Below are positions 1 through 64,000 of a stretch of DNA of 64,000 bases, in pieces. The position numbers and the translations under genes are program-made. The DNA comes from Candidatus Gastranaerophilales bacterium (GTDB lineage: Bacteria; Cyanobacteriota; Vampirovibrionia; Gastranaerophilales; Gastranaerophilaceae): contig CALUYZ010000002.1 in the NCBI GenBank assembly GCA_944325175.1, positions 1 through 64,000 on the forward strand. Direction: 5' to 3'. The notes below the pieces were generated by a model. That model was given only the letters and a program-made list of their open reading frames with translations, made no database searches and had not been told where the DNA came from. The stretch's first letter is position 1; each line of letters begins with the position of its first letter.

Positions 1-15
1 AAATAAAATGTTTTT

Positions 16-912
16 ATGGAAATAAGAGTTTTAAAATATTTTTTAACCGTTGCAAATGTCGGAAACATAACAAAAGCGGCTTCAATTCTGCACCTAACCC
101 AACCCACACTATCAAGGCAATTAATGGACCTTGAAGGTGAACTTCAGCAAAAGCTTTTTTTACGGGGAAACAGAAAAATTGAACTCACTCCTGAGGGGAT
201 AATTTTAAAAAAAAGAGCGGAAGAAATTATCGAACTTATTGATAAAGCAGAAAACGAATTAAAAAACAATAAAGATGAAATTTCAGGAAACATTTTTATA
301 GGCTCCGGCGAAACAAGAGCAATAAAATTAATAACAGATGTTATAAAAAATTTGAATACAAAATACAAAAAAGTTAAATTTCACATAGTTTCAGGCGACA
401 GTGAAGATTTGCAGGAAAAATTAGACAAAGGCTTACTTGATTTTTGTATTTTAATTGAACCAATTGACCTTGATAAATATAATTCCATCAACTTAAAAGA
501 AAAAGACAGATGGGGGCTATTTTTAAGAAAAGATGACATTTTAGCAAAAAAGAAAAATATTAAATTAGATGACCTTTTAAATTTGCCTTTAATTATGTCA
601 AGACAAGCAATTAAAACAACTTTTGAAAAAAACATTTTTATAGATTGGTTTAAGGGAAATTTTGAAAAATTGAACATAGTTGGCACATATAATTTAATTT
701 ATAATGCTTCAATTATGACAGAAGATAAAATCGGCTATGCAATGGGGCTTGACAGGCTTATTAACACATTGGACAATTCTAAAATTTGTTTTAGGCCACT
801 GTCGCCAAAATTAGAAGTTAATATAAACATTGTTTGGAAGAAAAACCAAATTTTCTCTAAACCTGCAAAAATATTCCTTGAAGAATTAAATAATAAATTC
901 AACAAGGAATAA
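16..912 (+). CDS. LysR-family transcriptional regulator
   Basis: A 298-residue protein with the LysR layout. Residues 1-60 form the winged helix-turn-helix, with the signature AASILHLTQPTLSRQL followed by the LFLRG wing. Residues 90-298 form the periplasmic-binding-protein-like effector domain. The length is normal for the family. The target and inducer cannot be read from sequence: LysR regulators usually control a divergent neighbour, but the upstream flank is outside the window. It converges on the large hypothetical gene, with only two bases between the stop codons. The start ATG lies close to the window edge, so a longer start cannot be excluded. Confidence 0.9.
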   Translation: MEIRVLKYFLTVANVGNITKAASILHLTQPTLSRQLMDLEGELQQKLFLRGNRKIELTPEGIILKKRAEEIIELIDKAENELKNNKDEISGNIFIGSGETRAIKLITDVIKNLNTKYKKVKFHIVSGDSEDLQEKLDKGLLDFCILIEPIDLDKYNSINLKEKDRWGLFLRKDDILAKKKNIKLDDLLNLPLIMSRQAIKTTFEKNIFIDWFKGNFEKLNIVGTYNLIYNASIMTEDKIGYAMGLDRLINTLDNSKICFRPLSPKLEVNINIVWKKNQIFSKPAKIFLEELNNKFNKE

Positions 913-914
913 AA

Positions 915-3533
915 TTATTTTTTCGCTTTTTCACTTAAAGGCTTTTTACCTGTAAGTTTCATAAATGTTCTGTAATAATCACCTTTTATGCTGTCATCAT
1001 TTAAGCGTTTATCTTCATATTCAATTAATTCTTCTCTTGTCATCTTAGATGTTGGTGTACAAATTGAAGCCCTTACAGCGGTTTCATTCGTAAATTCTGT
1101 TGCCATAGCAACTGCTGTTGCACCGCCAACTGAACCCAAATAGAAGCTTTCGAATGTTGTGTTGAATAAATCCATAAACATTGAGTTCAAGAAGAAGTTA
1201 GCAATCTTATGGCCTATTCTTTCCCTCATTGTTGAATTTGCTCTTTCAACATCTTTACCTTTTGATTCGATTAACACTTCGTTTCTGTAATCGTTAACAA
1301 AGAAGTAGCCTGAAATTACGGTAATCAAAAATCTTGAAATCATTGCAATAGATGTATTTTTATTTTTAGAGTTAGCTTCTGAAAAATGTCTTGTAAAGGC
1401 ATCTTCCAATTCTTTTCTAAATGCATACATATCTTCTTTTGCAAGTGCATCTCTGTATTTATGAGCATGTTTTTCCATAAATTCAGCAGCAGCTTTAGAA
1501 CTTATAATTTCTTTACCCTTATCTTCAACCGGTGCAGCACCCAACAATCTTCTTACCAAGTTGTTTGCATTACCCATTAATTTTGCAATCGTATTGATAG
1601 GATATGTAATAACATCAAATGCAGTTCTTTTGCCCTTAGATTCTACATATCCCAAGTCATAATAAAAACCTGAAGAATTTAATTCTTTCTTTGGAATATA
1701 CTTTTTGACAAGCGGGGTTTGACCGCTTAGTTTGCCGTGTCTTCTTGAATTATTTAAGGCTTTTTTCAAAACATTGTGTTGTTCCATAAAATTATTTTTT
1801 TCTAAATAATTTAAAAAGCCGTCAACGTCATCTGCCGGCAATATAAGACGTTTTGATATACATTTTGTTCTGAAATTATTATAGCTTGAGCTTATTGAAT
1901 TAATAATGTCATTAATTTTGCCAACATTCTTCGTTCTTAAATAACCAACAGCCAAAGATGTTCCAAAAAGAATTCCGATGCCTTTCAAAATTTTTGATGC
2001 AACACTTGATTTTTTCTTATTGTCTTTGCCTTGTACTGTTTCATTTTGATTATTAGTTTTATTATTTGCGCCAAAAGCGGTTAAACCGCTAAATGAAGGG
2101 TAATTTACGTTATCTGTAAATACCTTAAATACGTCCATATTATTTGAAGCTGAAGGCTCGCTATTATTTGCTTCCGGTTGGCTTTGTTCATTTTCTCCGC
2201 CACTTGAAACATCTTCTTGAATGGCGCCTTTACCTTCTTTTTCAAGTCTTTTCTTTTCTTGTTTGACGGCAACTTTTGCAGCTTCTTCAGGGCTTAGCGG
2301 GGTTAACGGTATACCGCCCATTTTTCTTGATAATATTTCAGAAACTAATGTAACACCGCCAAGTGAAAGAACAGCCGCCATAACACTGTTGTTAACAGAC
2401 CTTTGAAGCGCACCCAATACAACATAGGTTATACCCGCAGTTAAACCTTGACGTCTCATATCTTGCAAGAAACGTTTTTTGCCTGATTTATTTGCTTTTT
2501 CAGGGTCATTATTTTGCAGCATTGAAATGTTATAAAAATCCGTTGCAGCAAATGTAGCACTTACAAAACCTGTTCCCAATCTGTTCCAAGCACGTTCTGT
2601 TTTTGTGTTATATTTACCAACCTTTTTAGATGCCTGCCCGATTGATTTTTCAGCAAGTTCTTTTATATTTTTTTGAATTAAATCAAGCGCTTGGTCCTTT
2701 TGTCTAATGGGGTTTCGCTTAATATCAAATTGACCGATTTTATCAATTCCTTTTGTTGCTTCTTCGAAAACACCCGATAGTTTATAAAAAGCATCTCTTG
2801 CTTTATTTTCAGAAACTCTTCTGTCTAAAATTTCATTAATAAGACTTCCTCTTTTTCTTGTCGAAGAAATAATATCGCTTGAACCAAATCTGGCATCAAA
2901 TTTTCTGTATAAATTTCTTGCAGAAACACCAAAATCAAGAATTTGCCCAACGGTAAATTCTTTAATGCCGAGACATAAATTCTTCAAAAAAGGGTCTTTG
3001 TGAAATGTGATAGAATCTGTTTCTTCGCTTGCAGTATATATAAATTTATCTTTTTTGCCACGAACGGTTTTTAAGGTGGTATGAACAAGATTTGTTAATT
3101 TATTTACCTTTGGACTGCTTATTGTGTTGTTGTAATTATCTATATCAAGAAAACAATCTTCAAATGTTTCGCCAAAATTTGCACGTAAATATTCAAGAGT
3201 TTTTGTCCTGTTTTGATATGTAACATCCACCCCGTCTGTGAAATTTTCTTTAAAGAATTTAACAAACTTATCTTTTCCGTCTCTTAAAAGCCCCAAAGCA
3301 CCATATCTGACAGTTTCTGAAAAAGTCATTTGTGCTTTGTTCATAAACTTATCTTTATATTTAGAATTCGCAAGTTTAAGAGCATCTGCCGAGATGTCAA
3401 CAATTTCATCTCTAAGCCCTGTAAAAGCTATTGATGAATTATTTTTGGCAATACCCCCGTTAACTCCCTTATAATTACGGGAATTATTGTAAGTTTTTGC
3501 AAATATATTAATGTTTTCGGAGTTAAGTTGCAT
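915..3533 (-). CDS. Large hypothetical membrane-associated protein with N-terminal AFTG motif
   Basis: An 872-residue protein of no family I recognise. An in-frame TTG lies one codon upstream, but the ATG at 3533 is preferred. Near the N terminus (about residues 34-38) is the short motif AFTGL, resembling motifs in other hypotheticals of this window; a related FSGLTAFG stretch occurs mid-protein. Hydrophobic segments occur near residues 370-400, 520-540 and 740-760, with another hydrophobic region near residue 800. They are separated by charged, probably helical regions and a low-complexity Glu/Ser/Asn linker (about residues 430-470). It may be an envelope or surface protein, but no enzymatic motif is visible. 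It is transcribed alone and divergently from the histidine kinase. Confidence 0.75.
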   Translation of the reverse strand: MQLNSENINIFAKTYNNSRNYKGVNGGIAKNNSSIAFTGLRDEIVDISADALKLANSKYKDKFMNKAQMTFSETVRYGALGLLRDGKDKFVKFFKENFTDGVDVTYQNRTKTLEYLRANFGETFEDCFLDIDNYNNTISSPKVNKLTNLVHTTLKTVRGKKDKFIYTASEETDSITFHKDPFLKNLCLGIKEFTVGQILDFGVSARNLYRKFDARFGSSDIISSTRKRGSLINEILDRRVSENKARDAFYKLSGVFEEATKGIDKIGQFDIKRNPIRQKDQALDLIQKNIKELAEKSIGQASKKVGKYNTKTERAWNRLGTGFVSATFAATDFYNISMLQNNDPEKANKSGKKRFLQDMRRQGLTAGITYVVLGALQRSVNNSVMAAVLSLGGVTLVSEILSRKMGGIPLTPLSPEEAAKVAVKQEKKRLEKEGKGAIQEDVSSGGENEQSQPEANNSEPSASNNMDVFKVFTDNVNYPSFSGLTAFGANNKTNNQNETVQGKDNKKKSSVASKILKGIGILFGTSLAVGYLRTKNVGKINDIINSISSSYNNFRTKCISKRLILPADDVDGFLNYLEKNNFMEQHNVLKKALNNSRRHGKLSGQTPLVKKYIPKKELNSSGFYYDLGYVESKGKRTAFDVITYPINTIAKLMGNANNLVRRLLGAAPVEDKGKEIISSKAAAEFMEKHAHKYRDALAKEDMYAFRKELEDAFTRHFSEANSKNKNTSIAMISRFLITVISGYFFVNDYRNEVLIESKGKDVERANSTMRERIGHKIANFFLNSMFMDLFNTTFESFYLGSVGGATAVAMATEFTNETAVRASICTPTSKMTREELIEYEDKRLNDDSIKGDYYRTFMKLTGKKPLSEKAKK

Positions 3534-3664
3534 CAATAATTAAATTCTTCACAATTTCACATGGCATATAAAACCCGTTAATAATTAAAATTGCCATGAT
3601 TTATCTAAAAGTTGTATTTTTGTAAAAAATTTGTTAAAGAAAAAAAATAATTTATTATATAAGT

Positions 3665-5176
3665 ATGGATATTTTTGCCAAAATACTGGTTCTCGATGAT
3701 GAGGTTTTAGTAACAAAAACCTTAAAAACCCTTCTCAAGCTTGAAGGGTATTCAAACGTGTTCGCTTTTAATCAACCCGATGACGCTATTAATTGGTTAA
3801 AAGAAAACTCTTGCTCTGTCATTATTTCAGATTTTATCATGCCAAAAATGAACGGCATTGAATTTTTAATAAAAGCTAAAGAACTTCACCCCGACACAAC
3901 GCAAATTTTATTGACAGGCTATGCCGATAAAGAAAATGCAATAAAAGCAATTAATGAAGTTGGCATTTTTAAATACATAGAAAAACCTTGGAATAACGAC
4001 GACATTATTTTAAACATTAAAAACGGTATTGAAAGAACAAATTTAAAAGTTCAACTAAAAAATAAAATTGAAGAACTTGAGATTTTAAACAGAAACCTTG
4101 AAAATATTGTTGAAAAAAGAACAGATGAGCTAAAAACAACAAATAATAAACTTGAAACCATAATTCAAAATCTGTCTGAAGGGCTTATTGTTCTTGATTC
4201 AAACAACAAAATTGAACAATACAACCCCGCCTCAATTCAAATTTTAAGAAACAAAGAAGATTTAAAAGGCAAAAATTTCTTTGAACTCTTAATAAATGAA
4301 CAAAATCAAAAAACAACGTTAAATGTTGGCGAAACCTTATATTTAAGAAACTTTAACATCGTTGATTACGATAAAAATTTAACCGTTCCCATTGAACTTT
4401 CACTATCAAAAACCAATTTGAACAATGAAATTAAAACAATCGTATTAATCAGAGATGTGACAAAAGAAAAAGAAAACGAACGCCTGAAAGATGATTTCAT
4501 TGCAACTTTAACTCATGACCTAAGAACACCTGTCTTAGCTTCAATTAACGCTCTTGAATTTGCCCTGAACGGCACCTTGGGCGAGCTTAACTGCGAATTA
4601 AAAGTTTTATTTACAACAATGAAAAGAAGCATGGAAGATATGCTTGGGCTTGTAAATGTTTTACTTGAAGTTTACAGATATGAATCTAACAAAATGCATC
4701 TTGTAAAAACCGATTTCAATATTGATGAGCTTATTTCAAATTGTATTCAGGAATTAAAACCCTTATCAGACAAAACAAATCTTGATATTGAATACAAAAA
4801 CGGCAATCTTACCGTTAATGCAGACAGAAGTGAAATTAAAAGGGTATTGTTCAATATATTGGGAAATGCAATTAAGCACAGTTTTGAAAACGGCAAAATT
4901 ATTGTTAAAACAGAAGATATTGAAGGAAATTTAAAAGTCACCGTTCAAGATTTTGGCGAAGGGCTTTCTAAAGAAGACTTGGACGGATTGTTTAAAAAAT
5001 TCCAAAGAGGAAACACAAAAAAGCGTCTGCCATCTACAGGCCTTGGGCTTTACCTTTCAAGACAAATAATAGAAGCGCACAATGGTGAAATTAAGGCTGA
5101 AGGCGAAATAAACAAAGGCGCAACTTTTACGTTCACTTTAAAAAAAGCGATTAAAAATGTAAAGGCGACTCATTAA
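3665..5176 (+). CDS. Receiver-PAS-histidine kinase hybrid sensor
   Basis: A 503-residue two-component sensor. Residues 6-120 form a CheY-like receiver with the acidic pair (LDDE), the phospho-acceptor Asp in IISDFIMP and the conserved Lys in YIEKPW. A coiled coil follows (about 125-165), then a PAS domain (165-265), a HisKA dimerisation domain with the phospho-His in LTHDLRTP, and a HATPase_c domain with N box (NILGNAIKH), G1 (DFGEG) and G2 (STGLGLYL). There is no membrane segment, so it is a cytosolic kinase. The stop codon directly abuts the start of the response regulator gene, indicating a cognate pair. The ATG sits a few bases after an AT-rich TATTATAT stretch, so the transcript may have a very short leader. 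Confidence 0.93.
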   Translation: MDIFAKILVLDDEVLVTKTLKTLLKLEGYSNVFAFNQPDDAINWLKENSCSVIISDFIMPKMNGIEFLIKAKELHPDTTQILLTGYADKENAIKAINEVGIFKYIEKPWNNDDIILNIKNGIERTNLKVQLKNKIEELEILNRNLENIVEKRTDELKTTNNKLETIIQNLSEGLIVLDSNNKIEQYNPASIQILRNKEDLKGKNFFELLINEQNQKTTLNVGETLYLRNFNIVDYDKNLTVPIELSLSKTNLNNEIKTIVLIRDVTKEKENERLKDDFIATLTHDLRTPVLASINALEFALNGTLGELNCELKVLFTTMKRSMEDMLGLVNVLLEVYRYESNKMHLVKTDFNIDELISNCIQELKPLSDKTNLDIEYKNGNLTVNADRSEIKRVLFNILGNAIKHSFENGKIIVKTEDIEGNLKVTVQDFGEGLSKEDLDGLFKKFQRGNTKKRLPSTGLGLYLSRQIIEAHNGEIKAEGEINKGATFTFTLKKAIKNVKATH

Positions 5177-5845
5177 ATGACAAATAATCCAAAAAAAATA
5201 AAAGTTCTTCTTGTTGAAGACCACATCATGGCAAGAATGGGAACTGCAATTTTTATTCAAAATACAGAAAGTTTAGAGCTTATAGGACAAGCCGAAGACG
5301 GGCTTCAAGCAGTTAAAATGGCATCTGAATTAAACCCTGATGTAATTTTAATGGATATAGGGCTTCCAAAAATTGACGGTATTGAGGCATCTAAAAGAAT
5401 TAAAGAAAAAGGCATAAATTCTTCAATTTTAATGCTGACTTCTCGTGACAATGAAGATGACGTCTACTCAGCACTTCAAGCAGGGGCAGACGGTTACATA
5501 ATGAAAGGGTGCAATTTAGATTCTCTTTTATCTGCAATAACATCCGTAAGTCAAAAAGCAGCATGGCTTGACCCTATGATTGCAAGAGTTGTATTATCAG
5601 GAATTCAAAAACAAACAATAACAAAAAAAGAAAAAGAAGAAAATATAAATAAATACGGTCTTACAAAAAAAGAGCTTGAGGTTTTGTCCTTAATTTCAGA
5701 CGGCTATTCCAATAAAGAAATTTCAGATAAATTAGTAGTCACAATTTCAACAACAAAAGCCCATGTGCACAATATTTTGCAAAAATTATACGTATCAGAC
5801 AGAACCAAAGCAACCGTAAAAGCAAGAAACGAAGGGCTTGTTTGA
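5177..5845 (+). CDS. NarL/FixJ-family response regulator
   Basis: A 222-residue regulator. The receiver domain (residues 8-125) has the acidic pair VEDH, phospho-acceptor Asp in ILMDIGLP and Lys in GYIMKG. The C-terminal LuxR-type helix-turn-helix (about 155-220) carries LTKKELEVLSLI and SNKEISDKL. It lies immediately after the hybrid kinase and its TGA shares one base with the ATG of the exported protein that follows (TGATG), so the three genes are probably translationally coupled. The DNA-binding helix (TTKAHVHNILQKL) resembles that of the second NarL-type regulator at 31658-32359, so the two are paralogues. Confidence 0.93.
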   Translation: MTNNPKKIKVLLVEDHIMARMGTAIFIQNTESLELIGQAEDGLQAVKMASELNPDVILMDIGLPKIDGIEASKRIKEKGINSSILMLTSRDNEDDVYSALQAGADGYIMKGCNLDSLLSAITSVSQKAAWLDPMIARVVLSGIQKQTITKKEKEENINKYGLTKKELEVLSLISDGYSNKEISDKLVVTISTTKAHVHNILQKLYVSDRTKATVKARNEGLV

Positions 5846-7266
5846 TGAAATTTAAAATTGTTTTTCCGCTTATTTTTGCACTTTTGGTTATTTTTCAAAC
5901 CGGCGCAAATGCTTTTTCAAACCCTTTTCAAAAAAAGCAAAATATCAAAAAAGAAGTAAAAGAACCAATGGTTCATACGGTTGACGAGTGGCTGGAATCT
6001 GCAACAAGCGTTAAAATGGAAATGCGCCAAAGAGAAGAAAAAAGAATCTACCCCGAAAAAGACGGCACAATTAAGGAAGAGCTTATTCCCCCAAAATCAG
6101 AAATTCCATATTATATAGAAAGATATAATGTCAACGCAGGAAAAAAAGAACTCGATCTTTCAAACCTCTTAAAAGAAAAAATTGTAAGATCCCCCTTTAT
6201 TTCAGACCCTAATTTTGAAAATGCCGTATACTCAGAAATTTATTACTATCCTCAAACAAAACAAGTTGCAAGTACAATGTATTTAATTGAACTTGATAAA
6301 CACTTGGGAAAAAAAGAAAGATTAAATGACGTAAGCATTTTTGAACATACAAGATACCCTCTTATATCAACTGCACTGCCTTATTTAAAAGAAGGATTTT
6401 TCTCAACTTTAACATTAACAGATTTTTCCTCGGACGGGAAAAAATTCATAGCAAAAGAAAAAAGAGGTTCAAACAAATATGGCATATACGAAACCTTTGT
6501 GTGGGTGTATTTTATAGCAAATGAAATGAGAGAGCTGAATTCTTGCTATATGAACAACTTTGAATTTTCAAATGAAATGAAGGCGTTTGAATCTTTAGCT
6601 GAAGATAATTCAACCAAAAATTCACCCTTCGATGTTCAAGATGAAGGTAATTTTGACTTTGATTTCAACAAGCTTCAGGCTCCGCCATCCACAAACCCCA
6701 ATTTAAGCGAATTACAGCATAACAGCATATCTGAAAATAACAATATGCAAGTTTATTCGATAAACCAAAACAAAAATCAAATGTCAAGTAATGTTTCCGA
6801 TAACAAAACAAATAAAGAAAACATTCCCTCAATTAATTACAACGATATAAAAAACTTTATTAAAACAACTTGGATTGAAGATTCAAAAACAAGCCCGACA
6901 AAATCAAGGTGGTATAACAAAGTTCCTGTTGATTTTAGGGTGGATGATACATATACGGCAAAGAAAAATAAAGGTTTTGGCGTCAGGCTGGCTTTATTGA
7001 ACGAAATGATAAAAGCATACTGGTATGATAAATCAGGGCTTATTTTAAATTACATAAGGTGGGATTTGAACCCCTTAGGGTTTAATTTAAACAATAAAAA
7101 CGAAATAGTTGTAATTGCTTGGGCTTATGGTAAAAACGGCGAACAAATTTCTCTTGGAACTTGGGGAGTTGATATTAACAACGGGCTGCCGAGATTAATT
7201 CCAAACAATGAAAACATTCAAATTGAAGCAAACGCATTTTATATTAAAAGAACACTAAATAATTAA
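5845..7266 (+). CDS. Hypothetical exported protein in a two-component operon
   Basis: About 473 residues. The N terminus is a signal peptide: basic MKFK, a hydrophobic run to about residue 20, then an Ala-containing cleavage region (GANAFS). The mature part is polar, with an Asn/Ser-rich linker around residues 255-325 separating two domains, and a C-terminal domain rich in Trp/Tyr and beta-type sequence. No catalytic motif is recognisable. The ATG is chosen over a TTG one codon upstream because it gives the tight overlap with the regulator stop. Its position in the kinase-regulator operon suggests a sensing accessory or an envelope output, which is inference only. Confidence 0.75.
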   Translation: MKFKIVFPLIFALLVIFQTGANAFSNPFQKKQNIKKEVKEPMVHTVDEWLESATSVKMEMRQREEKRIYPEKDGTIKEELIPPKSEIPYYIERYNVNAGKKELDLSNLLKEKIVRSPFISDPNFENAVYSEIYYYPQTKQVASTMYLIELDKHLGKKERLNDVSIFEHTRYPLISTALPYLKEGFFSTLTLTDFSSDGKKFIAKEKRGSNKYGIYETFVWVYFIANEMRELNSCYMNNFEFSNEMKAFESLAEDNSTKNSPFDVQDEGNFDFDFNKLQAPPSTNPNLSELQHNSISENNNMQVYSINQNKNQMSSNVSDNKTNKENIPSINYNDIKNFIKTTWIEDSKTSPTKSRWYNKVPVDFRVDDTYTAKKNKGFGVRLALLNEMIKAYWYDKSGLILNYIRWDLNPLGFNLNNKNEIVVIAWAYGKNGEQISLGTWGVDINNGLPRLIPNNENIQIEANAFYIKRTLNN

Positions 7267-7308
7267 AAATAATAATGTCTAAATTGCTTGGGGCTTTAAT
7301 TTATTCTA

Positions 7309-7384
7309 TGGTGGGCGATACAGGGCTCGAACCTGTGACCCCTTGAATGTCGTTCAAGTGCTCTACCAACTGAGCTAATCGCCC
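7309..7384 (-). tRNA. tRNA-Val (GAC), CCA encoded
   Basis: Read on the minus strand this folds as a complete 76-nt cloverleaf. The acceptor GGGCGAT pairs with ATCGCCC. The D arm is GCTC/GAGC, the anticodon stem CTTGA/TCAAG, and the T arm ACAGG-TTCGAGC-CCTGT. A encoded discriminator is followed by CCA. The anticodon loop is ACGACAT, giving anticodon GAC (valine). The loop has C at position 33 where nearly all elongator tRNAs have U. Confidence 0.93.
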
Positions 7385-7413
7385 ATAGACGAAACTATTG
7401 TACCATAAAAAAA

Positions 7414-7929
7414 TTAAAGTTCAAAAAAATCTGATGTAAAAACAAAGCCCTTTTTAGCTTCGCCAAAACCAAACATATCATATCTTCTGCCGTCTGTTGA
7501 ATCCATGATAATAAAGCCTGAATTATCACCGTCTTTGGTTCTTTCTTGTATGAATTCAGAAACTGCTTTTTGCCTTTCTTCTTTACTTAGGGCTTTTTCA
7601 GCTATTTCTTTTTGTAATTGTTTTGCAGGTTCAATATCAGAACCTGTACAATAATATATTGCATCTCTTGCAGTCAGGCGATAGACACCCGCTTCTTTCA
7701 TATATTCTTCGCCATTTTCAGCATCTGGCACCTTGTAATCTCTGATAGCTTTTTTTGCAGACAAAAGCATTTTTCTTTGTTCTTCAAAGGTATATGTTCT
7801 ATAATCCTCTTTGCAATTAAGAACATCTTCAACCCTTTTTGCTTTTTTAAATTTTTTTTCAATCGGTTTTTTAATAGAATTTTCAGACGCTAAATATGCT
7901 TTTAAAATTCCCGTGAATGATACTTGCAT
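7414..7929 (-). CDS. Hypothetical protein with N-terminal SFTG motif
   Basis: A 171-residue protein of unknown function. It opens with MQVSFTGILKAY, a short N-terminal motif shared in spirit with other hypotheticals here. The rest is charged and mostly helical, with a Gly/Phe-rich C terminus that could be a small beta unit (MFGFGEAKKGFVF). There is no signal peptide or membrane segment. It sits between tRNA-Val and rimO on the same strand, about 50 bases downstream of rimO, and may be cotranscribed with it. Confidence 0.7.
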   Translation of the reverse strand: MQVSFTGILKAYLASENSIKKPIEKKFKKAKRVEDVLNCKEDYRTYTFEEQRKMLLSAKKAIRDYKVPDAENGEEYMKEAGVYRLTARDAIYYCTGSDIEPAKQLQKEIAEKALSKEERQKAVSEFIQERTKDGDNSGFIIMDSTDGRRYDMFGFGEAKKGFVFTSDFFEL

Positions 7930-7979
7930 TTTAAAATTCCTAAATAAAATGTTTTATATCTCTACAAACCACAAAAATT

Positions 7980-9278
7980 TTAAATTTTGCCATATAGGTC
8001 ATAATCTGAAAAATCTGTTACTTCAACATCATAAATATCCCCCGGAGCTAGAGGGTTTTTGCTTTCAATATATATTAAACCGTCTACATCGGGTGCATCT
8101 TTATATGTTCTTGCGATTGTAAGCCCGTCTGATTGTATTGTTTCAACAATAGATGGAATTTTTTTGCCTATCATTTTTGAATTTAATTCATTTGAAATTT
8201 CTTTTTGTAATTTTAAAATTTCTTCTTTTCTTTTTCTCTTAATTCTTTTTGGCACTTGAGGGGTCAGATTATAAGCATACGTATTTTTTTCTTTTGAAAA
8301 TTCAAAAACGCCAAGCCTGTCAAATTTAACATTTTTTACAAAATTATAAAGATGTTCAAAATGTTCTTCGTTTTCTGTGGGGTAACCTGTAATTAAAGTG
8401 GTTCTGACTGCAAGCCCGTTTATTTCATCTCTCAATTTTTTAACAAAATCTTCGCCGTTTATAATAGGGCGCTTCATTGCCTTTAAAATTTCAGGGTGAG
8501 AATGTTGAAGAGGAATATCAACGTATTTAACCACTCTATCTATCTCACTATATGCTTTTATTAAACCCTTTGTAAAATTTGTGGGGTATGTATATAAAAC
8601 TCTTATCCAACTTAAATTTTGAATTTTATCAAGCTCGTATAAAAGTTTATCAAGAGAAGGTTTTTTATATAAATCAATGCCATAACTTGATGTATCTTGT
8701 GCAATTAAAACAATTTCATTAACACCTTTATCTGCCAATTTTTTTGCTTCGTTAACAATATTTTCAATCGGGCGAGAGGTGTATTTTCCTCTTAATTTTG
8801 GAATAACGCAATAACCGCAAGAATAATTGCACCCTTCGGCTATTTTTATATAAGAGCTTGCACCTACGGTTATTTGAGCCCTTTCTGTTGTTTCCGGATA
8901 AACACAATGGGGGTTTTCTGTTACATAATAAAATTCTTTATCAGTATCTAAAAGATTTGCAATTTTATCTATATCAGATGTTCCTATAAAACCGTAAGCT
9001 TCAGGAATTAATTTTTTTAAATGTTTTTTGTGTTTTTGAGATAAGCACCCTGCAACAATAACTTTTTTGCCTGTATCAATAAAATCAAAAATGCTTCTTA
9101 CACTTTCTTCTTCTGCATCAAAAATAAAAGAGCAAGTGTTTATTATAACATAATCACAATCAGGATCATACGCATCAAGCGTTATTTCATAGCCTTTTTC
9201 TAACAATTTGCCTGAAATTAATTCCGTATCTATTAAATTTTTAGCACACCCATGGTGCACAACTGCAACTTTTTTCAT
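7980..9278 (-). CDS. rimO: Ribosomal protein S12 methylthiotransferase RimO
   Basis: A 432-residue radical-SAM methylthiotransferase that thiomethylates the conserved Asp of ribosomal protein S12. The N-terminal UPF0004 domain begins with HHGCAKNLIDTE, typical of RimO rather than MiaB, and supplies three cluster-binding cysteines (GCAKN, NTCSF, AGCLS). The radical-SAM CxxxCxxC motif is in EGCNYSCGYCVIP, followed by RGKYTSRPIE. A C-terminal TRAM domain (about residues 370-432) binds RNA or protein. Length and motif order are normal. Confidence 0.95.
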   Translation of the reverse strand: MKKVAVVHHGCAKNLIDTELISGKLLEKGYEITLDAYDPDCDYVIINTCSFIFDAEEESVRSIFDFIDTGKKVIVAGCLSQKHKKHLKKLIPEAYGFIGTSDIDKIANLLDTDKEFYYVTENPHCVYPETTERAQITVGASSYIKIAEGCNYSCGYCVIPKLRGKYTSRPIENIVNEAKKLADKGVNEIVLIAQDTSSYGIDLYKKPSLDKLLYELDKIQNLSWIRVLYTYPTNFTKGLIKAYSEIDRVVKYVDIPLQHSHPEILKAMKRPIINGEDFVKKLRDEINGLAVRTTLITGYPTENEEHFEHLYNFVKNVKFDRLGVFEFSKEKNTYAYNLTPQVPKRIKRKRKEEILKLQKEISNELNSKMIGKKIPSIVETIQSDGLTIARTYKDAPDVDGLIYIESKNPLAPGDIYDVEVTDFSDYDLYGKI

Positions 9279-9364
9279 AGTAAAAGTTTTAACAAAAAAA
9301 TAAATTCAGGGCAATTATTTAACCTGTTTTGTTTTAATACTGATATAAAAAAGGAAGGTGTTAT

Positions 9365-9748
9365 ATGTTAAATACTGTGGCAAACGGAGCACAACCAATA
9401 AACGGGCAAATACTGCCTGATGCATCCGACAATGCATCAAGTCTTGTAGGATACAATATTAACAATTATGTTTTTGGCGACCTAAACGGCACAGATACAT
9501 ATACCCCAAACAAAGAGGCTCAACTAAACCAAAATAATCAAATGAACCCAAACGCAACAAACCCTATCCAAAATAAAAAATCTAACCCCTTGCTTGGAAT
9601 TTTAGGGCTATGCACGCTTTTTGGAGCAGGCTACATCGGCATCAAAAAAGCAAAAGGGCAAAAAATTGAGCTACCCAAACTTGAAACAATTAAAACAAAA
9701 ATAACTGATTTGATTAACAAATTTAAAAAAGAAGCAAACAAAGCTTAA
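9365..9748 (+). CDS. Hypothetical small membrane-anchored protein
   Basis: A 127-residue protein with a clear ribosome site (AAGGAAGG, about eight bases before ATG). The N-terminal two-thirds is polar and Asn/Gln-rich, followed by one hydrophobic segment (LLGILGLCTLFGAGYIGI, about residues 76-93) and a Lys-rich tail. This suggests a single membrane pass, or a helical hairpin with a cytosolic basic tail. I do not recognise a family. It is divergent from rimO. Confidence 0.65.
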   Translation: MLNTVANGAQPINGQILPDASDNASSLVGYNINNYVFGDLNGTDTYTPNKEAQLNQNNQMNPNATNPIQNKKSNPLLGILGLCTLFGAGYIGIKKAKGQKIELPKLETIKTKITDLINKFKKEANKA

Positions 9749-9816
9749 TCTGGGTCAAATAGCCTAAAATTAACCATTTAAGTTGATATTTTACAAAAAA
9801 ACGTTATATTTAAAAT

Positions 9817-10428
9817 ATGAAACATTTTTTTGTAATTGCCGTTATGTTTTTAACCTTCAATTTAGCCTATGCAGCTATTGATGACAATGTTGACTACGAT
9901 TTTATAAATAATGCATTTTCAAACCCAAACCCTACTACAAACAAAGAATTTGAAGAGGTTATGGAAAAACTTGAAAACCCGAGAGAAGGTGTTTTTACTA
10001 AAATTTTTAAATTTTTTGAAAAAGATAAAATTAAATACGATAAAGAATTAAAAACAAGATACGCCAACCCAAACAATCAACCCACAAGGATAAAAGATGT
10101 TCCTGAAGAAAAACCGACAATTTTAATCACGGCAGAAAGCTATGATTCAAAAGGTAATAAAGTTGATATAGGATATTATCAGGTTGAATTTAAAAAAGAA
10201 AACGGCAAATATCTTCTTGAACTTATGCAAGGCGCAAACAAGCATATAGCAACCTTAATTGCAAGAGAAATAGATGAAGATGAAAAAGCTCCCTCAATCG
10301 TTTATGGCAGAGCAGAAGCCACAAATAACGGTTATATTAAGGTAATTTATGCAAATTTAGATTTAACACTTTTGGGATTCTTAAAAATAAAAGAAGAACC
10401 AAAACAAATTTATGAACCCATTTATTAA
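9817..10428 (+). CDS. Hypothetical exported protein
   Basis: A 203-residue protein with a signal peptide (MKHFFVIAVMFLTFNLAYAA). The mature N terminus is acidic and Asn/Pro-rich. The C-terminal 90 residues look like a compact beta domain (YQVEFKKENGKYLLEL and following). The architecture is similar to the exported protein at 5845-7266, but I see no convincing homology. No enzymatic motif is visible. Confidence 0.7.
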   Translation: MKHFFVIAVMFLTFNLAYAAIDDNVDYDFINNAFSNPNPTTNKEFEEVMEKLENPREGVFTKIFKFFEKDKIKYDKELKTRYANPNNQPTRIKDVPEEKPTILITAESYDSKGNKVDIGYYQVEFKKENGKYLLELMQGANKHIATLIAREIDEDEKAPSIVYGRAEATNNGYIKVIYANLDLTLLGFLKIKEEPKQIYEPIY

Positions 10429-10498
10429 CTTATATATTAAATTTGAACCAAAAGATTTTTTTTGCTATCATAATTAACTGTATTTGGAGTTAATTAAG

Positions 10499-11290
10499 AT
10501 GATAAACGGAAAAAAGATAGTTGTTGTCATGCCTGCATACAACGCTGAAAAAACCCTTGAAATTACATATAAAGAAATTTATAGAGATTTTGTCGACAAG
10601 GTTATTTTAGTAGATGATAACTCATCAGATAACACAAAAGAAGTTGCAAAAAACCTAAACATTACAACCATTGTTCACAAAAAAAACTTAGGCTACGGCG
10701 GAAACCAAAAATCTTGCTATCTTGCAGCCTTAAAAGAAGATGCAGACATTGTAATTATGGTTCATCCCGATTATCAATACACCCCAAAATTAATTCCCGC
10801 AATGGCTTCAATGATTGCATTTGGCGAATATGACACGGTTATTGCATCAAGAATGTTAACCAACTCTGCCCTAAAAGGCGGCATGCCATTGTATAAATTC
10901 ATTGCAAACAAATGTTTAACTTTATTTCAAAACATTTTTATGGGTCAAAATTTATCTGAATATCATACAGGTTTTAGGGCCTTTTCAAAAGATGTTCTAA
11001 AAACATTGCCGCTAAAAGAATGTGACAACGACTTTGTTTTTGACAATGAAATGCTTGCCCTTATATTTTATTACGGTTTTTCCGTCGGTGAAATTTCATG
11101 CCCTACAAAATATTTCCCCGATGCAAGTTCAATTAACTTGAAAAGGTCTATCAAATATGGCTTTGGTGTTTTAGGAGTAAGCCTTTCATATTTCCTTGCA
11201 AGGCTTTCAATCTTTAAAACCAAAATTTTCAGAAAAGATGCCAAAAAGCTTAATTTAGACGATAACATTGAATATTATCACCATGAATAA
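10499..11290 (+). CDS. Family 2 glycosyltransferase (DPM1-like)
   Basis: A 263-residue GT-A fold transferase. It begins [15 protein letters not shown], the usual nucleotide-sugar binding strand. [11 protein letters not shown] follows, then [11 protein letters not shown] and the metal-binding region [10 protein letters not shown] hydrophobic C-terminal helix (about residues 215-240) may give membrane association. The ATG is preferred over the TTG 15 bases upstream because GGAG lies about ten bases before the ATG. The likely role is glycosyl transfer in cell-envelope or polyprenyl-sugar synthesis; the substrate is unknown. Confidence 0.88.
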
Positions 11291-11297
11291 TTAACAA

Positions 11298-11321
11298 AAA
11301 GCGCCTTATTAAAGGCGCTTT
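11298..11321. terminator. Bidirectional hairpin terminator
   Basis: A perfect inverted repeat AAAGCGCCTT-ATTA-AAGGCGCTTT lies between the convergent glycosyltransferase and ribbon-helix-helix genes. Read on the minus strand it is followed by a run of Ts, so it best serves the minus-strand gene but can act both ways. Confidence 0.8.
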
Positions 11322-11366
11322 ACAGTTGGTTGTTCTCTTTTTCTCCGCAAAATACTAATTCTTTTT

Positions 11367-11555
11367 TTAATCCAACAAGGCTTCTAAAATTGATGCATTT
11401 TTTGTTGCTAATGTGTTTTCTCTGATTTTTGATCTATGAATATATGTTCTTAATGCTTCTCTTATTAATTCTGAACGTGAACGATTTTCACCTTCTGCAA
11501 TTTGATCGATTTCATCTAAAAATTTTTCGGGCATTGAAATTAAAACTCTTGCCAT
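11367..11555 (-). CDS. Ribbon-helix-helix (CopG/NikR-N type) regulator
   Basis: A 62-residue protein. Residues 3-8 form the DNA-contacting beta strand (RVLISMP), followed by two helices with the RSELIREALRTYI signature. The length and pattern match small CopG/MetJ-Arc antitoxin-type repressors. No toxin gene is adjacent, so an antitoxin role is not supported. An AAGGAGAA-type ribosome site lies just upstream of the start. The roughly 260 bases upstream are very AT-rich and carry no other gene. Confidence 0.85.
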   Translation of the reverse strand: MARVLISMPEKFLDEIDQIAEGENRSRSELIREALRTYIHRSKIRENTLATKNASILEALLD

Positions 11556-11716
11556 TTTCTTATTCTCCTTTTTAATTACTCATTCTCTTGTTCTTTTTTT
11601 GAGATTTTGTTTTTCCTCTCGTACTTATATAAAGAATTTTTATCTACGAAAATTGCCTTTTTTATATTATTTTTATATATTTTCTGTTACAAAACTTAAT
11701 AAAAAATAAAAGATGC

Positions 11717-11742
11717 AAAAACAGCCTGTTTGAAACAGGCTG
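11717..11742 (-). terminator. Rho-independent terminator for the amidohydrolase operon
   Basis: On the minus strand a CAGCCTGTTT/AAACAGGCTG hairpin is followed by TTTTT. It lies about 80 bases after the amidohydrolase stop. Confidence 0.75.
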
Positions 11743-11768
11743 CATATCTGAAACAAATAAAATTTACA

Positions 11769-11809
11769 GTATTTTATCAGGCAAGAAATAACTTCTTATG
11801 CATCTAAAA
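11769..11809 (-). pseudogene. 41-bp degenerate copy of an internal amidohydrolase segment
   Basis: This stretch downstream of the amidohydrolase stop matches bases 12009-12049 inside that gene at about 36 of 41 positions. Translated in the gene's frame it reads VLDA-stop-EVISCLIKY, against the intact ILDAKEVISHLTKY. An AAATTTACAGT repeat flanks it, once before (from 11760) and once overlapping the present gene end (about 11816-11826). Confidence 0.6.
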
Positions 11810-11819
11810 CATATAAAAT

Positions 11820-13133
11820 TTACAGTCCGGAAACTAAATTGCCTCTTGATACCATTTTTCTGCCCTTCAGGTAAACATAATCAGGGCGGGTTTTATTTAA
11901 AATGGCATTATAATCTTCGCCTTCATTTAGCCAAAAAACGTTAAAATCGGCATCTTTACCTTGTTCTAGCGTGCCTATTATATTATCCAGCCTTAAAATT
12001 TTTGCTGGGTATTTTGTCAGGTGAGAAATAACTTCTTTTGCATCTAAAATTCCGTTATTTACAAATCTTACCTCATTTAATAGGCTTATATCATCATTAA
12101 ATGCAAGGCTGTTTGTTCCAAAACCGTATCTTTTGCCAAATGTTTCATTCACTTTTCTAAAATCTAAAACCTGATTGTGCAGCTTTTTGCTTACTCTTGG
12201 GCAATAACAGAACGAAACCTTATTTTCTTTTAAAATTTCAAGGTCATTATCTGATAAATAGTTTCCATAAGTTGCTATTGTTTGTTTGTTTAAAACATCC
12301 AAACCTTTTAGGTAAACAACAGGTGAAACGCCTTCAATATATGGTTCAAACTTCTTATATCCGCAAAAGGCATTTAAGACATCGGAATCAGAAAAACCAT
12401 ATTTAACCCAATCTATTTCATCTTTTGATTCAGCAAGCCTTATTGTAAGTAAGATATTATTTTTCTTACAATATTTAACAAGAATTTTAAACAGCCTTTT
12501 ATGAACAGATGTAACAGAATGAGGCGCAACACCTACAAATGTGTTTTCCGATTTTTGTTTCATTAATTTATCAATCTTTTTTTGAATGTTTCTAAATTCT
12601 TCTTTGCTGGAATCGGCAGAATCTGAAAATAATTCAAAGAAAAGATAAGTTTTAATCGGAATTTCATTCAAAAGAGAAAAATATTTTGATTCTTTTGATA
12701 ATTGGCAAACGCAAGTGGTGCCGTTTAATAAAGAAAGCTCTAAACCTCTTTTAAAAGATTTTATTTTATCTTCCCTTGTATAGCAAAAATATTCGCTCAA
12801 AAGGTTAGCAAGTTTCATTGTAAAAGAATTTTTAGGAATACCTGCTAAGTGATAATGTTTTTTAAAATCGGTGAAAAATTTCTTTATCGTTTCTTTAAAC
12901 CCCTTCAATTTTGTTGTTCCTATATTGGTATATTGAAGGTGATTATGAAGGTTGATAAACCCCGGAGTTATAACGGCATTACCAAGTTCTTTTAAATGCT
13001 TTAAAGAACTTTTATCAAATTCAGACGCCTTAACTATATCTTGAATTTTGCCTTCGTCAATAATTAAAATGCAGTCTTCATATACATTATTGTCACCGTC
13101 CATTATCCATTTTGCACTGTAACCTTTTGCCAT
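11820..13133 (-). CDS. Amidohydrolase-superfamily protein with degenerate metal site
   Basis: A 437-residue protein with the MtaD/SsnA/aminofutalosine-deaminase layout: a small N-terminal beta domain, a TIM barrel starting at PGFINLHNHLQYT, and a C-terminal beta domain with GTLEQGKDADFNVF. The first HxH pair is present (HNH). APHSV and the Glu of LAES are also present. The other expected metal ligands appear substituted: His to Arg in TIRLAES, His to Tyr in ATYGNYLS, and Asp to Asn in FGTNSLAFN. It may therefore be catalytically inactive or use altered chemistry. It lies 14 bases after the dCMP deaminase gene, in the same operon. Family assignment is secure; substrate is not. Confidence 0.85.
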   Translation of the reverse strand: MAKGYSAKWIMDGDNNVYEDCILIIDEGKIQDIVKASEFDKSSLKHLKELGNAVITPGFINLHNHLQYTNIGTTKLKGFKETIKKFFTDFKKHYHLAGIPKNSFTMKLANLLSEYFCYTREDKIKSFKRGLELSLLNGTTCVCQLSKESKYFSLLNEIPIKTYLFFELFSDSADSSKEEFRNIQKKIDKLMKQKSENTFVGVAPHSVTSVHKRLFKILVKYCKKNNILLTIRLAESKDEIDWVKYGFSDSDVLNAFCGYKKFEPYIEGVSPVVYLKGLDVLNKQTIATYGNYLSDNDLEILKENKVSFCYCPRVSKKLHNQVLDFRKVNETFGKRYGFGTNSLAFNDDISLLNEVRFVNNGILDAKEVISHLTKYPAKILRLDNIIGTLEQGKDADFNVFWLNEGEDYNAILNKTRPDYVYLKGRKMVSRGNLVSGL

Positions 13134-13147
13134 TTTGCTCCCTTTAA

Positions 13148-13600
13148 CTATACTAATGCCATTTCAGACAGTTCTTTTTTAATATCACTAACCAAAACAT
13201 GAACTATGGGTGTACCTGTTTCTTTTTGAAGATAAACATCAACAATTCCCGCTTGCGCAATAAACCTTTTACATAAAATGCAAATCATGGTGTGACCATA
13301 TATATACATAGTTGAACCCTTGCATCTGTCTTGCCCTGCTTGAATTATAGCATTTTGTTCAGCATGGATTGAACGACAAGTTTCATATCTTGTGCCGGAT
13401 TCAATATTGTTTTTTATACGATAACAATAACCAAGCTCATGGCAAGATACAACCTTAGAAGGGGTTCCATTATAGCCTGTAGCTTTAATTTTTTTATCAT
13501 CTCCGACAATAACGGCGCCCACATTTGCCCTCAAGCAATTAGACCTTGATGCACAGGTCTTTGCAATTTCCATAAAATATTCATCCCAGGGTTTTATCAT
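13148..13600 (-). CDS. dCMP deaminase (ComEB-like)
   Basis: A 150-residue zinc-dependent deaminase converting dCMP to dUMP for thymidylate synthesis. Visible features are the N-terminal CASRSNCLRANVGAVIV, the catalytic HAE (SIHAEQNAI) and the second zinc motif CxxC (ICILCKR). The HELGYCYR insertion is typical of the dCMP deaminase/ComEB branch. It is the first gene of a two-gene minus-strand unit with the amidohydrolase. Confidence 0.92.
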   Translation of the reverse strand: MIKPWDEYFMEIAKTCASRSNCLRANVGAVIVGDDKKIKATGYNGTPSKVVSCHELGYCYRIKNNIESGTRYETCRSIHAEQNAIIQAGQDRCKGSTMYIYGHTMICILCKRFIAQAGIVDVYLQKETGTPIVHVLVSDIKKELSEMALV

Positions 13601-13803
13601 TGTCGTTTAATTGCCTTAAATAATATGGTTTCACTAAATTAAGATAACACATAATAGGGTTTTAATCAATTTTTATAATAAATGTATTGCAAAATAATAC
13701 AAAAACCGTTAAAATGCATAAATAGCAAGCTGGTGTGCAATAGATTTTATATTTCTTGTACCAAAGTTGCAAATTTACAAATTACCAACCTAAGGAGACT
13801 AAA

Positions 13804-14073
13804 ATGTACCAAGACGAAACCCTTCAATGTGAAGATTGCGGCAAAGAGTTTGTATTCACTGTGGGTGAACAAGAATTTTACGCAGAAAAAGGTTTAGTAA
13901 ATAAACCTAAAAGATGCCCCGAATGCAGACAACTAAGACGCCAAAAAAGCAAAAAAAGGCTTTATGATGCCGTTTGCTCAGAATGTGGCGCACAAACAAA
14001 AGTGCCCTTTAAGCCCATTGAAGGAAAAGAAATCTATTGCAAAGAATGCTTTCACAAAAGACAACAGGCTTAA
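13804..14073 (+). CDS. Zinc-ribbon protein (probable zinc-binding domain family)
   Basis: An 89-residue protein with four Cys pairs: CEDC and CPEC in the N-terminal half, CSEC and CKEC in the C-terminal half. GEQEFYAEKGL and YCKECF are typical of the short double zinc-ribbon proteins common in Cyanobacteria and Firmicutes. The ATG at 13804 is chosen over upstream in-frame codons because AAGGAGA sits about five bases before it. The molecular function of the family is unknown; nucleic-acid binding is often proposed. A strong terminator follows. Confidence 0.85.
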   Translation: MYQDETLQCEDCGKEFVFTVGEQEFYAEKGLVNKPKRCPECRQLRRQKSKKRLYDAVCSECGAQTKVPFKPIEGKEIYCKECFHKRQQA

Positions 14074-14087
14074 ACAAGAGATTTTTA

Positions 14088-14126
14088 AAACGGGCTTTGC
14101 CAATTAACGGCAAGGCTCGTTTTTTA
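14088..14126 (+). terminator. Rho-independent terminator
   Basis: AAACGGGCTTTGCC and GGCAAGGCTCGTTT pair, with two G-T wobbles, around a 7-base loop and run into TTTTTT just after the zinc-ribbon gene. Confidence 0.85.
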
Positions 14127-14178
14127 ATTTCGGAATTTGTATTATAATAATTAAGCAAAATTAAAGAGTAAGAAACAA

Positions 14179-16536
14179 ATGCACGAAACAACAACCCTTG
14201 ATAAACTAAAAATTGGCGAAGATGCAATTATTAAATCAATAGAATGTGTTGATAAGGCTTTAAGAAGCCATATTTTAGATATGGGTCTAACCCCAGGGGT
14301 TGAAGTTACTTTAATTAAAACCGCACCTATGGGAAACCCTTTAGAAATAAGGCTTAGAGGATATGAGCTTACAATAAGAAAAGAAGATGCCGCAAAAATT
14401 AAAATTGAAAATATCCACAAAGCCCACGACAAAAAAAGGGAATATAAAAGGTTTGATGTTATCGAGCACTCTAAAATAGGCGAAATTCCTGCTGACCCTG
14501 TTAAAGAAAGAAACCCCATTAAAGGAAGAATTAATTTTGCGCTTGCAGGCAACCAAAATTCAGGCAAAACTTCCCTTTTTAACAGATTAACAGGCTCAAA
14601 TGCCCATGTGGGAAACTTCCCCGGAGTTACCGTTGAAAAAAAAGAAGGCAACTTAAAAAATCAACAAGACGTTGTTATAGTTGATTTACCCGGAATTTAT
14701 TCGCTATCGCCCTATTCAAAAGAAGAAATTGTTACAAGAAACTTTATTTTAGATGAAAAACCCGATGGAATTATAAATATAGTTGATGCAACAAATATCG
14801 AAAGAAACCTTTATTTAACACTTCAATTAATTGAACTGAACATTCCTATGGTAATTGCCCTAAATATGATGGATGAAGTGACAGAATCAGGCGGAAATAT
14901 TGACATAAACGGGCTAGAGGCTGCTTTAGGCGTTCCCGTTGTTCCTATTTCAGCCCTTAAAAATGAAGGCATACAAGAACTTATTGAACATGCAATAAAT
15001 GTTGCAAGATACCAAAAACGCCCCACAAGACTGGATTTTTGCGATGCGGACAATCCAAAAACAAAATCTGTTCACAGGTGTATTCATTCTATCGCCCACT
15101 TAATTGAAGACCACGCACTGAGCGCACAAATTTCTCTTCGCTTTGCAGCAACAAAACTAACAGAAGGCGACCCTTTGATTTTAGAAATGCTTTCTTTAGA
15201 TAAAAACGAACGAATGATTTGCGCAAGAATAATAAAAGAAATGGAAGAAGATAGAGGTCTGGATAGAGAAGCAGCCCTTGCCGATATGAGATTTTCTTTT
15301 ATTGAAGAACTTTGCTACAACTACGTTCAAAAACCAAAAGAAACAATAGGGCATAAAATAACCGTTCAGGCAGATAAAATTTTAACGGGCAAATATACTG
15401 CAATTCCCGCATTTTTCATAATAATGGCGATAATTTTTTATCTGACATTTGGTCCTGTTGGCGGCACATTGTCAAATATAATGAATTTCGGAATAGATTA
15501 TTTTACCGATTTAGCTGACAATTTTTTAACAGACTACGGACTAAACCCTGTTGTACATTCTCTTATTATAAAAGGTATTTTTGCAGGTGTTGGCGCCGTT
15601 TTAAGTTTTCTTCCGATTATTGTGGTTTTATTTTTCTTTTTATCAATTTTGGAAGATTCAGGCTATATGGCTCGTGTTGCTTTCATTATGGATAAAACCT
15701 TGAGAAAAATAGGGCTGTCAGGAAGAAGTTTTGTACCTATGATTATGGGCTTTGGCTGTTCTGTTCCCGCTATTATGGCAACAAGAACGCTGCCATCCGA
15801 ACGTGACCGCAAAATGACAATTTTATTAACACCTTTTATGTCATGTTCAGCTAAACTTCCGATTTACGCCCTTTTTACGGCGGCATTTTTCAGCGAACAA
15901 AAAGTTCTTGTAATAATAGGCTTATATTTAATCGGAGTTATTGTAGGGGTAATTTCAATTTTAACCTTAAAACTGTTTGCATTTAAGGGCGCACCGGTTC
16001 CTTTTGTAATGGAATTGCCAAACTACAGAATACCTACTGCAAAAACCGTTTTAAGATTAATTTATATAAAAGCAAAAGATTTTGTAACAAAAGCTTTTAC
16101 CTTAATTTTTGTTGCAGCGATTGTAATTTGGTTTTTACAAAATTTTGATTCAAGAATTAATCTTGTTTATGATTCTTCAAAAAGCCTTCTTGCAGGGCTT
16201 GGAAATTTCTTGGTTCCTGTATTTAAACCTCTTGGAATAGATGATTGGCGAGTTTCAACCGCATTTATAACGGGCTTTATGGCAAAAGAAAGCGTTGTTT
16301 CAACTTTGACGGTATTATTAGGCGGCGATGTTTCAAAACTGCCTTTCATGTTTACAAAATTGACCGCTTTTGTATTTCTTATTTTTTCACTTCTCTACAC
16401 CCCTTGTGTTGCAGCCATTGCAACAGTAAGAAGAGAACTTGGAAAAAGATGGGCAACATTTGTGGTATTTTTCCAATGTGCCATAGCTTGGTTTGTAGCA
16501 TTTATTGTTTATACAATAGGAAACAAACTGTTTTAA
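14179..16536 (+). CDS. feoB: Fused FeoA-FeoB ferrous iron transporter
   Basis: A 785-residue inner-membrane ferrous iron transporter. Residues 1-80 are a FeoA-type SH3-like domain (LGLTPGVEV-type turn present as MGLTPGVEV). After a linker comes the FeoB G domain: G1 GNQNSGKTS, the switch region NFPGVTVE, G3 DLPG and G4 NMMD. A helical GDI region follows, and then a C-terminal half of about eight membrane segments with the gate motif GFGCSVPAIMATR and a second gate repeat. FeoA and FeoB are usually separate proteins, but fusions are known. Its stop codon overlaps that of the convergent prmC gene. Confidence 0.95.
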   Translation: MHETTTLDKLKIGEDAIIKSIECVDKALRSHILDMGLTPGVEVTLIKTAPMGNPLEIRLRGYELTIRKEDAAKIKIENIHKAHDKKREYKRFDVIEHSKIGEIPADPVKERNPIKGRINFALAGNQNSGKTSLFNRLTGSNAHVGNFPGVTVEKKEGNLKNQQDVVIVDLPGIYSLSPYSKEEIVTRNFILDEKPDGIINIVDATNIERNLYLTLQLIELNIPMVIALNMMDEVTESGGNIDINGLEAALGVPVVPISALKNEGIQELIEHAINVARYQKRPTRLDFCDADNPKTKSVHRCIHSIAHLIEDHALSAQISLRFAATKLTEGDPLILEMLSLDKNERMICARIIKEMEEDRGLDREAALADMRFSFIEELCYNYVQKPKETIGHKITVQADKILTGKYTAIPAFFIIMAIIFYLTFGPVGGTLSNIMNFGIDYFTDLADNFLTDYGLNPVVHSLIIKGIFAGVGAVLSFLPIIVVLFFFLSILEDSGYMARVAFIMDKTLRKIGLSGRSFVPMIMGFGCSVPAIMATRTLPSERDRKMTILLTPFMSCSAKLPIYALFTAAFFSEQKVLVIIGLYLIGVIVGVISILTLKLFAFKGAPVPFVMELPNYRIPTAKTVLRLIYIKAKDFVTKAFTLIFVAAIVIWFLQNFDSRINLVYDSSKSLLAGLGNFLVPVFKPLGIDDWRVSTAFITGFMAKESVVSTLTVLLGGDVSKLPFMFTKLTAFVFLIFSLLYTPCVAAIATVRRELGKRWATFVVFFQCAIAWFVAFIVYTIGNKLF

Positions 16537-17372
16537 ATTTGAGCTTTTATCACTCTTTCAATATTTGCTAAATCTTTTATGATTTGAATATTTTTAAAGC
16601 CGTTATTTTTTAACAGCTGACAAACAGCTTCAAATTGCCCTTGCATTAGTTCAAATAAAATAAAACCGTTTTTATTTAAAAATTTTGGCGCATCAGCTAT
16701 TATTTTTTCATAAAAATAAAGCCCCTTGTCATCTTCTGTAAATAAGGCATTATAAGGTTCAAATTTAACTTCCTCTTGAATTGTTTCATACATTTTTTTT
16801 GGAATATAAGGGGGGTTTGAAACAATAATATCAAACTTTTCATCACTCCTTATATTTGAAAAAATATCCGATTTTCTAAAAATACAAGTTCTGATTAAAT
16901 TTAATTTTTTAACATTATCAAGCGCTGTATGAATTGCACCGTTTGAAATATCCACCCCTAAAATTTCAACATCATAATTTTTCTCTTTTGAATATTTTCC
17001 GATCATACAGGAAATAACGCCTGAACCAACGCCTATATCTAAAATTTTAGCACCGTTAAAAACTTCTTTATTTGTTTCTCTTATTAAAATTTCCGTTTCA
17101 TCTCTCGGAATTAAAACATCGCTGTTTACAATAAATTTTTCACCCATAAAATGCGAATAGCCCAAAATATATTGAATAGGTTTTTTGGTTTCAATTCTTT
17201 CTTTTATGTAAGGCATAATTTGAGTTTCATCAAATTCATTTATAAATAAAAGTTCTTCAAGTTTTTTCCCTGTTACTTTTTCCAATATTAATTCAACTTC
17301 AATTTTTGCTTCGTTTGAAGGAATATTTGCCCCGATTAAAATTTTAATAAAATCATTCTTTGTTTTCATCAT
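16533..17372 (-). CDS. prmC: Peptide chain release factor N5-glutamine methyltransferase PrmC
   Basis: About 279 residues from this start. It methylates the GGQ glutamine of release factors RF1 and RF2. The N-terminal helical substrate-binding domain is followed by a Rossmann fold with ILDIGVGSGVISCMI (SAM site) and the catalytic NPPYIP. IPRDETEIL is also typical. In-frame ATGs occur at 17390, 17372 and 17369; the pair at 17369-17372 is preferred, and it overlaps the upstream gene. It is last in an era-sORF-hypothetical-prmC operon. Confidence 0.92.
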   Translation of the reverse strand: MMKTKNDFIKILIGANIPSNEAKIEVELILEKVTGKKLEELLFINEFDETQIMPYIKERIETKKPIQYILGYSHFMGEKFIVNSDVLIPRDETEILIRETNKEVFNGAKILDIGVGSGVISCMIGKYSKEKNYDVEILGVDISNGAIHTALDNVKKLNLIRTCIFRKSDIFSNIRSDEKFDIIVSNPPYIPKKMYETIQEEVKFEPYNALFTEDDKGLYFYEKIIADAPKFLNKNGFILFELMQGQFEAVCQLLKNNGFKNIQIIKDLANIERVIKAQI

Positions 17373-17859
17373 CGTTTTCTTTATTGTCAATTATATCCAT
17401 AATCCAATTTCTAAGGTCTAATCTTGTTGCATTTTCTGTATTTTTCATTTGAACATTGTGAGCTTTTGCAACTTTTTCATAATAAAAAAGCTGTTTTTTT
17501 GTGGGTTTCAATTTGCTCATTTTAAAATCATTGGCGCGCTTTCTTTGTTCTTTTTGAAATTGTTTTTGTTTTTCTATTATGGGTTTTAATTTTTCTTTTT
17601 GCTCAAGTTCAAAAAAAACATAATCAACAACAAGGGCTAAATCTTTCAAAAAATCATCATCGGATAAAAGAGGAATAATAAACTCAAAATGCGGATTATT
17701 TATTTCATAATAATAATTTTCATCTTCAATAAATTTGTCTATTATATCTTCTTTTTTAAGAGTTTTATTTTTTTTGACAAAAGAGGCAAAATAGCTGAAT
17801 AGCATTGATTTTTGCCTATTAGTTAAATATAAAAAAACCTGATTTTTAATATATTGCAT
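17353..17859 (-). CDS. Hypothetical charged helical protein
   Basis: A 168-residue Lys/Glu-rich protein with no recognised family. It has a hydrophobic N-terminal third (aromatic residues, LFSYFASF) and a long predicted coiled coil around residues 85-115 (KLKPIIEKQKQFQKEQ). Its start directly follows the stop of the small ORF upstream (TAAATG) and its end overlaps prmC, so translation is probably coupled along the operon. Confidence 0.7.
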   Translation of the reverse strand: MQYIKNQVFLYLTNRQKSMLFSYFASFVKKNKTLKKEDIIDKFIEDENYYYEINNPHFEFIIPLLSDDDFLKDLALVVDYVFFELEQKEKLKPIIEKQKQFQKEQRKRANDFKMSKLKPTKKQLFYYEKVAKAHNVQMKNTENATRLDLRNWIMDIIDNKENDDENKE

Positions 17860-18015
17860 TTATATTAAATCCTTAAAAGAAAAACTTTTTTTAATTTTTC
17901 TAAATGCTTCAAATTTTTCTTCTATTGAATTTGTTGCAGCTAAATTTTTAGAAAACTTTTCTTTGATTTTCTTCTCTAATTTCTTTTCTTCAATATTTTT
18001 AATTTTGTCATTCAT
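17860..18015 (-). CDS. Small 51-residue ORF between era and the hypothetical gene
   Basis: A short Lys/Glu-rich ORF beginning MNDKIKNIEEKKLEKK and ending KKSFSFKDLI. Its ATG overlaps the era stop (TAATG) and its TAA is followed directly by the next ATG. Tight coupling on both sides is the main evidence that it is translated. It is predicted to be helical and highly charged, with no recognised family. It was found by reading the gap between the larger genes. Confidence 0.6.
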   Translation of the reverse strand: MNDKIKNIEEKKLEKKIKEKFSKNLAATNSIEEKFEAFRKIKKSFSFKDLI

Positions 18016-18944
18016 TATTCTTCATACCCGAGCATTTTTAAGGCAGTTTTATCTTTTTGCCAATTTTTCTTAACTTTTACAAAAAGTTCTAAAAAAACTT
18101 TTCCTTCAATAATTTCTTCGAGCTCTAACCTTGAATCAGTTCCGATTTTTTTCAGCATAGAACCATTTTTCCCTATTATAATTCCTTTTTGACTGTCAGC
18201 AGACACAAAAATTGTAGCTTTAATTTTATCAATGTCATTTTCTGTTTTATATTCATCTATTAAAACAGCAACAGAATGAGGAATTTCATCTTTTGTATTT
18301 AAAATAATTTTTTCCCTTATGACTTCAGATGCTATCATTCGCATATTTTGGTCTGTTATTATATCGTCAGGATAGAGTTTTGGCGAATTTGGAAGGTAAT
18401 TTTTAATCGTTTCAATTAATTTTGGAATATTTTTCCCCGTTTTGGCTGAAACCTTAATTATTGGCAAATTTTCATCAAACAATGTTTTATAGCTTATAAT
18501 ATTTGCCTCTTTTTTTTGTTCGTCTTTAATTAAATCAATTTTGTTTGCAACAATAATAACGGGCTTTTTAGATTTTTTTATGCAATTTTCAACAATCCAA
18601 ACGTCCCCCTTGCCCGCTTTTTGAGTTATATCAACCAAAAATAAAATTACATCAGAATCATCTATTGCGCCCGTTGATTGCTCGTGAAGATATTCCCCCA
18701 ATTTATTCAAGGGTTTATGAACCCCTGGGGTGTCTATAAAAACAATTTGTGCATCATCATCCGTTAAAATGCCTTTAATTTGTTTTCTTGTTGTTTGAGC
18801 AGTATTTGTAGTTATCGCAATTTTTTGACCCGTTATAAAATTAACCAAAGTTGATTTTCCAACGTTTGGGCGGGCTAAGACAACAGCATATCCGCATTTA
18901 TAATCTGTTACATTATTAAGTTTTGGCATGTTCTGTTTGTTCAT
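18015..18944 (-). CDS. era: GTPase Era
   Basis: A 309-residue GTPase for 16S rRNA maturation and 30S assembly. Motifs are G1 ARPNVGKST, G2 region TAQTTRKQ, G3 DTPGVHKP and G4 NKID, followed by a C-terminal KH RNA-binding domain with GKNGSMLKKIG. The first Walker-A residue is Ala where Era normally has Gly (GRPNVGKS). The length is normal. It is the first gene of a tightly packed minus-strand operon ending in prmC. Confidence 0.95.
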   Translation of the reverse strand: MNKQNMPKLNNVTDYKCGYAVVLARPNVGKSTLVNFITGQKIAITTNTAQTTRKQIKGILTDDDAQIVFIDTPGVHKPLNKLGEYLHEQSTGAIDDSDVILFLVDITQKAGKGDVWIVENCIKKSKKPVIIVANKIDLIKDEQKKEANIISYKTLFDENLPIIKVSAKTGKNIPKLIETIKNYLPNSPKLYPDDIITDQNMRMIASEVIREKIILNTKDEIPHSVAVLIDEYKTENDIDKIKATIFVSADSQKGIIIGKNGSMLKKIGTDSRLELEEIIEGKVFLELFVKVKKNWQKDKTALKMLGYEE

Positions 18945-19003
18945 AGTATAATTTTACTATAAAATTACCTTTTTATTAAAAGTGTAAAACAAGGATGTTA
19001 TAG

Positions 19004-21139
19004 ATGAAAAAAATATTTACGGTTTTTCTTGCTGTTGTTGCAGTTGTATTTGGAACACAAGCTTTACTTGCAGCAGTAGGTGATTATAAAAATAATTTAT
19101 TAAAAATTGAGATAACAAAACTTGATGAAAATAACTATGATATAGGTTTATACACTCAAAAAATTTATAATGAACCTGTTAAAATAATCAAAAAAACCGA
19201 TACGGTTTATTATTTCTTATTACCTGAAACAAGCAATTCAATAACATCTGTCACCCCAAATGACGCCATTAAAAATGTTTTAATTAAATCTTACCCCTAT
19301 GCAGGGCAAGATATGGAAAACAGCTACACAAAAGTTGCAATTATAACATCTAAACCGGTTAATTTATCGACATCTTTAAGAACTTTAGATACAAGCATTT
19401 CCCCAAGACTGGACCCTATCCGCCTTGCAAGACTTGATAAAGTTTTTGAAAGATATTCTGACCGCTTAGCTGAAAACAATATTCCAACACCATTAGCGGA
19501 ATTTAGAAAAGAACCGGTTGTTGCAAAAAAACCTGAACCTAAAAAAGAAGCAGCCGAAGAAAAAATTGCATCAAGCACTCCTGTAAAGAAAGTGCAAAAA
19601 CCAACAGCTAAGGCACCTGTAGAAAAACCCGTTCAGATAGCATCAAAACCAAAAACTCAAACAACTGTTAATAAGCAGCCCGCACAAACAATTCAAAAGG
19701 CAATACAAGCTATAACAAAACCTGTTATAGCAAGCAAACCGGCTGCTAAAAAACCTGCAGTAACAGCAAAAGCAAAAACATCTCAACCAAAACCCGTTAC
19801 TGTAACCTCAAAACCCGTACAAGTTGAAACAAAGAAAGTTCAAAAACAAACGGTTGCAATGAAACCCGTTCAAAAAGTACAGCCAAAGCCTGTTAGTATA
19901 ACTTCAAAACCTGTACAGGTTGAAACAAAGAAAGAATTACCAAAACAAACAGTTAATAACAAAACAAAACAAACCGCATTAAATTCTTCTCAAACAGAAA
20001 CAAAATTGCAAGAAGCTAACAACGAAGCAATAAAACCGGCTCAAAAAGAAGACACCAACAAAAAACAGGTTGAAGAATTTGAAAAACAATTAGCTACTAC
20101 AGAACCGATTGATGCTGAATTTGGCAAAAAGGTTCCTGTAGATAATGTTGAGGATGCAGAAAATAATAAAAATATAGAAGCAGAAGTAGTTGAACCAATT
20201 CAAAACATTCCTCAAGAAAATATACCTGCCAAAAATTCAAACAATGGCTTTATGGGCTTGTTTGGAATATTTGCTATTCTTTTGGTTTTGTACATTTTTG
20301 CAAAGAAACACACTGCAAACAAGAAAAAGCTTATTCTTGAAGCCACAAGCCTTAAAAATAGCGTTAATGATACGGAAGAAATTAAAGAATTTCTTAAAAA
20401 ACGTACAGCTATTAAAAAAGAAGCGGAAGAGCCAATTCAAGAGCCAATTCAAGAATCTGTTGAAGAAGTTCAAATTCAAAAAGCAGAAGCTCAAACCATA
20501 CAGCCTGAAATTCAAAATCAAAACACGGAAACTTCAAACAATTATATTGAAGAAAAGCCCGCAACAAGCGCTGCATCAAATGCTGCATCCGCTGAAGATG
20601 AAAGAATTCAAGCATTTAACGCATATATGGAAAATGTTCAAGAAACACCTTCAAATAAAGAAGATGCAAAAACACAAACAATATCTGATTTTACAGAAGA
20701 TGATGCCGTTATTGCCCAATTATACACTCCGATTGAAAGTTTATCCGGAGGGTATGCATCATATATTGAAGAAAATGAAATTCAACCGCAAGAACAGCTG
20801 CTACAGCCTTATGAAGCTGTTGAACCCGCTGAAACCAACATAAACGGTACAAAACAAGAAAACGATGATGTAGCTACAATAGTTTCATCTTCAAAATTAA
20901 CCGAAACAAGAGGCTTATATCTTGCTAAATTTGAAGGTGCAACATCTCTTGTAGGTTACATTCAAGATGACATCTATGTTTTATACAATTTTGGCGATGT
21001 AAATGTTCAAGATACAAAAATAGAATCCAGCCTTGCTCAAGAAAATGATACAGACAGCATCTATATCGTAAAAACGGGCGGAAAAAAACTTATGGTAAAA
21101 TCTACCCCTTACGATATGAGCTTAGAAATGGTCATGTAA
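19004..21139 (+). CDS. Large exported/anchored Lys-Pro-Gln-rich protein
   Basis: A 711-residue protein. The N terminus has a signal or anchor segment (hydrophobic to about residue 25), followed by a globular domain of about 150 residues. A long low-complexity region (about residues 165-400) is rich in Lys, Pro, Thr, Val and Gln, with recurring KPVQVETKK-type units. A transmembrane segment follows (FMGLFGIFAILLVLYIF, about residues 413-430), then an acidic Gln/Glu-rich tail and a small C-terminal domain. The exported N domain, flexible spacer, single membrane pass and acidic cytosolic tail resemble FimV-type polar or pilus assembly proteins. That is an analogy of layout only. Confidence 0.75.
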   Translation: MKKIFTVFLAVVAVVFGTQALLAAVGDYKNNLLKIEITKLDENNYDIGLYTQKIYNEPVKIIKKTDTVYYFLLPETSNSITSVTPNDAIKNVLIKSYPYAGQDMENSYTKVAIITSKPVNLSTSLRTLDTSISPRLDPIRLARLDKVFERYSDRLAENNIPTPLAEFRKEPVVAKKPEPKKEAAEEKIASSTPVKKVQKPTAKAPVEKPVQIASKPKTQTTVNKQPAQTIQKAIQAITKPVIASKPAAKKPAVTAKAKTSQPKPVTVTSKPVQVETKKVQKQTVAMKPVQKVQPKPVSITSKPVQVETKKELPKQTVNNKTKQTALNSSQTETKLQEANNEAIKPAQKEDTNKKQVEEFEKQLATTEPIDAEFGKKVPVDNVEDAENNKNIEAEVVEPIQNIPQENIPAKNSNNGFMGLFGIFAILLVLYIFAKKHTANKKKLILEATSLKNSVNDTEEIKEFLKKRTAIKKEAEEPIQEPIQESVEEVQIQKAEAQTIQPEIQNQNTETSNNYIEEKPATSAASNAASAEDERIQAFNAYMENVQETPSNKEDAKTQTISDFTEDDAVIAQLYTPIESLSGGYASYIEENEIQPQEQLLQPYEAVEPAETNINGTKQENDDVATIVSSSKLTETRGLYLAKFEGATSLVGYIQDDIYVLYNFGDVNVQDTKIESSLAQENDTDSIYIVKTGGKKLMVKSTPYDMSLEMVM

Positions 21140-21217
21140 ATTCTATATTTTGAGTTACTTTTTATATAAATCGGGAATATAAATAGTGGTGTCATAATAT
21201 AGAAACAGGAAACTATT

Positions 21218-21553
21218 TTGTCAGAAATTAATGAATCAATTTCAGCTGAATCCTTTAATTTTGCCGATTTATTCTCTAAAATGGGCGACCCCGTTGTAAT
21301 ACTAAAAAACGACGATACAAAAGGCAAAATACTAGAAAATCTTGAAGAAATAGAAAAGAAACTTTTAGGAATTTACGAAGAAGAAACAATTATTGATAAT
21401 TCCAATAAAGAATTAGAAACAGATGAGCTTGCACAAAAAATAGGCTATAAAATAGACTGGTCAGACATTGATATGACAGGCTGGCAAGATATTAATTCAG
21501 ACAGAATTAATATTGAAAACGCATTAAAAAAACTGGACGAAGAAGAAAATTAA
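21218..21553 (+). CDS. Hypothetical acidic protein
   Basis: A 111-residue acidic protein of unknown family. The TTG start is supported by an AGGAAA site about seven bases upstream; an ATG four codons later is the alternative. The C-terminal WSDIDMTGWQDI stretch is distinctive. It follows the large exported protein on the same strand and its end overlaps the convergent flhA stop by four bases. Confidence 0.6.
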   Translation: MSEINESISAESFNFADLFSKMGDPVVILKNDDTKGKILENLEEIEKKLLGIYEEETIIDNSNKELETDELAQKIGYKIDWSDIDMTGWQDINSDRINIENALKKLDEEEN

Positions 21554-23643
21554 TAACCTTCACCTATTGTATCAATAGCTTCAACTCTAATATCTGTTAT
21601 AAGTTCAGAATATGAAATAACAACGATTGTGGGGATGTGCCTTTCTAGCATTTGATATAAAGGCAATCTTATTCTTGGCGAACATAAAATAACAGGCTGA
21701 ACACCAACGGCTTGATGCGCCTTCATTAAGGTGTTAGCCGTTGTTTCAATTAATTCTTGCACCTGCATTGGGTTTAATAAAAACATTGTGCCAAGTTCCG
21801 TTCTTTGGCAAGAATCATCCAAAGTTTTTTCCCATTCGCTTGATAGTGTAAGTGCATATAAAACCTTATCTTTGTTACAGTTTTGAAGGCAAATTTGCCT
21901 GCCTAATGCCGCTCTTAGTCTTTCAGATAAAATATCGGGTTCTTTTGAAAACCTTGCATAGTCGCATAATCTTTCAAAAATAAAGATAATATCTTTAATT
22001 GAAACTTTTTCTCTAATTAAGTTAACAAAAATTTTCCTCAAGTCTGATGTTGAAATAATTGTTGGAACAAGGTCATTAACCAACGTCGGGTCTTGAGATT
22101 TAACAAGTTCCATAAGTTTCAAGACATCTGTTTTTGTCATTACTTCATCAACATATTTTCTAACGCAATCTTGAAGGTGAGTTACAATAACATCAACTGC
22201 ATCAACCGCAACAATTTTAGAGTTTCTGTCTATATATTGGGGGTCAATCCAATAAGCTTGCGATTGATAAGTTGGGTCAACTGATACAATAACGTTATCA
22301 GGCACTTTTTTGCCCAAAGCTTCCCATTGGTCTGCAATAACCATAAATTTTGAAGGGTATACAACGCCCGTTGCAACAGTGTTGCCCCTTATTGCAATTA
22401 AATATTCGTTATCTTTTATGGCAGATGAATCCATAATTCTTATGTTTGGAATAATGTAGCCTAATTCATCTGTCACTCTTTGTCTTAGGGCTGCAATTTT
22501 AGCCAATAATTGCCCGTCTTGGTCAGGGTCTGCAATAATTAACAAGCCTGAACCAACCTGTAAGGATAAAACGTCAACACCCAATCTTTCATACATTTTA
22601 TTCGGGTTAACCAGGTCTTGCATATTTTTTCTAACAGCATCCAATTGCCCTAATTGCTGCTGAACATCGGCATTTACAAGAACAGAAATGCCTGCAAAAA
22701 GCAAAATTATGGAAAACATAACAAAAGGCCACCAAGGAAGCCCTGTTACACCGCTTGTTATTGCAATAAACATCAAAAAGCCGCAAGATAAAAAGAGAGC
22801 CTGTGGTTTAGATAAAATTTGCAAGGTAACGTCTTTTGCAAGTGATGTGCTTGCACCGGTTGACCTTGTCATCACGATACCTGATGATATTGCCATTAAA
22901 AGTGAAGGAAGTTGAGAAGATAAACCATCACCGATTGTTAATACCGTATATTTTGAAACAGCGTCTGCCAAAGGCATTTGATTCATTACAACACCTATTA
23001 TTAAGCCGCCTATGATATTAATAACAGCAATAATAATACCTGCGATAGTATCACCTTTAACAAACTTCATAGCACCATCCATAGAACCAAACAAGGATGA
23101 TTCCCTTTGAAGGTCTTCCCTTCTTTTAACCGCTTCTTCAGGGGAAATTAAACCTTGGTTAAAATCGGCATCGATTGTCATTTGTTTACCCGGCATAGCA
23201 TCCAATGCAAACCTTGCTGAAACTTCTGCTATACGTTCAGCACCTTTTGTAATTACCATAAACTGAACGACGGTGATAATTAAGAAAATAACACCGCCAA
23301 CAACCATATTACCGCCGGTTACAAATGTTCCAAAAGCATGAACAACTTCACCTGCATCCCCTTTAGCCAAAATAAGCCTTGTTGATGCTATTGATAAAAC
23401 CAATCTAAACATTGTGCCGATAAGGATAATAGATGGAAAAGAAGCCAATTCCAAAGGTTTTTGCACAAACAAAGAAAACATTAAAAGAATAACACCCAAT
23501 GCAATATTCAATGAAATTGAAAAATTTATAACCCAGTTTGGCATTTCAATAAGCAAAATTAATATAAGGGCAATTACAAAAAATGCCATTAAAATTTCGC
23601 TTATAGGGTTATTTGCTATTGTTGTTTTTCCTTGTGCTGCCAT
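21550..23643 (-). CDS. flhA: Flagellar export protein FlhA
   Basis: A 697-residue core component of the flagellar type III export gate. The N-terminal half has about eight membrane segments, starting near IALILILLIEMPNWVI. The conserved cytoplasmic FHIPEP-type loop (AKGDAGEV, FALDAMPGKQMTIDADFN) lies around residues 90-170. The C-terminal half is the soluble ring domain that binds chaperones and substrates. Length and motifs are normal. It is the last gene of the fliE-fliF-fliG-like-fliH-flhA operon; flhB, fliI and the fliPQR genes are not in the window. Confidence 0.95.
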   Translation of the reverse strand: MAAQGKTTIANNPISEILMAFFVIALILILLIEMPNWVINFSISLNIALGVILLMFSLFVQKPLELASFPSIILIGTMFRLVLSIASTRLILAKGDAGEVVHAFGTFVTGGNMVVGGVIFLIITVVQFMVITKGAERIAEVSARFALDAMPGKQMTIDADFNQGLISPEEAVKRREDLQRESSLFGSMDGAMKFVKGDTIAGIIIAVINIIGGLIIGVVMNQMPLADAVSKYTVLTIGDGLSSQLPSLLMAISSGIVMTRSTGASTSLAKDVTLQILSKPQALFLSCGFLMFIAITSGVTGLPWWPFVMFSIILLFAGISVLVNADVQQQLGQLDAVRKNMQDLVNPNKMYERLGVDVLSLQVGSGLLIIADPDQDGQLLAKIAALRQRVTDELGYIIPNIRIMDSSAIKDNEYLIAIRGNTVATGVVYPSKFMVIADQWEALGKKVPDNVIVSVDPTYQSQAYWIDPQYIDRNSKIVAVDAVDVIVTHLQDCVRKYVDEVMTKTDVLKLMELVKSQDPTLVNDLVPTIISTSDLRKIFVNLIREKVSIKDIIFIFERLCDYARFSKEPDILSERLRAALGRQICLQNCNKDKVLYALTLSSEWEKTLDDSCQRTELGTMFLLNPMQVQELIETTANTLMKAHQAVGVQPVILCSPRIRLPLYQMLERHIPTIVVISYSELITDIRVEAIDTIGEGY

Positions 23644-23650
23644 TTATCTT

Positions 23651-24532
23651 CTATTCGCCCCCTTTATAAATTCCGAAGGCATTTTGAATTATACTTAATT
23701 GTGTTGTAAAGTTGGCATCTATTACACCATTGCTTGCAACAACCGTGCAAGAGCCTTTTTCGACAAGTTCATCAGATGCTACTATTATTTTCGCATCAAT
23801 AGGAGAATCTGCCAAAATTTCAGGAATTGAAGCCTTTGCAAATTCAACATCTTCAGGGTTAACTTTAACCGTTATTTTTTCTTCATTTGAACCTAATTCA
23901 TTGAAAACTTCAGCTAAAACGGATTTTAGAACATCATTTGATAAAGATACTTCTTTTTTAATGATTTTTTTAGCAACTTCAAGGGCAATTTCTAAAATAT
24001 GCCCTGACATTTCTTCATAGGCATCTTTTCTTGCAGAAACTATTTGAGATAAGGTATCTTTCAACAATGAAATTTCATTTTCTGCTTCCAATAGCCCGTT
24101 TTTATAACCCTCTTTTGCAGCAACTTCCCTTATTGTTCTTGCTTCTTCTTGCGCACGAGAAACAAGCGCCCTTTCATCAATTCTTCTAAATCCCCTTCTT
24201 CTTTCACCACGGCGCCTTTCATATCTTTCCTTAAATTCAAGAAGAGTAACATCAACTTTTTCATACTCATCAAGCTTAACTTCAAGCTCTGATTTTTCTT
24301 TTTTTTCCGCTTTTTCTATTTTTTCTTTTGGTTTTTCTTTTTCTTTGGCTTCGTTTTCAACACTCAAAACAAGCTCTTGTTCAAGTTCTTTTTTTTCTTT
24401 TTTTTCTATTGCCTTCTTTTTAAGCGCATTAACCTTCCCCGCACCTGCCTTTATTATATTTTTGGAGCGGAGATTTGAATTTGAATTAATTTCTTCGTTT
24501 TGTTCTTTTGTTACTTTCTTTTTAATTATCAT
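23651..24532 (-). CDS. fliH: Flagellar assembly protein FliH
   Basis: A 293-residue protein. The last 200 residues match FliH/SctL: a long coiled coil (EEARTIREVAAKEGYKNGL) and a C-terminal ATPase-binding domain with VNPEDVEFA and VEKGSCTVVASNGVIDANF. The first 90 residues are a Lys/Glu low-complexity extension. FliH normally regulates the FliI ATPase, which is not adjacent here. Its ATG overlaps the stop of the FliG-like gene, and flhA follows eight bases on. Confidence 0.88.
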   Translation of the reverse strand: MIIKKKVTKEQNEEINSNSNLRSKNIIKAGAGKVNALKKKAIEKKEKKELEQELVLSVENEAKEKEKPKEKIEKAEKKEKSELEVKLDEYEKVDVTLLEFKERYERRRGERRRGFRRIDERALVSRAQEEARTIREVAAKEGYKNGLLEAENEISLLKDTLSQIVSARKDAYEEMSGHILEIALEVAKKIIKKEVSLSNDVLKSVLAEVFNELGSNEEKITVKVNPEDVEFAKASIPEILADSPIDAKIIVASDELVEKGSCTVVASNGVIDANFTTQLSIIQNAFGIYKGGE

Positions 24533-25592
24533 GATGTGAAAGCTTTTCTTCCATATACTTTACAATAACGCCTGAAACTCTGGTCGGAATTTTTACGTCA
24601 TCTTTTGTATAAGGAGATAAAACAAATTGCTTAATTATAGGTCTTTCATTATCTATAATATTAGAAATTTCATTTTTATCATACGTTTTAACAATTTTAA
24701 ACAATTTAGAATAAATTCTATCAGGTGAAATAACTTTTGGCTCAGGTAAAACCTCTTTTATTTCATTAAGACACCTTATTGTAATGTTTTTATCTATTTT
24801 TTGTTCAAGATTAGGCATTTTTATATATTGAGATAAAACTTGCGCTTCGGATTGATTAAACTTTGAAATAATTGCATCAGCTTTTTCTTTTGGAAGTTTT
24901 TTGATAAAAAGAGCAAGCGAAGCTAATTTTAATATTTTTGCATCGGAAAGATCTTCCCCTAAAGCTTGTTCTTCTTCAAATTGCGCCTTGCTCATATCAT
25001 CTATGCTTGATTGATTCATTGTACTTTGAGCAAGTTTATCGTCAATTTTACCCTTAGCTTTTAAATCTTCAATAGCTTGTTTAAAGCAATTTTTAACTTG
25101 AATTTCAATCACTTGAATTGTTTGCTCTTGAGGAAGATTTTTACTTATGGCTTGTTTTGCAATTTCAAAAACAGTGAAAGCAACTTTTTGTAAAACGCCT
25201 TCTCTAAGTTCAGGCGCAATGCCGCCATTAATCAAATCTATTGATTTATGAAAAGTCCACTCGCCGATAAACTGGGTTATCATGCTTGCTTGTTGAGCAT
25301 TTAGGTTATATTTTTCATCCTTAACAAGCGCATCACCGCAAAGTAGGCAAAATTTATGAATTATTTCAATAACAAACTTTTTATCAGCTTCGGATATATT
25401 AGAAGGAATTACCTGACTTGCTTCCATAGCAAGGTTTTTTGCAAACGCTCTTTGGTCAAAACCTTGTATAACCCTTTGCGGTTTTTGCTGAGCAGCCTGC
25501 CCTTGCGGGTGGTTAGCCTGCTGTTTATTGGCGCCCTGATTTTGTGGTGCCGGTTTTTGTGGTTGTGCTTTTTGGGTTGGCTGTGGCGGCAT
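24522..25592 (-). CDS. Divergent FliG-like flagellar switch protein
   Basis: A 356-residue protein in the exact position of fliG, between fliF and fliH. Residues 1-45 are Gln/Pro-rich. The C-terminal half has FliG-like helical repeats: ALFIKKLPKEKADAIISKF resembles the LLKSLPPEEAA-type helix, followed by MPNLEQKI and a final RPIIKQFVLSP region. I do not see the charged torque-helix signature clearly, so assignment rests on synteny and weak pattern similarity. It could be a lineage-specific C-ring or scaffold protein. Confidence 0.6.
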   Translation of the reverse strand: MPPQPTQKAQPQKPAPQNQGANKQQANHPQGQAAQQKPQRVIQGFDQRAFAKNLAMEASQVIPSNISEADKKFVIEIIHKFCLLCGDALVKDEKYNLNAQQASMITQFIGEWTFHKSIDLINGGIAPELREGVLQKVAFTVFEIAKQAISKNLPQEQTIQVIEIQVKNCFKQAIEDLKAKGKIDDKLAQSTMNQSSIDDMSKAQFEEEQALGEDLSDAKILKLASLALFIKKLPKEKADAIISKFNQSEAQVLSQYIKMPNLEQKIDKNITIRCLNEIKEVLPEPKVISPDRIYSKLFKIVKTYDKNEISNIIDNERPIIKQFVLSPYTKDDVKIPTRVSGVIVKYMEEKLSHHDN

Positions 25593-25630
25593 TTTCTAAA
25601 TCCAATTTATGACATTAAAATTATACAATA

Positions 25631-27364
25631 CTAACTTGCTTCAATCCAGCTTTTAAGTTTTTCAATAGCTTCAAGATCATCAAGCCCGGAATAATCTGCA
25701 GCAAGTTCTGAAATAGCATCATCAATGGTTGTATCTTTTTCAGGCTTTTTATTTTCTTCTTTGGTTTGAACATTTGCCTGTGTTTGAGCCTGAGCTGCCT
25801 GTTGTTGAGCTTGCAGCTTTTGAAGATTTTGCTGTTCAAGAAGATTTTGCGCCATTGCAGCCTGCCTTTGAATTAATTCTTGTGCTTTTGTATTAACATC
25901 TTTTAATTGCTTTTCTTGTTCTCTTGCTTTTGCTCTTAATTCGTTCAATTCTTCATTGTGCCTTTCTTGTTCGGCTTTAACTCTGTTTGCAATGTATTTT
26001 AAGCCAAAACCGAGCCCCACAAGAAGCGCTAAACCAACAACCCACCAATGGTTGCCTGATTCTTCAGGTTTTGGAAGCCTGTTTGGGCTATCGGGTGCTA
26101 AAATCGGGTTAGCAGATTCAACAAATGCAATAGAAACATTCTCTGGGTCTACAAGGGGGCTTGCAGCATGAGCAATTAAAGTTTTTAGGTCTTGAATTGT
26201 CATACTCATTGGAATTGCAGATTGTTCAAGAGAAACTGCGATTGAAATTTCTTCAATGGCGCCTTCGCCCATATATTCATTAACTTGGGTTTTTGTAACT
26301 CCATATTGAGTTTCATGGGCTTGACGAACGTATTTTCTGTCTTGTGAAGAATTTTGCCCTGAGGTTGGAACGCCATAAGGCAAATAAACACTGACTGCAT
26401 TTATTGCAGAGTTTGTATCATTTGTATTATCGCCCAATTTTTCGGTAAAACCTTGTTCAGAAACTGCAGCTTTAGATGTAGGGTCATAGATTATACTTGT
26501 TTTTTCAACAGGCGCTTGAGTTAAAAATGTTGAAACGGTTACAACATAATTTCCTTTACCGACAAGCCTGTCTAATTGAGTTGCAACTTTTTGCTGCATA
26601 TACTTATCGTTTTCTTCAATCTTAGACAATGCATCGTTATTTCCGCCAATAATGCTTGAATAAACATTACCGTTTGTATCCGTTATTGCAATATCTTCAG
26701 CCTTCAAACCCTGAATTGCACCCAATAAAAGGTTTGTTATTGCTTTTATTTTCATAGAATCCAATCTTTCGCCCGCATCAAGCTGAATTTGAACGGTGGC
26801 TGTGATTGGTTTTTCATTTTTTGAAAATAGTGACTGTTCAGGAACAGAAATAAATACTTGAGCATTTTTAATCGGAGGAATTTTTCTTATTAATCTTGCA
26901 AGTTCCCCGTTCATTGCTCTTATTAAACGAATTCTTTTATCTTCTTTTGTGGATGTAAAATCACCCGTATCAAAAATTTCTAAACCAACATGTTCATCTA
27001 CAAGCCCTGATTGAACCATTTGCAAAATTGCAATATCTCTTTGATCTTCTGTTATTTTATCTTTTGCAGCCAAAACGATTGAAGATTTTGTACCGTCTAA
27101 AACCCTTCTTGCCTTAATGCCTTGACGAGCAAGAAGCGCTTGAACTTCTATTGCAAGACCGATTTTATCTGTTGTAAACAAAGAAATATCTTCTTGGATA
27201 ACTTTAGAAGGCGGCGCTGAAACTGCCCCGTCTTTTGCATTTTTATTATTTGAACCCATAGCAATAGCACAAATTGCAATAATCAAAATAATAACTACTG
27301 CTACAATTCCTGCTATGACCCCATAAAACAGGGGTTTATTTTCCATTAAAGCTTTTATATCCAT
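25631..27364 (-). CDS. fliF: Flagellar MS-ring protein FliF
   Basis: A 577-residue protein with two membrane segments (about residues 14-36 and 445-465). A YscJ/FliF-type periplasmic domain carries IEVQALLARQGI and RALNGELARLIRKIPPIKNAQV-like sequence (present as RAMNGELARLI and IPPIKNAQVFIS). The ring-building motif region and a Gln/Ala-rich cytoplasmic coiled coil follow, ending in an acidic tail that normally contacts FliG. Length is normal. Order and spacing place it after fliE. Confidence 0.92.
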   Translation of the reverse strand: MDIKALMENKPLFYGVIAGIVAVVIILIIAICAIAMGSNNKNAKDGAVSAPPSKVIQEDISLFTTDKIGLAIEVQALLARQGIKARRVLDGTKSSIVLAAKDKITEDQRDIAILQMVQSGLVDEHVGLEIFDTGDFTSTKEDKRIRLIRAMNGELARLIRKIPPIKNAQVFISVPEQSLFSKNEKPITATVQIQLDAGERLDSMKIKAITNLLLGAIQGLKAEDIAITDTNGNVYSSIIGGNNDALSKIEENDKYMQQKVATQLDRLVGKGNYVVTVSTFLTQAPVEKTSIIYDPTSKAAVSEQGFTEKLGDNTNDTNSAINAVSVYLPYGVPTSGQNSSQDRKYVRQAHETQYGVTKTQVNEYMGEGAIEEISIAVSLEQSAIPMSMTIQDLKTLIAHAASPLVDPENVSIAFVESANPILAPDSPNRLPKPEESGNHWWVVGLALLVGLGFGLKYIANRVKAEQERHNEELNELRAKAREQEKQLKDVNTKAQELIQRQAAMAQNLLEQQNLQKLQAQQQAAQAQTQANVQTKEENKKPEKDTTIDDAISELAADYSGLDDLEAIEKLKSWIEAS

Positions 27365-27433
27365 TGCAATTTATTTCTAATCGGTGATTGACCGCTAAAA
27401 CTATTATACATTTATTTTCAATAAGAAAAAGAG

Positions 27434-27760
27434 CTATATTGAAATTTGCATGATTTTTTCATACGTTTGGATGACCTTACCTAAAGCTGTTGTTGCAATG
27501 TTCATTTGAATTTCAGATTTTTGGATGGCAGTCATAACATCGTGAATATCAGCTTTATCAAGCATCATATCTTCAACTAACTGATCAGGTGCATTCAAAT
27601 CCGTATTCAGCTGTTCTACTAACCCGCCCATAACCGTTTTAAAATCAGCAGTTTCAGGTTGTTCAATACTTTTTAATCTGGTTGGACCATTAAACGTTGA
27701 AATTTTACTTGGTTCAATTCTTTCGCCTAAATTAATTTTTGGTGTTATACCATCGACCAT
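27434..27760 (-). CDS. fliE: Flagellar hook-basal body protein FliE
   Basis: A 108-residue protein whose C-terminal 70 residues match FliE: DKADIHDVMTAIQKSEIQM, then a helix ending YEKIMQISI. FliE joins the MS ring to the rod and is exported by the flagellar type III machinery, so it lacks a signal peptide. It sits between the lytic transglycosylase and fliF. Confidence 0.9.
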   Translation of the reverse strand: MVDGITPKINLGERIEPSKISTFNGPTRLKSIEQPETADFKTVMGGLVEQLNTDLNAPDQLVEDMMLDKADIHDVMTAIQKSEIQMNIATTALGKVIQTYEKIMQISI

Positions 27761-27779
27761 AATTTATCACCTCTTTTTT

Positions 27780-28439
27780 TTATAAATACATACTTAAAAT
27801 TGATTTAACATAATTTTGTGTTTCTTTATAAGGGGGAACTCCGTTATATTTTGAAACAGCGTTCGGGCCTGCATTGTAGGCTGCAAGTGCCAAAATTTTA
27901 TTACCGTTGAACCTGTCTAACATTGATTTTAAATATCTAACCCCGCCATCAATATTTTCTTCAGGGTTCATAGGGTCTTTAACACCTAAGCCTTCAGCTG
28001 TTTTTGGCATTAATTGCATTAAGCCCATTGCCCCTGCTTTTGATTTTGCGTTTGGGTTAAAACCTGATTCTTGCTTAACAACGGCAGCTACAAGCTTTGC
28101 ATCCATATCATATTTTTCGCAGGCTCTATCTATCATATTCATAATGTCAGATTTAGAAACATTTTCAGCCTTTATTTTAGAACCAACCGAAAGTGCGCCA
28201 AAAGGAATGTTTGGCGGCGCATCCAAAGAAAAAATACTTCCTTTGTTTTGAGTTTCTTCAACCGATGTTTTTAAAACTTCATTAAAGGGTTTTGAGCCAA
28301 ACTCTTCTTCTTGTTCATTTTTTTGAACATTTTTATTTTCGTATATGGAATTAATGTAGCTGTCTAATTGCCTTGCACGACTAATTGCAGCAGCTTCACC
28401 CGATGAATTTATGTACTTTTGTATAGATGGATTAAACAT
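27780..28439 (-). CDS. Lytic transglycosylase (SLT domain), no signal peptide
   Basis: A 219-residue protein. The C-terminal 120 residues are a lysozyme-like SLT domain: catalytic Glu in [11 protein letters not shown], then [12 protein letters not shown] and LAAYNAGP. It cleaves peptidoglycan glycan strands. The N-terminal 95 residues are polar and there is no signal peptide. As first gene of the fliE-flhA operon it could be exported by the flagellar apparatus to open the wall for the rod, like the muramidase part of FlgJ. That role is inference. Confidence 0.88.
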
Positions 28440-28656
28440 TATTTAACCTGATTTCCCCAAACGTACGACAACATAATCGTACATTTGGTATTAAACTTTA
28501 CCTTTTTCCCTTTAATATCATCTAAATTAATGATTTTTTAACTTTGGTCAGAAAAATCAACCAAAAAATGTAACAAAAAATTTACAAAAACTCAAAATAA
28601 AACCTATGATATAAGCATGATAAAAAATTTAATACTATAATTAACTTGTGGACACA

Positions 28657-29154
28657 ATGAACGAAGAAAAAATTGCAATATACCCCGGTAGCTTTGACCC
28701 TGTAACAAAGGGTCATATCGACATTTTAGAACGTGCTTCCAAGATGTTTGATAAAGTTATAATTGCAGTTTTAAAAAACAACAGCAAGAAGTCTTTAATT
28801 CCCATAGAAAGCAGAGTAGACCTTATAAAAGAAGCAATTAAAGAAATTAAAAATGCCGAAGTTGATTCTTTTGACGGCTTAACGGTTGAATATGCACGAA
28901 AAAAGGGGGCTAAATTTTTAATAAGAGGTTTAAGGGCAGTTTCAGATTTTGAATATGAAATGCAGCTATCTCAAGCCAATATGTCCATAGCGCCCGATAT
29001 TGGAACCGTTTTTTTAATAACAAAGCCAAAGTACAATTTCATTTCATCAGGCATTGTTAAAGAAATTGCAAGCTATGGGGAAGATGTTTCAAAATTTGCT
29101 CCTAATTGTGTGGTAGAATATTTAAAAAGAAATAATAAGAAAGGTACAACATAA
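28657..29154 (+). CDS. coaD: Phosphopantetheine adenylyltransferase CoaD
   Basis: About 165 residues; makes dephospho-CoA from 4'-phosphopantetheine and ATP. The nucleotidyltransferase motif is YPGSFDPVTKGHIDI; RGLRAVSDFEYE and the second ATP motif ISSGIVKEI are present. An in-frame GTG lies nine bases upstream, but the ATG gives the usual length. It is followed one base later by the coiled-coil gene. Confidence 0.95.
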   Translation: MNEEKIAIYPGSFDPVTKGHIDILERASKMFDKVIIAVLKNNSKKSLIPIESRVDLIKEAIKEIKNAEVDSFDGLTVEYARKKGAKFLIRGLRAVSDFEYEMQLSQANMSIAPDIGTVFLITKPKYNFISSGIVKEIASYGEDVSKFAPNCVVEYLKRNNKKGTT

Positions 29155-29155
29155 A

Positions 29156-29740
29156 ATGGTACAAGAAGGATTGAAATTATTTGCACTTTACGACAAATTG
29201 CAAGAACTGTTAGACGAAGGATTTGACATTATCCCTTCTCATTTAATGATTGTAAAAAGTAAGGAATTAAACAGAATCGTAGATTCTTTCCCCGATGCCA
29301 TAGATGAAGGCATTAAAATGGCAAAAATGATTTTAAGAAATAAAGAAGAAATGATTCAAGACGCCAAAAATAAGGCAGAGCGAATTATTCAAGACGCAGA
29401 AAACGAAAAAAGAAGAATTTTGGATGAATCATCTCTAAGACGTGAAATGGAAGAACAGGCAAAAGCGTTCAGGGAAAAAGTTATTCAAGAATGTGAAAAT
29501 ATTAAAATGAAAGCGTTTGGAGAAGCTGAAAGCATAAGAATAGCATCAAGCGAAGAAGCCTTGAAAATGAAAGACGGCGCACAAGCTTACGCACAACAAA
29601 TTTTGGTTAAAATTGAACAAGATTTAAACAATTTATTTCAAGTGGTCAAAAACGGTCAGCAATATATAGCACAAATGCGAAACGAAAACGATGAAATGGA
29701 AAGTCGTTATCTAAGAAACGAAAACCAACAAAAAAGATAA
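29156..29740 (+). CDS. Coiled-coil protein (DivIVA/ATP synthase b-like)
   Basis: A 194-residue protein almost entirely predicted as coiled coil (about residues 55-150: DAKNKAERIIQDAENEKRRI), similar in style to DivIVA tails or F-type ATPase b subunits. There is no membrane segment, so subunit b is unlikely. It is cotranscribed with coaD and a clear terminator follows. A scaffold role is possible but not demonstrated. Confidence 0.7.
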   Translation: MVQEGLKLFALYDKLQELLDEGFDIIPSHLMIVKSKELNRIVDSFPDAIDEGIKMAKMILRNKEEMIQDAKNKAERIIQDAENEKRRILDESSLRREMEEQAKAFREKVIQECENIKMKAFGEAESIRIASSEEALKMKDGAQAYAQQILVKIEQDLNNLFQVVKNGQQYIAQMRNENDEMESRYLRNENQQKR

Positions 29741-29746
29741 GTTTAA

Positions 29747-29769
29747 AAAGCCGAAAATTTTTCGGCTTT
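29747..29769 (+). terminator. Rho-independent terminator
   Basis: AAAGCCGAAAA pairs with TTTTCGGCTTT immediately after the coiled-coil gene; downstream is TAATTTTAT. Confidence 0.75.
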
Positions 29770-29844
29770 AATTTTATGTAAATTGCCTGATATAAGAATC
29801 AAAAAGGGTAATTTTTAAACTTTTAATTGTGATAATATTAGTTT

Positions 29845-31137
29845 ATGCAAACTTGTATTTCAAAACAAAAAGAATTAACTATAGATGATATTATAAAATA
29901 CTATTCAAACGGCGAAAGTCAAAACCAAAGAATAGGGCTTGAATATGAAAGAATTTCAATAGATTCTAAAACATTTAAGCAGGCAAAATTTAAAAATTTG
30001 TTTGAAACAATAAAAGACTTTTCAAAAGCTAACGGTTTTGAGCTTATTTTTGACAATGAAACAATAATCGGCGCAAAAAACAATGAAGGAACTTCAATTT
30101 CACTTGAACCGGGCGGGCAATTCGAACTCAGCCTGTCGCCAAAAGCCGCCCTTTATGACATTCATTTTGCCGCACAAAATTATATAAGTCAAATTGACTA
30201 CATTGCACAAAAATACGGTATTAAATTTTTTGCAATAGGAAACCAGCCAAAAACCACATTTAAAGAAATAGAGGTTTTAGACAAAAGAAGATATAAGATA
30301 ATGGCAAATTATCTTCCAAAAATAGGGCATCTTGCCCCTGCTATGATGCGAGAAACCGCCGGTGTTCAAATTAATTTAGACTATAAAAATTCAACTGACG
30401 CCAAAAGAAAAATTAAAGCAGCGCTTTTCATAAGCCCTTTTCTAACAGGCTTTTTTGCAAACAGCCCCCTTAGAGAAAATAAACTTACAAAATATAAAAG
30501 TGTAAGGGCGCTTGCTTGGAAATACACCGGTTCTGACAGGTGTAACCTTTTTTATAAAGGCATCATAGACCATTCATATAAAAACATCTATGAACTTTAT
30601 GCAAACTATATTTTAGACGTTCCCATGATTTTTATTTCAAGAGAAAATAATTATCTTGAAATAAACGGAAAAATAACTTTCAGAGAATTTATGAAAGAAG
30701 GCTATAAGGGGCTTTTTGCCACATTAGATGATTATCTTGTTCATCAAAGCTTATGTTTTCCTGATGTCAGATTAAAAAATTGCATAGAAATAAGAAACCA
30801 TGACAGCCAAAACCTTGATGTTGCTGTTGGAATAGGGGCAATTTATAAGGGGTTATTGTATAACGATAAAGCAACTGATGAAATTTTAAATTTCTTTGCG
30901 CCTTTAACATCTTCAGACCTTGAAGAATACGGTTTTTTAGCGGCAAAATACGGAATTAATTTTAATGTTGAAAAATTAAATTTAACTGCCGATAAAATCG
31001 TAAAAAAACTTTTATATATGGCGCAATTTAACTTGGATAAAAAAGAACAAAGATACCTTGATTGGTTAATAGACCTTGCAAATTCAAAAAGATGCATTGC
31101 AGATATAATTTTAGACGGAATAAAAAGCAATTTATAA
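29845..31137 (+). CDS. gshA: Glutamate-cysteine ligase, GCS2 (plant/proteobacterial) type
   Basis: A 430-residue enzyme for gamma-glutamylcysteine synthesis, the first step to glutathione. Visible GCS2 motifs are RIGLEYE, SLEPGGQFELS, the long helix with QIDYIAQKYGI, MMRETAGVQINLDY and a late EIRNHDSQ. The length fits the family. No glutathione synthetase gene is adjacent, so the end product could be gamma-glutamylcysteine. The YbaK-like gene follows 13 bases later. Confidence 0.88.
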   Translation: MQTCISKQKELTIDDIIKYYSNGESQNQRIGLEYERISIDSKTFKQAKFKNLFETIKDFSKANGFELIFDNETIIGAKNNEGTSISLEPGGQFELSLSPKAALYDIHFAAQNYISQIDYIAQKYGIKFFAIGNQPKTTFKEIEVLDKRRYKIMANYLPKIGHLAPAMMRETAGVQINLDYKNSTDAKRKIKAALFISPFLTGFFANSPLRENKLTKYKSVRALAWKYTGSDRCNLFYKGIIDHSYKNIYELYANYILDVPMIFISRENNYLEINGKITFREFMKEGYKGLFATLDDYLVHQSLCFPDVRLKNCIEIRNHDSQNLDVAVGIGAIYKGLLYNDKATDEILNFFAPLTSSDLEEYGFLAAKYGINFNVEKLNLTADKIVKKLLYMAQFNLDKKEQRYLDWLIDLANSKRCIADIILDGIKSNL

Positions 31138-31150
31138 AAAGGAATACAAG

Positions 31151-31621
31151 TTGGAAGAAAAAACAAACGTAGCAAGAATTTTAGACAAATTAAAAATTGA
31201 ATATAAATATCATTCATACATTAATTCAGGTGCAATTTCAGGTTTAGAGGTTGCAAAATTTTTGGGAGAAGATGAAAATTCCGTCTTTAAAACACTTGTA
31301 ACAGTTGCAAAATCTAAAAAAAATTATGTTTTTATGCTGCCTGTCAACAAAGAACTTGATTTGAAAAAAGCAGCATTGGCTGTCCATGAAAAGTCTGTCG
31401 AGATGATAAAACAAAAAGATTTATTACCACAGACAGGTTACATCCACGGAGGCTGCTCTCCAATCGGTATGAAAAAACAATTTGAAACAGTTATTGACGA
31501 AAGTGCCAAAAATTTTGAAACAATAATTTTTAGTGCAGGAAAAATCGGCTATCAAATTGAACTATGCCCTATTAAGCTCAGTGAAATAATAAATGGAAAA
31601 TTTTTTGATATTTCAAAATAA
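31151..31621 (+). CDS. ybaK: YbaK/EbsC-family Cys-tRNA(Pro) deacylase
   Basis: A 156-residue editing protein that hydrolyses mischarged Cys-tRNA(Pro). The pattern FKTLVTVA, a central Lys-rich helix, GGCSPIGMKKQF and a final IFSAGKIGYQIEL are typical of YbaK. The TTG start is supported by AAAAAGGA about eight bases upstream, and no closer ATG exists. It is probably cotranscribed with gshA. Confidence 0.9.
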   Translation: MEEKTNVARILDKLKIEYKYHSYINSGAISGLEVAKFLGEDENSVFKTLVTVAKSKKNYVFMLPVNKELDLKKAALAVHEKSVEMIKQKDLLPQTGYIHGGCSPIGMKKQFETVIDESAKNFETIIFSAGKIGYQIELCPIKLSEIINGKFFDISK

Positions 31622-31623
31622 AA

Positions 31624-31645
31624 AGCCGCCTGAAACAAGGCGGCT
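31624..31645 (-). terminator. Terminator between ybaK and the response regulator
   Basis: AGCCGCC and GGCGGCT pair around a short loop. On the minus strand the hairpin runs into TTTTTATTTT, so it mainly serves the regulator gene. Confidence 0.8.
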
Positions 31646-31657
31646 ATAATCTACATT

Positions 31658-32359
31658 TTATTTTGCAGAATTTTCATCTACTAACCCCTCTTTTATGGCT
31701 TTTACAGCCGCCTGAACTCTGTCGTCAACACATAATTTTTGCAAAATCGAGCACACATGAGCCTTTGCAGTGTGGACAGAAACTATAAGTTCAGATGCAA
31801 TTTCCGTGTTTGATTTTCCTTTAACCAACAATCTTAAAACTTCTTGCTCTCTTTCCGTTAAATGCCCTTTGTCATCTTTTGTTTCTTGTTTATAAATTAA
31901 TTGTGTATTTTCAGGCTTCGGGAAAATCTTTAATGCAGTTTTGCACACATTAGGATCAAGCCAGCAAGCACCCTGATTAATTTGTTTAATAACATCTGCC
32001 AAAGTATCAGGGTCAATATCTTTCATGCAATACCCTGTTGCCCCTGCCCCTAAAGATGCCATAACTTCTTCTTCTCTGTCGTGAGATGTCAAAATTATAA
32101 CTTTTATATTTTTGTCTGAATTATTTTCCATAATTTTCATGGTTGCTTCTAATCCGTTCATATCGGGAAGCCCTAAATCCATAATGACAACATCAGGCGT
32201 CTTTTGCTCAATCATTTTAAGAGCATCTTCAGCAGTTTCAGCTTCATTTATAACTTCAATTTCTTCATGCTGATTAAGAGCACACCTTAGCCCCACCCTT
32301 GTTAATTTATAATCTTCAACAATCATTACTTTAATAGGCGCCACGCTTAATGTCGTCAT
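31658..32359 (-). CDS. NarL/FixJ-family response regulator
   Basis: A 233-residue regulator: receiver with VEDYK, phospho-acceptor Asp in VIMDLGLP and Lys in GYCMKD; LuxR-type HTH with LTEREQEVLRLL and SNTEIASELIVSV. No kinase gene is adjacent, so it is an orphan in this window. It is transcribed away from the tandem pilin-like genes, and the shared intergenic region carries a pair of inverted TGCACCAA...TTGGTGCA elements, so it may regulate them or itself. Confidence 0.93.
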   Translation of the reverse strand: MTTLSVAPIKVMIVEDYKLTRVGLRCALNQHEEIEVINEAETAEDALKMIEQKTPDVVIMDLGLPDMNGLEATMKIMENNSDKNIKVIILTSHDREEEVMASLGAGATGYCMKDIDPDTLADVIKQINQGACWLDPNVCKTALKIFPKPENTQLIYKQETKDDKGHLTEREQEVLRLLVKGKSNTEIASELIVSVHTAKAHVCSILQKLCVDDRVQAAVKAIKEGLVDENSAK

Positions 32360-32552
32360 TTACCTCTCCTTTTCGTTCTTTAAAGTATATTACCCTATCA
32401 GGCTTATTATTACTACCTTTTTAGTTATTTGAACTAATTTTATAATTCATTTTTGAAATTTAATATTGCCCGATTGGGTAGTTTAATTAAACAACTAACT
32501 TAAAAAACAACGAAAGAAAATTTCAAACATTATTCATAAACAAACAAAAAAA

Positions 32553-32723
32553 TGCACCAAAATGAATAACATTGGTGCATTTATCTTCTTTTTCTCAATA
32601 TATCATTGTTTTTAGTTTTATTCAAGAGGTGAAAAGTTTAAAACTTTTAATTTTTTTCATGCTGAAAATAGCTGAACAACAAGGCTTTTAAAGCATTGCA
32701 CCAATGTTATTCAAATTGGTGCA
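32553..32723. repeat. Pair of inverted 27-bp palindromic elements
   Basis: The element TGCACCAA-N11-TTGGTGCA occurs at 32553-32579 and, inverted, at 32697-32723. The two copies match at 25 of 27 positions. Each is itself a dyad with 8-bp arms. The second ends 25 bases before the ATG of pilin-like gene 1. They could be operators of the divergent regulator or a long-range hairpin. The rest of the roughly 390-base intergenic region is AT-rich with no gene. Confidence 0.75.
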
Positions 32724-32748
32724 AAATGTTGAAAGGAAAGCAGAAAAT

Positions 32749-33720
32749 ATGAAAAAGAAAAAAGGGTTTACACTTGCCGAAGTATTAATTACTTTAGCAA
32801 TTATAGGAATTGTTGCCGCAATTACATTACCAAGCCTACTTGTAAATGTAAACGAAAAAGCATGGGATGCACAAAAGAAAGCACTTCATGCCAGACTGGC
32901 TCAAGCAATAGGGCAAATGAACACCCTGGGCGGCTATGGAACCTACACAGAAGATGCAGAAGGCACTGCCACAGCAGATACAGCAGCTGAAAGTTTTATT
33001 TTAGATGCCCTCTCTAAGGTATATAAAATAAATAACGTTTGCGGTCCTGATAAGCTTTCTTCCTGCGGTATTCCAAGTAAAATTACAACATTAGATGCAG
33101 TTTCTGAAATTAATTTTCCAACAAAAATGAAAGAGTTAAATGCAAAACTTTTAAATGGAGGCCATTATACAGGTGAAGACGGTGACGTGGCAGACACAAA
33201 AGCTGCTGCATTTGAAACAGTTAATGGTGAATCAATAGCAGTATTCTACAATCCATTATGTAGTTCAGATACAACAGCTATTCATTATACTCAAAACAAA
33301 ATGTGCGTTAACTTTGTATATGACTTAAATGGTGCAGAAGGACCAAATCAAGTTGGTAAAGATGTTGGTTTTATCACAGCTTTCTACAATAAAAGCCCTG
33401 TTGTTGTAGCACCAATTCCATACAACACTGATTACACATCAGTTGTAAAACAATATACGGAAACATCTGGTCAAATTGATGCACCGACAGCATGTAAAAC
33501 CATGGGAGAAGACCTAAGGCTTCCTGATAGAGATGAACTAGCATCATTATTTGTTAATGCCCCACTTATCAACCTAGGTGAAAGCACTAGCTACTATTGG
33601 TCGGGCTCGGTCATTTCGCTGGGCACTTCTCGGTTAGCCTGGGGCCAGACCTTCGTTGATGGCTACCGCGGCCGTTTCGATCGTTCTAATACGCTCTACG
33701 TGCGCTGCCTCAGGAGATAA
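32749..33720 (+). CDS. Type IV pilin-like protein with variable C-terminal tip (copy 1)
   Basis: A 323-residue protein. The N terminus is a class III prepilin signal: MKKKKGFTLAEVLITLA, cleavage after Gly with Phe+1 and Glu+5, followed by the membrane helix. The body (residues 35-225) is shared with the three tandem paralogues and has paired Cys in VCGPDKLSSCG. From about residue 260 comes a DUF1566/C-type-lectin-like tip: LRLPDRDELASL, YYWSGS and final YVRCLRR. The tip codons (about 33598-33717) are much more G+C-rich and A-poor than the rest of the gene. The ATG is supported by GAAAGGAAAG. Likely a surface pseudopilin with a variable recognition tip (inference). Confidence 0.88.
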   Translation: MKKKKGFTLAEVLITLAIIGIVAAITLPSLLVNVNEKAWDAQKKALHARLAQAIGQMNTLGGYGTYTEDAEGTATADTAAESFILDALSKVYKINNVCGPDKLSSCGIPSKITTLDAVSEINFPTKMKELNAKLLNGGHYTGEDGDVADTKAAAFETVNGESIAVFYNPLCSSDTTAIHYTQNKMCVNFVYDLNGAEGPNQVGKDVGFITAFYNKSPVVVAPIPYNTDYTSVVKQYTETSGQIDAPTACKTMGEDLRLPDRDELASLFVNAPLINLGESTSYYWSGSVISLGTSRLAWGQTFVDGYRGRFDRSNTLYVRCLRR

Positions 33721-33793
33721 AAAATTTGTCATTTTGTCATTTTGCTAAAATGTGACAAGACCAAATAAATTTCTTTTCAACTTTATTAATTTT

Positions 33794-33828
33794 CAAATTA
33801 GCGCCGCCATTTAAGTGGCGCTAATTTG
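33794..33828. terminator. Hairpin after pilin-like gene 1
   Basis: CAAATTAGCGCC and GGCGCTAATTTG form a perfect 12-bp stem. No long T run follows on the plus strand, so it may act as a transcript stabiliser or weak terminator. Confidence 0.6.
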
Positions 33829-33914
33829 TAAGCGAATTGATAACAAAAATACACTAAATAAATTTCATACCCAACATTGAATACAATACAAAATAATGAT
33901 AGTATGAGAATATG

Positions 33915-33929
33915 TGAAGTTGTACTTCA
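33915..33929. promoter_or_regulatory. Palindrome TGAAGT-N3-ACTTCA upstream of pilin-like gene 2
   Basis: A 15-bp dyad within a longer conserved leader (GAATATGTGAAGT...ACTTCATTATA). It recurs at nearly the same distance (46-47 bases) from the ATG of genes 2, 3 and 4; the spacer here is TGT. Conservation across copies with a varying spacer suggests a protein-binding operator or RNA hairpin. Confidence 0.6.
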
Positions 33930-34662
33930 TTATACATTCCTATTGGAATTAATTGATATAAGAAAGGTATTTTTTATGAAAAAGAAAAAAGGCTTCACTT
34001 TAGCTGAAATTTTAATTACTTTGGCAATTATAGGAATTGTTGCAGCGATTACTTTGCCAAGTTTACTTGTAAACGTAAATGAAAAAGCATGGGATGCTCA
34101 AAAGAAAGCTCTTCATGCCAGACTGGCTCAAGCAATAGGGCAAATGAACGCATTGGGCGGATATGGAACTTATACCGAAGATGCAGAAGGCAATGCAACA
34201 GAAGATACTGCAGCAGAAAGTTTTATATTGGATGCACTATCTAAAGTTTATAAAATTAATAATGTTTGCGGACCTGATAAATTAAGTTCTTGCGGTATTC
34301 CTAGTAAAATTACAACACTGGATGCGGCATCTGAAATCAATTTTCCAACTAAAATGAGCGAATTAAACAGCAATCTTTTAAATGGAAACCATGCCCCGGG
34401 TGAAGACGGCAATATAGCAGACACAAAAGCTGCTGCATTTGAAACGGTTAACGGTGAATCAATAGCAGTTTTTTATAACCCTTTATGCAGTTCAGATACT
34501 TTAACCGCTCATTTTACTCAAAATAAAATGTGTGTTAATTTTGTATACGACTTAAATGGCAGCGAAGGACCAAACCAAGTAGGTAAAGATGTAGGGTTCA
34601 TCACGGCTTTCTATAACAGAAACCCTGTTGTAGTTGCGCCTGTTCCATACAGCACGGATTAT
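33924..34662 (+). repeat. 739-bp block repeated at 35268-36006 (pilin-like genes 2 and 3)
   Basis: By line-by-line reading this block, from the upstream palindrome through the pilin body, appears identical to 35268-36006 (offset 1344). Identity stops at ...CACGGATTAT, just before the variable C-terminal region, while intergenic and tip sequences differ. This indicates very recent duplication or gene conversion. Confidence 0.85.
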
Positions 34663-34944
34663 ACATCACTTGTGCCACAATATTCAGACAAAACCGACAC
34701 AATAGATGCACAAGCGGCATGTAAAGCAATGGGAGAAAATTTGAGACTTCCCGATAGAGATGAAATAGCATCGCTATTTGTAAATGCCCCTCTTGTCAAC
34801 AACTACAAAAATAGCAGCTATTGGTCAAGCTCAGTTTTATCTTCTGGCGCTTCGGGTATGGGTTGGAACCAAAGTTTATCTATTGGCGCCCGCGACCGTA
34901 CTACTCGCTCTAATACACGTTATGTGCGTTGCATTAGGAAATAA
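33976..34944 (+). CDS. Type IV pilin-like protein with variable C-terminal tip (copy 2)
   Basis: A 322-residue paralogue. The open frame extends 33 codons upstream, but the ATG before KKKKGFTLAEIL follows AGAAAGG and matches the other copies. The prepilin motif and body (to about residue 229) appear identical to copy 3. The tip diverges: LVNNYKNSSYWSSS, then GWNQSLSIGARDRTTRS and YVRCIRK. Variable positions use codons ending in C or T. One residue is deleted before the YW of the tip relative to the other copies. It is probably inserted by prepilin peptidase and a type II/IV system not encoded here. Confidence 0.88.
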   Translation: MKKKKGFTLAEILITLAIIGIVAAITLPSLLVNVNEKAWDAQKKALHARLAQAIGQMNALGGYGTYTEDAEGNATEDTAAESFILDALSKVYKINNVCGPDKLSSCGIPSKITTLDAASEINFPTKMSELNSNLLNGNHAPGEDGNIADTKAAAFETVNGESIAVFYNPLCSSDTLTAHFTQNKMCVNFVYDLNGSEGPNQVGKDVGFITAFYNRNPVVVAPVPYSTDYTSLVPQYSDKTDTIDAQAACKAMGENLRLPDRDEIASLFVNAPLVNNYKNSSYWSSSVLSSGASGMGWNQSLSIGARDRTTRSNTRYVRCIRK

Positions 34945-34996
34945 TCTCATTATTCTCTTTACCTAAAACAACAAATTAATTTTCAATTTTATTATC

Positions 34997-35026
34997 AAAA
35001 AGCACCACTTTAAATGGTGCTTTTTT
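34997..35026 (+). terminator. Rho-independent terminator after pilin-like gene 2
   Basis: AAAAGCACCA-CTTTAAA-TGGTGCTTTTTT. Together with the palindrome at 35259 this suggests each pilin-like gene is its own transcription unit. The rest of the 375-base gap is AT-rich and without a gene. Confidence 0.85.
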
Positions 35027-35258
35027 ATGAAAATTTTAATAACAAAAATGGCACAAAAATCGAACAATCTTAGTAAATCTCACATTTTTTCAATATAAAA
35101 ATACTTTTTAATCAGTTCATCAAATTAAAAAATTTTGATATTAACATTTTAGTTTCAAAAAAACTAAAACAATAAGGGCTTTTAGTTATTACATCAAATT
35201 TAAGTAAAAAAACATTTACATTGAAAGGAAAATAAAATAATGATAATATTAGAATATG

Positions 35259-35273
35259 TGAAGTATTACTTCA
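35259..35273. promoter_or_regulatory. Palindrome TGAAGT-N3-ACTTCA upstream of pilin-like gene 3
   Basis: Same dyad as at 33915, with spacer ATT, ending 46 bases before the ATG. The sequence 3' of the spacer is identical to that of gene 2. Confidence 0.6.
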
Positions 35274-35319
35274 TTATACATTCCTATTGGAATTAATTGA
35301 TATAAGAAAGGTATTTTTT

Positions 35320-36291
35320 ATGAAAAAGAAAAAAGGCTTCACTTTAGCTGAAATTTTAATTACTTTGGCAATTATAGGAATTGTTGCAGCGATTACTTTG
35401 CCAAGTTTACTTGTAAACGTAAATGAAAAAGCATGGGATGCTCAAAAGAAAGCTCTTCATGCCAGACTGGCTCAAGCAATAGGGCAAATGAACGCATTGG
35501 GCGGATATGGAACTTATACCGAAGATGCAGAAGGCAATGCAACAGAAGATACTGCAGCAGAAAGTTTTATATTGGATGCACTATCTAAAGTTTATAAAAT
35601 TAATAATGTTTGCGGACCTGATAAATTAAGTTCTTGCGGTATTCCTAGTAAAATTACAACACTGGATGCGGCATCTGAAATCAATTTTCCAACTAAAATG
35701 AGCGAATTAAACAGCAATCTTTTAAATGGAAACCATGCCCCGGGTGAAGACGGCAATATAGCAGACACAAAAGCTGCTGCATTTGAAACGGTTAACGGTG
35801 AATCAATAGCAGTTTTTTATAACCCTTTATGCAGTTCAGATACTTTAACCGCTCATTTTACTCAAAATAAAATGTGTGTTAATTTTGTATACGACTTAAA
35901 TGGCAGCGAAGGACCAAACCAAGTAGGTAAAGATGTAGGGTTCATCACGGCTTTCTATAACAGAAACCCTGTTGTAGTTGCGCCTGTTCCATACAGCACG
36001 GATTATGCCACCGTCATACCTAATTATTCGGCAAACTCGGGAACAATCGATGCACCGGCAGCATGTGAAACCATGGCAGAAGATTTAAGGCTTCCTAATA
36101 GAGATGAAATTGCATCGTTATTTATTAATGCTCCTCTTATTAATTTAGGCGAAACAACCCGCGCCTATTGGTCAGGTTCTATAATATCATCCGGCTCATC
36201 CGGATTAGCTTGGACTCAAGGTTTTTCTAACGGCAATCGTAACCGCAATCCACGCTCAAGTTCTACTTGGGTACGCTGTATCAAAAAATAA
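35320..36291 (+). CDS. Type IV pilin-like protein with variable C-terminal tip (copy 3)
   Basis: A 323-residue paralogue whose first 229 residues appear identical to copy 2. The tip (LRLPNRDEIASL, AYWSGS, AWTQGFSNGNRNRNPRSS, WVRCIKK) is distinct. It carries AAC/AAT codons at several positions where the other copies carry other NNC/NNT codons, so it looks closest to an unmutated template. The ATG is chosen over an in-frame codon 11 codons upstream by analogy with the other copies and the AGAAAGG site. Confidence 0.88.
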   Translation: MKKKKGFTLAEILITLAIIGIVAAITLPSLLVNVNEKAWDAQKKALHARLAQAIGQMNALGGYGTYTEDAEGNATEDTAAESFILDALSKVYKINNVCGPDKLSSCGIPSKITTLDAASEINFPTKMSELNSNLLNGNHAPGEDGNIADTKAAAFETVNGESIAVFYNPLCSSDTLTAHFTQNKMCVNFVYDLNGSEGPNQVGKDVGFITAFYNRNPVVVAPVPYSTDYATVIPNYSANSGTIDAPAACETMAEDLRLPNRDEIASLFINAPLINLGETTRAYWSGSIISSGSSGLAWTQGFSNGNRNRNPRSSSTWVRCIKK

Positions 36292-36357
36292 ATTGTAATC
36301 TTTTGTTTTACTCAATAAATAACAAATTTTCTTTTCAACTTTATTATTTTATCTTCG

Positions 36358-36386
36358 GCGTCGCTTTTTTTTAAGTGACGCTTTTT
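36358..36386 (+). terminator. Terminator after pilin-like gene 3
   Basis: GCGTCGCTT pairs with AAGTGACGC (one G-T wobble), followed by TTTTT. Confidence 0.75.
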
Positions 36387-36420
36387 GTTTTTTGATGCTT
36401 TAAAAAAACGGTTTGATGAT

Positions 36421-36439
36421 GTTGGGCTGAAAGCCCAAC
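36421..36439. repeat. Short hairpin GTTGGGCT-GAA-AGCCCAAC
   Basis: A perfect 8-bp stem with a 3-base loop in the gap between pilin-like genes 3 and 4. It is not followed by a T run and could be a REP-like unit. Nothing else is recognised in this roughly 320-base gap apart from the neighbouring terminator and palindrome. Confidence 0.5.
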
Positions 36440-36550
36440 CTACTTTTTAAGTGGCGCCTTTAAAAGATAATAAAAATACACAAAAGCTGAAAGGATAGAT
36501 TTATATTGAATGTTGAAAGCAAGATTAAATAATGATAGTATGAGAATATG

Positions 36551-36565
36551 TGAAGTGTTACTTCA
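36551..36565. promoter_or_regulatory. Palindrome TGAAGT-N3-ACTTCA upstream of pilin-like gene 4
   Basis: Third copy of the dyad, spacer GTT, ending 45 bases before the ATG. The preceding GATAGTATGAGAATATG is shared with gene 2. Confidence 0.6.
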
Positions 36566-36610
36566 TTATATATTCTTGATTTAATTAATCAAAATAGAAA
36601 GGTAATTTTT

Positions 36611-37582
36611 ATGAAAAAGAAAAAAGGCTTTACACTTGCTGAAATTTTAATTACTTTGGCAATTATAGGAATTGTTGCAGCGATTACTTTGCCAAGTTTA
36701 TTGGTTAATGTTAACGAAAAAGCATGGGATGCTCAAAAGAAAGCACTCCATGCCAGAATGGCACAAGCTATTGGACAAATGAATACACTAGGTGGATATG
36801 GAACCTATACTGAAGACGGTGACGGTGCCGTAACGGCAGATACAGCTGCTGAAAGTTTTATTTTAGATGCACTATCTAAGGTGTACAAAATAAACAACGT
36901 TTGCGGACCCGATAAATTAAGCTCTTGCGGTATTCCAAGTAAAATTACAACATTGGACGCCGTTTCTGAAATTACATTTCCAACCAAAATGAGCGAATTA
37001 AACAGTAAGCTTCTAAACGGGATTCATTCAAAAAACGAAGACGGTGATATGGCAGACACAAAAGCTGCCGCATTTGAAACGGTTAACGGTGAATCAATAG
37101 CAGTATTTTATAATCCCTTATGCAGTTCAGACACAACAACCGTTAATTATACCCAAAACAAAATGTGTGTTAATTTCATATATGACTTAAATGGCAGCGA
37201 AGGACCAAACCAAGTAGGTAAAGATGTAGGGTTCATCACGGCTTTCTATAACAGAAACCCTGTTGTAGTTGCGCCTGTTCCATACAACAAAGACTACACC
37301 CAACCTGTGCCTTCATACACGGCAAACAGCCAAACCATAGATGCTTCAAGCGCTTGCAAAGCTCAAGGGGAAGATTTAAGACTGCCCGACAAAGATGAAG
37401 CATCCTCGCTTTATGTAAATTCGCCCCTTATTAATTTAGGGGCAAGTACATATAACTATTGGACAAGCTCAATTATATCATTAGGGGCTACAGGCTCTGC
37501 CTGGGGTCAAGGTTTTAGCACCGGATTTCGTTCTCCTTATTCCAGAAGCGGAACAAATTATGTACGTTGCATAAAAAAATAA
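36611..37582 (+). CDS. Type IV pilin-like protein with variable C-terminal tip (copy 4)
   Basis: A 323-residue paralogue with the same prepilin motif and body. Much of the body differs from copies 2 and 3 by silent changes, but a stretch of about 100 bases just before the tip (37184-37285) reads identical to both, a sign of mosaic gene conversion. The tip has YNYWTSS, AWGQGFSTGFRSPYSRSG and YVRCIKK. A ribosome site GAAAGG precedes the ATG. It is the last member of the array. Confidence 0.88.
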   Translation: MKKKKGFTLAEILITLAIIGIVAAITLPSLLVNVNEKAWDAQKKALHARMAQAIGQMNTLGGYGTYTEDGDGAVTADTAAESFILDALSKVYKINNVCGPDKLSSCGIPSKITTLDAVSEITFPTKMSELNSKLLNGIHSKNEDGDMADTKAAAFETVNGESIAVFYNPLCSSDTTTVNYTQNKMCVNFIYDLNGSEGPNQVGKDVGFITAFYNRNPVVVAPVPYNKDYTQPVPSYTANSQTIDASSACKAQGEDLRLPDKDEASSLYVNSPLINLGASTYNYWTSSIISLGATGSAWGQGFSTGFRSPYSRSGTNYVRCIKK

Positions 37583-37590
37583 CATTTTAG

Positions 37591-37622
37591 ATTTTGCCCT
37601 TAAAATTTAAGGGCAAAATTTT
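37591..37622 (+). terminator. Terminator after pilin-like gene 4
   Basis: A long near-perfect hairpin with ATTTTGCCCTTAAA and TTTAAGGGCAAAAT arms followed by TTTT, ending the array. Confidence 0.85.
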
Positions 37623-37665
37623 TATAATTAAGATTATCTAAAAGCTGCAATAAATTAGTTTATAG

Positions 37666-38661
37666 CTACTTCTCGTATTTTCTGAAACCTTTTTTATCAG
37701 AAACAATTCTTCCAATTTTTTTTATTTTATCTTCTATATTTTTTTTATAAACATCGCTTTTGTTGTTCAAATTTTCTTTTCCGGGGTATATTTCATATTT
37801 TTCTTTATATTGTTCGCTTGTAATGTTTGGCATTACAACATTTGCGCCTGATTGCAGCGCAATAATTCTTCCTTCTTTATTAATAACCTCCATTGCGGTT
37901 GTAGCAGGTATATTGACATCCGGCATAACAACCCTTGTTGCTGCCATCATCTTTAGGGCTAAATAAAAATTATTTTCATCTAAACTGCCCTTCAAAGGGG
38001 TATCTTGATGAGGTATAAAAGGACCAATGCCAACCATATCGGCATCTATTTTTTTATAAAACAAAATATCATCGGCCAAACTTTCAACCGTTTGATTTAA
38101 AAGCCCGACAAGAGAACCTGTTCCTGTTTCATAGCCCAATTCTTTTAAATTATAAAGACACTCAACCCTGTTTTTAAAATCCATATCAGGATGAAGTTTT
38201 TTATATAAATTTTCATCCGTCGTTTCAATTCTAAGCAAAAATCTGTCTGCGCCTGATTTTTTTAACTCCTTGTATTCATATTTTGTTTTTTCGCCAATGC
38301 TCAAAGTTAGTGCTACATCAAAATTTTTTATAGCTTCAATTATTTTACACAGCCTTTTAATATTAAAAAAATCATCCTCTCCTGATTGTAAAACAATGGT
38401 TTTATAGCCCAAGTTTGCGCCGTATTCTGCTGTTTTTATTATTTCTTCTTCAGATAATCTGTATCTTTGAACATTTTTATTATCTCGCCTTAAACCGCAA
38501 TAAAAACAGTTTCTTTTGCATATATTTGAAAATTCAATCAATCCTCTTAGGTGAATTTCATCTCCGACATTTTCTTTTCTTACTTTATCAGCCAATGAAA
38601 AAAGCTCCTCTTGCGGAGAATTCAGAAGTTCTAATATTTGTTTTTTATTAAAATCTGCCAT
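37666..38661 (-). CDS. hydE: [FeFe]-hydrogenase H-cluster maturase HydE
   Basis: A 331-residue radical-SAM enzyme acting with HydF and HydG in building the H-cluster diiron site. The radical-SAM cysteines are in NICKRNCFYCGLR (CxxxCxxC). LQSGEDDFF, SLVGLLNQT, GIGPFIPHQDTPL and the late NITSEQYKEKYEIYPGK are typical of HydE rather than BioB. It implies an [FeFe]-hydrogenase elsewhere in the genome. No hydF, hydG or hydrogenase gene is adjacent. Confidence 0.93.
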   Translation of the reverse strand: MADFNKKQILELLNSPQEELFSLADKVRKENVGDEIHLRGLIEFSNICKRNCFYCGLRRDNKNVQRYRLSEEEIIKTAEYGANLGYKTIVLQSGEDDFFNIKRLCKIIEAIKNFDVALTLSIGEKTKYEYKELKKSGADRFLLRIETTDENLYKKLHPDMDFKNRVECLYNLKELGYETGTGSLVGLLNQTVESLADDILFYKKIDADMVGIGPFIPHQDTPLKGSLDENNFYLALKMMAATRVVMPDVNIPATTAMEVINKEGRIIALQSGANVVMPNITSEQYKEKYEIYPGKENLNNKSDVYKKNIEDKIKKIGRIVSDKKGFRKYEK

Positions 38662-38751
38662 AAGGAAATATTAGCATATTTTTAATAATTCATATAAATG
38701 ATTAAAAAAAATCAATTATAAGCTAATATTTACAATAAAAAAGGATAATTT

Positions 38752-39336
38752 ATGGATTTATACACTCAAATTTTAATAGGTATTATAATTGGCTTAATTT
38801 TGGGCTTTTTTACAATCATAGCAACTATTAACCAAAAAGAAAAAGAGCTTATCGATGCTTGGAATAATTTATCGGATGCCCTTAATATAAGATATTTAAA
38901 ACTAAAAAATGTTTTAACTTTTTTAAAGAACATTATGCAAGAATCTCAAAACGACATAGAAAAGTTAATACAAATGTGCGACAGCTCGGCAGAAAGTTAT
39001 TCTTCCATAAAAAATATTTCAAAAAAACTTCAAGACGAAAACAATATAAACTACCTTCTTGAAAACATAAAATACAACATGCAAAACTATCCCTCAATCA
39101 GCGAAGACAACGAAATTCAAGGCGCCTTAAATGCAATTATCGAAAGCGAATATAACGTCTATGAAGCAATTAGAATATATAATTCCAAAAACCTTGAATA
39201 CAAAATTCTTTTAGATACATTCCCAATATCAATAGCAGCTTGGATTTTGAACAAAAATCAAGATGAAATTATCGCCTTTAATGTCACCAATGTTGAAGAA
39301 TTTGGTGACAATTATATTGACGAAGATGAAATTTAA
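38752..39336 (+). CDS. LemA-family protein
   Basis: A 194-residue protein with an N-terminal membrane helix (ILIGIIIGLILGFFTIIA), then a four-helix domain with the LemA-type DAWNNLSDALNIRYLKL stretch. The N-terminal side is probably outside and the bundle inside or on the membrane surface. The family function is not settled. A short gap separates it from minC. Confidence 0.75.
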   Translation: MDLYTQILIGIIIGLILGFFTIIATINQKEKELIDAWNNLSDALNIRYLKLKNVLTFLKNIMQESQNDIEKLIQMCDSSAESYSSIKNISKKLQDENNINYLLENIKYNMQNYPSISEDNEIQGALNAIIESEYNVYEAIRIYNSKNLEYKILLDTFPISIAAWILNKNQDEIIAFNVTNVEEFGDNYIDEDEI

Positions 39337-39438
39337 CTTTAATTTTATAAGGTAAACCTTCTTTACAAATAATTGTTTTTATACCCATTTTATGTCATGG
39401 TTTTTATCATGTAGATATACATAAAAATGGGTTAAGAA

Positions 39439-40341
39439 ATGCAAAATTTTGAAAATATTTACGAAATAGATTTGTCATCTATAAACGAACCAAACATTCT
39501 TGCAGACAGTGTTGTAGCTGCACTTGAAAAAAAACAGGCTGAATGTGCATCAATTAAATTAAAACTTGGCGACAATAAAATAAGCCAATCGCAAATGGTT
39601 TTTATTAAATCCTTAATTGAAAGCTATGGTTCCAAGTTAGATTTTGTTGAAACATCAAACATTTTAATAAAAGATATTTGCCTTGAAATGGGCATAAATG
39701 CATCAAAAGAAAGACCCGAACTTATTTCAATATCAAGCGAATCTTTTAAAGATATTCAAAATGCAAAATTAGATGATTTAAGAGAAGAATTTAAAACAGA
39801 GCTTGATAACAAAGAAGACATAAAAGAAGAAATCGATAAAAAGAAGGAAACAAACGAAGAACCAAAGGCGCAAAAACAGGTAATCGGCGTATACAGAAAA
39901 GCTGATGAAGAAGAAAATGCCCTTTTGCTGCAAGACGAAGAAGTTGATTTCTATGCGGTTCCAACAGATGAAACCGTTGTAATTGATACAAAAGATACAA
40001 TATATATAAACCAAACCCTAAGAAACGGTCAAACCGTTGATTATGACGGAAACGTTGTAATTATAGGCGATTGTCACCCCGGCTCAGAAATTAAAGCAAC
40101 AGGTGATATTACCGTTTGGGGTGTCTTAGGTTCAATCGCCCACGCCGGGGCTAAAGGTAATACAGATGCCAAAATAAGGGCACTAAAAATGAATGCGGTT
40201 CAATTAAGAATTGCAAACTGCTATTCAAGGCGCCCCGATGGCGGTAACATTCCATACATTGTAAAATCTTCAACTTTTACACCGGAAGAAGCAAGAATAG
40301 TTGATGATAATATTGTACTTTTTAAAATGGCGCAAAACTAA
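39439..40341 (+). CDS. minC: Septum-site inhibitor MinC
   Basis: A 300-residue division inhibitor that blocks FtsZ rings away from mid-cell. The N-terminal domain (residues 1-100) is followed by a charged Glu/Lys linker. The C-terminal beta-helix has RNGQTVDYDGNVVIIGDCHPGSEI, with turns GDITVWGVLGSIAHAGAKGN and IANCYSRRPDG. It is the first of a minC-minD-minE operon, with 13 bases to minD. Confidence 0.93.
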   Translation: MQNFENIYEIDLSSINEPNILADSVVAALEKKQAECASIKLKLGDNKISQSQMVFIKSLIESYGSKLDFVETSNILIKDICLEMGINASKERPELISISSESFKDIQNAKLDDLREEFKTELDNKEDIKEEIDKKKETNEEPKAQKQVIGVYRKADEEENALLLQDEEVDFYAVPTDETVVIDTKDTIYINQTLRNGQTVDYDGNVVIIGDCHPGSEIKATGDITVWGVLGSIAHAGAKGNTDAKIRALKMNAVQLRIANCYSRRPDGGNIPYIVKSSTFTPEEARIVDDNIVLFKMAQN

Positions 40342-40354
40342 AGGAGAGGAATAA

Positions 40355-41170
40355 ATGACAGGTTCTGTAATAGTAATAACTTCAGGAAAGGGCGGGGTAG
40401 GCAAAACTACAACATCTGCTAATATAGGCACAGCCCTTGCAAAAGACGGTTCGAAAGTCGTTTTAATAGATACGGATATAGGTTTAAGAAACTTAGACTT
40501 ATTGTTAGGGCTTGAAAACCGCATTGTATATACCATTGTAGATGTTGTTGAAGAACGCTGCAAACTTAAACAAGCACTTGTTAAAGACAAAAAGAACCCT
40601 AACCTCTGCCTTTTAGCAGCAGCCCAAACAAGAGATAAATCCGCAGTAACGGAAGAACAATTAAAAGATATTTGCGAACAATTAAAAGAAGAATTTGATT
40701 ACATTCTTGTTGATTGCCCCGCAGGCATTGAACAAGGTTTTCAAAACGCTGTTGCAGGCGCAAATGAAGCAATAGTCGTAACAACGCCTGAAATGTCAGC
40801 TGTTCGTGATGCAGATAGAATTATAGGCTTATTGGAAGCAAAAGAATATGTTAAAAAATACAGACTTCTTGTTAACCGTGTACGCCCAAACTTGGTTAAA
40901 ACAAACGATATGATGAGTGTGGATGACGTTGTCGGAATTTTATCAGCCGAACTTATCGGTGTAATTCCTGAAGATACAGGCATCATCACTTCAACAAACA
41001 AAGGGGAACCCATTGTAAATAACGAAAAATCTCTTGCAGGGCAAGCTTATATGAACGTTGCAAGAAGAATTAAAGGCGAAGAAGTGCCTTTATTGGATAT
41101 TGACCAGCCTACAACTTTCTTTGGAAAGGTTAAAAAGTTTTTATCTAAGAAAGTGAAGGTATCAAAATGA
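40355..41170 (+). CDS. minD: Septum-site ATPase MinD
   Basis: A 271-residue deviant-Walker ParA-type ATPase recruiting MinC to the membrane. The motif GKGGVGKTT includes the signature Lys, followed by DTDIGLRNLDLLLG and LVDCPAGIEQGF. The C-terminal amphipathic membrane-targeting helix is FFGKVKKFLSKKVKV. AGGAGAGG precedes the start, and the stop overlaps minE by four bases (ATGA). Confidence 0.97.
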   Translation: MTGSVIVITSGKGGVGKTTTSANIGTALAKDGSKVVLIDTDIGLRNLDLLLGLENRIVYTIVDVVEERCKLKQALVKDKKNPNLCLLAAAQTRDKSAVTEEQLKDICEQLKEEFDYILVDCPAGIEQGFQNAVAGANEAIVVTTPEMSAVRDADRIIGLLEAKEYVKKYRLLVNRVRPNLVKTNDMMSVDDVVGILSAELIGVIPEDTGIITSTNKGEPIVNNEKSLAGQAYMNVARRIKGEEVPLLDIDQPTTFFGKVKKFLSKKVKVSK

Positions 41171-41775
41171 GAGATTTATTTCAGGAGCTTTACAACAAGG
41201 TTTTAAGCCTTTTTAATTCATCAAAAGAAGAAATTAACCCGACAAAAAGTTTGGCGGTAAACAGACTGAAAACCGTTTTAATGCAGGATAGAGTAGGGTT
41301 TTCAGAACGTGCCATTCAAATGTTAAAAGAAGAACTTATCTCGACTGTTACTAAATATATGGAAATCGACACCGAAAATTTTGAATTGCAAATTGACGCA
41401 ATGGACAATTCAAAAACGGTTTTAAACCTTTCTATTCCTGTTTTAAGACCAAAAACAGACGATGAAATTGACGCAAATATCAAAGAACAACAAATAAAAA
41501 CTCAAAAGAAAGCGCAAGAAATTGTTAAAGAATTGGAAGGTTTAATCAAAGAAAGAACTCAAGCCCTTATAGACGGCAAAATAGACCCTTCACTTCTTGA
41601 AGAAGCCACTAAAAAAGCTTCAATAGAAGAGGAAGAAGAAACAACAAATGAAAATAAAGAAGCTTCTATGCCGGCAGAAAAAGAAGAAAATGTTGCAGAT
41701 GAAGCCAAAGTTCAGGAAGAAACAGATAAAAAGTCTGAAAATACAGCCGAACAAGGCGAAAACGTTGTTTCATAA
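41167..41775 (+). CDS. minE: Topological specificity factor MinE with long C-terminal extension
   Basis: A 202-residue protein. Residues 1-100 match MinE: an amphipathic N terminus, SLAVNRLKTVLMQDRVGFSE (the MinD-binding region) and a beta-rich dimer domain. MinE is normally about 85-100 residues. Here it is extended by about 100 residues of coiled coil and an acidic Glu-rich tail. It overlaps minD, so they are translationally coupled. Confidence 0.9.
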   Translation: MRDLFQELYNKVLSLFNSSKEEINPTKSLAVNRLKTVLMQDRVGFSERAIQMLKEELISTVTKYMEIDTENFELQIDAMDNSKTVLNLSIPVLRPKTDDEIDANIKEQQIKTQKKAQEIVKELEGLIKERTQALIDGKIDPSLLEEATKKASIEEEEETTNENKEASMPAEKEENVADEAKVQEETDKKSENTAEQGENVVS

Positions 41776-41816
41776 ATAAAATAAAAGCTTAAAAAGCTTA
41801 ATCAATATAGAAAAGC

Positions 41817-41845
41817 TTGATATTTACCTTTGTTTTATTTAACAT
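41817..41845 (+). promoter_or_regulatory. Possible sigma-70 promoter for rplI
   Basis: TTGATA, a 17-base spacer, then TAACAT, about 40 bases before the rplI ATG. Both boxes are imperfect. Confidence 0.35.
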
Positions 41846-41883
41846 AGAACTAAATTGTGAACTAACTAAAAGGAGAGATATAA

Positions 41884-42378
41884 ATGCAGCTTATATTAAA
41901 AAAAGATGTTCAAAACGTAGGCGAAGCAGGCGATTTAATTAACGTTAAAGACGGCTATGCAAGAAATTACTTATTGCCAAACAACTTAGCTGAAATAGCA
42001 ACAGAAGGCGCTCTTAGTGCAAGAGAAAGAAATATTCAAAGAATTAAAGCTAAATCAGAAAAACTTCACAAAGAAGCACTTGAAAAAGCAGAAAAAATTG
42101 AAAAAGTTGAAGTTATCGAATTAAGTGCTAAAGCAGGCGAATCAGGCAAATTATTTGGCACTATCACAACCAAAAAACTTGCTGAAGAACTTTTGAACAA
42201 ATCAGGCGTTGAAGTAGACAGAAAAACAATAATCTTAGACAACCCGATTAATAAAGTTGGCGAATTTTTGATGACAGTAAAATTATCCTCAAAAGTTAAA
42301 GCTCAATTAAAAGTTGTTGTTTCAGCTTCAGAAACAATTAAAGAAGCTATCGTTGAAGAAACAACAGAAGAAGCGTAA
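41884..42378 (+). CDS. rplI: Ribosomal protein bL9
   Basis: A 164-residue large-subunit protein. The N-terminal rRNA-binding domain has ILKKDVQNVGEAGDLINVKDGYARNYLLP, the family signature. A long connecting helix and a C-terminal domain with SGKLFGTITTK follow. A short acidic extension ends it. AAGGAGAG precedes the ATG and a strong terminator follows. Confidence 0.97.
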   Translation: MQLILKKDVQNVGEAGDLINVKDGYARNYLLPNNLAEIATEGALSARERNIQRIKAKSEKLHKEALEKAEKIEKVEVIELSAKAGESGKLFGTITTKKLAEELLNKSGVEVDRKTIILDNPINKVGEFLMTVKLSSKVKAQLKVVVSASETIKEAIVEETTEEA

Positions 42379-42407
42379 TTAATTTGAATTAATTAATATA
42401 ACTACAA

Positions 42408-42438
42408 AAAACCGCCTAATGTGGGCGGTTTTAAATTT
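42408..42438 (+). terminator. Rho-independent terminator after rplI
   Basis: AAAACCGCC-N7-GGCGGTTTT followed shortly by a run of Ts. Confidence 0.85.
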
Positions 42439-42548
42439 TTTTATTCAAGCGATTATACCCTAAAATTCAAAAATATATTTTAGATTTTTAATCTTTGTGG
42501 TAAAATCAGGGTATAGAATTAGTAACCATTTTTAAGGATTATAAATGC

Positions 42549-44993
42549 ATGTTTGAAAGATTTACTGAAAAAGCAATTAAGGTAATCATGCTGGCTCAAG
42601 AAGAAGCAAGAAGACTGGGGCACAATTTTGTCGGCACAGAACAGGTTCTTTTGGGGCTTATTGGAGAAGGCACCGGCGTTGCTGCAAAAACACTTAAATC
42701 TATGGGTGTTACCATTAAAGATGCAAGAGAACAAGTTGAAAAAATAATAGGAAGGGGTTCAGGCTTTGTTGCTGTTGAAATTCCATTCACCCCTCGTGCT
42801 AAAAAAGTTCTTGAATTATCTTGGGATGAAGCAAGACAATTAGGTCATAACTACATAGGAACGGAACACCTTCTTTTAGGTTTAATAAGAGAAGGCGAAG
42901 GCATTGGTACAAAAGTTCTTGAAAATTTAGGCGTTGACCTTAACAAATGCAGGTCAAATGTTATAAAACTTCTTGGTGAAACAAGAACATCTTCAAATCA
43001 AGCTGCAATGGCAGGCAATATTCAATCTAAAGCAAAAACTCCTTCTTTAGATGAATTTGGAACGGATTTAACCCTTGCTGCTCAAGAACAAAGGCTAGAC
43101 CCTGTTGTTGGCAGAGAAAAAGAAATTGAAAGAGTTATTCAAATTTTAGCAAGAAGAACCAAAAATAACCCAATTTTAATTGGTGAACCGGGTGTTGGTA
43201 AAACAGCCATTGCTCAAGGTTTAGCAATGAAAATTGTTAATTCTGAAGTTCCTGATATTTTAGAAAACAAAAAAATTGTTCAATTAGATATGGGGCTTTT
43301 GGTTGCAGGCACAAAATACAGAGGCGAATTTGAAGAACGCCTTAAAAAGATAATGGATGAAATAAGGCAAGCAGGAAACATTATTCTTGTAATTGATGAA
43401 ATGCACACCCTTATCGGTGCAGGCGCAGCAGAAGGCGCAATAGATGCTGCCAACATTTTAAAACCGGCATTATCTCGTGGCGAAATTCAAGTTATTGGCG
43501 CCACCACATTAGATGAATACAGAAAACATATTGAAAAAGATTCAGCCTTAGAAAGAAGATTTCAAATGGTTCTTGTTGAACAACCTTCAGTTCAAGAAAC
43601 CATTGAAATTATTATGGGGTTAAAATCAAAATATGAAGAACATCATAAGTTAAAAATTTCAGATGAAGCTATTATTGCTGCAACCGAACTTTCAAATAAA
43701 TATATAACGGAAAGATTTTTGCCGGATAAAGCCATTGACATTATAGACGAAGCAGCATCTCGTGTTCGTCTTAATGTTTCTAATTTGCCGCCTGAAGGTA
43801 AAGAATTGGAAAAAGAGCTTAAATCTGTTATTAAACAAAAAGAAGACGCTATAAGGAGTCAAGAATTTGAAACAGCATCCAATCTCAGAAACGTTGAAGT
43901 TCAAATCAAAGATAAAATCAGAGAATTGCAAGACACCTGGAGAAGTTCACAAGAAAACAACAAACCCACTGTTGGAGTTGAAGAAGTCGCTCAGGTTATA
44001 TCAACCATCACAGGAGTTCCTGTTACAAAAATTACCGAAGGCGAGTCTGAAAGACTTCTTAAACTAGAAGATACTCTCCACAAAAGAGTTATAGGTCAAA
44101 ACGAGGCTGTTGTTGCATTGTCCAAAGCAATTAGGCGTGCAAGGGTCGGCTTAAAAAGCCCAAACAGACCAATCGGAAGCTTTATTTTCTCAGGCCCCAC
44201 CGGTGTTGGTAAAACAGAACTTGCAAAAGCTTTGGCAGAAGCTGTTTTTGGCTCTGAAGATAATATCGTAAGGGTTGATATGTCAGAATTTATGGAAAAA
44301 CATTCAACCGCAAAATTAATAGGTTCACCCCCCGGTTATGTCGGCTATGATGACGGTGGACACATGACAGAAATAATCAGAAAAAAACCATATTCTGTCG
44401 TACTGTTTGATGAAATTGAAAAAGCGCACCCTGATGTATTTAACATAATGCTTCAAATATTGGATGACGGTCGCCTGACAGATTCAAAAGGCAGATTAAT
44501 TTCATTCAAAAACACAATCATTATAATGACATCAAACGTTGGTGCTTCTATGATAACATCCACCCAAAAACTGGGCTTTTCTGTTGCAGGGGATGAAAAG
44601 AAGGACAAATACGAAAAACTTAAAGATACCGTTATGGAAGAATTGAAAAAAGCCTTCCGTCCGGAATTTTTAAACAGAATTGATGACATCATCGTGTTTG
44701 CACATCTTTCTAAAGAAGAAATCAGAGAAATTGTTGATTTAATGCTTAAAGACTTATTCAAACGTCTTGATGAAAGAGAATTAACGATTGAAGTAGGTGA
44801 TGATGTTAAAGATTACCTAGCAAAAGAAGGCTATAACGAAGCCTATGGCGCAAGACCTTTAAGAAGGGTAATTCAAAAGAAAATAGAAGATGTCCTTGCA
44901 GAAGAAATTTTGACGGGAAATTATAAACCAAAAGACACCTTGTTGATGTCTATGGAAGATGATAAAATCAAAATCACAAAAAAAGAAGGATAG
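42549..44993 (+). CDS. clpC: ATP-dependent Clp protease ATP-binding subunit ClpC
   Basis: An 814-residue AAA+ unfoldase that works with ClpP. It has two N-terminal Clp-N repeats ([17 protein letters not shown] and the repeat at about residue 80), then NBD1 with GEPGVGKTA and VIDEMHTL. A middle UVR-type domain follows ([21 protein letters not shown]), then NBD2 with GPTGVGKTE and [12 protein letters not shown] and a C-terminal D2-small domain. The short middle region plus UVR motif marks ClpC rather than ClpB. It is ubiquitous in Cyanobacteria and Firmicutes. Confidence 0.97.
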
Positions 44994-44999
44994 AAAATA

Positions 45000-45028
45000 A
45001 ACTCCGCTTAAAACAAGCGGAGTTTTTT
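45000..45028 (+). terminator. Rho-independent terminator after clpC
   Basis: ACTCCGCTT-AAAAC-AAGCGGAGT followed by TTTTT. Confidence 0.9.
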
Positions 45029-45109
45029 AATAATGTTACACAATTTGTCAAAAAACTTTTTTGTATGATATTATTAAATTAGTTAATTTTAAAAAATAAA
45101 AGAAAAATT

Positions 45110-46039
45110 ATGCCTAGAAAAAAAGAAGTCGAAATAGTCCTTGATGTTGAAACAACGGGGCTTGATTATACAAAAGAAAAGATTATTGAGTTTGCAGGGG
45201 TTCGTTTAGAAAACGGCAAAATAGTTGATAGTTTTGAAACTCTTGTAAACCCTCACCAAAAAATAAGAAAATCTTCAATGGCAATTCATGGTATTACAGA
45301 TGAAATGCTTGAATCTGCCCCAAGCGAGGAAGAAGTTTTTCCAAAAATTTTAGAATTTATCGGCGACAACCCGATTGTTGCCCACAATGCCATTTTTGAT
45401 TACAGCTTTATAAATAAAACTTCAAAAAGGCTTTTAGGTAAACCTTTTGAAAACAGATACATAGATACCCAATTTATGTTCAAAGAGGTTTATCCGCATT
45501 TGGAATCTTGCGGGCTTGATTGCCTTATGGATATTTTCAAAGTTAAATATTCAACCCGCCACAGAGCAATGGCAGATGCAGAAGGCCTAGCTAAGGCATA
45601 CCCTAAATTAAAGAAAATGTATTTCGAAAAATATAATTGGCAGCTAAGTCAAATAGAAAATGTTGAATATCTTTTTGAAAGATTTTTAAGGCTTCAATCA
45701 ACAATTTCTATTTTGCAATCTGAAATTCAAGATCTTAAATCTATTTTTAGAATCTATTTTGAAAAAGGCGGCGAGCCAATTACTGCAAACAGTGGCGAAA
45801 CAATGGCATATAACACCAAAAAATCTTTTGCCTATGATTTTCAACAGGTAAAAGACGCCTTAAATGAAATTGGAGTTTTGGAAAAAGCCGTCAGATTGAA
45901 TAATGTCTTTATAGATAAGTTAGTGTTATCTTCCACTGTTGACGATGAAATTAAAGACAGAATAAAATCTGCAAGGTGTGAAATTTCTGAAAACAGAGTG
46001 TTTAATGTCATAAAACCGGATAAAGACAAAAAACAATAA
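45110..46039 (+). CDS. DnaQ-like 3'-5' exonuclease
   Basis: A 309-residue protein. Residues 8-175 form a DEDDh exonuclease: ExoI IVLDVETTGLD, ExoII VAHNAIFDYSF, ExoIII with HRAMADAEG. These supply four acidic residues and the catalytic His. The C-terminal 130 residues are helical and unrecognised. It may be a PolC-type or DnaQ proofreading subunit or a stand-alone exonuclease. Confidence 0.88.
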   Translation: MPRKKEVEIVLDVETTGLDYTKEKIIEFAGVRLENGKIVDSFETLVNPHQKIRKSSMAIHGITDEMLESAPSEEEVFPKILEFIGDNPIVAHNAIFDYSFINKTSKRLLGKPFENRYIDTQFMFKEVYPHLESCGLDCLMDIFKVKYSTRHRAMADAEGLAKAYPKLKKMYFEKYNWQLSQIENVEYLFERFLRLQSTISILQSEIQDLKSIFRIYFEKGGEPITANSGETMAYNTKKSFAYDFQQVKDALNEIGVLEKAVRLNNVFIDKLVLSSTVDDEIKDRIKSARCEISENRVFNVIKPDKDKKQ

Positions 46040-46462
46040 ATTCTCTAATTTTAAACTACACGCTAAACATCAGGCAAAAAGTGACTCTTTGCAAAACTTT
46101 TAACATCAGCGAAAGCTATTTTAATTTATTCCATTGATACCCTTCGTTTTGAAGCAATATATTTCAAACATATTGCAATTCTTGCGATTTGCTTTATTTT
46201 TAAATTCTTTATTGCAAAATTATTAACATAATTGCCTTTTTTAAAGCGGAAAACAAAATACAAATGTCAAAAAAGGCGCATAAAGTAACAAACAGCACCA
46301 CTTGTTAAAATTCCCTGTTTAAATTATTTTTGCAAAGTTGGATAAACTTTGATTTTCTCATAATATTTTTAAAAGCCATGCTTTTGCTTGATGTGCCTAT
46401 ATTTTTTAGAATAAGCCTTGTATTTCATCTGTTTAAAAATTTTTTCTCCAATTTCTGCTTAT

Positions 46463-46906
46463 ATTTTTGTTATACATTCCCATTTCATAAGCTCTAAATT
46501 CTTTTAAAAAATATTACCGTATAAAGTTTATTTTACCTACTTTTTAGCTGAATTTAAAAAGCATTTTTTATGTCATATAAAGCTTTTTGATTTTTCTTTT
46601 GCATATTAAAACCCTAAAACCAACTTTTTAAGCTGCATGGTTTTAGGGCTTTAGTTCATTTTAAGAGTTTCTTATTTCTGCCTATATCAATTTTGAACAA
46701 GCGATTTTTGTTATACATTCCCATTTCATAAGCTCTAAATTCTTTTAAAAAATATTACCGTATAAAGTTTATTTTACCTACTTTTTAGCTGAATTTAAAA
46801 AGCATTTTTATGTCATATAAAGCTTTTTTGATTTAACTTTTGCATATTAAAACCCTAAAACCAACTTTTTAAGCTGCATAGTTTTAGGGCTTTAGTTCAT
46901 TTTAAG
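46463..46906. repeat. Tandem 203-bp non-coding direct repeat
   Basis: Copies at 46463-46665 and 46704-46906 (offset 241) are nearly identical, separated by 38 unique bases. Each ends in a strong hairpin, CCCTAAAACCA...TGGTTTTAGGG, followed by CTTTAGTT, and each begins with a TTGTTATACATTCC promoter-like stretch. No shared ORF of useful length is visible. A tandem small-RNA gene pair or a lineage repeat fits best. The preceding 420 bases (46040-46462) are AT-rich with no recognisable gene. Confidence 0.75.
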
Positions 46907-46931
46907 AATATTTTTAAATATTACTCATTTT

Positions 46932-47201
46932 TTATTCAGCTTTAGCTTCTTCTTTTTTATTTATCATATCCTGAATTTTTGCGATAATTTCTTCGCCTTT
47001 TTTCTGCATTTCAGAAACAACATCGTCCGCTTTAGCTTGAATTTCTTTAACTGCGCCTTGAGCTTTATCGTAAGCTTCTTTTGTTTTGTTGCCAATAGCT
47101 TCTCTTGTTTCTTCACCTGATTGAGGTGCCAATAAAATACCTATAATTGCGCCAACTGTGCCGCCTACAATAAAACCTGCAATAAATTTTCCTGCTGACA
47201 T
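46932..47201 (-). CDS. YtxH-domain small membrane protein
   Basis: An 89-residue protein: the glycine-rich membrane helix FIAGFIVGGTVGAIIGILLAPQSGEETR is the YtxH signature, followed by an amphipathic helical tail of the apolipophorin type. The last of three small genes (YtxH, DUF948-like, YtxH) on the minus strand. The family is associated with the envelope and general stress in Firmicutes; the role here is unknown. Confidence 0.8.
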   Translation of the reverse strand: MSAGKFIAGFIVGGTVGAIIGILLAPQSGEETREAIGNKTKEAYDKAQGAVKEIQAKADDVVSEMQKKGEEIIAKIQDMINKKEEAKAE

Positions 47202-47219
47202 AATTTATATTCCTTTCTA

Positions 47220-47573
47220 TTACTTTTTAAATAAGCTTAAACCAGCCTTAAAGCCTTCAATAAGACCGCTTAAAACGCCTTTAACTTTGCCGCCCAAAAC
47301 TCCTGTAGCACCTAAAATGCCGTTTAGAGCGCAATTCATAACTTTTACTCTGTTATCTGCGGTTTTTACAAGGGAATTAATTCCTGCAAATGTTTCTTTT
47401 AAATCGGTAACAGCCGGCTCTAAACCTTTATTTACAGTATTTACAGCCATATTTAAGCCGCACATAAAATCTTTAGCAGAAATTAAAAGTTTTACCAAAA
47501 ATACCGTTAAAACAATAATGCATATTGTGCTGACAATGACCAATGTAATCAGGCTTATTTGCATAATATCCAT
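47220..47573 (-). CDS. DUF948-like membrane protein
   Basis: A 117-residue protein with one N-terminal membrane helix (LITLVIVSTICIIVLTVFLVKLL), then helices resembling the DUF948 heptad pattern and a hydrophobic Gly-rich region (ILGATGVLGGKVKGVL). It lies between two YtxH genes, an arrangement also seen for DUF948 and YtxH in other bacteria. Confidence 0.7.
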   Translation of the reverse strand: MDIMQISLITLVIVSTICIIVLTVFLVKLLISAKDFMCGLNMAVNTVNKGLEPAVTDLKETFAGINSLVKTADNRVKVMNCALNGILGATGVLGGKVKGVLSGLIEGFKAGLSLFKK

Positions 47574-47590
47574 ATTTATCTCCCCCTAAA

Positions 47591-47899
47591 TTACATGCCA
47601 TACACGTCAGTTTCAATATTTTTGGCATTAGCCAATTTTTCAGCCTTTATGTTATCTGCAATTTTTTTACATTCTGTTTCGATTTTATCTTTCGTCGATT
47701 TGATAACATTCATTGCCTGATTTTTAACTTTGTCTATTTCAGGATTGCATTTCTCAACAACGTTTTTAAATGCATCCTTAATTTCTTTTCTTGATTCTTC
47801 ACCGGATTTTGGGGCAAAAACCACTCCTGCAAGAACTCCGCCTGCAACACCCGCCAAAATTCCCATAGCGAATGCGATTGAACTATTTTTTTTACACAT
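47591..47899 (-). CDS. YtxH-domain small membrane protein
   Basis: A 102-residue protein starting MCKKNSSIAFAMGILAG, with the glycine-rich helix GVAGGVLAGVVFAPKSGEESRKEI of the YtxH family and a Lys/Glu helical tail. First of the three-gene minus-strand unit. The gap upstream to the tRNA region is AT-rich. Confidence 0.8.
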   Translation of the reverse strand: MCKKNSSIAFAMGILAGVAGGVLAGVVFAPKSGEESRKEIKDAFKNVVEKCNPEIDKVKNQAMNVIKSTKDKIETECKKIADNIKAEKLANAKNIETDVYGM

Positions 47900-48184
47900 T
47901 TTCTAACTTTTCTCCATTTTAAAAAGACTTTTTTAGTATATCATTTTTTTTGCCCCCTTTAAACCCCCCTTAATTCACCGTTTATTTAAAGTTTTAAAAC
48001 TTTAACCCACATTTGAACAAATTTTTGAACATTTTGTTGTCATATTTACAATTTTTAACCAACCAAAAAAATAAATTATTTATATTAGATTTTATTTAAA
48101 ATTTCACTTGTCAAAAAATATTTTATTGCTATAATAATTTTGTTGACATCAGCAAACAAAAATCGCTGAATAAAACAAATTATC

Positions 48185-48280
48185 AAATAATCCTCAGTAG
48201 CTCCTTGGTGAGGCTTGCCGAACCAAAAGAAATCAGAGCAAATGCTCTGCCGGTGAGCGAAACGGAAAAAGAAAAAAATT
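48185..48280. other. Rearranged tRNA-Asn-like fragment
   Basis: Begins with a 19-base direct repeat (to 48203) of the sequence that enters the intact tRNA-Asn (48287-48305). The rest contains inverted matches to tRNA-Asn arms: AATGCTCTGCC matches the reverse complement of the D-arm/anticodon side, and CGAACCAA that of the T arm. It cannot fold as a normal tRNA. It is probably a relic of rearrangement or insertion at the tRNA. Confidence 0.45.
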
Positions 48281-48292
48281 AAAATTAAATAA

Positions 48293-49824
<1,532 letters not shown>

Positions 49825-49828
<4 letters not shown>

Positions 49829-50004
49829 TTTTCAATTCCCTTTAAGATTGCGTCTATATCTGCTTTTTTGTAAAGCCTGTATGAATTAATAGGGTGTCTA
49901 AATGGTTTTAACTTTCCAGCCTTATCCCAGCGTCTTAAAGTTGTTTTATCAACCCCTAAAAGTTCCGCTGCCTCTTTTATCGTTATATAGTCTTTGATGT
50001 TCAT
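49825..50004 (-). CDS. MerR-type/excisionase-like DNA-binding protein
   Basis: About 59 residues: ITIKEAAELLGVDKTTLRRWDKAGKLKP is the helix-turn-helix with wing of MerR-type excisionases, and YRLYKKADIDAIL the usual ending. An upstream in-frame ATG at 50022 is possible. Coupled by overlap to the recombinase gene, so it may set recombination direction. Confidence 0.85.
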
Positions 50005-50050
50005 ATAAAAATTATATAACAATATGAAAGGTTATGCAAGGATATGTAAA

Positions 50051-50365
50051 TTATAAATTACAATCAAATATTTCATTAATAAAATTATTCTTATTCTTAT
50101 TTATATTTTGTATTATTTCTTCACCCCTTAAGGTCAAATAATTTTCTGGTATTGTTGTAAAAAAGTTCTGCCCTATACCTCTTTTGGCTACAATATGCGT
50201 GTAACCTAGTGCATTTAATTCATCTATAACCTCAATCATACCGCTTATATCTTTTCTTATGAGCTCCTTAACTCCTTGATTTACCTCTAGTAATGTTTTG
50301 TTATTCTGCTTTGAGTTATAAAGCAAATTTAACAATTCGTTTGTATATTCTTGACGTTTACCCAT
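50051..50365 (-). CDS. Hypothetical element protein
   Basis: A 104-residue protein of unknown family, largely helical with a central beta-type stretch (YTHIVAKRGIGQNFFTTIPENYLTLRG) that looks like a winged-helix wing. It lies four bases downstream of the XRE gene and may be its partner. No enzymatic motif is visible. Confidence 0.6.
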   Translation of the reverse strand: MGKRQEYTNELLNLLYNSKQNNKTLLEVNQGVKELIRKDISGMIEVIDELNALGYTHIVAKRGIGQNFFTTIPENYLTLRGEEIIQNINKNKNNFINEIFDCNL

Positions 50366-50369
50366 AATC

Positions 50370-50711
50370 CTATCCCTTAATTTTCTTATTATATTTCTTT
50401 ATCGACTCTATGAAATTTAAAAATAACTCTAACTCGGCATTATTAGAAGAATACACTTCTTTAATAATCTTATCTCTATTCGTATTTTTGTTTTCTTCAA
50501 CTTGAAACCCAAACTCTGATAGCGGAACATTTAAAACATCTATTAATTTAAAAAATGTTTCAAGACTAGGCATAAAAACACCTCTTTCCAGTTTTCCATA
50601 GTGTTTTTCTGCAATTCCTATCTTTTCCGATAGTTCTTCTTGGGTTAATTTCGCCTTTTTTCTATATTCTTTAAATTTTTTGCCTAAAAATTCCTTGTCG
50701 TAAAATATCAT
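50370..50711 (-). CDS. XRE-family helix-turn-helix regulator
   Basis: A 113-residue protein. Residues 10-65 form the lambda-repressor-like HTH (KLTQEELSEKIGIAEKHYGKLERG, then SLETFFKLIDVL). The C-terminal tail is helical. It is divergent from the HsdR_N-like gene with 150 bases between, a likely regulatory switch. Confidence 0.88.
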   Translation of the reverse strand: MIFYDKEFLGKKFKEYRKKAKLTQEELSEKIGIAEKHYGKLERGVFMPSLETFFKLIDVLNVPLSEFGFQVEENKNTNRDKIIKEVYSSNNAELELFLNFIESIKKYNKKIKG

Positions 50712-50793
50712 AGGGTTGTACCTCGCTATTTTTCTTAAAATAGAATATTTATGACTACTTTTTAACTCTCTTTCTATTCCTTAACCAAAATAA

Positions 50794-50813
50794 GGTATAT
50801 TTATATTCCTTTT
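50794..50813. promoter_or_regulatory. Imperfect palindrome in divergent intergenic region
   Basis: AAGGTATA-TTTA-TATTCCTT has one mismatch between the arms. It lies between the XRE gene and the nuclease-like gene and may be the repressor's operator. Confidence 0.35.
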
Positions 50814-50863
50814 TGTGTTAATATCCTGTTGAGGTAGTTAAAAAATAATGAGGTATTTGCTAT

Positions 50864-51944
50864 ATGGAATTTATTGAAAAGATTAACCAACTAAAAGAAC
50901 GCTGTTCAGCTATGAAAGACAGCTTGCAAACAGAAGAAGCAACGAAGAACGCATTAATTATGCCTTTTATTAATGCTCTTGGATATGATGTTTTTAACCC
51001 TATAGAAGTTGTACCTGAATATATTGCAGATGTCGGAGTTAAAAAAGGTGAAAAGGTTGACTACGCAATATTAAAAGATAATAAACCGATAATACTTATT
51101 GAGTGCAAGAAAGTTGATAATAAATCTTTAGATATAAAAAAAACACGCAACTCAACTTATAAGATATTTTAGCGTTACTGACGCAAAGTTTATAATTTTA
51201 TCAAATGGCATTGTATATAAATTCTTTTCTGATATTGAATCTGCTGGCAAATTAGATAATGAACCGTTTTTTACCTTTAACTTATTAGATTTCAAAGAAA
51301 ATCAGATAGAAACCCTCTCTGAATTTTGCAAAGAAAATTTTGATATAGAAAAAGCATTTTCAAACGCAGGTGATTTAAAGTATATCAAGCAATTTGAAGA
51401 AGTTATTGAAAATGAATACAGACAGCCCAGCGATGATTTTATAAGGTATTTAATAAATAAATCTGGAGTTTGTGAAGGTCACATTACCGATAGAATTATT
51501 GAAAAACATAAAAATACTACCATAGAAGCATTTAATCTCTTTATGTCAAAAGTAATGAAAACATCCCTCGATTTTAATTTAAGCTCCAAACAAGAAACTA
51601 AAGAAACAAAAAACGAAATTATAACGACCCTTGAAGAATTAGAAGGCTACGCAATAGTAAAAAGTCTTTTAAATGGTGTTGTTGATACAAAAAGAATAAC
51701 ATATAGAGATAATGCAAGCTATTTTAATGTTTTGTTAGATGATAATATAAGAAAAACTATATGTAGACTATATTTTAACCGCTCTCAAAAATATATAGCA
51801 TTTGTAAAGGATAAAAAAGAAGAAAAAATTGCAATAAATTCAACAAATGATATTTTCAACTTGAAAGATAAGCTAAATGAAAAAATAAAAGAACTTATAA
51901 ATAATCATTCAAAAATTGAAGAAAGTGAGGTGCAAAATGTTTAA
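50864..51944 (+). pseudogene. HsdR_N-like PD-(D/E)XK nuclease gene split by frameshift at A8
   Basis: The first frame gives 102 residues ending at 51172. A single-base shift at the A8 tract (51136-51143) restores a continuous frame to 51944, for about 359 residues in total. Residues 1-95 carry the HsdR N-terminal nuclease pattern (EEATKNALIMPFINALGYDVF, VDYAILKDNKPIILIECKK), and the joined frame continues with the expected TQLIRYFSVTDAKFIILSNG. The rest is helical, then a beta domain resembling type I enzyme accessory parts. It may be a real mutation, a phase-variable tract or a sequencing error. Confidence 0.85.
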
Positions 51945-52782
51945 AATTATATCTGGCGATTTTTCAAAAAATTCAATTTGCACTTTTGAGAGCATATTAG
52001 AAACAGGAAAAGGATTTGAAACAACAAAAACTTTATTAAAAAATGCGCAAGAAATTCGTCTGTTATCAGATGAAGAAATAAATCAATTAATACAAAATTC
52101 AGATTATGCCTTATATATAAAAGACTTAAAAAAAGCTATTAAAGATGATAATACAGTGTGTTTTTATTATAAATACAAAAATAAAAAAGAATTTACAGCA
52201 ATAACAGACCTAAAAACTTATCAATTAGTTGCAAATAACGCAAAAGAAGAAGTCCCAGAAGAAAAATTGACGACTGTAAGTTCATCTAAAAATGGATGTT
52301 TACTTTTAATAGTTATTGCAGTAATTTTATTTATACTGGTAAGCTGTGTTGGAAATCATCAAACAAATACTACTTCAAACGACACGCAAACAAGTAACAA
52401 GGCAATAACTTCACGAAAACCTGCTCAGAACACCATAAAAGTAGCAAATGCCAAACAGGTCAATTATTTAAAAGGCTTTTTAAAACCAGGTTTTCAGATT
52501 GTAGATGAAAAACGTGTATACTATATCAAATCAAATGATTATCAGAATGCTTATTTTGTCGGAACAATGGTAAGACATATAAATAGGCTTGAACCTTGTA
52601 TATGGTTTGCAAGCAAATTTGAAGATACATCTGGTACGATATTATCAGCAAGTGACGGTGCAGTTTATGCTTCTTATCCTTTAGACGCTCGTAAGACTGA
52701 TATTCAAGTTAAATCTTATGATGATGGGTATAATAAAATTCATAATGAAGTATTAAAGCATTTTAACGAATTAGCAAGGTAA
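51937..52782 (+). CDS. Hypothetical membrane protein
   Basis: About 281 residues from the ATG at 51937, which overlaps the end of the nuclease-like frame by eight bases and follows GAGGTG. The N-terminal 120 residues are probably cytosolic. One membrane segment follows (CLLLIVIAVILFILVSCVG, about residues 128-147), then a Thr/Ser-rich linker and a C-terminal exported domain. No family is recognised. Confidence 0.7.
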   Translation: MFKIISGDFSKNSICTFESILETGKGFETTKTLLKNAQEIRLLSDEEINQLIQNSDYALYIKDLKKAIKDDNTVCFYYKYKNKKEFTAITDLKTYQLVANNAKEEVPEEKLTTVSSSKNGCLLLIVIAVILFILVSCVGNHQTNTTSNDTQTSNKAITSRKPAQNTIKVANAKQVNYLKGFLKPGFQIVDEKRVYYIKSNDYQNAYFVGTMVRHINRLEPCIWFASKFEDTSGTILSASDGAVYASYPLDARKTDIQVKSYDDGYNKIHNEVLKHFNELAR

Positions 52783-52854
52783 GATTTCAGCTTATTTGTT
52801 TGGGAATAATATCAGCTATAATTTGCTGTGCTTCGGTTTTGGCTTCAAGTGTTA

Positions 52855-52890
52855 GTGAAAAGCTCATTGAAAAATCAATGAGCTTTTCAC
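52855..52890. terminator. Bidirectional terminator hairpin
   Basis: A perfect 16-bp stem GTGAAAAGCTCATTGA with a 4-base loop lies between the convergent membrane-protein gene and the terminase-like gene. Confidence 0.85.
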
Positions 52891-52916
52891 CTATTGTCTT
52901 TTGTATAAAGGTATTC

Positions 52917-53261
52917 TTATAACTCCTTTAATTTATCCATAACTTTTTCAATAACTGAATCATCAATTATTTCATTTACTGTTTGCTCCACTTTTTCTGT
53001 AGGATTTTCACCAATACTTGCCCTAATTGTTTCAAAGGCTCTAACATTACCTTTAAGGGCTTGCATAATTAAAGAAAGACAAATTTTTTCTCTCATACTT
53101 TTGCCATTTTTATCAATAGTATCAAGCAAGTAAAGCAGCTCATCTCTAAGCTGCTTATTTTTCCGTCTTATTTCCCCAGACTTTATACCGCCAATTCTTC
53201 CATTTTTTCGAGCTTCACTCGAGCTTTTAGGCAATAAGTTTTTTAGACTTTTTTTATTCAT
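52917..53261 (-). CDS. Phage small-terminase-like protein
   Basis: A 114-residue protein. SSSEARKNGRIGGIKSGEIRR followed by helices with ALKGNVRAFETIRASIGENP resembles the short terminase-small-subunit-like proteins in phages and islands of Firmicutes. Without a large terminase gene here, the role is uncertain. Last of the minus-strand module. Confidence 0.55.
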   Translation of the reverse strand: MNKKSLKNLLPKSSSEARKNGRIGGIKSGEIRRKNKQLRDELLYLLDTIDKNGKSMREKICLSLIMQALKGNVRAFETIRASIGENPTEKVEQTVNEIIDDSVIEKVMDKLKEL

Positions 53262-53501
53262 TTATTCAACCCTCTTTACTAATTTTATGTTCATTGGTTT
53301 TATGACTTTTGTTGCAAAATTATCAAAATTCCAAATATGATAAACATTTGTTGCGGCTATTAATAAAATTAGAATCGCACTTAGTATTTGTAAAAACTTA
53401 ATCTCGCTTTTTTGAAATCTGATTTCATCACTTAATATATCTATTGCCATACTCTTGTAATCTATAATTTTTTCTTGTTGTTTAACTGCTTTGTTTTTCA
53501 T
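53262..53501 (-). CDS. Hypothetical small membrane protein
   Basis: A 79-residue protein with one membrane segment (FLQILSAILILLIAATNVYHIW, about residues 38-60) and a Lys-rich N terminus. Its stop directly abuts the next gene. No family is recognised. Confidence 0.6.
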   Translation of the reverse strand: MKNKAVKQQEKIIDYKSMAIDILSDEIRFQKSEIKFLQILSAILILLIAATNVYHIWNFDNFATKVIKPMNIKLVKRVE

Positions 53502-53564
53502 AAAGTTTCCTCCTATATTCTATTTCTATGATATTTGTTACCTATTTCAAAAAAACGCTTAAAT

Positions 53565-53777
53565 TTACCGCCTTTTTTCAATCTTTGAGCGAGCTTTTCC
53601 TAGTTGCTCTCGTTTCTTTTTGCTTATGGGTGGTTTATTAGGATTTATATATCCATATTTTTTGCAACACTCCATACAATATTTATATTTAACTGGTGAT
53701 TTAGCATTTGTTAAATCTTCATCTAACCAACAGTTATTACATGATTTGTTTTTACAAAAATGCATTATATAATTCAT
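53565..53777 (-). CDS. Small Cys-rich, probably zinc-binding protein
   Basis: A 70-residue protein with Cys in HFCKNKSCNNCW and YCMECCKKYG, enough for a zinc site, and a basic C-terminal tail. It is probably a nucleic-acid-binding accessory protein of the element. No family is recognised. Confidence 0.6.
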   Translation of the reverse strand: MNYIMHFCKNKSCNNCWLDEDLTNAKSPVKYKYCMECCKKYGYINPNKPPISKKKREQLGKARSKIEKRR

Positions 53778-53791
53778 AGTTATAAATACTC

Positions 53792-53929
53792 CTAATAGCT
53801 TGTTGTGTGATTATTTTCATTTGTAGTTTCAATATCATTTAGATATTCATTTTCATTTTCAAGTAGCATAAGCATATGGTTCTCCACAAGCTCATTCATT
53901 TGGCTATGCATTTGTTTAAGTTGTTTCAT
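53792..53929 (-). CDS. Small 45-residue ORF overlapping the replication gene
   Basis: Reads MKQLKQMHSQMNELVEN and continues acidic to HTTSY. Its start overlaps the end of the DUF1376-like gene by 14 bases, typical of coupled phage-type genes. A weak AAAGGAAAG lies upstream. It is too short for firm support. Confidence 0.45.
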   Translation of the reverse strand: MKQLKQMHSQMNELVENHMLMLLENENEYLNDIETTNENNHTTSY

Positions 53930-54320
53930 CTTTTGATATCTTTCCTTTCGCGTTTTCTTGTCTTGTAGTTACATAATTAATTCGTTCAAAAATTCTTTTA
54001 TCTAGATATGGACTGTACAGATTTGAATCATTATCAATTTCAAGTTTTTTCATAACATCAGGACTTAATCCCTCTGGAAATCGTAAATTGATAACTTTTT
54101 CTGTAAGGTGTCCATACTGAAATTGATAACAAAAAACTTTTATAAATTGTCCTATTTCGGAATCCGTTAAATCAGCCGTCATAGACATAAAATCATTTGG
54201 ATAAAACATAAAGGCGGGGTCTTTTTCCTTATAAGATAGCTGTTTTTTGAACTCCATAGGGTCAATTTTATTCATAATATAATTGTTTATAAGTTTCTGC
54301 TTATCTTTGTTTTTAGCCAT
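53916..54320 (-). CDS. DUF1376-like replication-associated protein
   Basis: A 134-residue protein. MFYPNDFMSMTADLTDSEIG and the following IKVFCYQFQYGHL match the DUF1376 pattern found at the N terminus of phage replication initiators. It lies directly downstream of the primase-polymerase gene, overlapping it by eight bases, so it is probably part of the element's replication module. Confidence 0.7.
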   Translation of the reverse strand: MAKNKDKQKLINNYIMNKIDPMEFKKQLSYKEKDPAFMFYPNDFMSMTADLTDSEIGQFIKVFCYQFQYGHLTEKVINLRFPEGLSPDVMKKLEIDNDSNLYSPYLDKRIFERINYVTTRQENAKGKISKDETT

Positions 54321-55203
54321 TCTGATACCTCATTTTGCACTTTTGGGCCGTCCTTCTGAGGTAATCACTTCTAAACATCTTTTTTCTATGTTTAAGGTCT
54401 TTCTGACTGGCATATGGACTTTTGCAAAATGCTTCGATTGATAGATTTTCATTACCTTTAGTCCAAAATATCAATTTTGACATTAATCCTAAGTCATTGC
54501 GGCTTTCGTCAGTAGAAGGTCTTTCGCCATTCCAATACGCTTGAAATTTTTTATCTCTTTTTAATCCAATCTGCAATAATTCAGATGATGATATATTGAA
54601 ATTTTGCGTTTCTATGGGTGTATATTCTGTTTCATTAGGTGCAAAATGTTTATAATAAATTTGATTGAGTTCTTGCTGTCTTTTTTCAATATTCCAATTA
54701 TTATAAACATTCTCTGTAAGTACAAAATGTCGGGAATGGTCGTATATTTCAAAAGTTTTACACCAACTTAAATTAGAATTTTTGCACTTTTTTTCTGGTT
54801 TACTGCCAATTATTAAAATATGCAACCCTCTACCACTTAATGAATATTCAGTATATGACTTAAACTTATTAACTATCCCCAAGGCTTCTTTTGCGATAGA
54901 ACCATTTTTATTAACACAATAATCTACATCAATTCCAGTTATAGTAATGTCATTGTCTATTTTTCCAAGTGCTATTCCGATATATTTCGCATTTCCCAAA
55001 TATGCTTTTGCATTTAAAGCTGTGTTATAAGCAACATATTTACTTTCATCAACCATATCTATTAATCTGCCTGTCTTGCTGTCAATAGGTCGTTTTAGTT
55101 TATCTACAACCACAAAACGCTTTAAATCCTTTAAATCTTGTAGTAAAATGGAATTACGATTTTCTAGGCTCTCTGTTTGGGGAGCTATTTTAATTTCCTG
55201 CAT
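54313..55203 (-). CDS. Archaeo-eukaryotic-type primase-polymerase
   Basis: A 296-residue protein of the phage NrS-1 polymerase-like type. Three AEP motifs are visible: the acidic DhD (GIDVDYC), the sxH-like SGRGLHIL and the later hydrophobic-acidic EIYDHSRHF. RPIDSKTGRLIDMVDESK at the N terminus is typical of the family. The C-terminal part (about residues 210-290) looks like the helical bundle next to the primase. It likely primes or replicates the element's DNA. No helicase domain is fused. Confidence 0.82.
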   Translation of the reverse strand: MQEIKIAPQTESLENRNSILLQDLKDLKRFVVVDKLKRPIDSKTGRLIDMVDESKYVAYNTALNAKAYLGNAKYIGIALGKIDNDITITGIDVDYCVNKNGSIAKEALGIVNKFKSYTEYSLSGRGLHILIIGSKPEKKCKNSNLSWCKTFEIYDHSRHFVLTENVYNNWNIEKRQQELNQIYYKHFAPNETEYTPIETQNFNISSSELLQIGLKRDKKFQAYWNGERPSTDESRNDLGLMSKLIFWTKGNENLSIEAFCKSPYASQKDLKHRKKMFRSDYLRRTAQKCKMRYQNG

Positions 55204-55354
55204 TTTTTGCCTCTTTCTTTTTTTTATGCAATTTGATAATTAAATTTGCAAAATTAGCGAAATTTGAAGTAATCTCAATGGCTTCAATGGTGCTTAAATC
55301 AGCTCCAAACTTTACTTTAGTCATTGAAATTAAGTTTTCGCTAAAATTTTGCAT
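55190..55354 (-). CDS. Small 54-residue ORF upstream of the primase-polymerase
   Basis: Reads MQNFSENLISMTKVKFGADL and ends with a Lys-rich tail. It overlaps the start of the primase-polymerase gene by 14 bases and begins six bases after the preceding HTH gene. Tight packing supports it as translated. Function unknown. Confidence 0.55.
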   Translation of the reverse strand: MQNFSENLISMTKVKFGADLSTIEAIEITSNFANFANLIIKLHKKKKEAKNAGN

Positions 55355-55360
55355 CAACTA

Positions 55361-55543
55361 CTAACCTGCCATTTCAGTTTTTAAAATTTCAATTATCGAA
55401 AATATTTTTTTCTTGGTAGTATCTGGCAGCTCTTTTCGTAATTTTCTACTAAAATTGCCATCAGAAATTCCCAATTTCTCAGCAATTTGCCAAAATCTAA
55501 TATTTGCTTCCGTAGCTTTTTGTCTAATGTCTAAATTTTTCAA
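55361..55543 (-). CDS. Small HTH regulator of the element
   Basis: A 60-residue helix-turn-helix protein: FWQIAEKLGISDGNFSRKLRKELP followed by KKKIFSIIEIL, a pattern common in mobile elements of Firmicutes. First gene of the minus-strand replication module and divergent from the repressor, so it is probably the Cro-like side of the switch. Confidence 0.85.
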   Translation of the reverse strand: MKNLDIRQKATEANIRFWQIAEKLGISDGNFSRKLRKELPDTTKKKIFSIIEILKTEMAG

Positions 55544-55588
55544 AATTTCCTCCTTTAATTAACTATATTGACTGTTTTTAACTATTAA

Positions 55589-55607
55589 TGTATATTTTAA
55601 ATATACA
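55589..55607. promoter_or_regulatory. Perfect 19-bp palindromic operator
   Basis: TGTATATTT-T-AAATATACA lies between the divergent HTH and repressor genes, where an operator of a lysogenic switch is expected. Confidence 0.65.
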
Positions 55608-55739
55608 CATCTTGTTGTTGTATTTGTTATTATTACATAGTAAACCCGAAATGCTTATCCCGCAAGCGTTTGATATGTACAAAATAACAAAAAAGATTAA
55701 AGTGACAGAAGTGTAAAATTAAAAAATACAGGAACATAT

Positions 55740-56429
55740 ATGAGCAAAAAAGAAAAACCGCTTAGTAAAAAGCAATTAGAAAGAATTTCAAATGTTTTTG
55801 CAAAAGCAAGAAAATCATATAATAAAGATATAAGTTATAGAAAGTTTGCCGAATATATGGGGCTTTCACATAGTACAATTCAAGCTATTGAAAACGCTCG
55901 ACAAGAGCCATCTATATCTGTGATAAATACCTATATAGAAAAGTTTGGCGGTACATTTGCCTATTGGTTAGGCGAAGCTACTTGCAAAAATCCTGATAAT
56001 GAAGCAATACATAATTTGACTGGGTTATCGGAAGAAGCCATTAATAAATTAAGGGAATATAAAAATTATATTGATATAACCGAAGCGAATATGGGGGATT
56101 ATTATTTTGATGTAGCTCAACGCTTGCAAGTGCTGAATTATATCATAGAAAATATTGAACATAATGGCTTTTGTCCTGATGAAAGCTTAAATACAACGGA
56201 TAAAAATTTATTAGATAATATTTATACTTTTCTATTCTCCGATTTTGATACTAAAAACACTCCAAATGGTTATATGTATTGTAGAAAGATAAAAATAGGC
56301 GATAAACAAGTTTCTAAGGGTGAATTATTACAAAAAAATGAAGTTAGAATGATATATTTGCTAAACATTCAAAAGAACTTAAACAAAATGAGGGATGAAA
56401 TCCAACAAAAAGAATTTGAATCTAATTAA
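55740..56429 (+). CDS. CI-like XRE-family repressor
   Basis: A 229-residue protein. Residues 25-80 form an HTH (SYRKFAEYMGLSHSTIQAIENARQEPS). The remaining part is helical and does not show the Ser-Lys protease site of LexA/CI-type repressors. It is divergent from the replication module and faces the palindromic operator, so it probably keeps the element silent. Confidence 0.8.
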   Translation: MSKKEKPLSKKQLERISNVFAKARKSYNKDISYRKFAEYMGLSHSTIQAIENARQEPSISVINTYIEKFGGTFAYWLGEATCKNPDNEAIHNLTGLSEEAINKLREYKNYIDITEANMGDYYFDVAQRLQVLNYIIENIEHNGFCPDESLNTTDKNLLDNIYTFLFSDFDTKNTPNGYMYCRKIKIGDKQVSKGELLQKNEVRMIYLLNIQKNLNKMRDEIQQKEFESN

Positions 56430-56431
56430 GA

Positions 56432-56899
56432 TTATTTAGAATTTTTTTTGAAAAAATCTTCAAATATTGTTTTTATGTCATCACTTTTTTGAAAAACTTC
56501 CATAATATCAATTTTTGCAAAGTCTTTTGCTTCTCTCAGTTGACTATTACATTTAGCACTTGCTTTTATAAAAGCGTCTATTTTATCTCGAATTTCTTGA
56601 TTAAACAAATGTTGTGTCTTTAGCAAATTGTGATTTAATTCCATATATAATAAACAAATGTCAGATATATTTCTATCTTTTGTTTCTTCATCCCCCTCTT
56701 TTAAATCCATAAAAGTAAATAAGATTTTCCAAATAATATCATTTATTTCCGAATAAAACTGTATTCTTGCTGAAAATAATGTTAATTTATTTTGTTTTTC
56801 GATAGCTTTCCATTGAAGAAAAGCAAATACTGTTAATGCAAGAGTTAAAATTATATTTGAAGTAATTTCTATAACTTTTATCATAAATAAAATTCCCAC
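56432..56899 (-). CDS. Hypothetical membrane-anchored protein
   Basis: A 155-residue protein with one N-terminal membrane helix (IILTLALTVFAFLQW) and a helical cytosolic tail. Converges on the repressor gene with two bases between. No family is recognised; a superinfection or defence accessory role is conceivable but unsupported. Confidence 0.65.
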   Translation of the reverse strand: MGILFMIKVIEITSNIILTLALTVFAFLQWKAIEKQNKLTLFSARIQFYSEINDIIWKILFTFMDLKEGDEETKDRNISDICLLYMELNHNLLKTQHLFNQEIRDKIDAFIKASAKCNSQLREAKDFAKIDIMEVFQKSDDIKTIFEDFFKKNSK

Positions 56900-56973
56900 T
56901 TATATTGTACGACAATTATAATTAAAAAATTTATTGTCATATAATAGTTTATAAATAATATAAGGGAATTAGA

Positions 56974-58278
56974 ATGGATAAAAAAGAAAAAGAAAATTGG
57001 TTACGCCATAAAAATTTTATGAAAAAAAAATCAGATATAGCAATAGAATTAAGAAGTAAAGAAAGTCAATTCTACGGACTAAAACGTGAATTCGTTTACG
57101 CTCAAGAAGAAATATTAGATAAATATAAAAAAGCAAAAGATTCTAAACATCCAAGAGATATTGGAAATATAAGAGAAAATATCTTAAGAGATTTTCTTGA
57201 CTCATCAGGTATCTTGCCTCAAAAATACCAAATTTCAAAAAATAGTGCTAGAGTTGTATCAACGACTGGGCATATAAGTAACGAAATTGACATATTAATT
57301 TACGATTATTTAAACAATATATCTTTAATGAATAGAGGAAGCGTTTATACTGCCTATCCTGTAGAAAGCGTCTACGGAATTATTCAGGTAAAATCTGTCT
57401 TAACTAAAAAAGAAATTAAAAATGCACTCGATAATATTGCCTCGTATAAGAAATTAAATAAAGATTTTGTTAGTGAAAATTCTTCTGGTTTTGTTATTTA
57501 TGATGGTTCAAAATCAAAACGCGGTTTTGGTATATTGTTTGCTTATGATAGTGATTTGGAATGGATTGATATTGTCAATGAGATTAAAAATTATGCAGAT
57601 AATAACCCAAATAAAAAATGTTGGTGTAATGCAGTAGTTATTCTGACACAAGGTGTCATTTTTCATGGAGAGAATAATTATGGTTATTTTCTCAATAATA
57701 ATATTGAAAAAATTAAAGAATTAAAAATGTTTGGTTTGCCAGATGCCGAAGCAATTTGTTTATATCAATTTTATGATATTCTAATGAAGTTACTAAAAAA
57801 TACGGAAACATCAGAAGTTCCCTATTGCAATTACTTTGATTTGCCATATACGGCTGGAGAATATTCTTACAAGTATTCACATGGCATTTTTTCAGAAATT
57901 GGTAATTGCAATAAACATGGTGCATATTTACGAAAGTTAGATGGTGAAAAGCTAGCAAAAGTTATTGATTGGTGCAAAAAATCAGAGCCAATTAATTGGC
58001 TAAGAGCAATTGATATTGCATACGAAAACAATGAAGATGAAAATAAATACAATAAACAACCTCATGAAGTAAGAATATACAACCCCAATAACTATAATTT
58101 AAAAGACATTTTATTAATGGATAATGAATTTATGGGTAAAAAAACAAAAAGTCTTGCCTATGAAGAAATTGTGGTTGATGATATGTATATTTGGTTGCCA
58201 TATTACTATGAAATTATAGAAAATCTTGTACAAGATTGTCCTAAATGTATGAAAAAGTCTAAAAATAAAAAGAATTGA
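56974..58278 (+). CDS. DUF6602-like protein with nuclease-type core
   Basis: A 434-residue protein. Residues 30-180 resemble DUF6602: FYGLKREFVYAQEEILDKY, GNIRENILRDFLDSSG, then NEIDILIYD and VESVYGIIQVKS. The Asp and the QVK stretch sit where a restriction-endonuclease-like fold has its D and ExK, but Gln replaces the Glu. The C-terminal half is unrecognised. Position at the end of the element suggests cargo, perhaps defence, which is inference. Confidence 0.65.
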   Translation: MDKKEKENWLRHKNFMKKKSDIAIELRSKESQFYGLKREFVYAQEEILDKYKKAKDSKHPRDIGNIRENILRDFLDSSGILPQKYQISKNSARVVSTTGHISNEIDILIYDYLNNISLMNRGSVYTAYPVESVYGIIQVKSVLTKKEIKNALDNIASYKKLNKDFVSENSSGFVIYDGSKSKRGFGILFAYDSDLEWIDIVNEIKNYADNNPNKKCWCNAVVILTQGVIFHGENNYGYFLNNNIEKIKELKMFGLPDAEAICLYQFYDILMKLLKNTETSEVPYCNYFDLPYTAGEYSYKYSHGIFSEIGNCNKHGAYLRKLDGEKLAKVIDWCKKSEPINWLRAIDIAYENNEDENKYNKQPHEVRIYNPNNYNLKDILLMDNEFMGKKTKSLAYEEIVVDDMYIWLPYYYEIIENLVQDCPKCMKKSKNKKN

Positions 58279-59257
58279 TATAATTTTTATGCAATCTTTT
58301 CTAATAAATAAGTTCTGAAATCGTACACTAAAGTGAGTTTTTTATTGCAAAAAACCAACTAATAAATAACCCGAGCAGTTTAATCAAAACGTTTCTTAAT
58401 GCTTTGATATAAATCAATAAGCATTTTTGTAATAAAAATTTTATCTTTATTTTTACAACGTTTTTATAAACACATTAATTTTGATAAAATGTCTTTTAAA
58501 TCGTACTTTTTTCAACAAGAACAAAGTTTCTCTTCTCGTTGCGTCAGTGTTGAAATGTTTTAAATTTCACAAGAGAGATAATTGTTAAATTTATATTGTT
58601 TTTAATATGGCTAAAATATTCTTGTACGGTAAATTTATATTTGCTTATTTTTGCTATGTGCGCTTTTAGATTAATTTAAAACGGTTTTAATGTTTATATT
58701 TGTCAAAAACAAGCAATATTTATGAAATTTTAAGTTATTTATGATGTCAAAATGAATCGGTTAAATTAATTTATAATTTATTCAAGACATCTTTTAAATA
58801 AGCTTTATGGCGGTTTTTGGCAAAAGTGGTTTTTTGTAAACTTTGCTGGCTAATTTGAATAATTTCTGACAGATAGCATGAGTTTTTGCCTGAGGTGAAT
58901 TTTACCTGAATACTGTCAAAGTTAAGCTGTTTTAGTTTTTGTTCGGGGCAGAAATGATAATTTAGAAAATCTTTTGTATTTGTTTTATTGAATCTTAATA
59001 CAATGAACATTTTTGTCATTTTTGCTCAAATTACAATAACTGTTTGAAGTAAAATGCAAGTTCGATTATTTCTTGCGTTTTATTAATCTTTGGGCATCTT
59101 TGTAGCAATTTCTTTGCGTCAAAATGTGTAATTTAAGGACAAATCAAGTTGCAGCGCTTATTACAAGGCATTATTTATAATGCAAAAACCATAAAAATTA
59201 AAAAATTGCGCAAATAATTTTTTTCAAGAGTTTTTAGAAAATACGATTGGAGGCAAT
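58279..59257. other. Gene-poor AT-rich gap after the element
   Basis: About 980 bases with no well-supported gene. One weak minus-strand ORF (58771-59019) lies inside. No repeat of the tRNA-Asn sequence, no clear terminator and no RNA gene was recognised. The element's right attachment site may lie here. Confidence 0.6.
58771..59019 (-). CDS. Possible small hypothetical gene
   Basis: An 82-residue reading frame (MTKMFIVLRFNKTNTKDFLNY...) with plausible composition. It includes a VKFTSG stretch reminiscent of the SF motif of other hypotheticals. No strong ribosome site or family is seen. Confidence 0.35.
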   Translation of the reverse strand: MTKMFIVLRFNKTNTKDFLNYHFCPEQKLKQLNFDSIQVKFTSGKNSCYLSEIIQISQQSLQKTTFAKNRHKAYLKDVLNKL

Positions 59258-59599
59258 GTGAGAATAACAAATAACGGACAAATATCATTTCAAAAAGTTT
59301 ATATAGAACAAAGCGCTTTTGACAGAGCAATGAATTTAGCAAAGTATTACAAAACATCAGATGAATATGCTAAAGCAAAAGATGAGCTTGTAAATGCATC
59401 CGAAGGAAAAGATATTTATCTTGCGCCTTGGGATGATTATGGCGTGTGCGCATACAGTATTGATGACAAAGGCGAAAAAACACTAATTACAAGAGATTCA
59501 GATTTTATACAAGGGTTAAAAAAAGCCACAGAGGCACTTTTAAAAAAACAAGAACCAAAAGCGCCTAAGCATAAGCCCTTTAAAGGCACAATGGCATAA
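59258..59599 (+). CDS. Hypothetical protein with N-terminal ISF motif
   Basis: A 113-residue protein with a GTG start, supported by TTGGAGG a few bases upstream; the ATG two bases earlier runs into a stop. It begins MRITNNGQISFQKVYIEQ, similar to the SF-motif N termini of neighbours, followed by a helical region and a Lys/Pro-rich C terminus. Unknown function. Confidence 0.65.
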   Translation: MRITNNGQISFQKVYIEQSAFDRAMNLAKYYKTSDEYAKAKDELVNASEGKDIYLAPWDDYGVCAYSIDDKGEKTLITRDSDFIQGLKKATEALLKKQEPKAPKHKPFKGTMA

Positions 59600-59748
59600 A
59601 AACTTATAAAATCGGCAATTTAGATAATTTAACCTTGTTTTTAAGAATATCAAGCTAAGCGTTGTTATTCTATTAAAAACAAGGTTATTTCAGCTAAAAC
59701 TAAAGGTGCTATTTTAGCGCCTTTACGGATTAATTTAAAAAGTCGGCT

Positions 59749-60363
59749 TTACTTCCAAACTGTTGCGCCCTTAATGGATTTAAGATTTTTCAAACCGTCT
59801 GCTATTGCTTCTCTAAAGCCGTCTTTGCCCATATATTCAAGACAGGCTTCTCCTTCTTTATATTCGCTTGAATAAATGGTGGTTCCTTTTGTATCTTCAT
59901 TATATACAAATGCCAGAGCAACAGGGTTGCCGTTTTTATCTTTTCCAACAACATTAAGCCCTTTGGCATCATCGCCTATAAGTTTTTCAATAAATTCTTT
60001 TTTATCTGCGCCTTCTTCTAATTTGCCGTCACCCATAGTGAAAGTATATGTTCCATCTTCCTTAACTTTTTTTGAATGAACCCAAAAACTCTCACCATCA
60101 GGGCTAAAGCCATATTTATTCGAACTTAAAGACCTTAAAAGCGCAAGGTCTTCATCTGACATATTTATAGAAGTTAAACTATCACCTTTTCTTACTTGGC
60201 ACCTTCCTGCCGAATCATCCGGAAAACTTGGAAGAAGCCTTGAAAGCTCACGCCCTTTTTGTAAATGCTCTAAATTTAACTCGGGATTATTTAATTCTTT
60301 TTCAATGCTTTTTCCTCTAATTCTTTCAGGATTAAACATTGAACCAAAAGAAATATTAGACAT
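59749..60363 (-). CDS. Hypothetical protein with N-terminal ISFG motif
   Basis: A 204-residue protein beginning MSNISFGSMFNPERIRGK. The N-terminal 100 residues are helical; the C-terminal half is beta-rich (TYTFTMGDGKLEEG, VALAFVYNEDTKGTTIYSSEY). There is no signal peptide. The N-terminal SF motif links it to the hypotheticals at 915, 7414 and 59258. Confidence 0.7.
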   Translation of the reverse strand: MSNISFGSMFNPERIRGKSIEKELNNPELNLEHLQKGRELSRLLPSFPDDSAGRCQVRKGDSLTSINMSDEDLALLRSLSSNKYGFSPDGESFWVHSKKVKEDGTYTFTMGDGKLEEGADKKEFIEKLIGDDAKGLNVVGKDKNGNPVALAFVYNEDTKGTTIYSSEYKEGEACLEYMGKDGFREAIADGLKNLKSIKGATVWK

Positions 60364-60484
60364 AATTTATACCTCACCAATCATACATTCCTTTAAAAGC
60401 AGAACAAGAAAAAAATTTGCCTTATATTTTAATTCATTTTTTTTAAGCTATAATAGAAATTTGGAATTATAAAAAGGGAAGAAA

Positions 60485-61468
60485 ATGAAAAATATAAAAG
60501 GTATAATATTTTGTTCAATATTTGCTCTTATCGCTTACTTTGTTGCTAAAACAAGCTTTTTTACATCAATAAATTTAAACTCTTTGACCTTTGCAATTAT
60601 TTTAGGCATGGTTTTTGGGAATTTATTGAACAAATTTATACCTGATGATTATAAAGAAGGTATAACCTATTGCGCAAAAAAGCTTTTAAGACTTGCGATT
60701 ATTTTATACGGTTTTAGAATAACTTTTCAGCAAATTTTTGCAGTTGGAGTTAAAGGGCTTTTTGCAGATGTAATTATGCTTACAACCACTTATCTTTTAG
60801 GATATTACTTAGGAACAAGGGTTTTTAAATTAGATAAAGATTTATGTATGCTGACATCCATAGGTTCTTCTGTATGTGGCGCTGCAGCTGTACTTGGAAC
60901 CGATTCCATGGTAAAAGCAGATTCTCACAAAGTTTCTTTAGCAGTTTCAACCGTTGTTTTGTTTGGAACAATTTCAATGTTTTTATACCCTTTTCTTGCA
61001 AACCTTAATTTTGTACCGCAAGAAGTTTTTGGCATTTATATCGGTTCAACAATCCATGAGGTAGCACAGGTTGTTGCAGCCGGAAGCGCTATCAACTCAA
61101 GCGTTTGTGACACATCTGTAATTGTAAAATTAACAAGAGTTATGATGCTTGTACCATATTTATTTTTGCTTGGGTTGTATTTATCAAAAAAAGCCAAAAC
61201 AAAAAGAACAAAAGTGCCCATGCCTTGGTTTGCAATTTTATTTGTAGTTATGTGCGGAATTAATTCTCTTAATATTTTACCTTCAATAGTAAAAACGGGA
61301 ATTATTGAATTTGACGTATTTTTACTAACCGTTGCAATGTTTGCACTGGGCGTTGAAACAAACTTTGAAAAAATAAAAGGTCTTGGTCTAAAACCAATTT
61401 TGCTTGCCGGCTTAATGTTTATCTGGCTTGTAGGCTTTGGCGCATTTACGGTTAATTTTATTATTTAA
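60485..61468 (+). CDS. YeiH/UPF0324-family putative permease
   Basis: A 327-residue inner-membrane protein with about ten hydrophobic segments. The family signatures LLRLAIILYGFRITF and SSVCGAAAVLGT are visible. Family members are annotated as putative sulfate exporters, but the substrate is not proven here. Its stop codon abuts that of the convergent symporter gene. Confidence 0.88.
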   Translation: MKNIKGIIFCSIFALIAYFVAKTSFFTSINLNSLTFAIILGMVFGNLLNKFIPDDYKEGITYCAKKLLRLAIILYGFRITFQQIFAVGVKGLFADVIMLTTTYLLGYYLGTRVFKLDKDLCMLTSIGSSVCGAAAVLGTDSMVKADSHKVSLAVSTVVLFGTISMFLYPFLANLNFVPQEVFGIYIGSTIHEVAQVVAAGSAINSSVCDTSVIVKLTRVMMLVPYLFLLGLYLSKKAKTKRTKVPMPWFAILFVVMCGINSLNILPSIVKTGIIEFDVFLLTVAMFALGVETNFEKIKGLGLKPILLAGLMFIWLVGFGAFTVNFII

Positions 61469-62863
61469 TTACTTCTCTTTTGCAATTTTAACAACAACTT
61501 TTGTTAAGGCAAAAAGGGCGATTGCGTTTGGAATTACCATTAAATTGTTAAACATATCGGTTAATTCCCAAACAAAATCTGATGAAACAAGGCTGCCTAA
61601 CATAATAAAAGCAAGGGCAAGAACCATATAAATTGTTTCTGCAATTTTGGGGTGCTTTTTGCCAAAAAGGTAAATTACATTAACCTTGCCGAACAAATTC
61701 CAGCTTAAAATGGTTGAAAAGGCAAAGAAAAATAGGCAAATTGCAACAAAAATTGCGCCTATTGAATTGCCAAAAATTGTGCCGAAAGCTGTTTGAACTA
61801 AATTTGTCTTATTTAAAATGTGCATAACAGCTTCCGTATAGCCGCTTGATAGTGCGCCGTCTTGTGTATATAAAGTTGAAATTACAATTAAGGCATTTAA
61901 AGTTAGAATTATAAAAGTATCAACAAAAACGCCAATCATAGCGACTGTTCCTTGAATGTGGGGGTCTTTCACGTTTGCAAGAGCGTGAGCATGGGGGGTT
62001 GAACCCATGCCTGCTTCGTTTGAAAATAAGCCCCTTTTTGCACCTTGGCTTATTGCCTGCTTAATTGCATAGCCAAAGCTTCCGCCTAAAATTGCCTGAG
62101 GCATAAAGGCATATTTAAAAATCATATAAAATGTTTCAGGAATATATTTTATTCTTGCAATTAAAATAATAAGCCCGCCTATTATGAAAAACAAAGCCAT
62201 AAAAGGAACAATTTTTTCAACAACAATGGCAAGCCTTTTTATTCCGCCGATAAAAATAATTCCGCAAATTATAACAAGCAAAATTCCCATAATGTAAGGT
62301 TTAATATGAAAGGCTGTTTCCATTGAACAGGCAATGGAATTTGATTGCACCATGCACCCCATAAAACCCAAAGCTAAAATTATTGCAACTGCAAAAAAGC
62401 CTGCCAAAAATTTTCCGAATTTACCTTTAAATGCCGTTGTAATGTAATAAACAGGGCCGCCTTTAATTTTTCCCATATCATCAATTATTCTTGTTTTAAC
62501 GGCTAAAGTAGCTTCAGCGTAAATTGTTGCCATTCCAAAAAAGGCAATAAGCCACATCCAAAAAATTGCACCGGGTCCCCCTATTAAAATAGCACCTGAT
62601 GCGCCAACGATATTGCCTGTGCCCACTTGTGCCGCAATAGAAGTTGCTAATGCTTGAAAACTTGTCATACTATGAGGGTGGTTTTTATCAAAAATATGAA
62701 ATTCGCCAAATAAATTTTTAATACCGTCACAAAAACATCTTATTTGAATGAATTTTGTTTTAATTGTATACCAAACCCCAACACCCACAAGCAAAAATAC
62801 CAAAATATAATTTGATAAATATTCATTAAATTTAACTACAAAAGGATATAAAAAAGCTTCCAT
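61469..62863 (-). CDS. Sodium:alanine symporter (AGCS family)
   Basis: A 464-residue transporter with about eleven membrane segments. The AGCS motifs ATSIAAQVGTGNIVGAS, IFWMWLIAFFGMATIYAEA and FSNEAGMGSTPHAHA are present. It imports alanine or glycine with sodium. Length is normal. Two genes, converging on the permease gene, separate it from its upstream partners. Confidence 0.95.
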   Translation of the reverse strand: MEAFLYPFVVKFNEYLSNYILVFLLVGVGVWYTIKTKFIQIRCFCDGIKNLFGEFHIFDKNHPHSMTSFQALATSIAAQVGTGNIVGASGAILIGGPGAIFWMWLIAFFGMATIYAEATLAVKTRIIDDMGKIKGGPVYYITTAFKGKFGKFLAGFFAVAIILALGFMGCMVQSNSIACSMETAFHIKPYIMGILLVIICGIIFIGGIKRLAIVVEKIVPFMALFFIIGGLIILIARIKYIPETFYMIFKYAFMPQAILGGSFGYAIKQAISQGAKRGLFSNEAGMGSTPHAHALANVKDPHIQGTVAMIGVFVDTFIILTLNALIVISTLYTQDGALSSGYTEAVMHILNKTNLVQTAFGTIFGNSIGAIFVAICLFFFAFSTILSWNLFGKVNVIYLFGKKHPKIAETIYMVLALAFIMLGSLVSSDFVWELTDMFNNLMVIPNAIALFALTKVVVKIAKEK

Positions 62864-63005
62864 TAATTCTTATTTAACCTTATTTTCAGGGTGCAAAATT
62901 TATTATACTTAAAAAAATAAAATAAAAAAATGAACAATTTTTTTAAAATTTCGTTTAACCTAATGTGAAGGGAAATTAAAAAACATTTTTATAGGAGAAA
63001 TTATT

Positions 63006-63365
63006 ATGTCAGATGAAAACAAAAATTTAGAGGTTCAAGGAACTAAAGAAGAAAAGAAATGTATATGTCAATCTGAAGAATTTAAAAAATTCTTAATTGT
63101 TACGTTTGGAAGCTTTATTGGCGTGTTTTTAGCTTTAAGCCTTTTTGCAGCACTCCACAAACCGCCAATGCCGCCTGTACCACACCATTTTGGTCCAAGA
63201 CCGGCTATTGAGCATCATTACAGGGGTGATTTTGACGGACCCAAAGCCCACAAAATGCACAGACATAACGGTCCAAAAGCACACAGAATACATAAAGAAA
63301 TGAGACCCGATGCTCCAATGCCAAAAGAATTAAGAGGTGCTGAAAATATAAAGCCTGTTAAATAA
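63006..63365 (+). CDS. Membrane protein with His/Pro-rich exported tail
   Basis: A 119-residue protein with an acidic N terminus containing CICQSEEF, one membrane segment (IVTFGSFIGVFLALSLFAAL, about residues 32-52) and a tail with many His, Pro and Lys (HKPPMPPVPHHF, PKAHKMHRHN). The His-rich tail may bind metal. It is preceded by AGGAGAA. No family is recognised. Confidence 0.7.
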   Translation: MSDENKNLEVQGTKEEKKCICQSEEFKKFLIVTFGSFIGVFLALSLFAALHKPPMPPVPHHFGPRPAIEHHYRGDFDGPKAHKMHRHNGPKAHRIHKEMRPDAPMPKELRGAENIKPVK

Positions 63366-63399
63366 ATTTAACTACTGTTTTTCATTCCGTTATTTTAGG

Positions 63400-63427
63400 A
63401 AAGAGGGGTTTTACTCCTCTTTTTTTA
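63400..63427. terminator. Terminator after the His-rich protein gene
   Basis: AAAGAGG and CCTCTTT flank a short loop and run into TTTTTT; the autotransporter gene ends against it on the other strand. Confidence 0.75.
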
Positions 63428-64000
63428 TATACTTATCCTGATACCCAAAACAAGCGCTATACCGTTTCTGCCGCCATTTCTTATCATTCCTTCAAAAAAG
63501 GCTGTAACTCTGTCTTTAAACCTTTTTTGAACCCCAAAACCGTATTGAACGTATGGTTTTATTGAAAGACTCGGCAAATAAACATCGTTTGCCTGAAATT
63601 TTGCCTTGTCTATTAAATTCCAAGCAAAAGAAACAGCTAAATAAGGCTCTAGGTAATCTTTAAAATTTCCTATTAATTTAAAAGAAGGCTCTATATGAAG
63701 CGCATTTATGGGTTTTGTATTTATATAAACATTGGATGAAGTTGTAAAATTAAAAGTATTTATAAATGTATATGAAGCTATAATTGAAGGCTGCAAAATA
63801 AGCCTGTTATTTAAAATCGGGAAATTAAACCCTGTTTTTTGCGCAAGCCCTGTATTTAACATATTAAAATTATCCGAACCAAAAGATGTATGCGCTTTTG
63901 CTGAATTTGCACCAACATTTGCGGTTAAAATCGAAAAGAAATTTTTCTTATAAATTGCCCCTGTTAACCCAATTAAACCCCCGTTATTATAAATATCATT
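63425..64000 (-). CDS. Autotransporter-type beta-barrel protein (partial, continues beyond window)
   Basis: The frame is open from the window edge for 191 residues to the stop. The visible part has alternating amphipathic strands ending in the outer-membrane C-terminal type GIALVLGIRISI, and GLTGAIYKKNFFSIL and SYTFINTFNFTTSSNV within it. The methionine at 63862 is internal rather than the start. It is the translocation domain of a surface protein, which implies a diderm envelope; the passenger lies outside the window. Confidence 0.75.
   Translation of the reverse strand, partial: NDIYNNGGLIGLTGAIYKKNFFSILTANVGANSAKAHTSFGSDNFNMLNTGLAQKTGFNFPILNNRLILQPSIIASYTFINTFNFTTSSNVYINTKPINALHIEPSFKLIGNFKDYLEPYLAVSFAWNLIDKAKFQANDVYLPSLSIKPYVQYGFGVQKRFKDRVTAFFEGMIRNGGRNGIALVLGIRISI

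Follow-up and report, generated by a model that had tools for sequence, protein, structure and literature searches.

The window analyzed here, a stretch of 64,000 nucleotides, carries a mobile element of ~9.97 kb inserted at a tRNA-Asn (gtt) gene that was identified with ARAGORN and Rfam (48293–48364, + strand). The 3′ end of the tRNA gene is part of attL, whose 12-bp core, GAGTTTTTTATT, lies at 48362–48373 (+), and the same 12-mer recurs as the attR core at 58335–58346 (+). The 64-kb window contains exactly two copies of the core, one at each end of the element. A simple direct-repeat search found no att sites, and the core was found only through the empty sites of relatives: in three congeneric species (G003, G006 and G008), the tRNA-Asn gene stands at the same place without the island, and GAGTTTTTTATTGCAAAAAAC comes next, with restriction-modification or other genes beyond it. 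In the window, GAGTTTTTTATTGCAAAAAAC is broken after GAGTTTTTTATT at 48373 and picked up at 58335, and the element proper therefore spans ~48374 to 58346. The 21-mer at 58335–58355, where empty-site sequence resumes, is common to the region downstream of tRNA-Asn in all three relatives. A specific att site, with a direct repeat at both ends and an empty site in relatives, is thus present. The sequence-only reading had confined the element to 52917–56429, which is too narrow, as this interval holds the core only and misses the integrase, an excisionase-like gene, the cargo and both att sites. Among named genomes, those with the closest loci are Candidatus Gastranaerophilales MAGs.

Adjoining the tRNA gene, and overlapping it with its 3′ end, is the gene for a large serine recombinase (integrase) of 500 residues (48326–49828, −), with matches to Pfam Resolvase, Recombinase and Zn_ribbon_recom and to a PHROG integrase family (E=6e-81); a 79% identical homologue (locus L111) likewise overlaps a tRNA-Asn gene. 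It is followed by a gene for a MerR/AlpA/excisionase-like HTH protein of 65 residues (49825–50022, −; Pfam HTH_17 and MerR, PHROG excisionase and transcriptional regulator, E=5e-12), which is a candidate directionality factor or activator.

The core of the element is a minus-strand string of genes, all of which are present as first described, with real overlaps at 54313–54320 and 55190–55203. Its first gene encodes a Cro/Xis-like HTH protein (55361–55543; PHROG 17740, E=3e-14; 42% identical in L122, an element of genome G330). Next come a short ORF preceding the primase-polymerase gene (55190–55357; a similar 59-residue ORF occupies the same place in L122), the AEP primase-polymerase gene itself (54313–55203), a gene for a remotely DUF1376/YdaU-like protein (53916–54320), one for a small cysteine-rich, zinc-finger-like protein (53565–53777; homologues 40–48% identical in L103, L114, L115 and L126) and one for a small membrane protein (53262–53501; weak match to L243, E=5e-4), which resembles small membrane ORFs in the same position in L101, L102 and L122. 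The string ends with the adjoining gene for a terminase small subunit-like protein (TerS; 52917–53261), and a terminator-like hairpin with perfect 16-bp arms and a 4-nt loop (52855–52890) lies between it and the convergent cargo.

Facing the string, as the sequence-only reading had described, is an HTH_3 protein (55740–56429, +; Pfam E=6e-9) in a Stl/Rpr-like position, with no match to S24 or another peptidase family in Pfam. The same divergent arrangement of the 55740 (+) and 55361 (−) genes occurs in L101, L102 and L122 and is that of the PICI switch; the 55740–56429 protein is a predicted repressor. The 55361 HTH protein would have a role in excision and the 53916 protein one in initiation within a divergent replication module. 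The perfect 19-bp palindrome TGTATATTTTAAATATACA at 55589–55607, composed of two 9-bp arms and a central T and overlapping a promoter-like sequence of the repressor gene, exists as described and is a candidate operator, but it carries little weight as such: a palindrome of this length arises in 1% of shuffles of its intergenic stretch, which makes it mildly unusual only, and the 64-kb window contains five palindromes of this kind vs 0–5 in shuffles. The switch regions of relatives do not keep the palindrome, and we rejected it as a conserved operator.

The assignment of the 54313–55203 product (296 residues) as an AEP primase-polymerase is borne out by matches to a PHROG DNA primase family (E=3e-35) and of its profile to solved NrS-1-type primase chains (E=4e-25). 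The profile also matches 7ola, a solved primase of 797 residues that we take to be the SaPI5 primase-helicase (E=6e-20), and there is a weak match to Pfam NrS1-1_pol-like_HBD. Among the residues that are invariant across eight relatives, five (Asp92, Asp94, His128, Glu152 and Asp155) fit the AEP active-site pattern. A single-sequence scan of viral contigs with the primase-polymerase gave no matches. Like the NrS-1 phage primase-polymerase, the island protein combines an AEP domain with a helix-bundle domain; unlike it, the island protein stops there and has no helicase. The lack of a helicase part does not look like decay, because the counterparts in G165 (296 residues), G199 (325), L122 (309) and L126 (316) end likewise. 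Other elements, in G018 and G030, carry a separate 417-residue D5-type helicase-like gene, a family assignment read from sequence.

The 53916 protein is a candidate replication initiator or loader. Its earlier label, DUF1376-like, holds as a likeness but a remote one, in that the protein itself has no Pfam match, while a homologue in L109 matches PF07120 weakly and below the cut-off (E=0.0034). A 60% identical homologue in G165 also stands after the primase-polymerase gene. This position is occupied by a DUF1376-like gene in the window, G165 and L126, and by a member of the DnaD-like helicase-loader family in G199, with a similar protein in L122; a replication-initiation partner is therefore likely to be encoded there. 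In PICIs the replication origin stands after the replication genes (PMC6092414); a search of the island for an iteron array as replication origin gave nothing convincing.

The terminal gene of the string matches PHROG 2412 (E=6e-12), a family without annotated function. In three prophages from the same bacterial family, its homologue overlaps the TerL gene, the TerL assignment being confirmed by PHROG in all three and by NCBIfam above the cut-off in two; TerL families were confirmed in L103, L104 and L106. A scan of IMG/VR for homologues of the 52917 protein yielded 80 loci, 79 of them with a large ORF following. In 74 of these 79 viral contigs the following ORF links by sequence to a confirmed TerL, with 58 of the 74 starting at most 50 bp away and 54 overlapping the TerS gene, and at least 47 of 69 distinct following ORFs match PHROG terminase large subunit family 2 alone. 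The homologue in Streptococcus phage Javan576 overlaps the annotated large terminase, and phage L131 has a close TerS, 56% identical. The predicted structure of the 52917 protein (mean pLDDT 87) has a terminase small subunit as its best BFVD match (E=7e-4, TM 0.53); sequence and fold searches against the PDB gave no significant match, so that genomic position and a single structural match to a viral protein carry the TerS call. Together, these two lines support the earlier view that a small-terminase-like gene closes the string, and TerS is our best call for the predicted protein. In L114 the homologue lies near another small-terminase type, as it does at two of the 69 loci, so that in some phages the family could be another packaging factor instead of TerS.

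The cargo flanks the core on both sides. An XRE/HsdR_N module comprises genes for a small protein (50051–50365, −; 91% identical in the G199 element and 46% in G247), an XRE regulator (50370–50711, −; HTH_3, E=1e-16; 99% identical in G199) and a stand-alone HsdR_N-type endonuclease (50864–51944, +). The endonuclease gene is frameshifted, with both pieces matching the PHROG 4225 endonuclease, and is intact in G199 (351 residues) and G247 (350 residues). The module is followed by a gene for a membrane-anchored protein (51916–52782, +), residues 142–288 of which are 87% identical in the G165 element. Beyond the repressor lie genes for a membrane protein (56432–56899, −), for which family searches gave no match, and for a DUF6602/NucC-like PD-DExK nuclease (56974–58278, +; Pfam DUF6602, E=3e-26; PADLOC PD_DExK, E=1e-27, and NucC, E=6e-19). 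The latter is a candidate anti-phage protein and likely constitutes defence cargo. The XRE/HsdR_N cargo DNA is 97.1% identical to that of G199, vs 79.8% for the chromosomal clpC gene, which points to recent transfer of the cargo across genera. In a further relative, L113, a PDC-M62-like pair adjoins the same XRE/HsdR_N module.

A search for the gene order in related genomes recovered the same core in at least four other Gastranaerophilales elements (G165, G199, G330, which holds L122, and G322, which holds L126), located at other sites and with other integrases. The primase-polymerase has a match in 12 of 383 genomes of the family, and five of the 12 have the helicase-less type with TerS. The G199 element is 7.8 kb long, is flanked on either side by a perfect 46-bp tRNA-Met repeat and encodes an XRE regulator, a small protein, an HsdR_N endonuclease, two TerS-like proteins, a membrane protein, a DnaD-like protein, the primase-polymerase, an excisionase-like HTH protein, a repressor and a tyrosine integrase. 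The G165 genes are those for a tyrosine integrase, a repressor, an HTH protein, the primase-polymerase, a DUF1376-like protein, a membrane protein and two TerS-like proteins. L126 has a tyrosine integrase, an AlpA-like HTH protein, the primase-polymerase, a DUF1376-like protein and a TerS-like pair. In L122, a serine integrase gene near the repressor gene is followed by the gene order of the window, with 55361 and 55190 represented too, and the TerS is 68% identical to that of the window. The core is conserved while the cargo varies between elements. We see roughly even chances that these elements form a lineage-specific family of gut Gastranaerophilales satellites, whose members share one replication-packaging core that moves between integrases of the serine and the tyrosine class, as well as between tRNA sites, and in which a helicase-less primase-polymerase works with interchangeable DUF1376-like or DnaD-like partners.

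Several known systems resemble the island. It shares with PICIs of the SaPI type a divergent repressor/regulator pair, an excisionase-like HTH gene, a specific att site, a primase with a putative initiator, TerS as the last gene of the string, and the absence of structural genes (PMC6092414); some PICIs carry a terS homologue, and PICI att sites are never occupied by prophages (PMC6092414). It differs in its size of ~10 kb (7.8 kb in G199) vs typically ~15 kb, in the position of the serine integrase gene at the far end instead of beside the repressor gene (PMC6092414), in the lack of a helicase part in the primase-polymerase and in its host, Gastranaerophilales. In G165 and G199 the tyrosine integrase gene does lie beside the repressor gene, as in PICIs. 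PLE of Vibrio cholerae is likewise a satellite with a large serine recombinase, used there for excision (PMC6002521), but it depends on a phage-encoded directionality factor, whereas the island has a TerS-like gene and a PICI-like AEP primase-polymerase core. The PICMI of Vibrionaceae (PMC10803314) have a similarly small set of integrase, AlpA-like regulator, primase and defence cargo; unlike the island, they have no identified terS and integrate beside fis.

Four independent lines of evidence lend the earlier phage-satellite suggestion broad support: the att boundaries and empty site, the TerS-like gene, the recurring core and the absence of structural and transfer genes. As had been noted, no island protein matches a capsid, tail or conjugation family, nor does any match TerL or a relaxase (Pfam, PHROG). 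The boundaries, the gene content, TerS by its position and the recurrence of the core are all established at the level of sequence. An integrase, a switch, a DNA copier and a packaging gene, with no shell genes, make it most likely that the island spreads by stealing phage shells.

The same inventory might be expected of a decayed prophage, stripped of its structural genes but still carrying early genes and TerS, since there are phage relatives of the primase-polymerase, of the HTH switch and of TerS, and one cargo gene, that for HsdR_N, is broken. We regard this as improbable: the reading frames of the core string, primase-polymerase and integrase are intact, and four other elements, inserted elsewhere and equipped with different integrases, show the same reduced composition. 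The two att sites are both retained and enclose no phage-structural gene, and structural genes just outside the element, a sign of prophage decay, are absent from the homologous locus in the three relatives, where the adjacent genes have restriction-modification and other non-structural functions. Integrative mobilizable elements commonly carry serine integrases and excisionase-like proteins, and an element moved by a conjugative helper would also lack structural genes; yet a TerS-like protein would be useless in conjugation, and the want of any relaxase or conjugation family among the island proteins leaves this explanation with hardly any probability. The NucC-like nuclease and the HsdR_N cargo, together with the PDC-M62-like pair of L113, would suit a domesticated, immobile defence island that retains an integrase and uses its TerS-like protein and primase-polymerase as anti-phage decoys. 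That reading is very unlikely in view of the 97% cargo identity across genera, which indicates recent movement, the intact integrase and att sites, and a core that is conserved while the cargo is variable.

Based on these observations, we propose with considerable confidence that the ~9.97-kb island at tRNA-Asn represents a PICI-like phage satellite in complete form, for which we infer induction, replication, packaging and a helper as follows. At rest, the 55740–56429 repressor would keep the divergent core string silent until infection by, or induction of, a helper phage lifts repression. Relief may be brought about by a helper protein, after the PICI precedent (PMC6092414), which fits a repressor with no match to a self-cleaving peptidase. 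The serine integrase and a directionality factor, encoded either by the 49825 gene or by the helper, would then recombine attL with attR to excise a circle, which the primase-polymerase and the DUF1376-like protein, probably with a host or helper helicase, would copy. The island TerS would redirect helper TerL to island DNA, which would be packaged in helper capsids, and the NucC-like nuclease and HsdR_N module could defend host or island from other phages. The one TerL-bearing prophage found in the same genome (contig 4) has an unrelated, Terminase_2-type TerS, and we rejected it as cognate helper on this ground; the host genome yielded no cognate helper.

Islands of this kind are known from other bacteria. 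In the literature searched we found no description of satellites in Gastranaerophilales, for which this PICI-like variant is, on that literature, new; the island would extend PICI-like satellites to an uncultured gut group. PHROG 2412, a phage family that had no annotated function, gains a likely one as TerS. Finally, the satellite core changes integrase class between hosts, and the modular origin of satellites therefore becomes testable.

At the tRNA-Asn target of the proposed phage satellite, a partial tRNA-Asn-like copy (89% identity over 27 nt) lies 102 bp upstream of the intact gene, the matching segments being 48182-48208 and 48284-48310 of the window. Within the XRE/HsdR_N cargo module, the window's HsdR_N endonuclease gene (50864-51944) carries a frameshift, whereas the copies in the related genomes G199 and G247 are intact. 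In G247, the same module is adjoined by an AAA ATPase and HNH pair (locus L113:2859-5341) that matches the candidate defence system PDC-M62.

Compact elements with a primase-polymerase and a helicase-like gene were also observed at L040, L041, L042 and L123; behind the primase-polymerase, they share a PLD-nuclease-like and PAPS-reductase-like gene pair, and they probably represent another satellite type. A second satellite-like type, located at tRNA-Arg (L105:8730-14877 and L107:3777-9371), encodes a serine integrase and TerS-like, zinc-finger primase-like and DUF3987-like proteins.

The window's own genome, G000, harbors a podovirus-like prophage (contig C4:17851-47273, loci L240-L241) encoding a serine integrase, a lysozyme-like protein, a 2728-aa protein, a portal-like protein, TerL and a Terminase_2-type TerS, together with a reverse-transcriptase-like ORF (21745-22842). 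A phrog_2-type TerL is found in all nine genomes of the genus (9/9; for example, L233-L238), in most cases as a single open frame of ~390 aa, and could reflect a conserved prophage or transfer agent.
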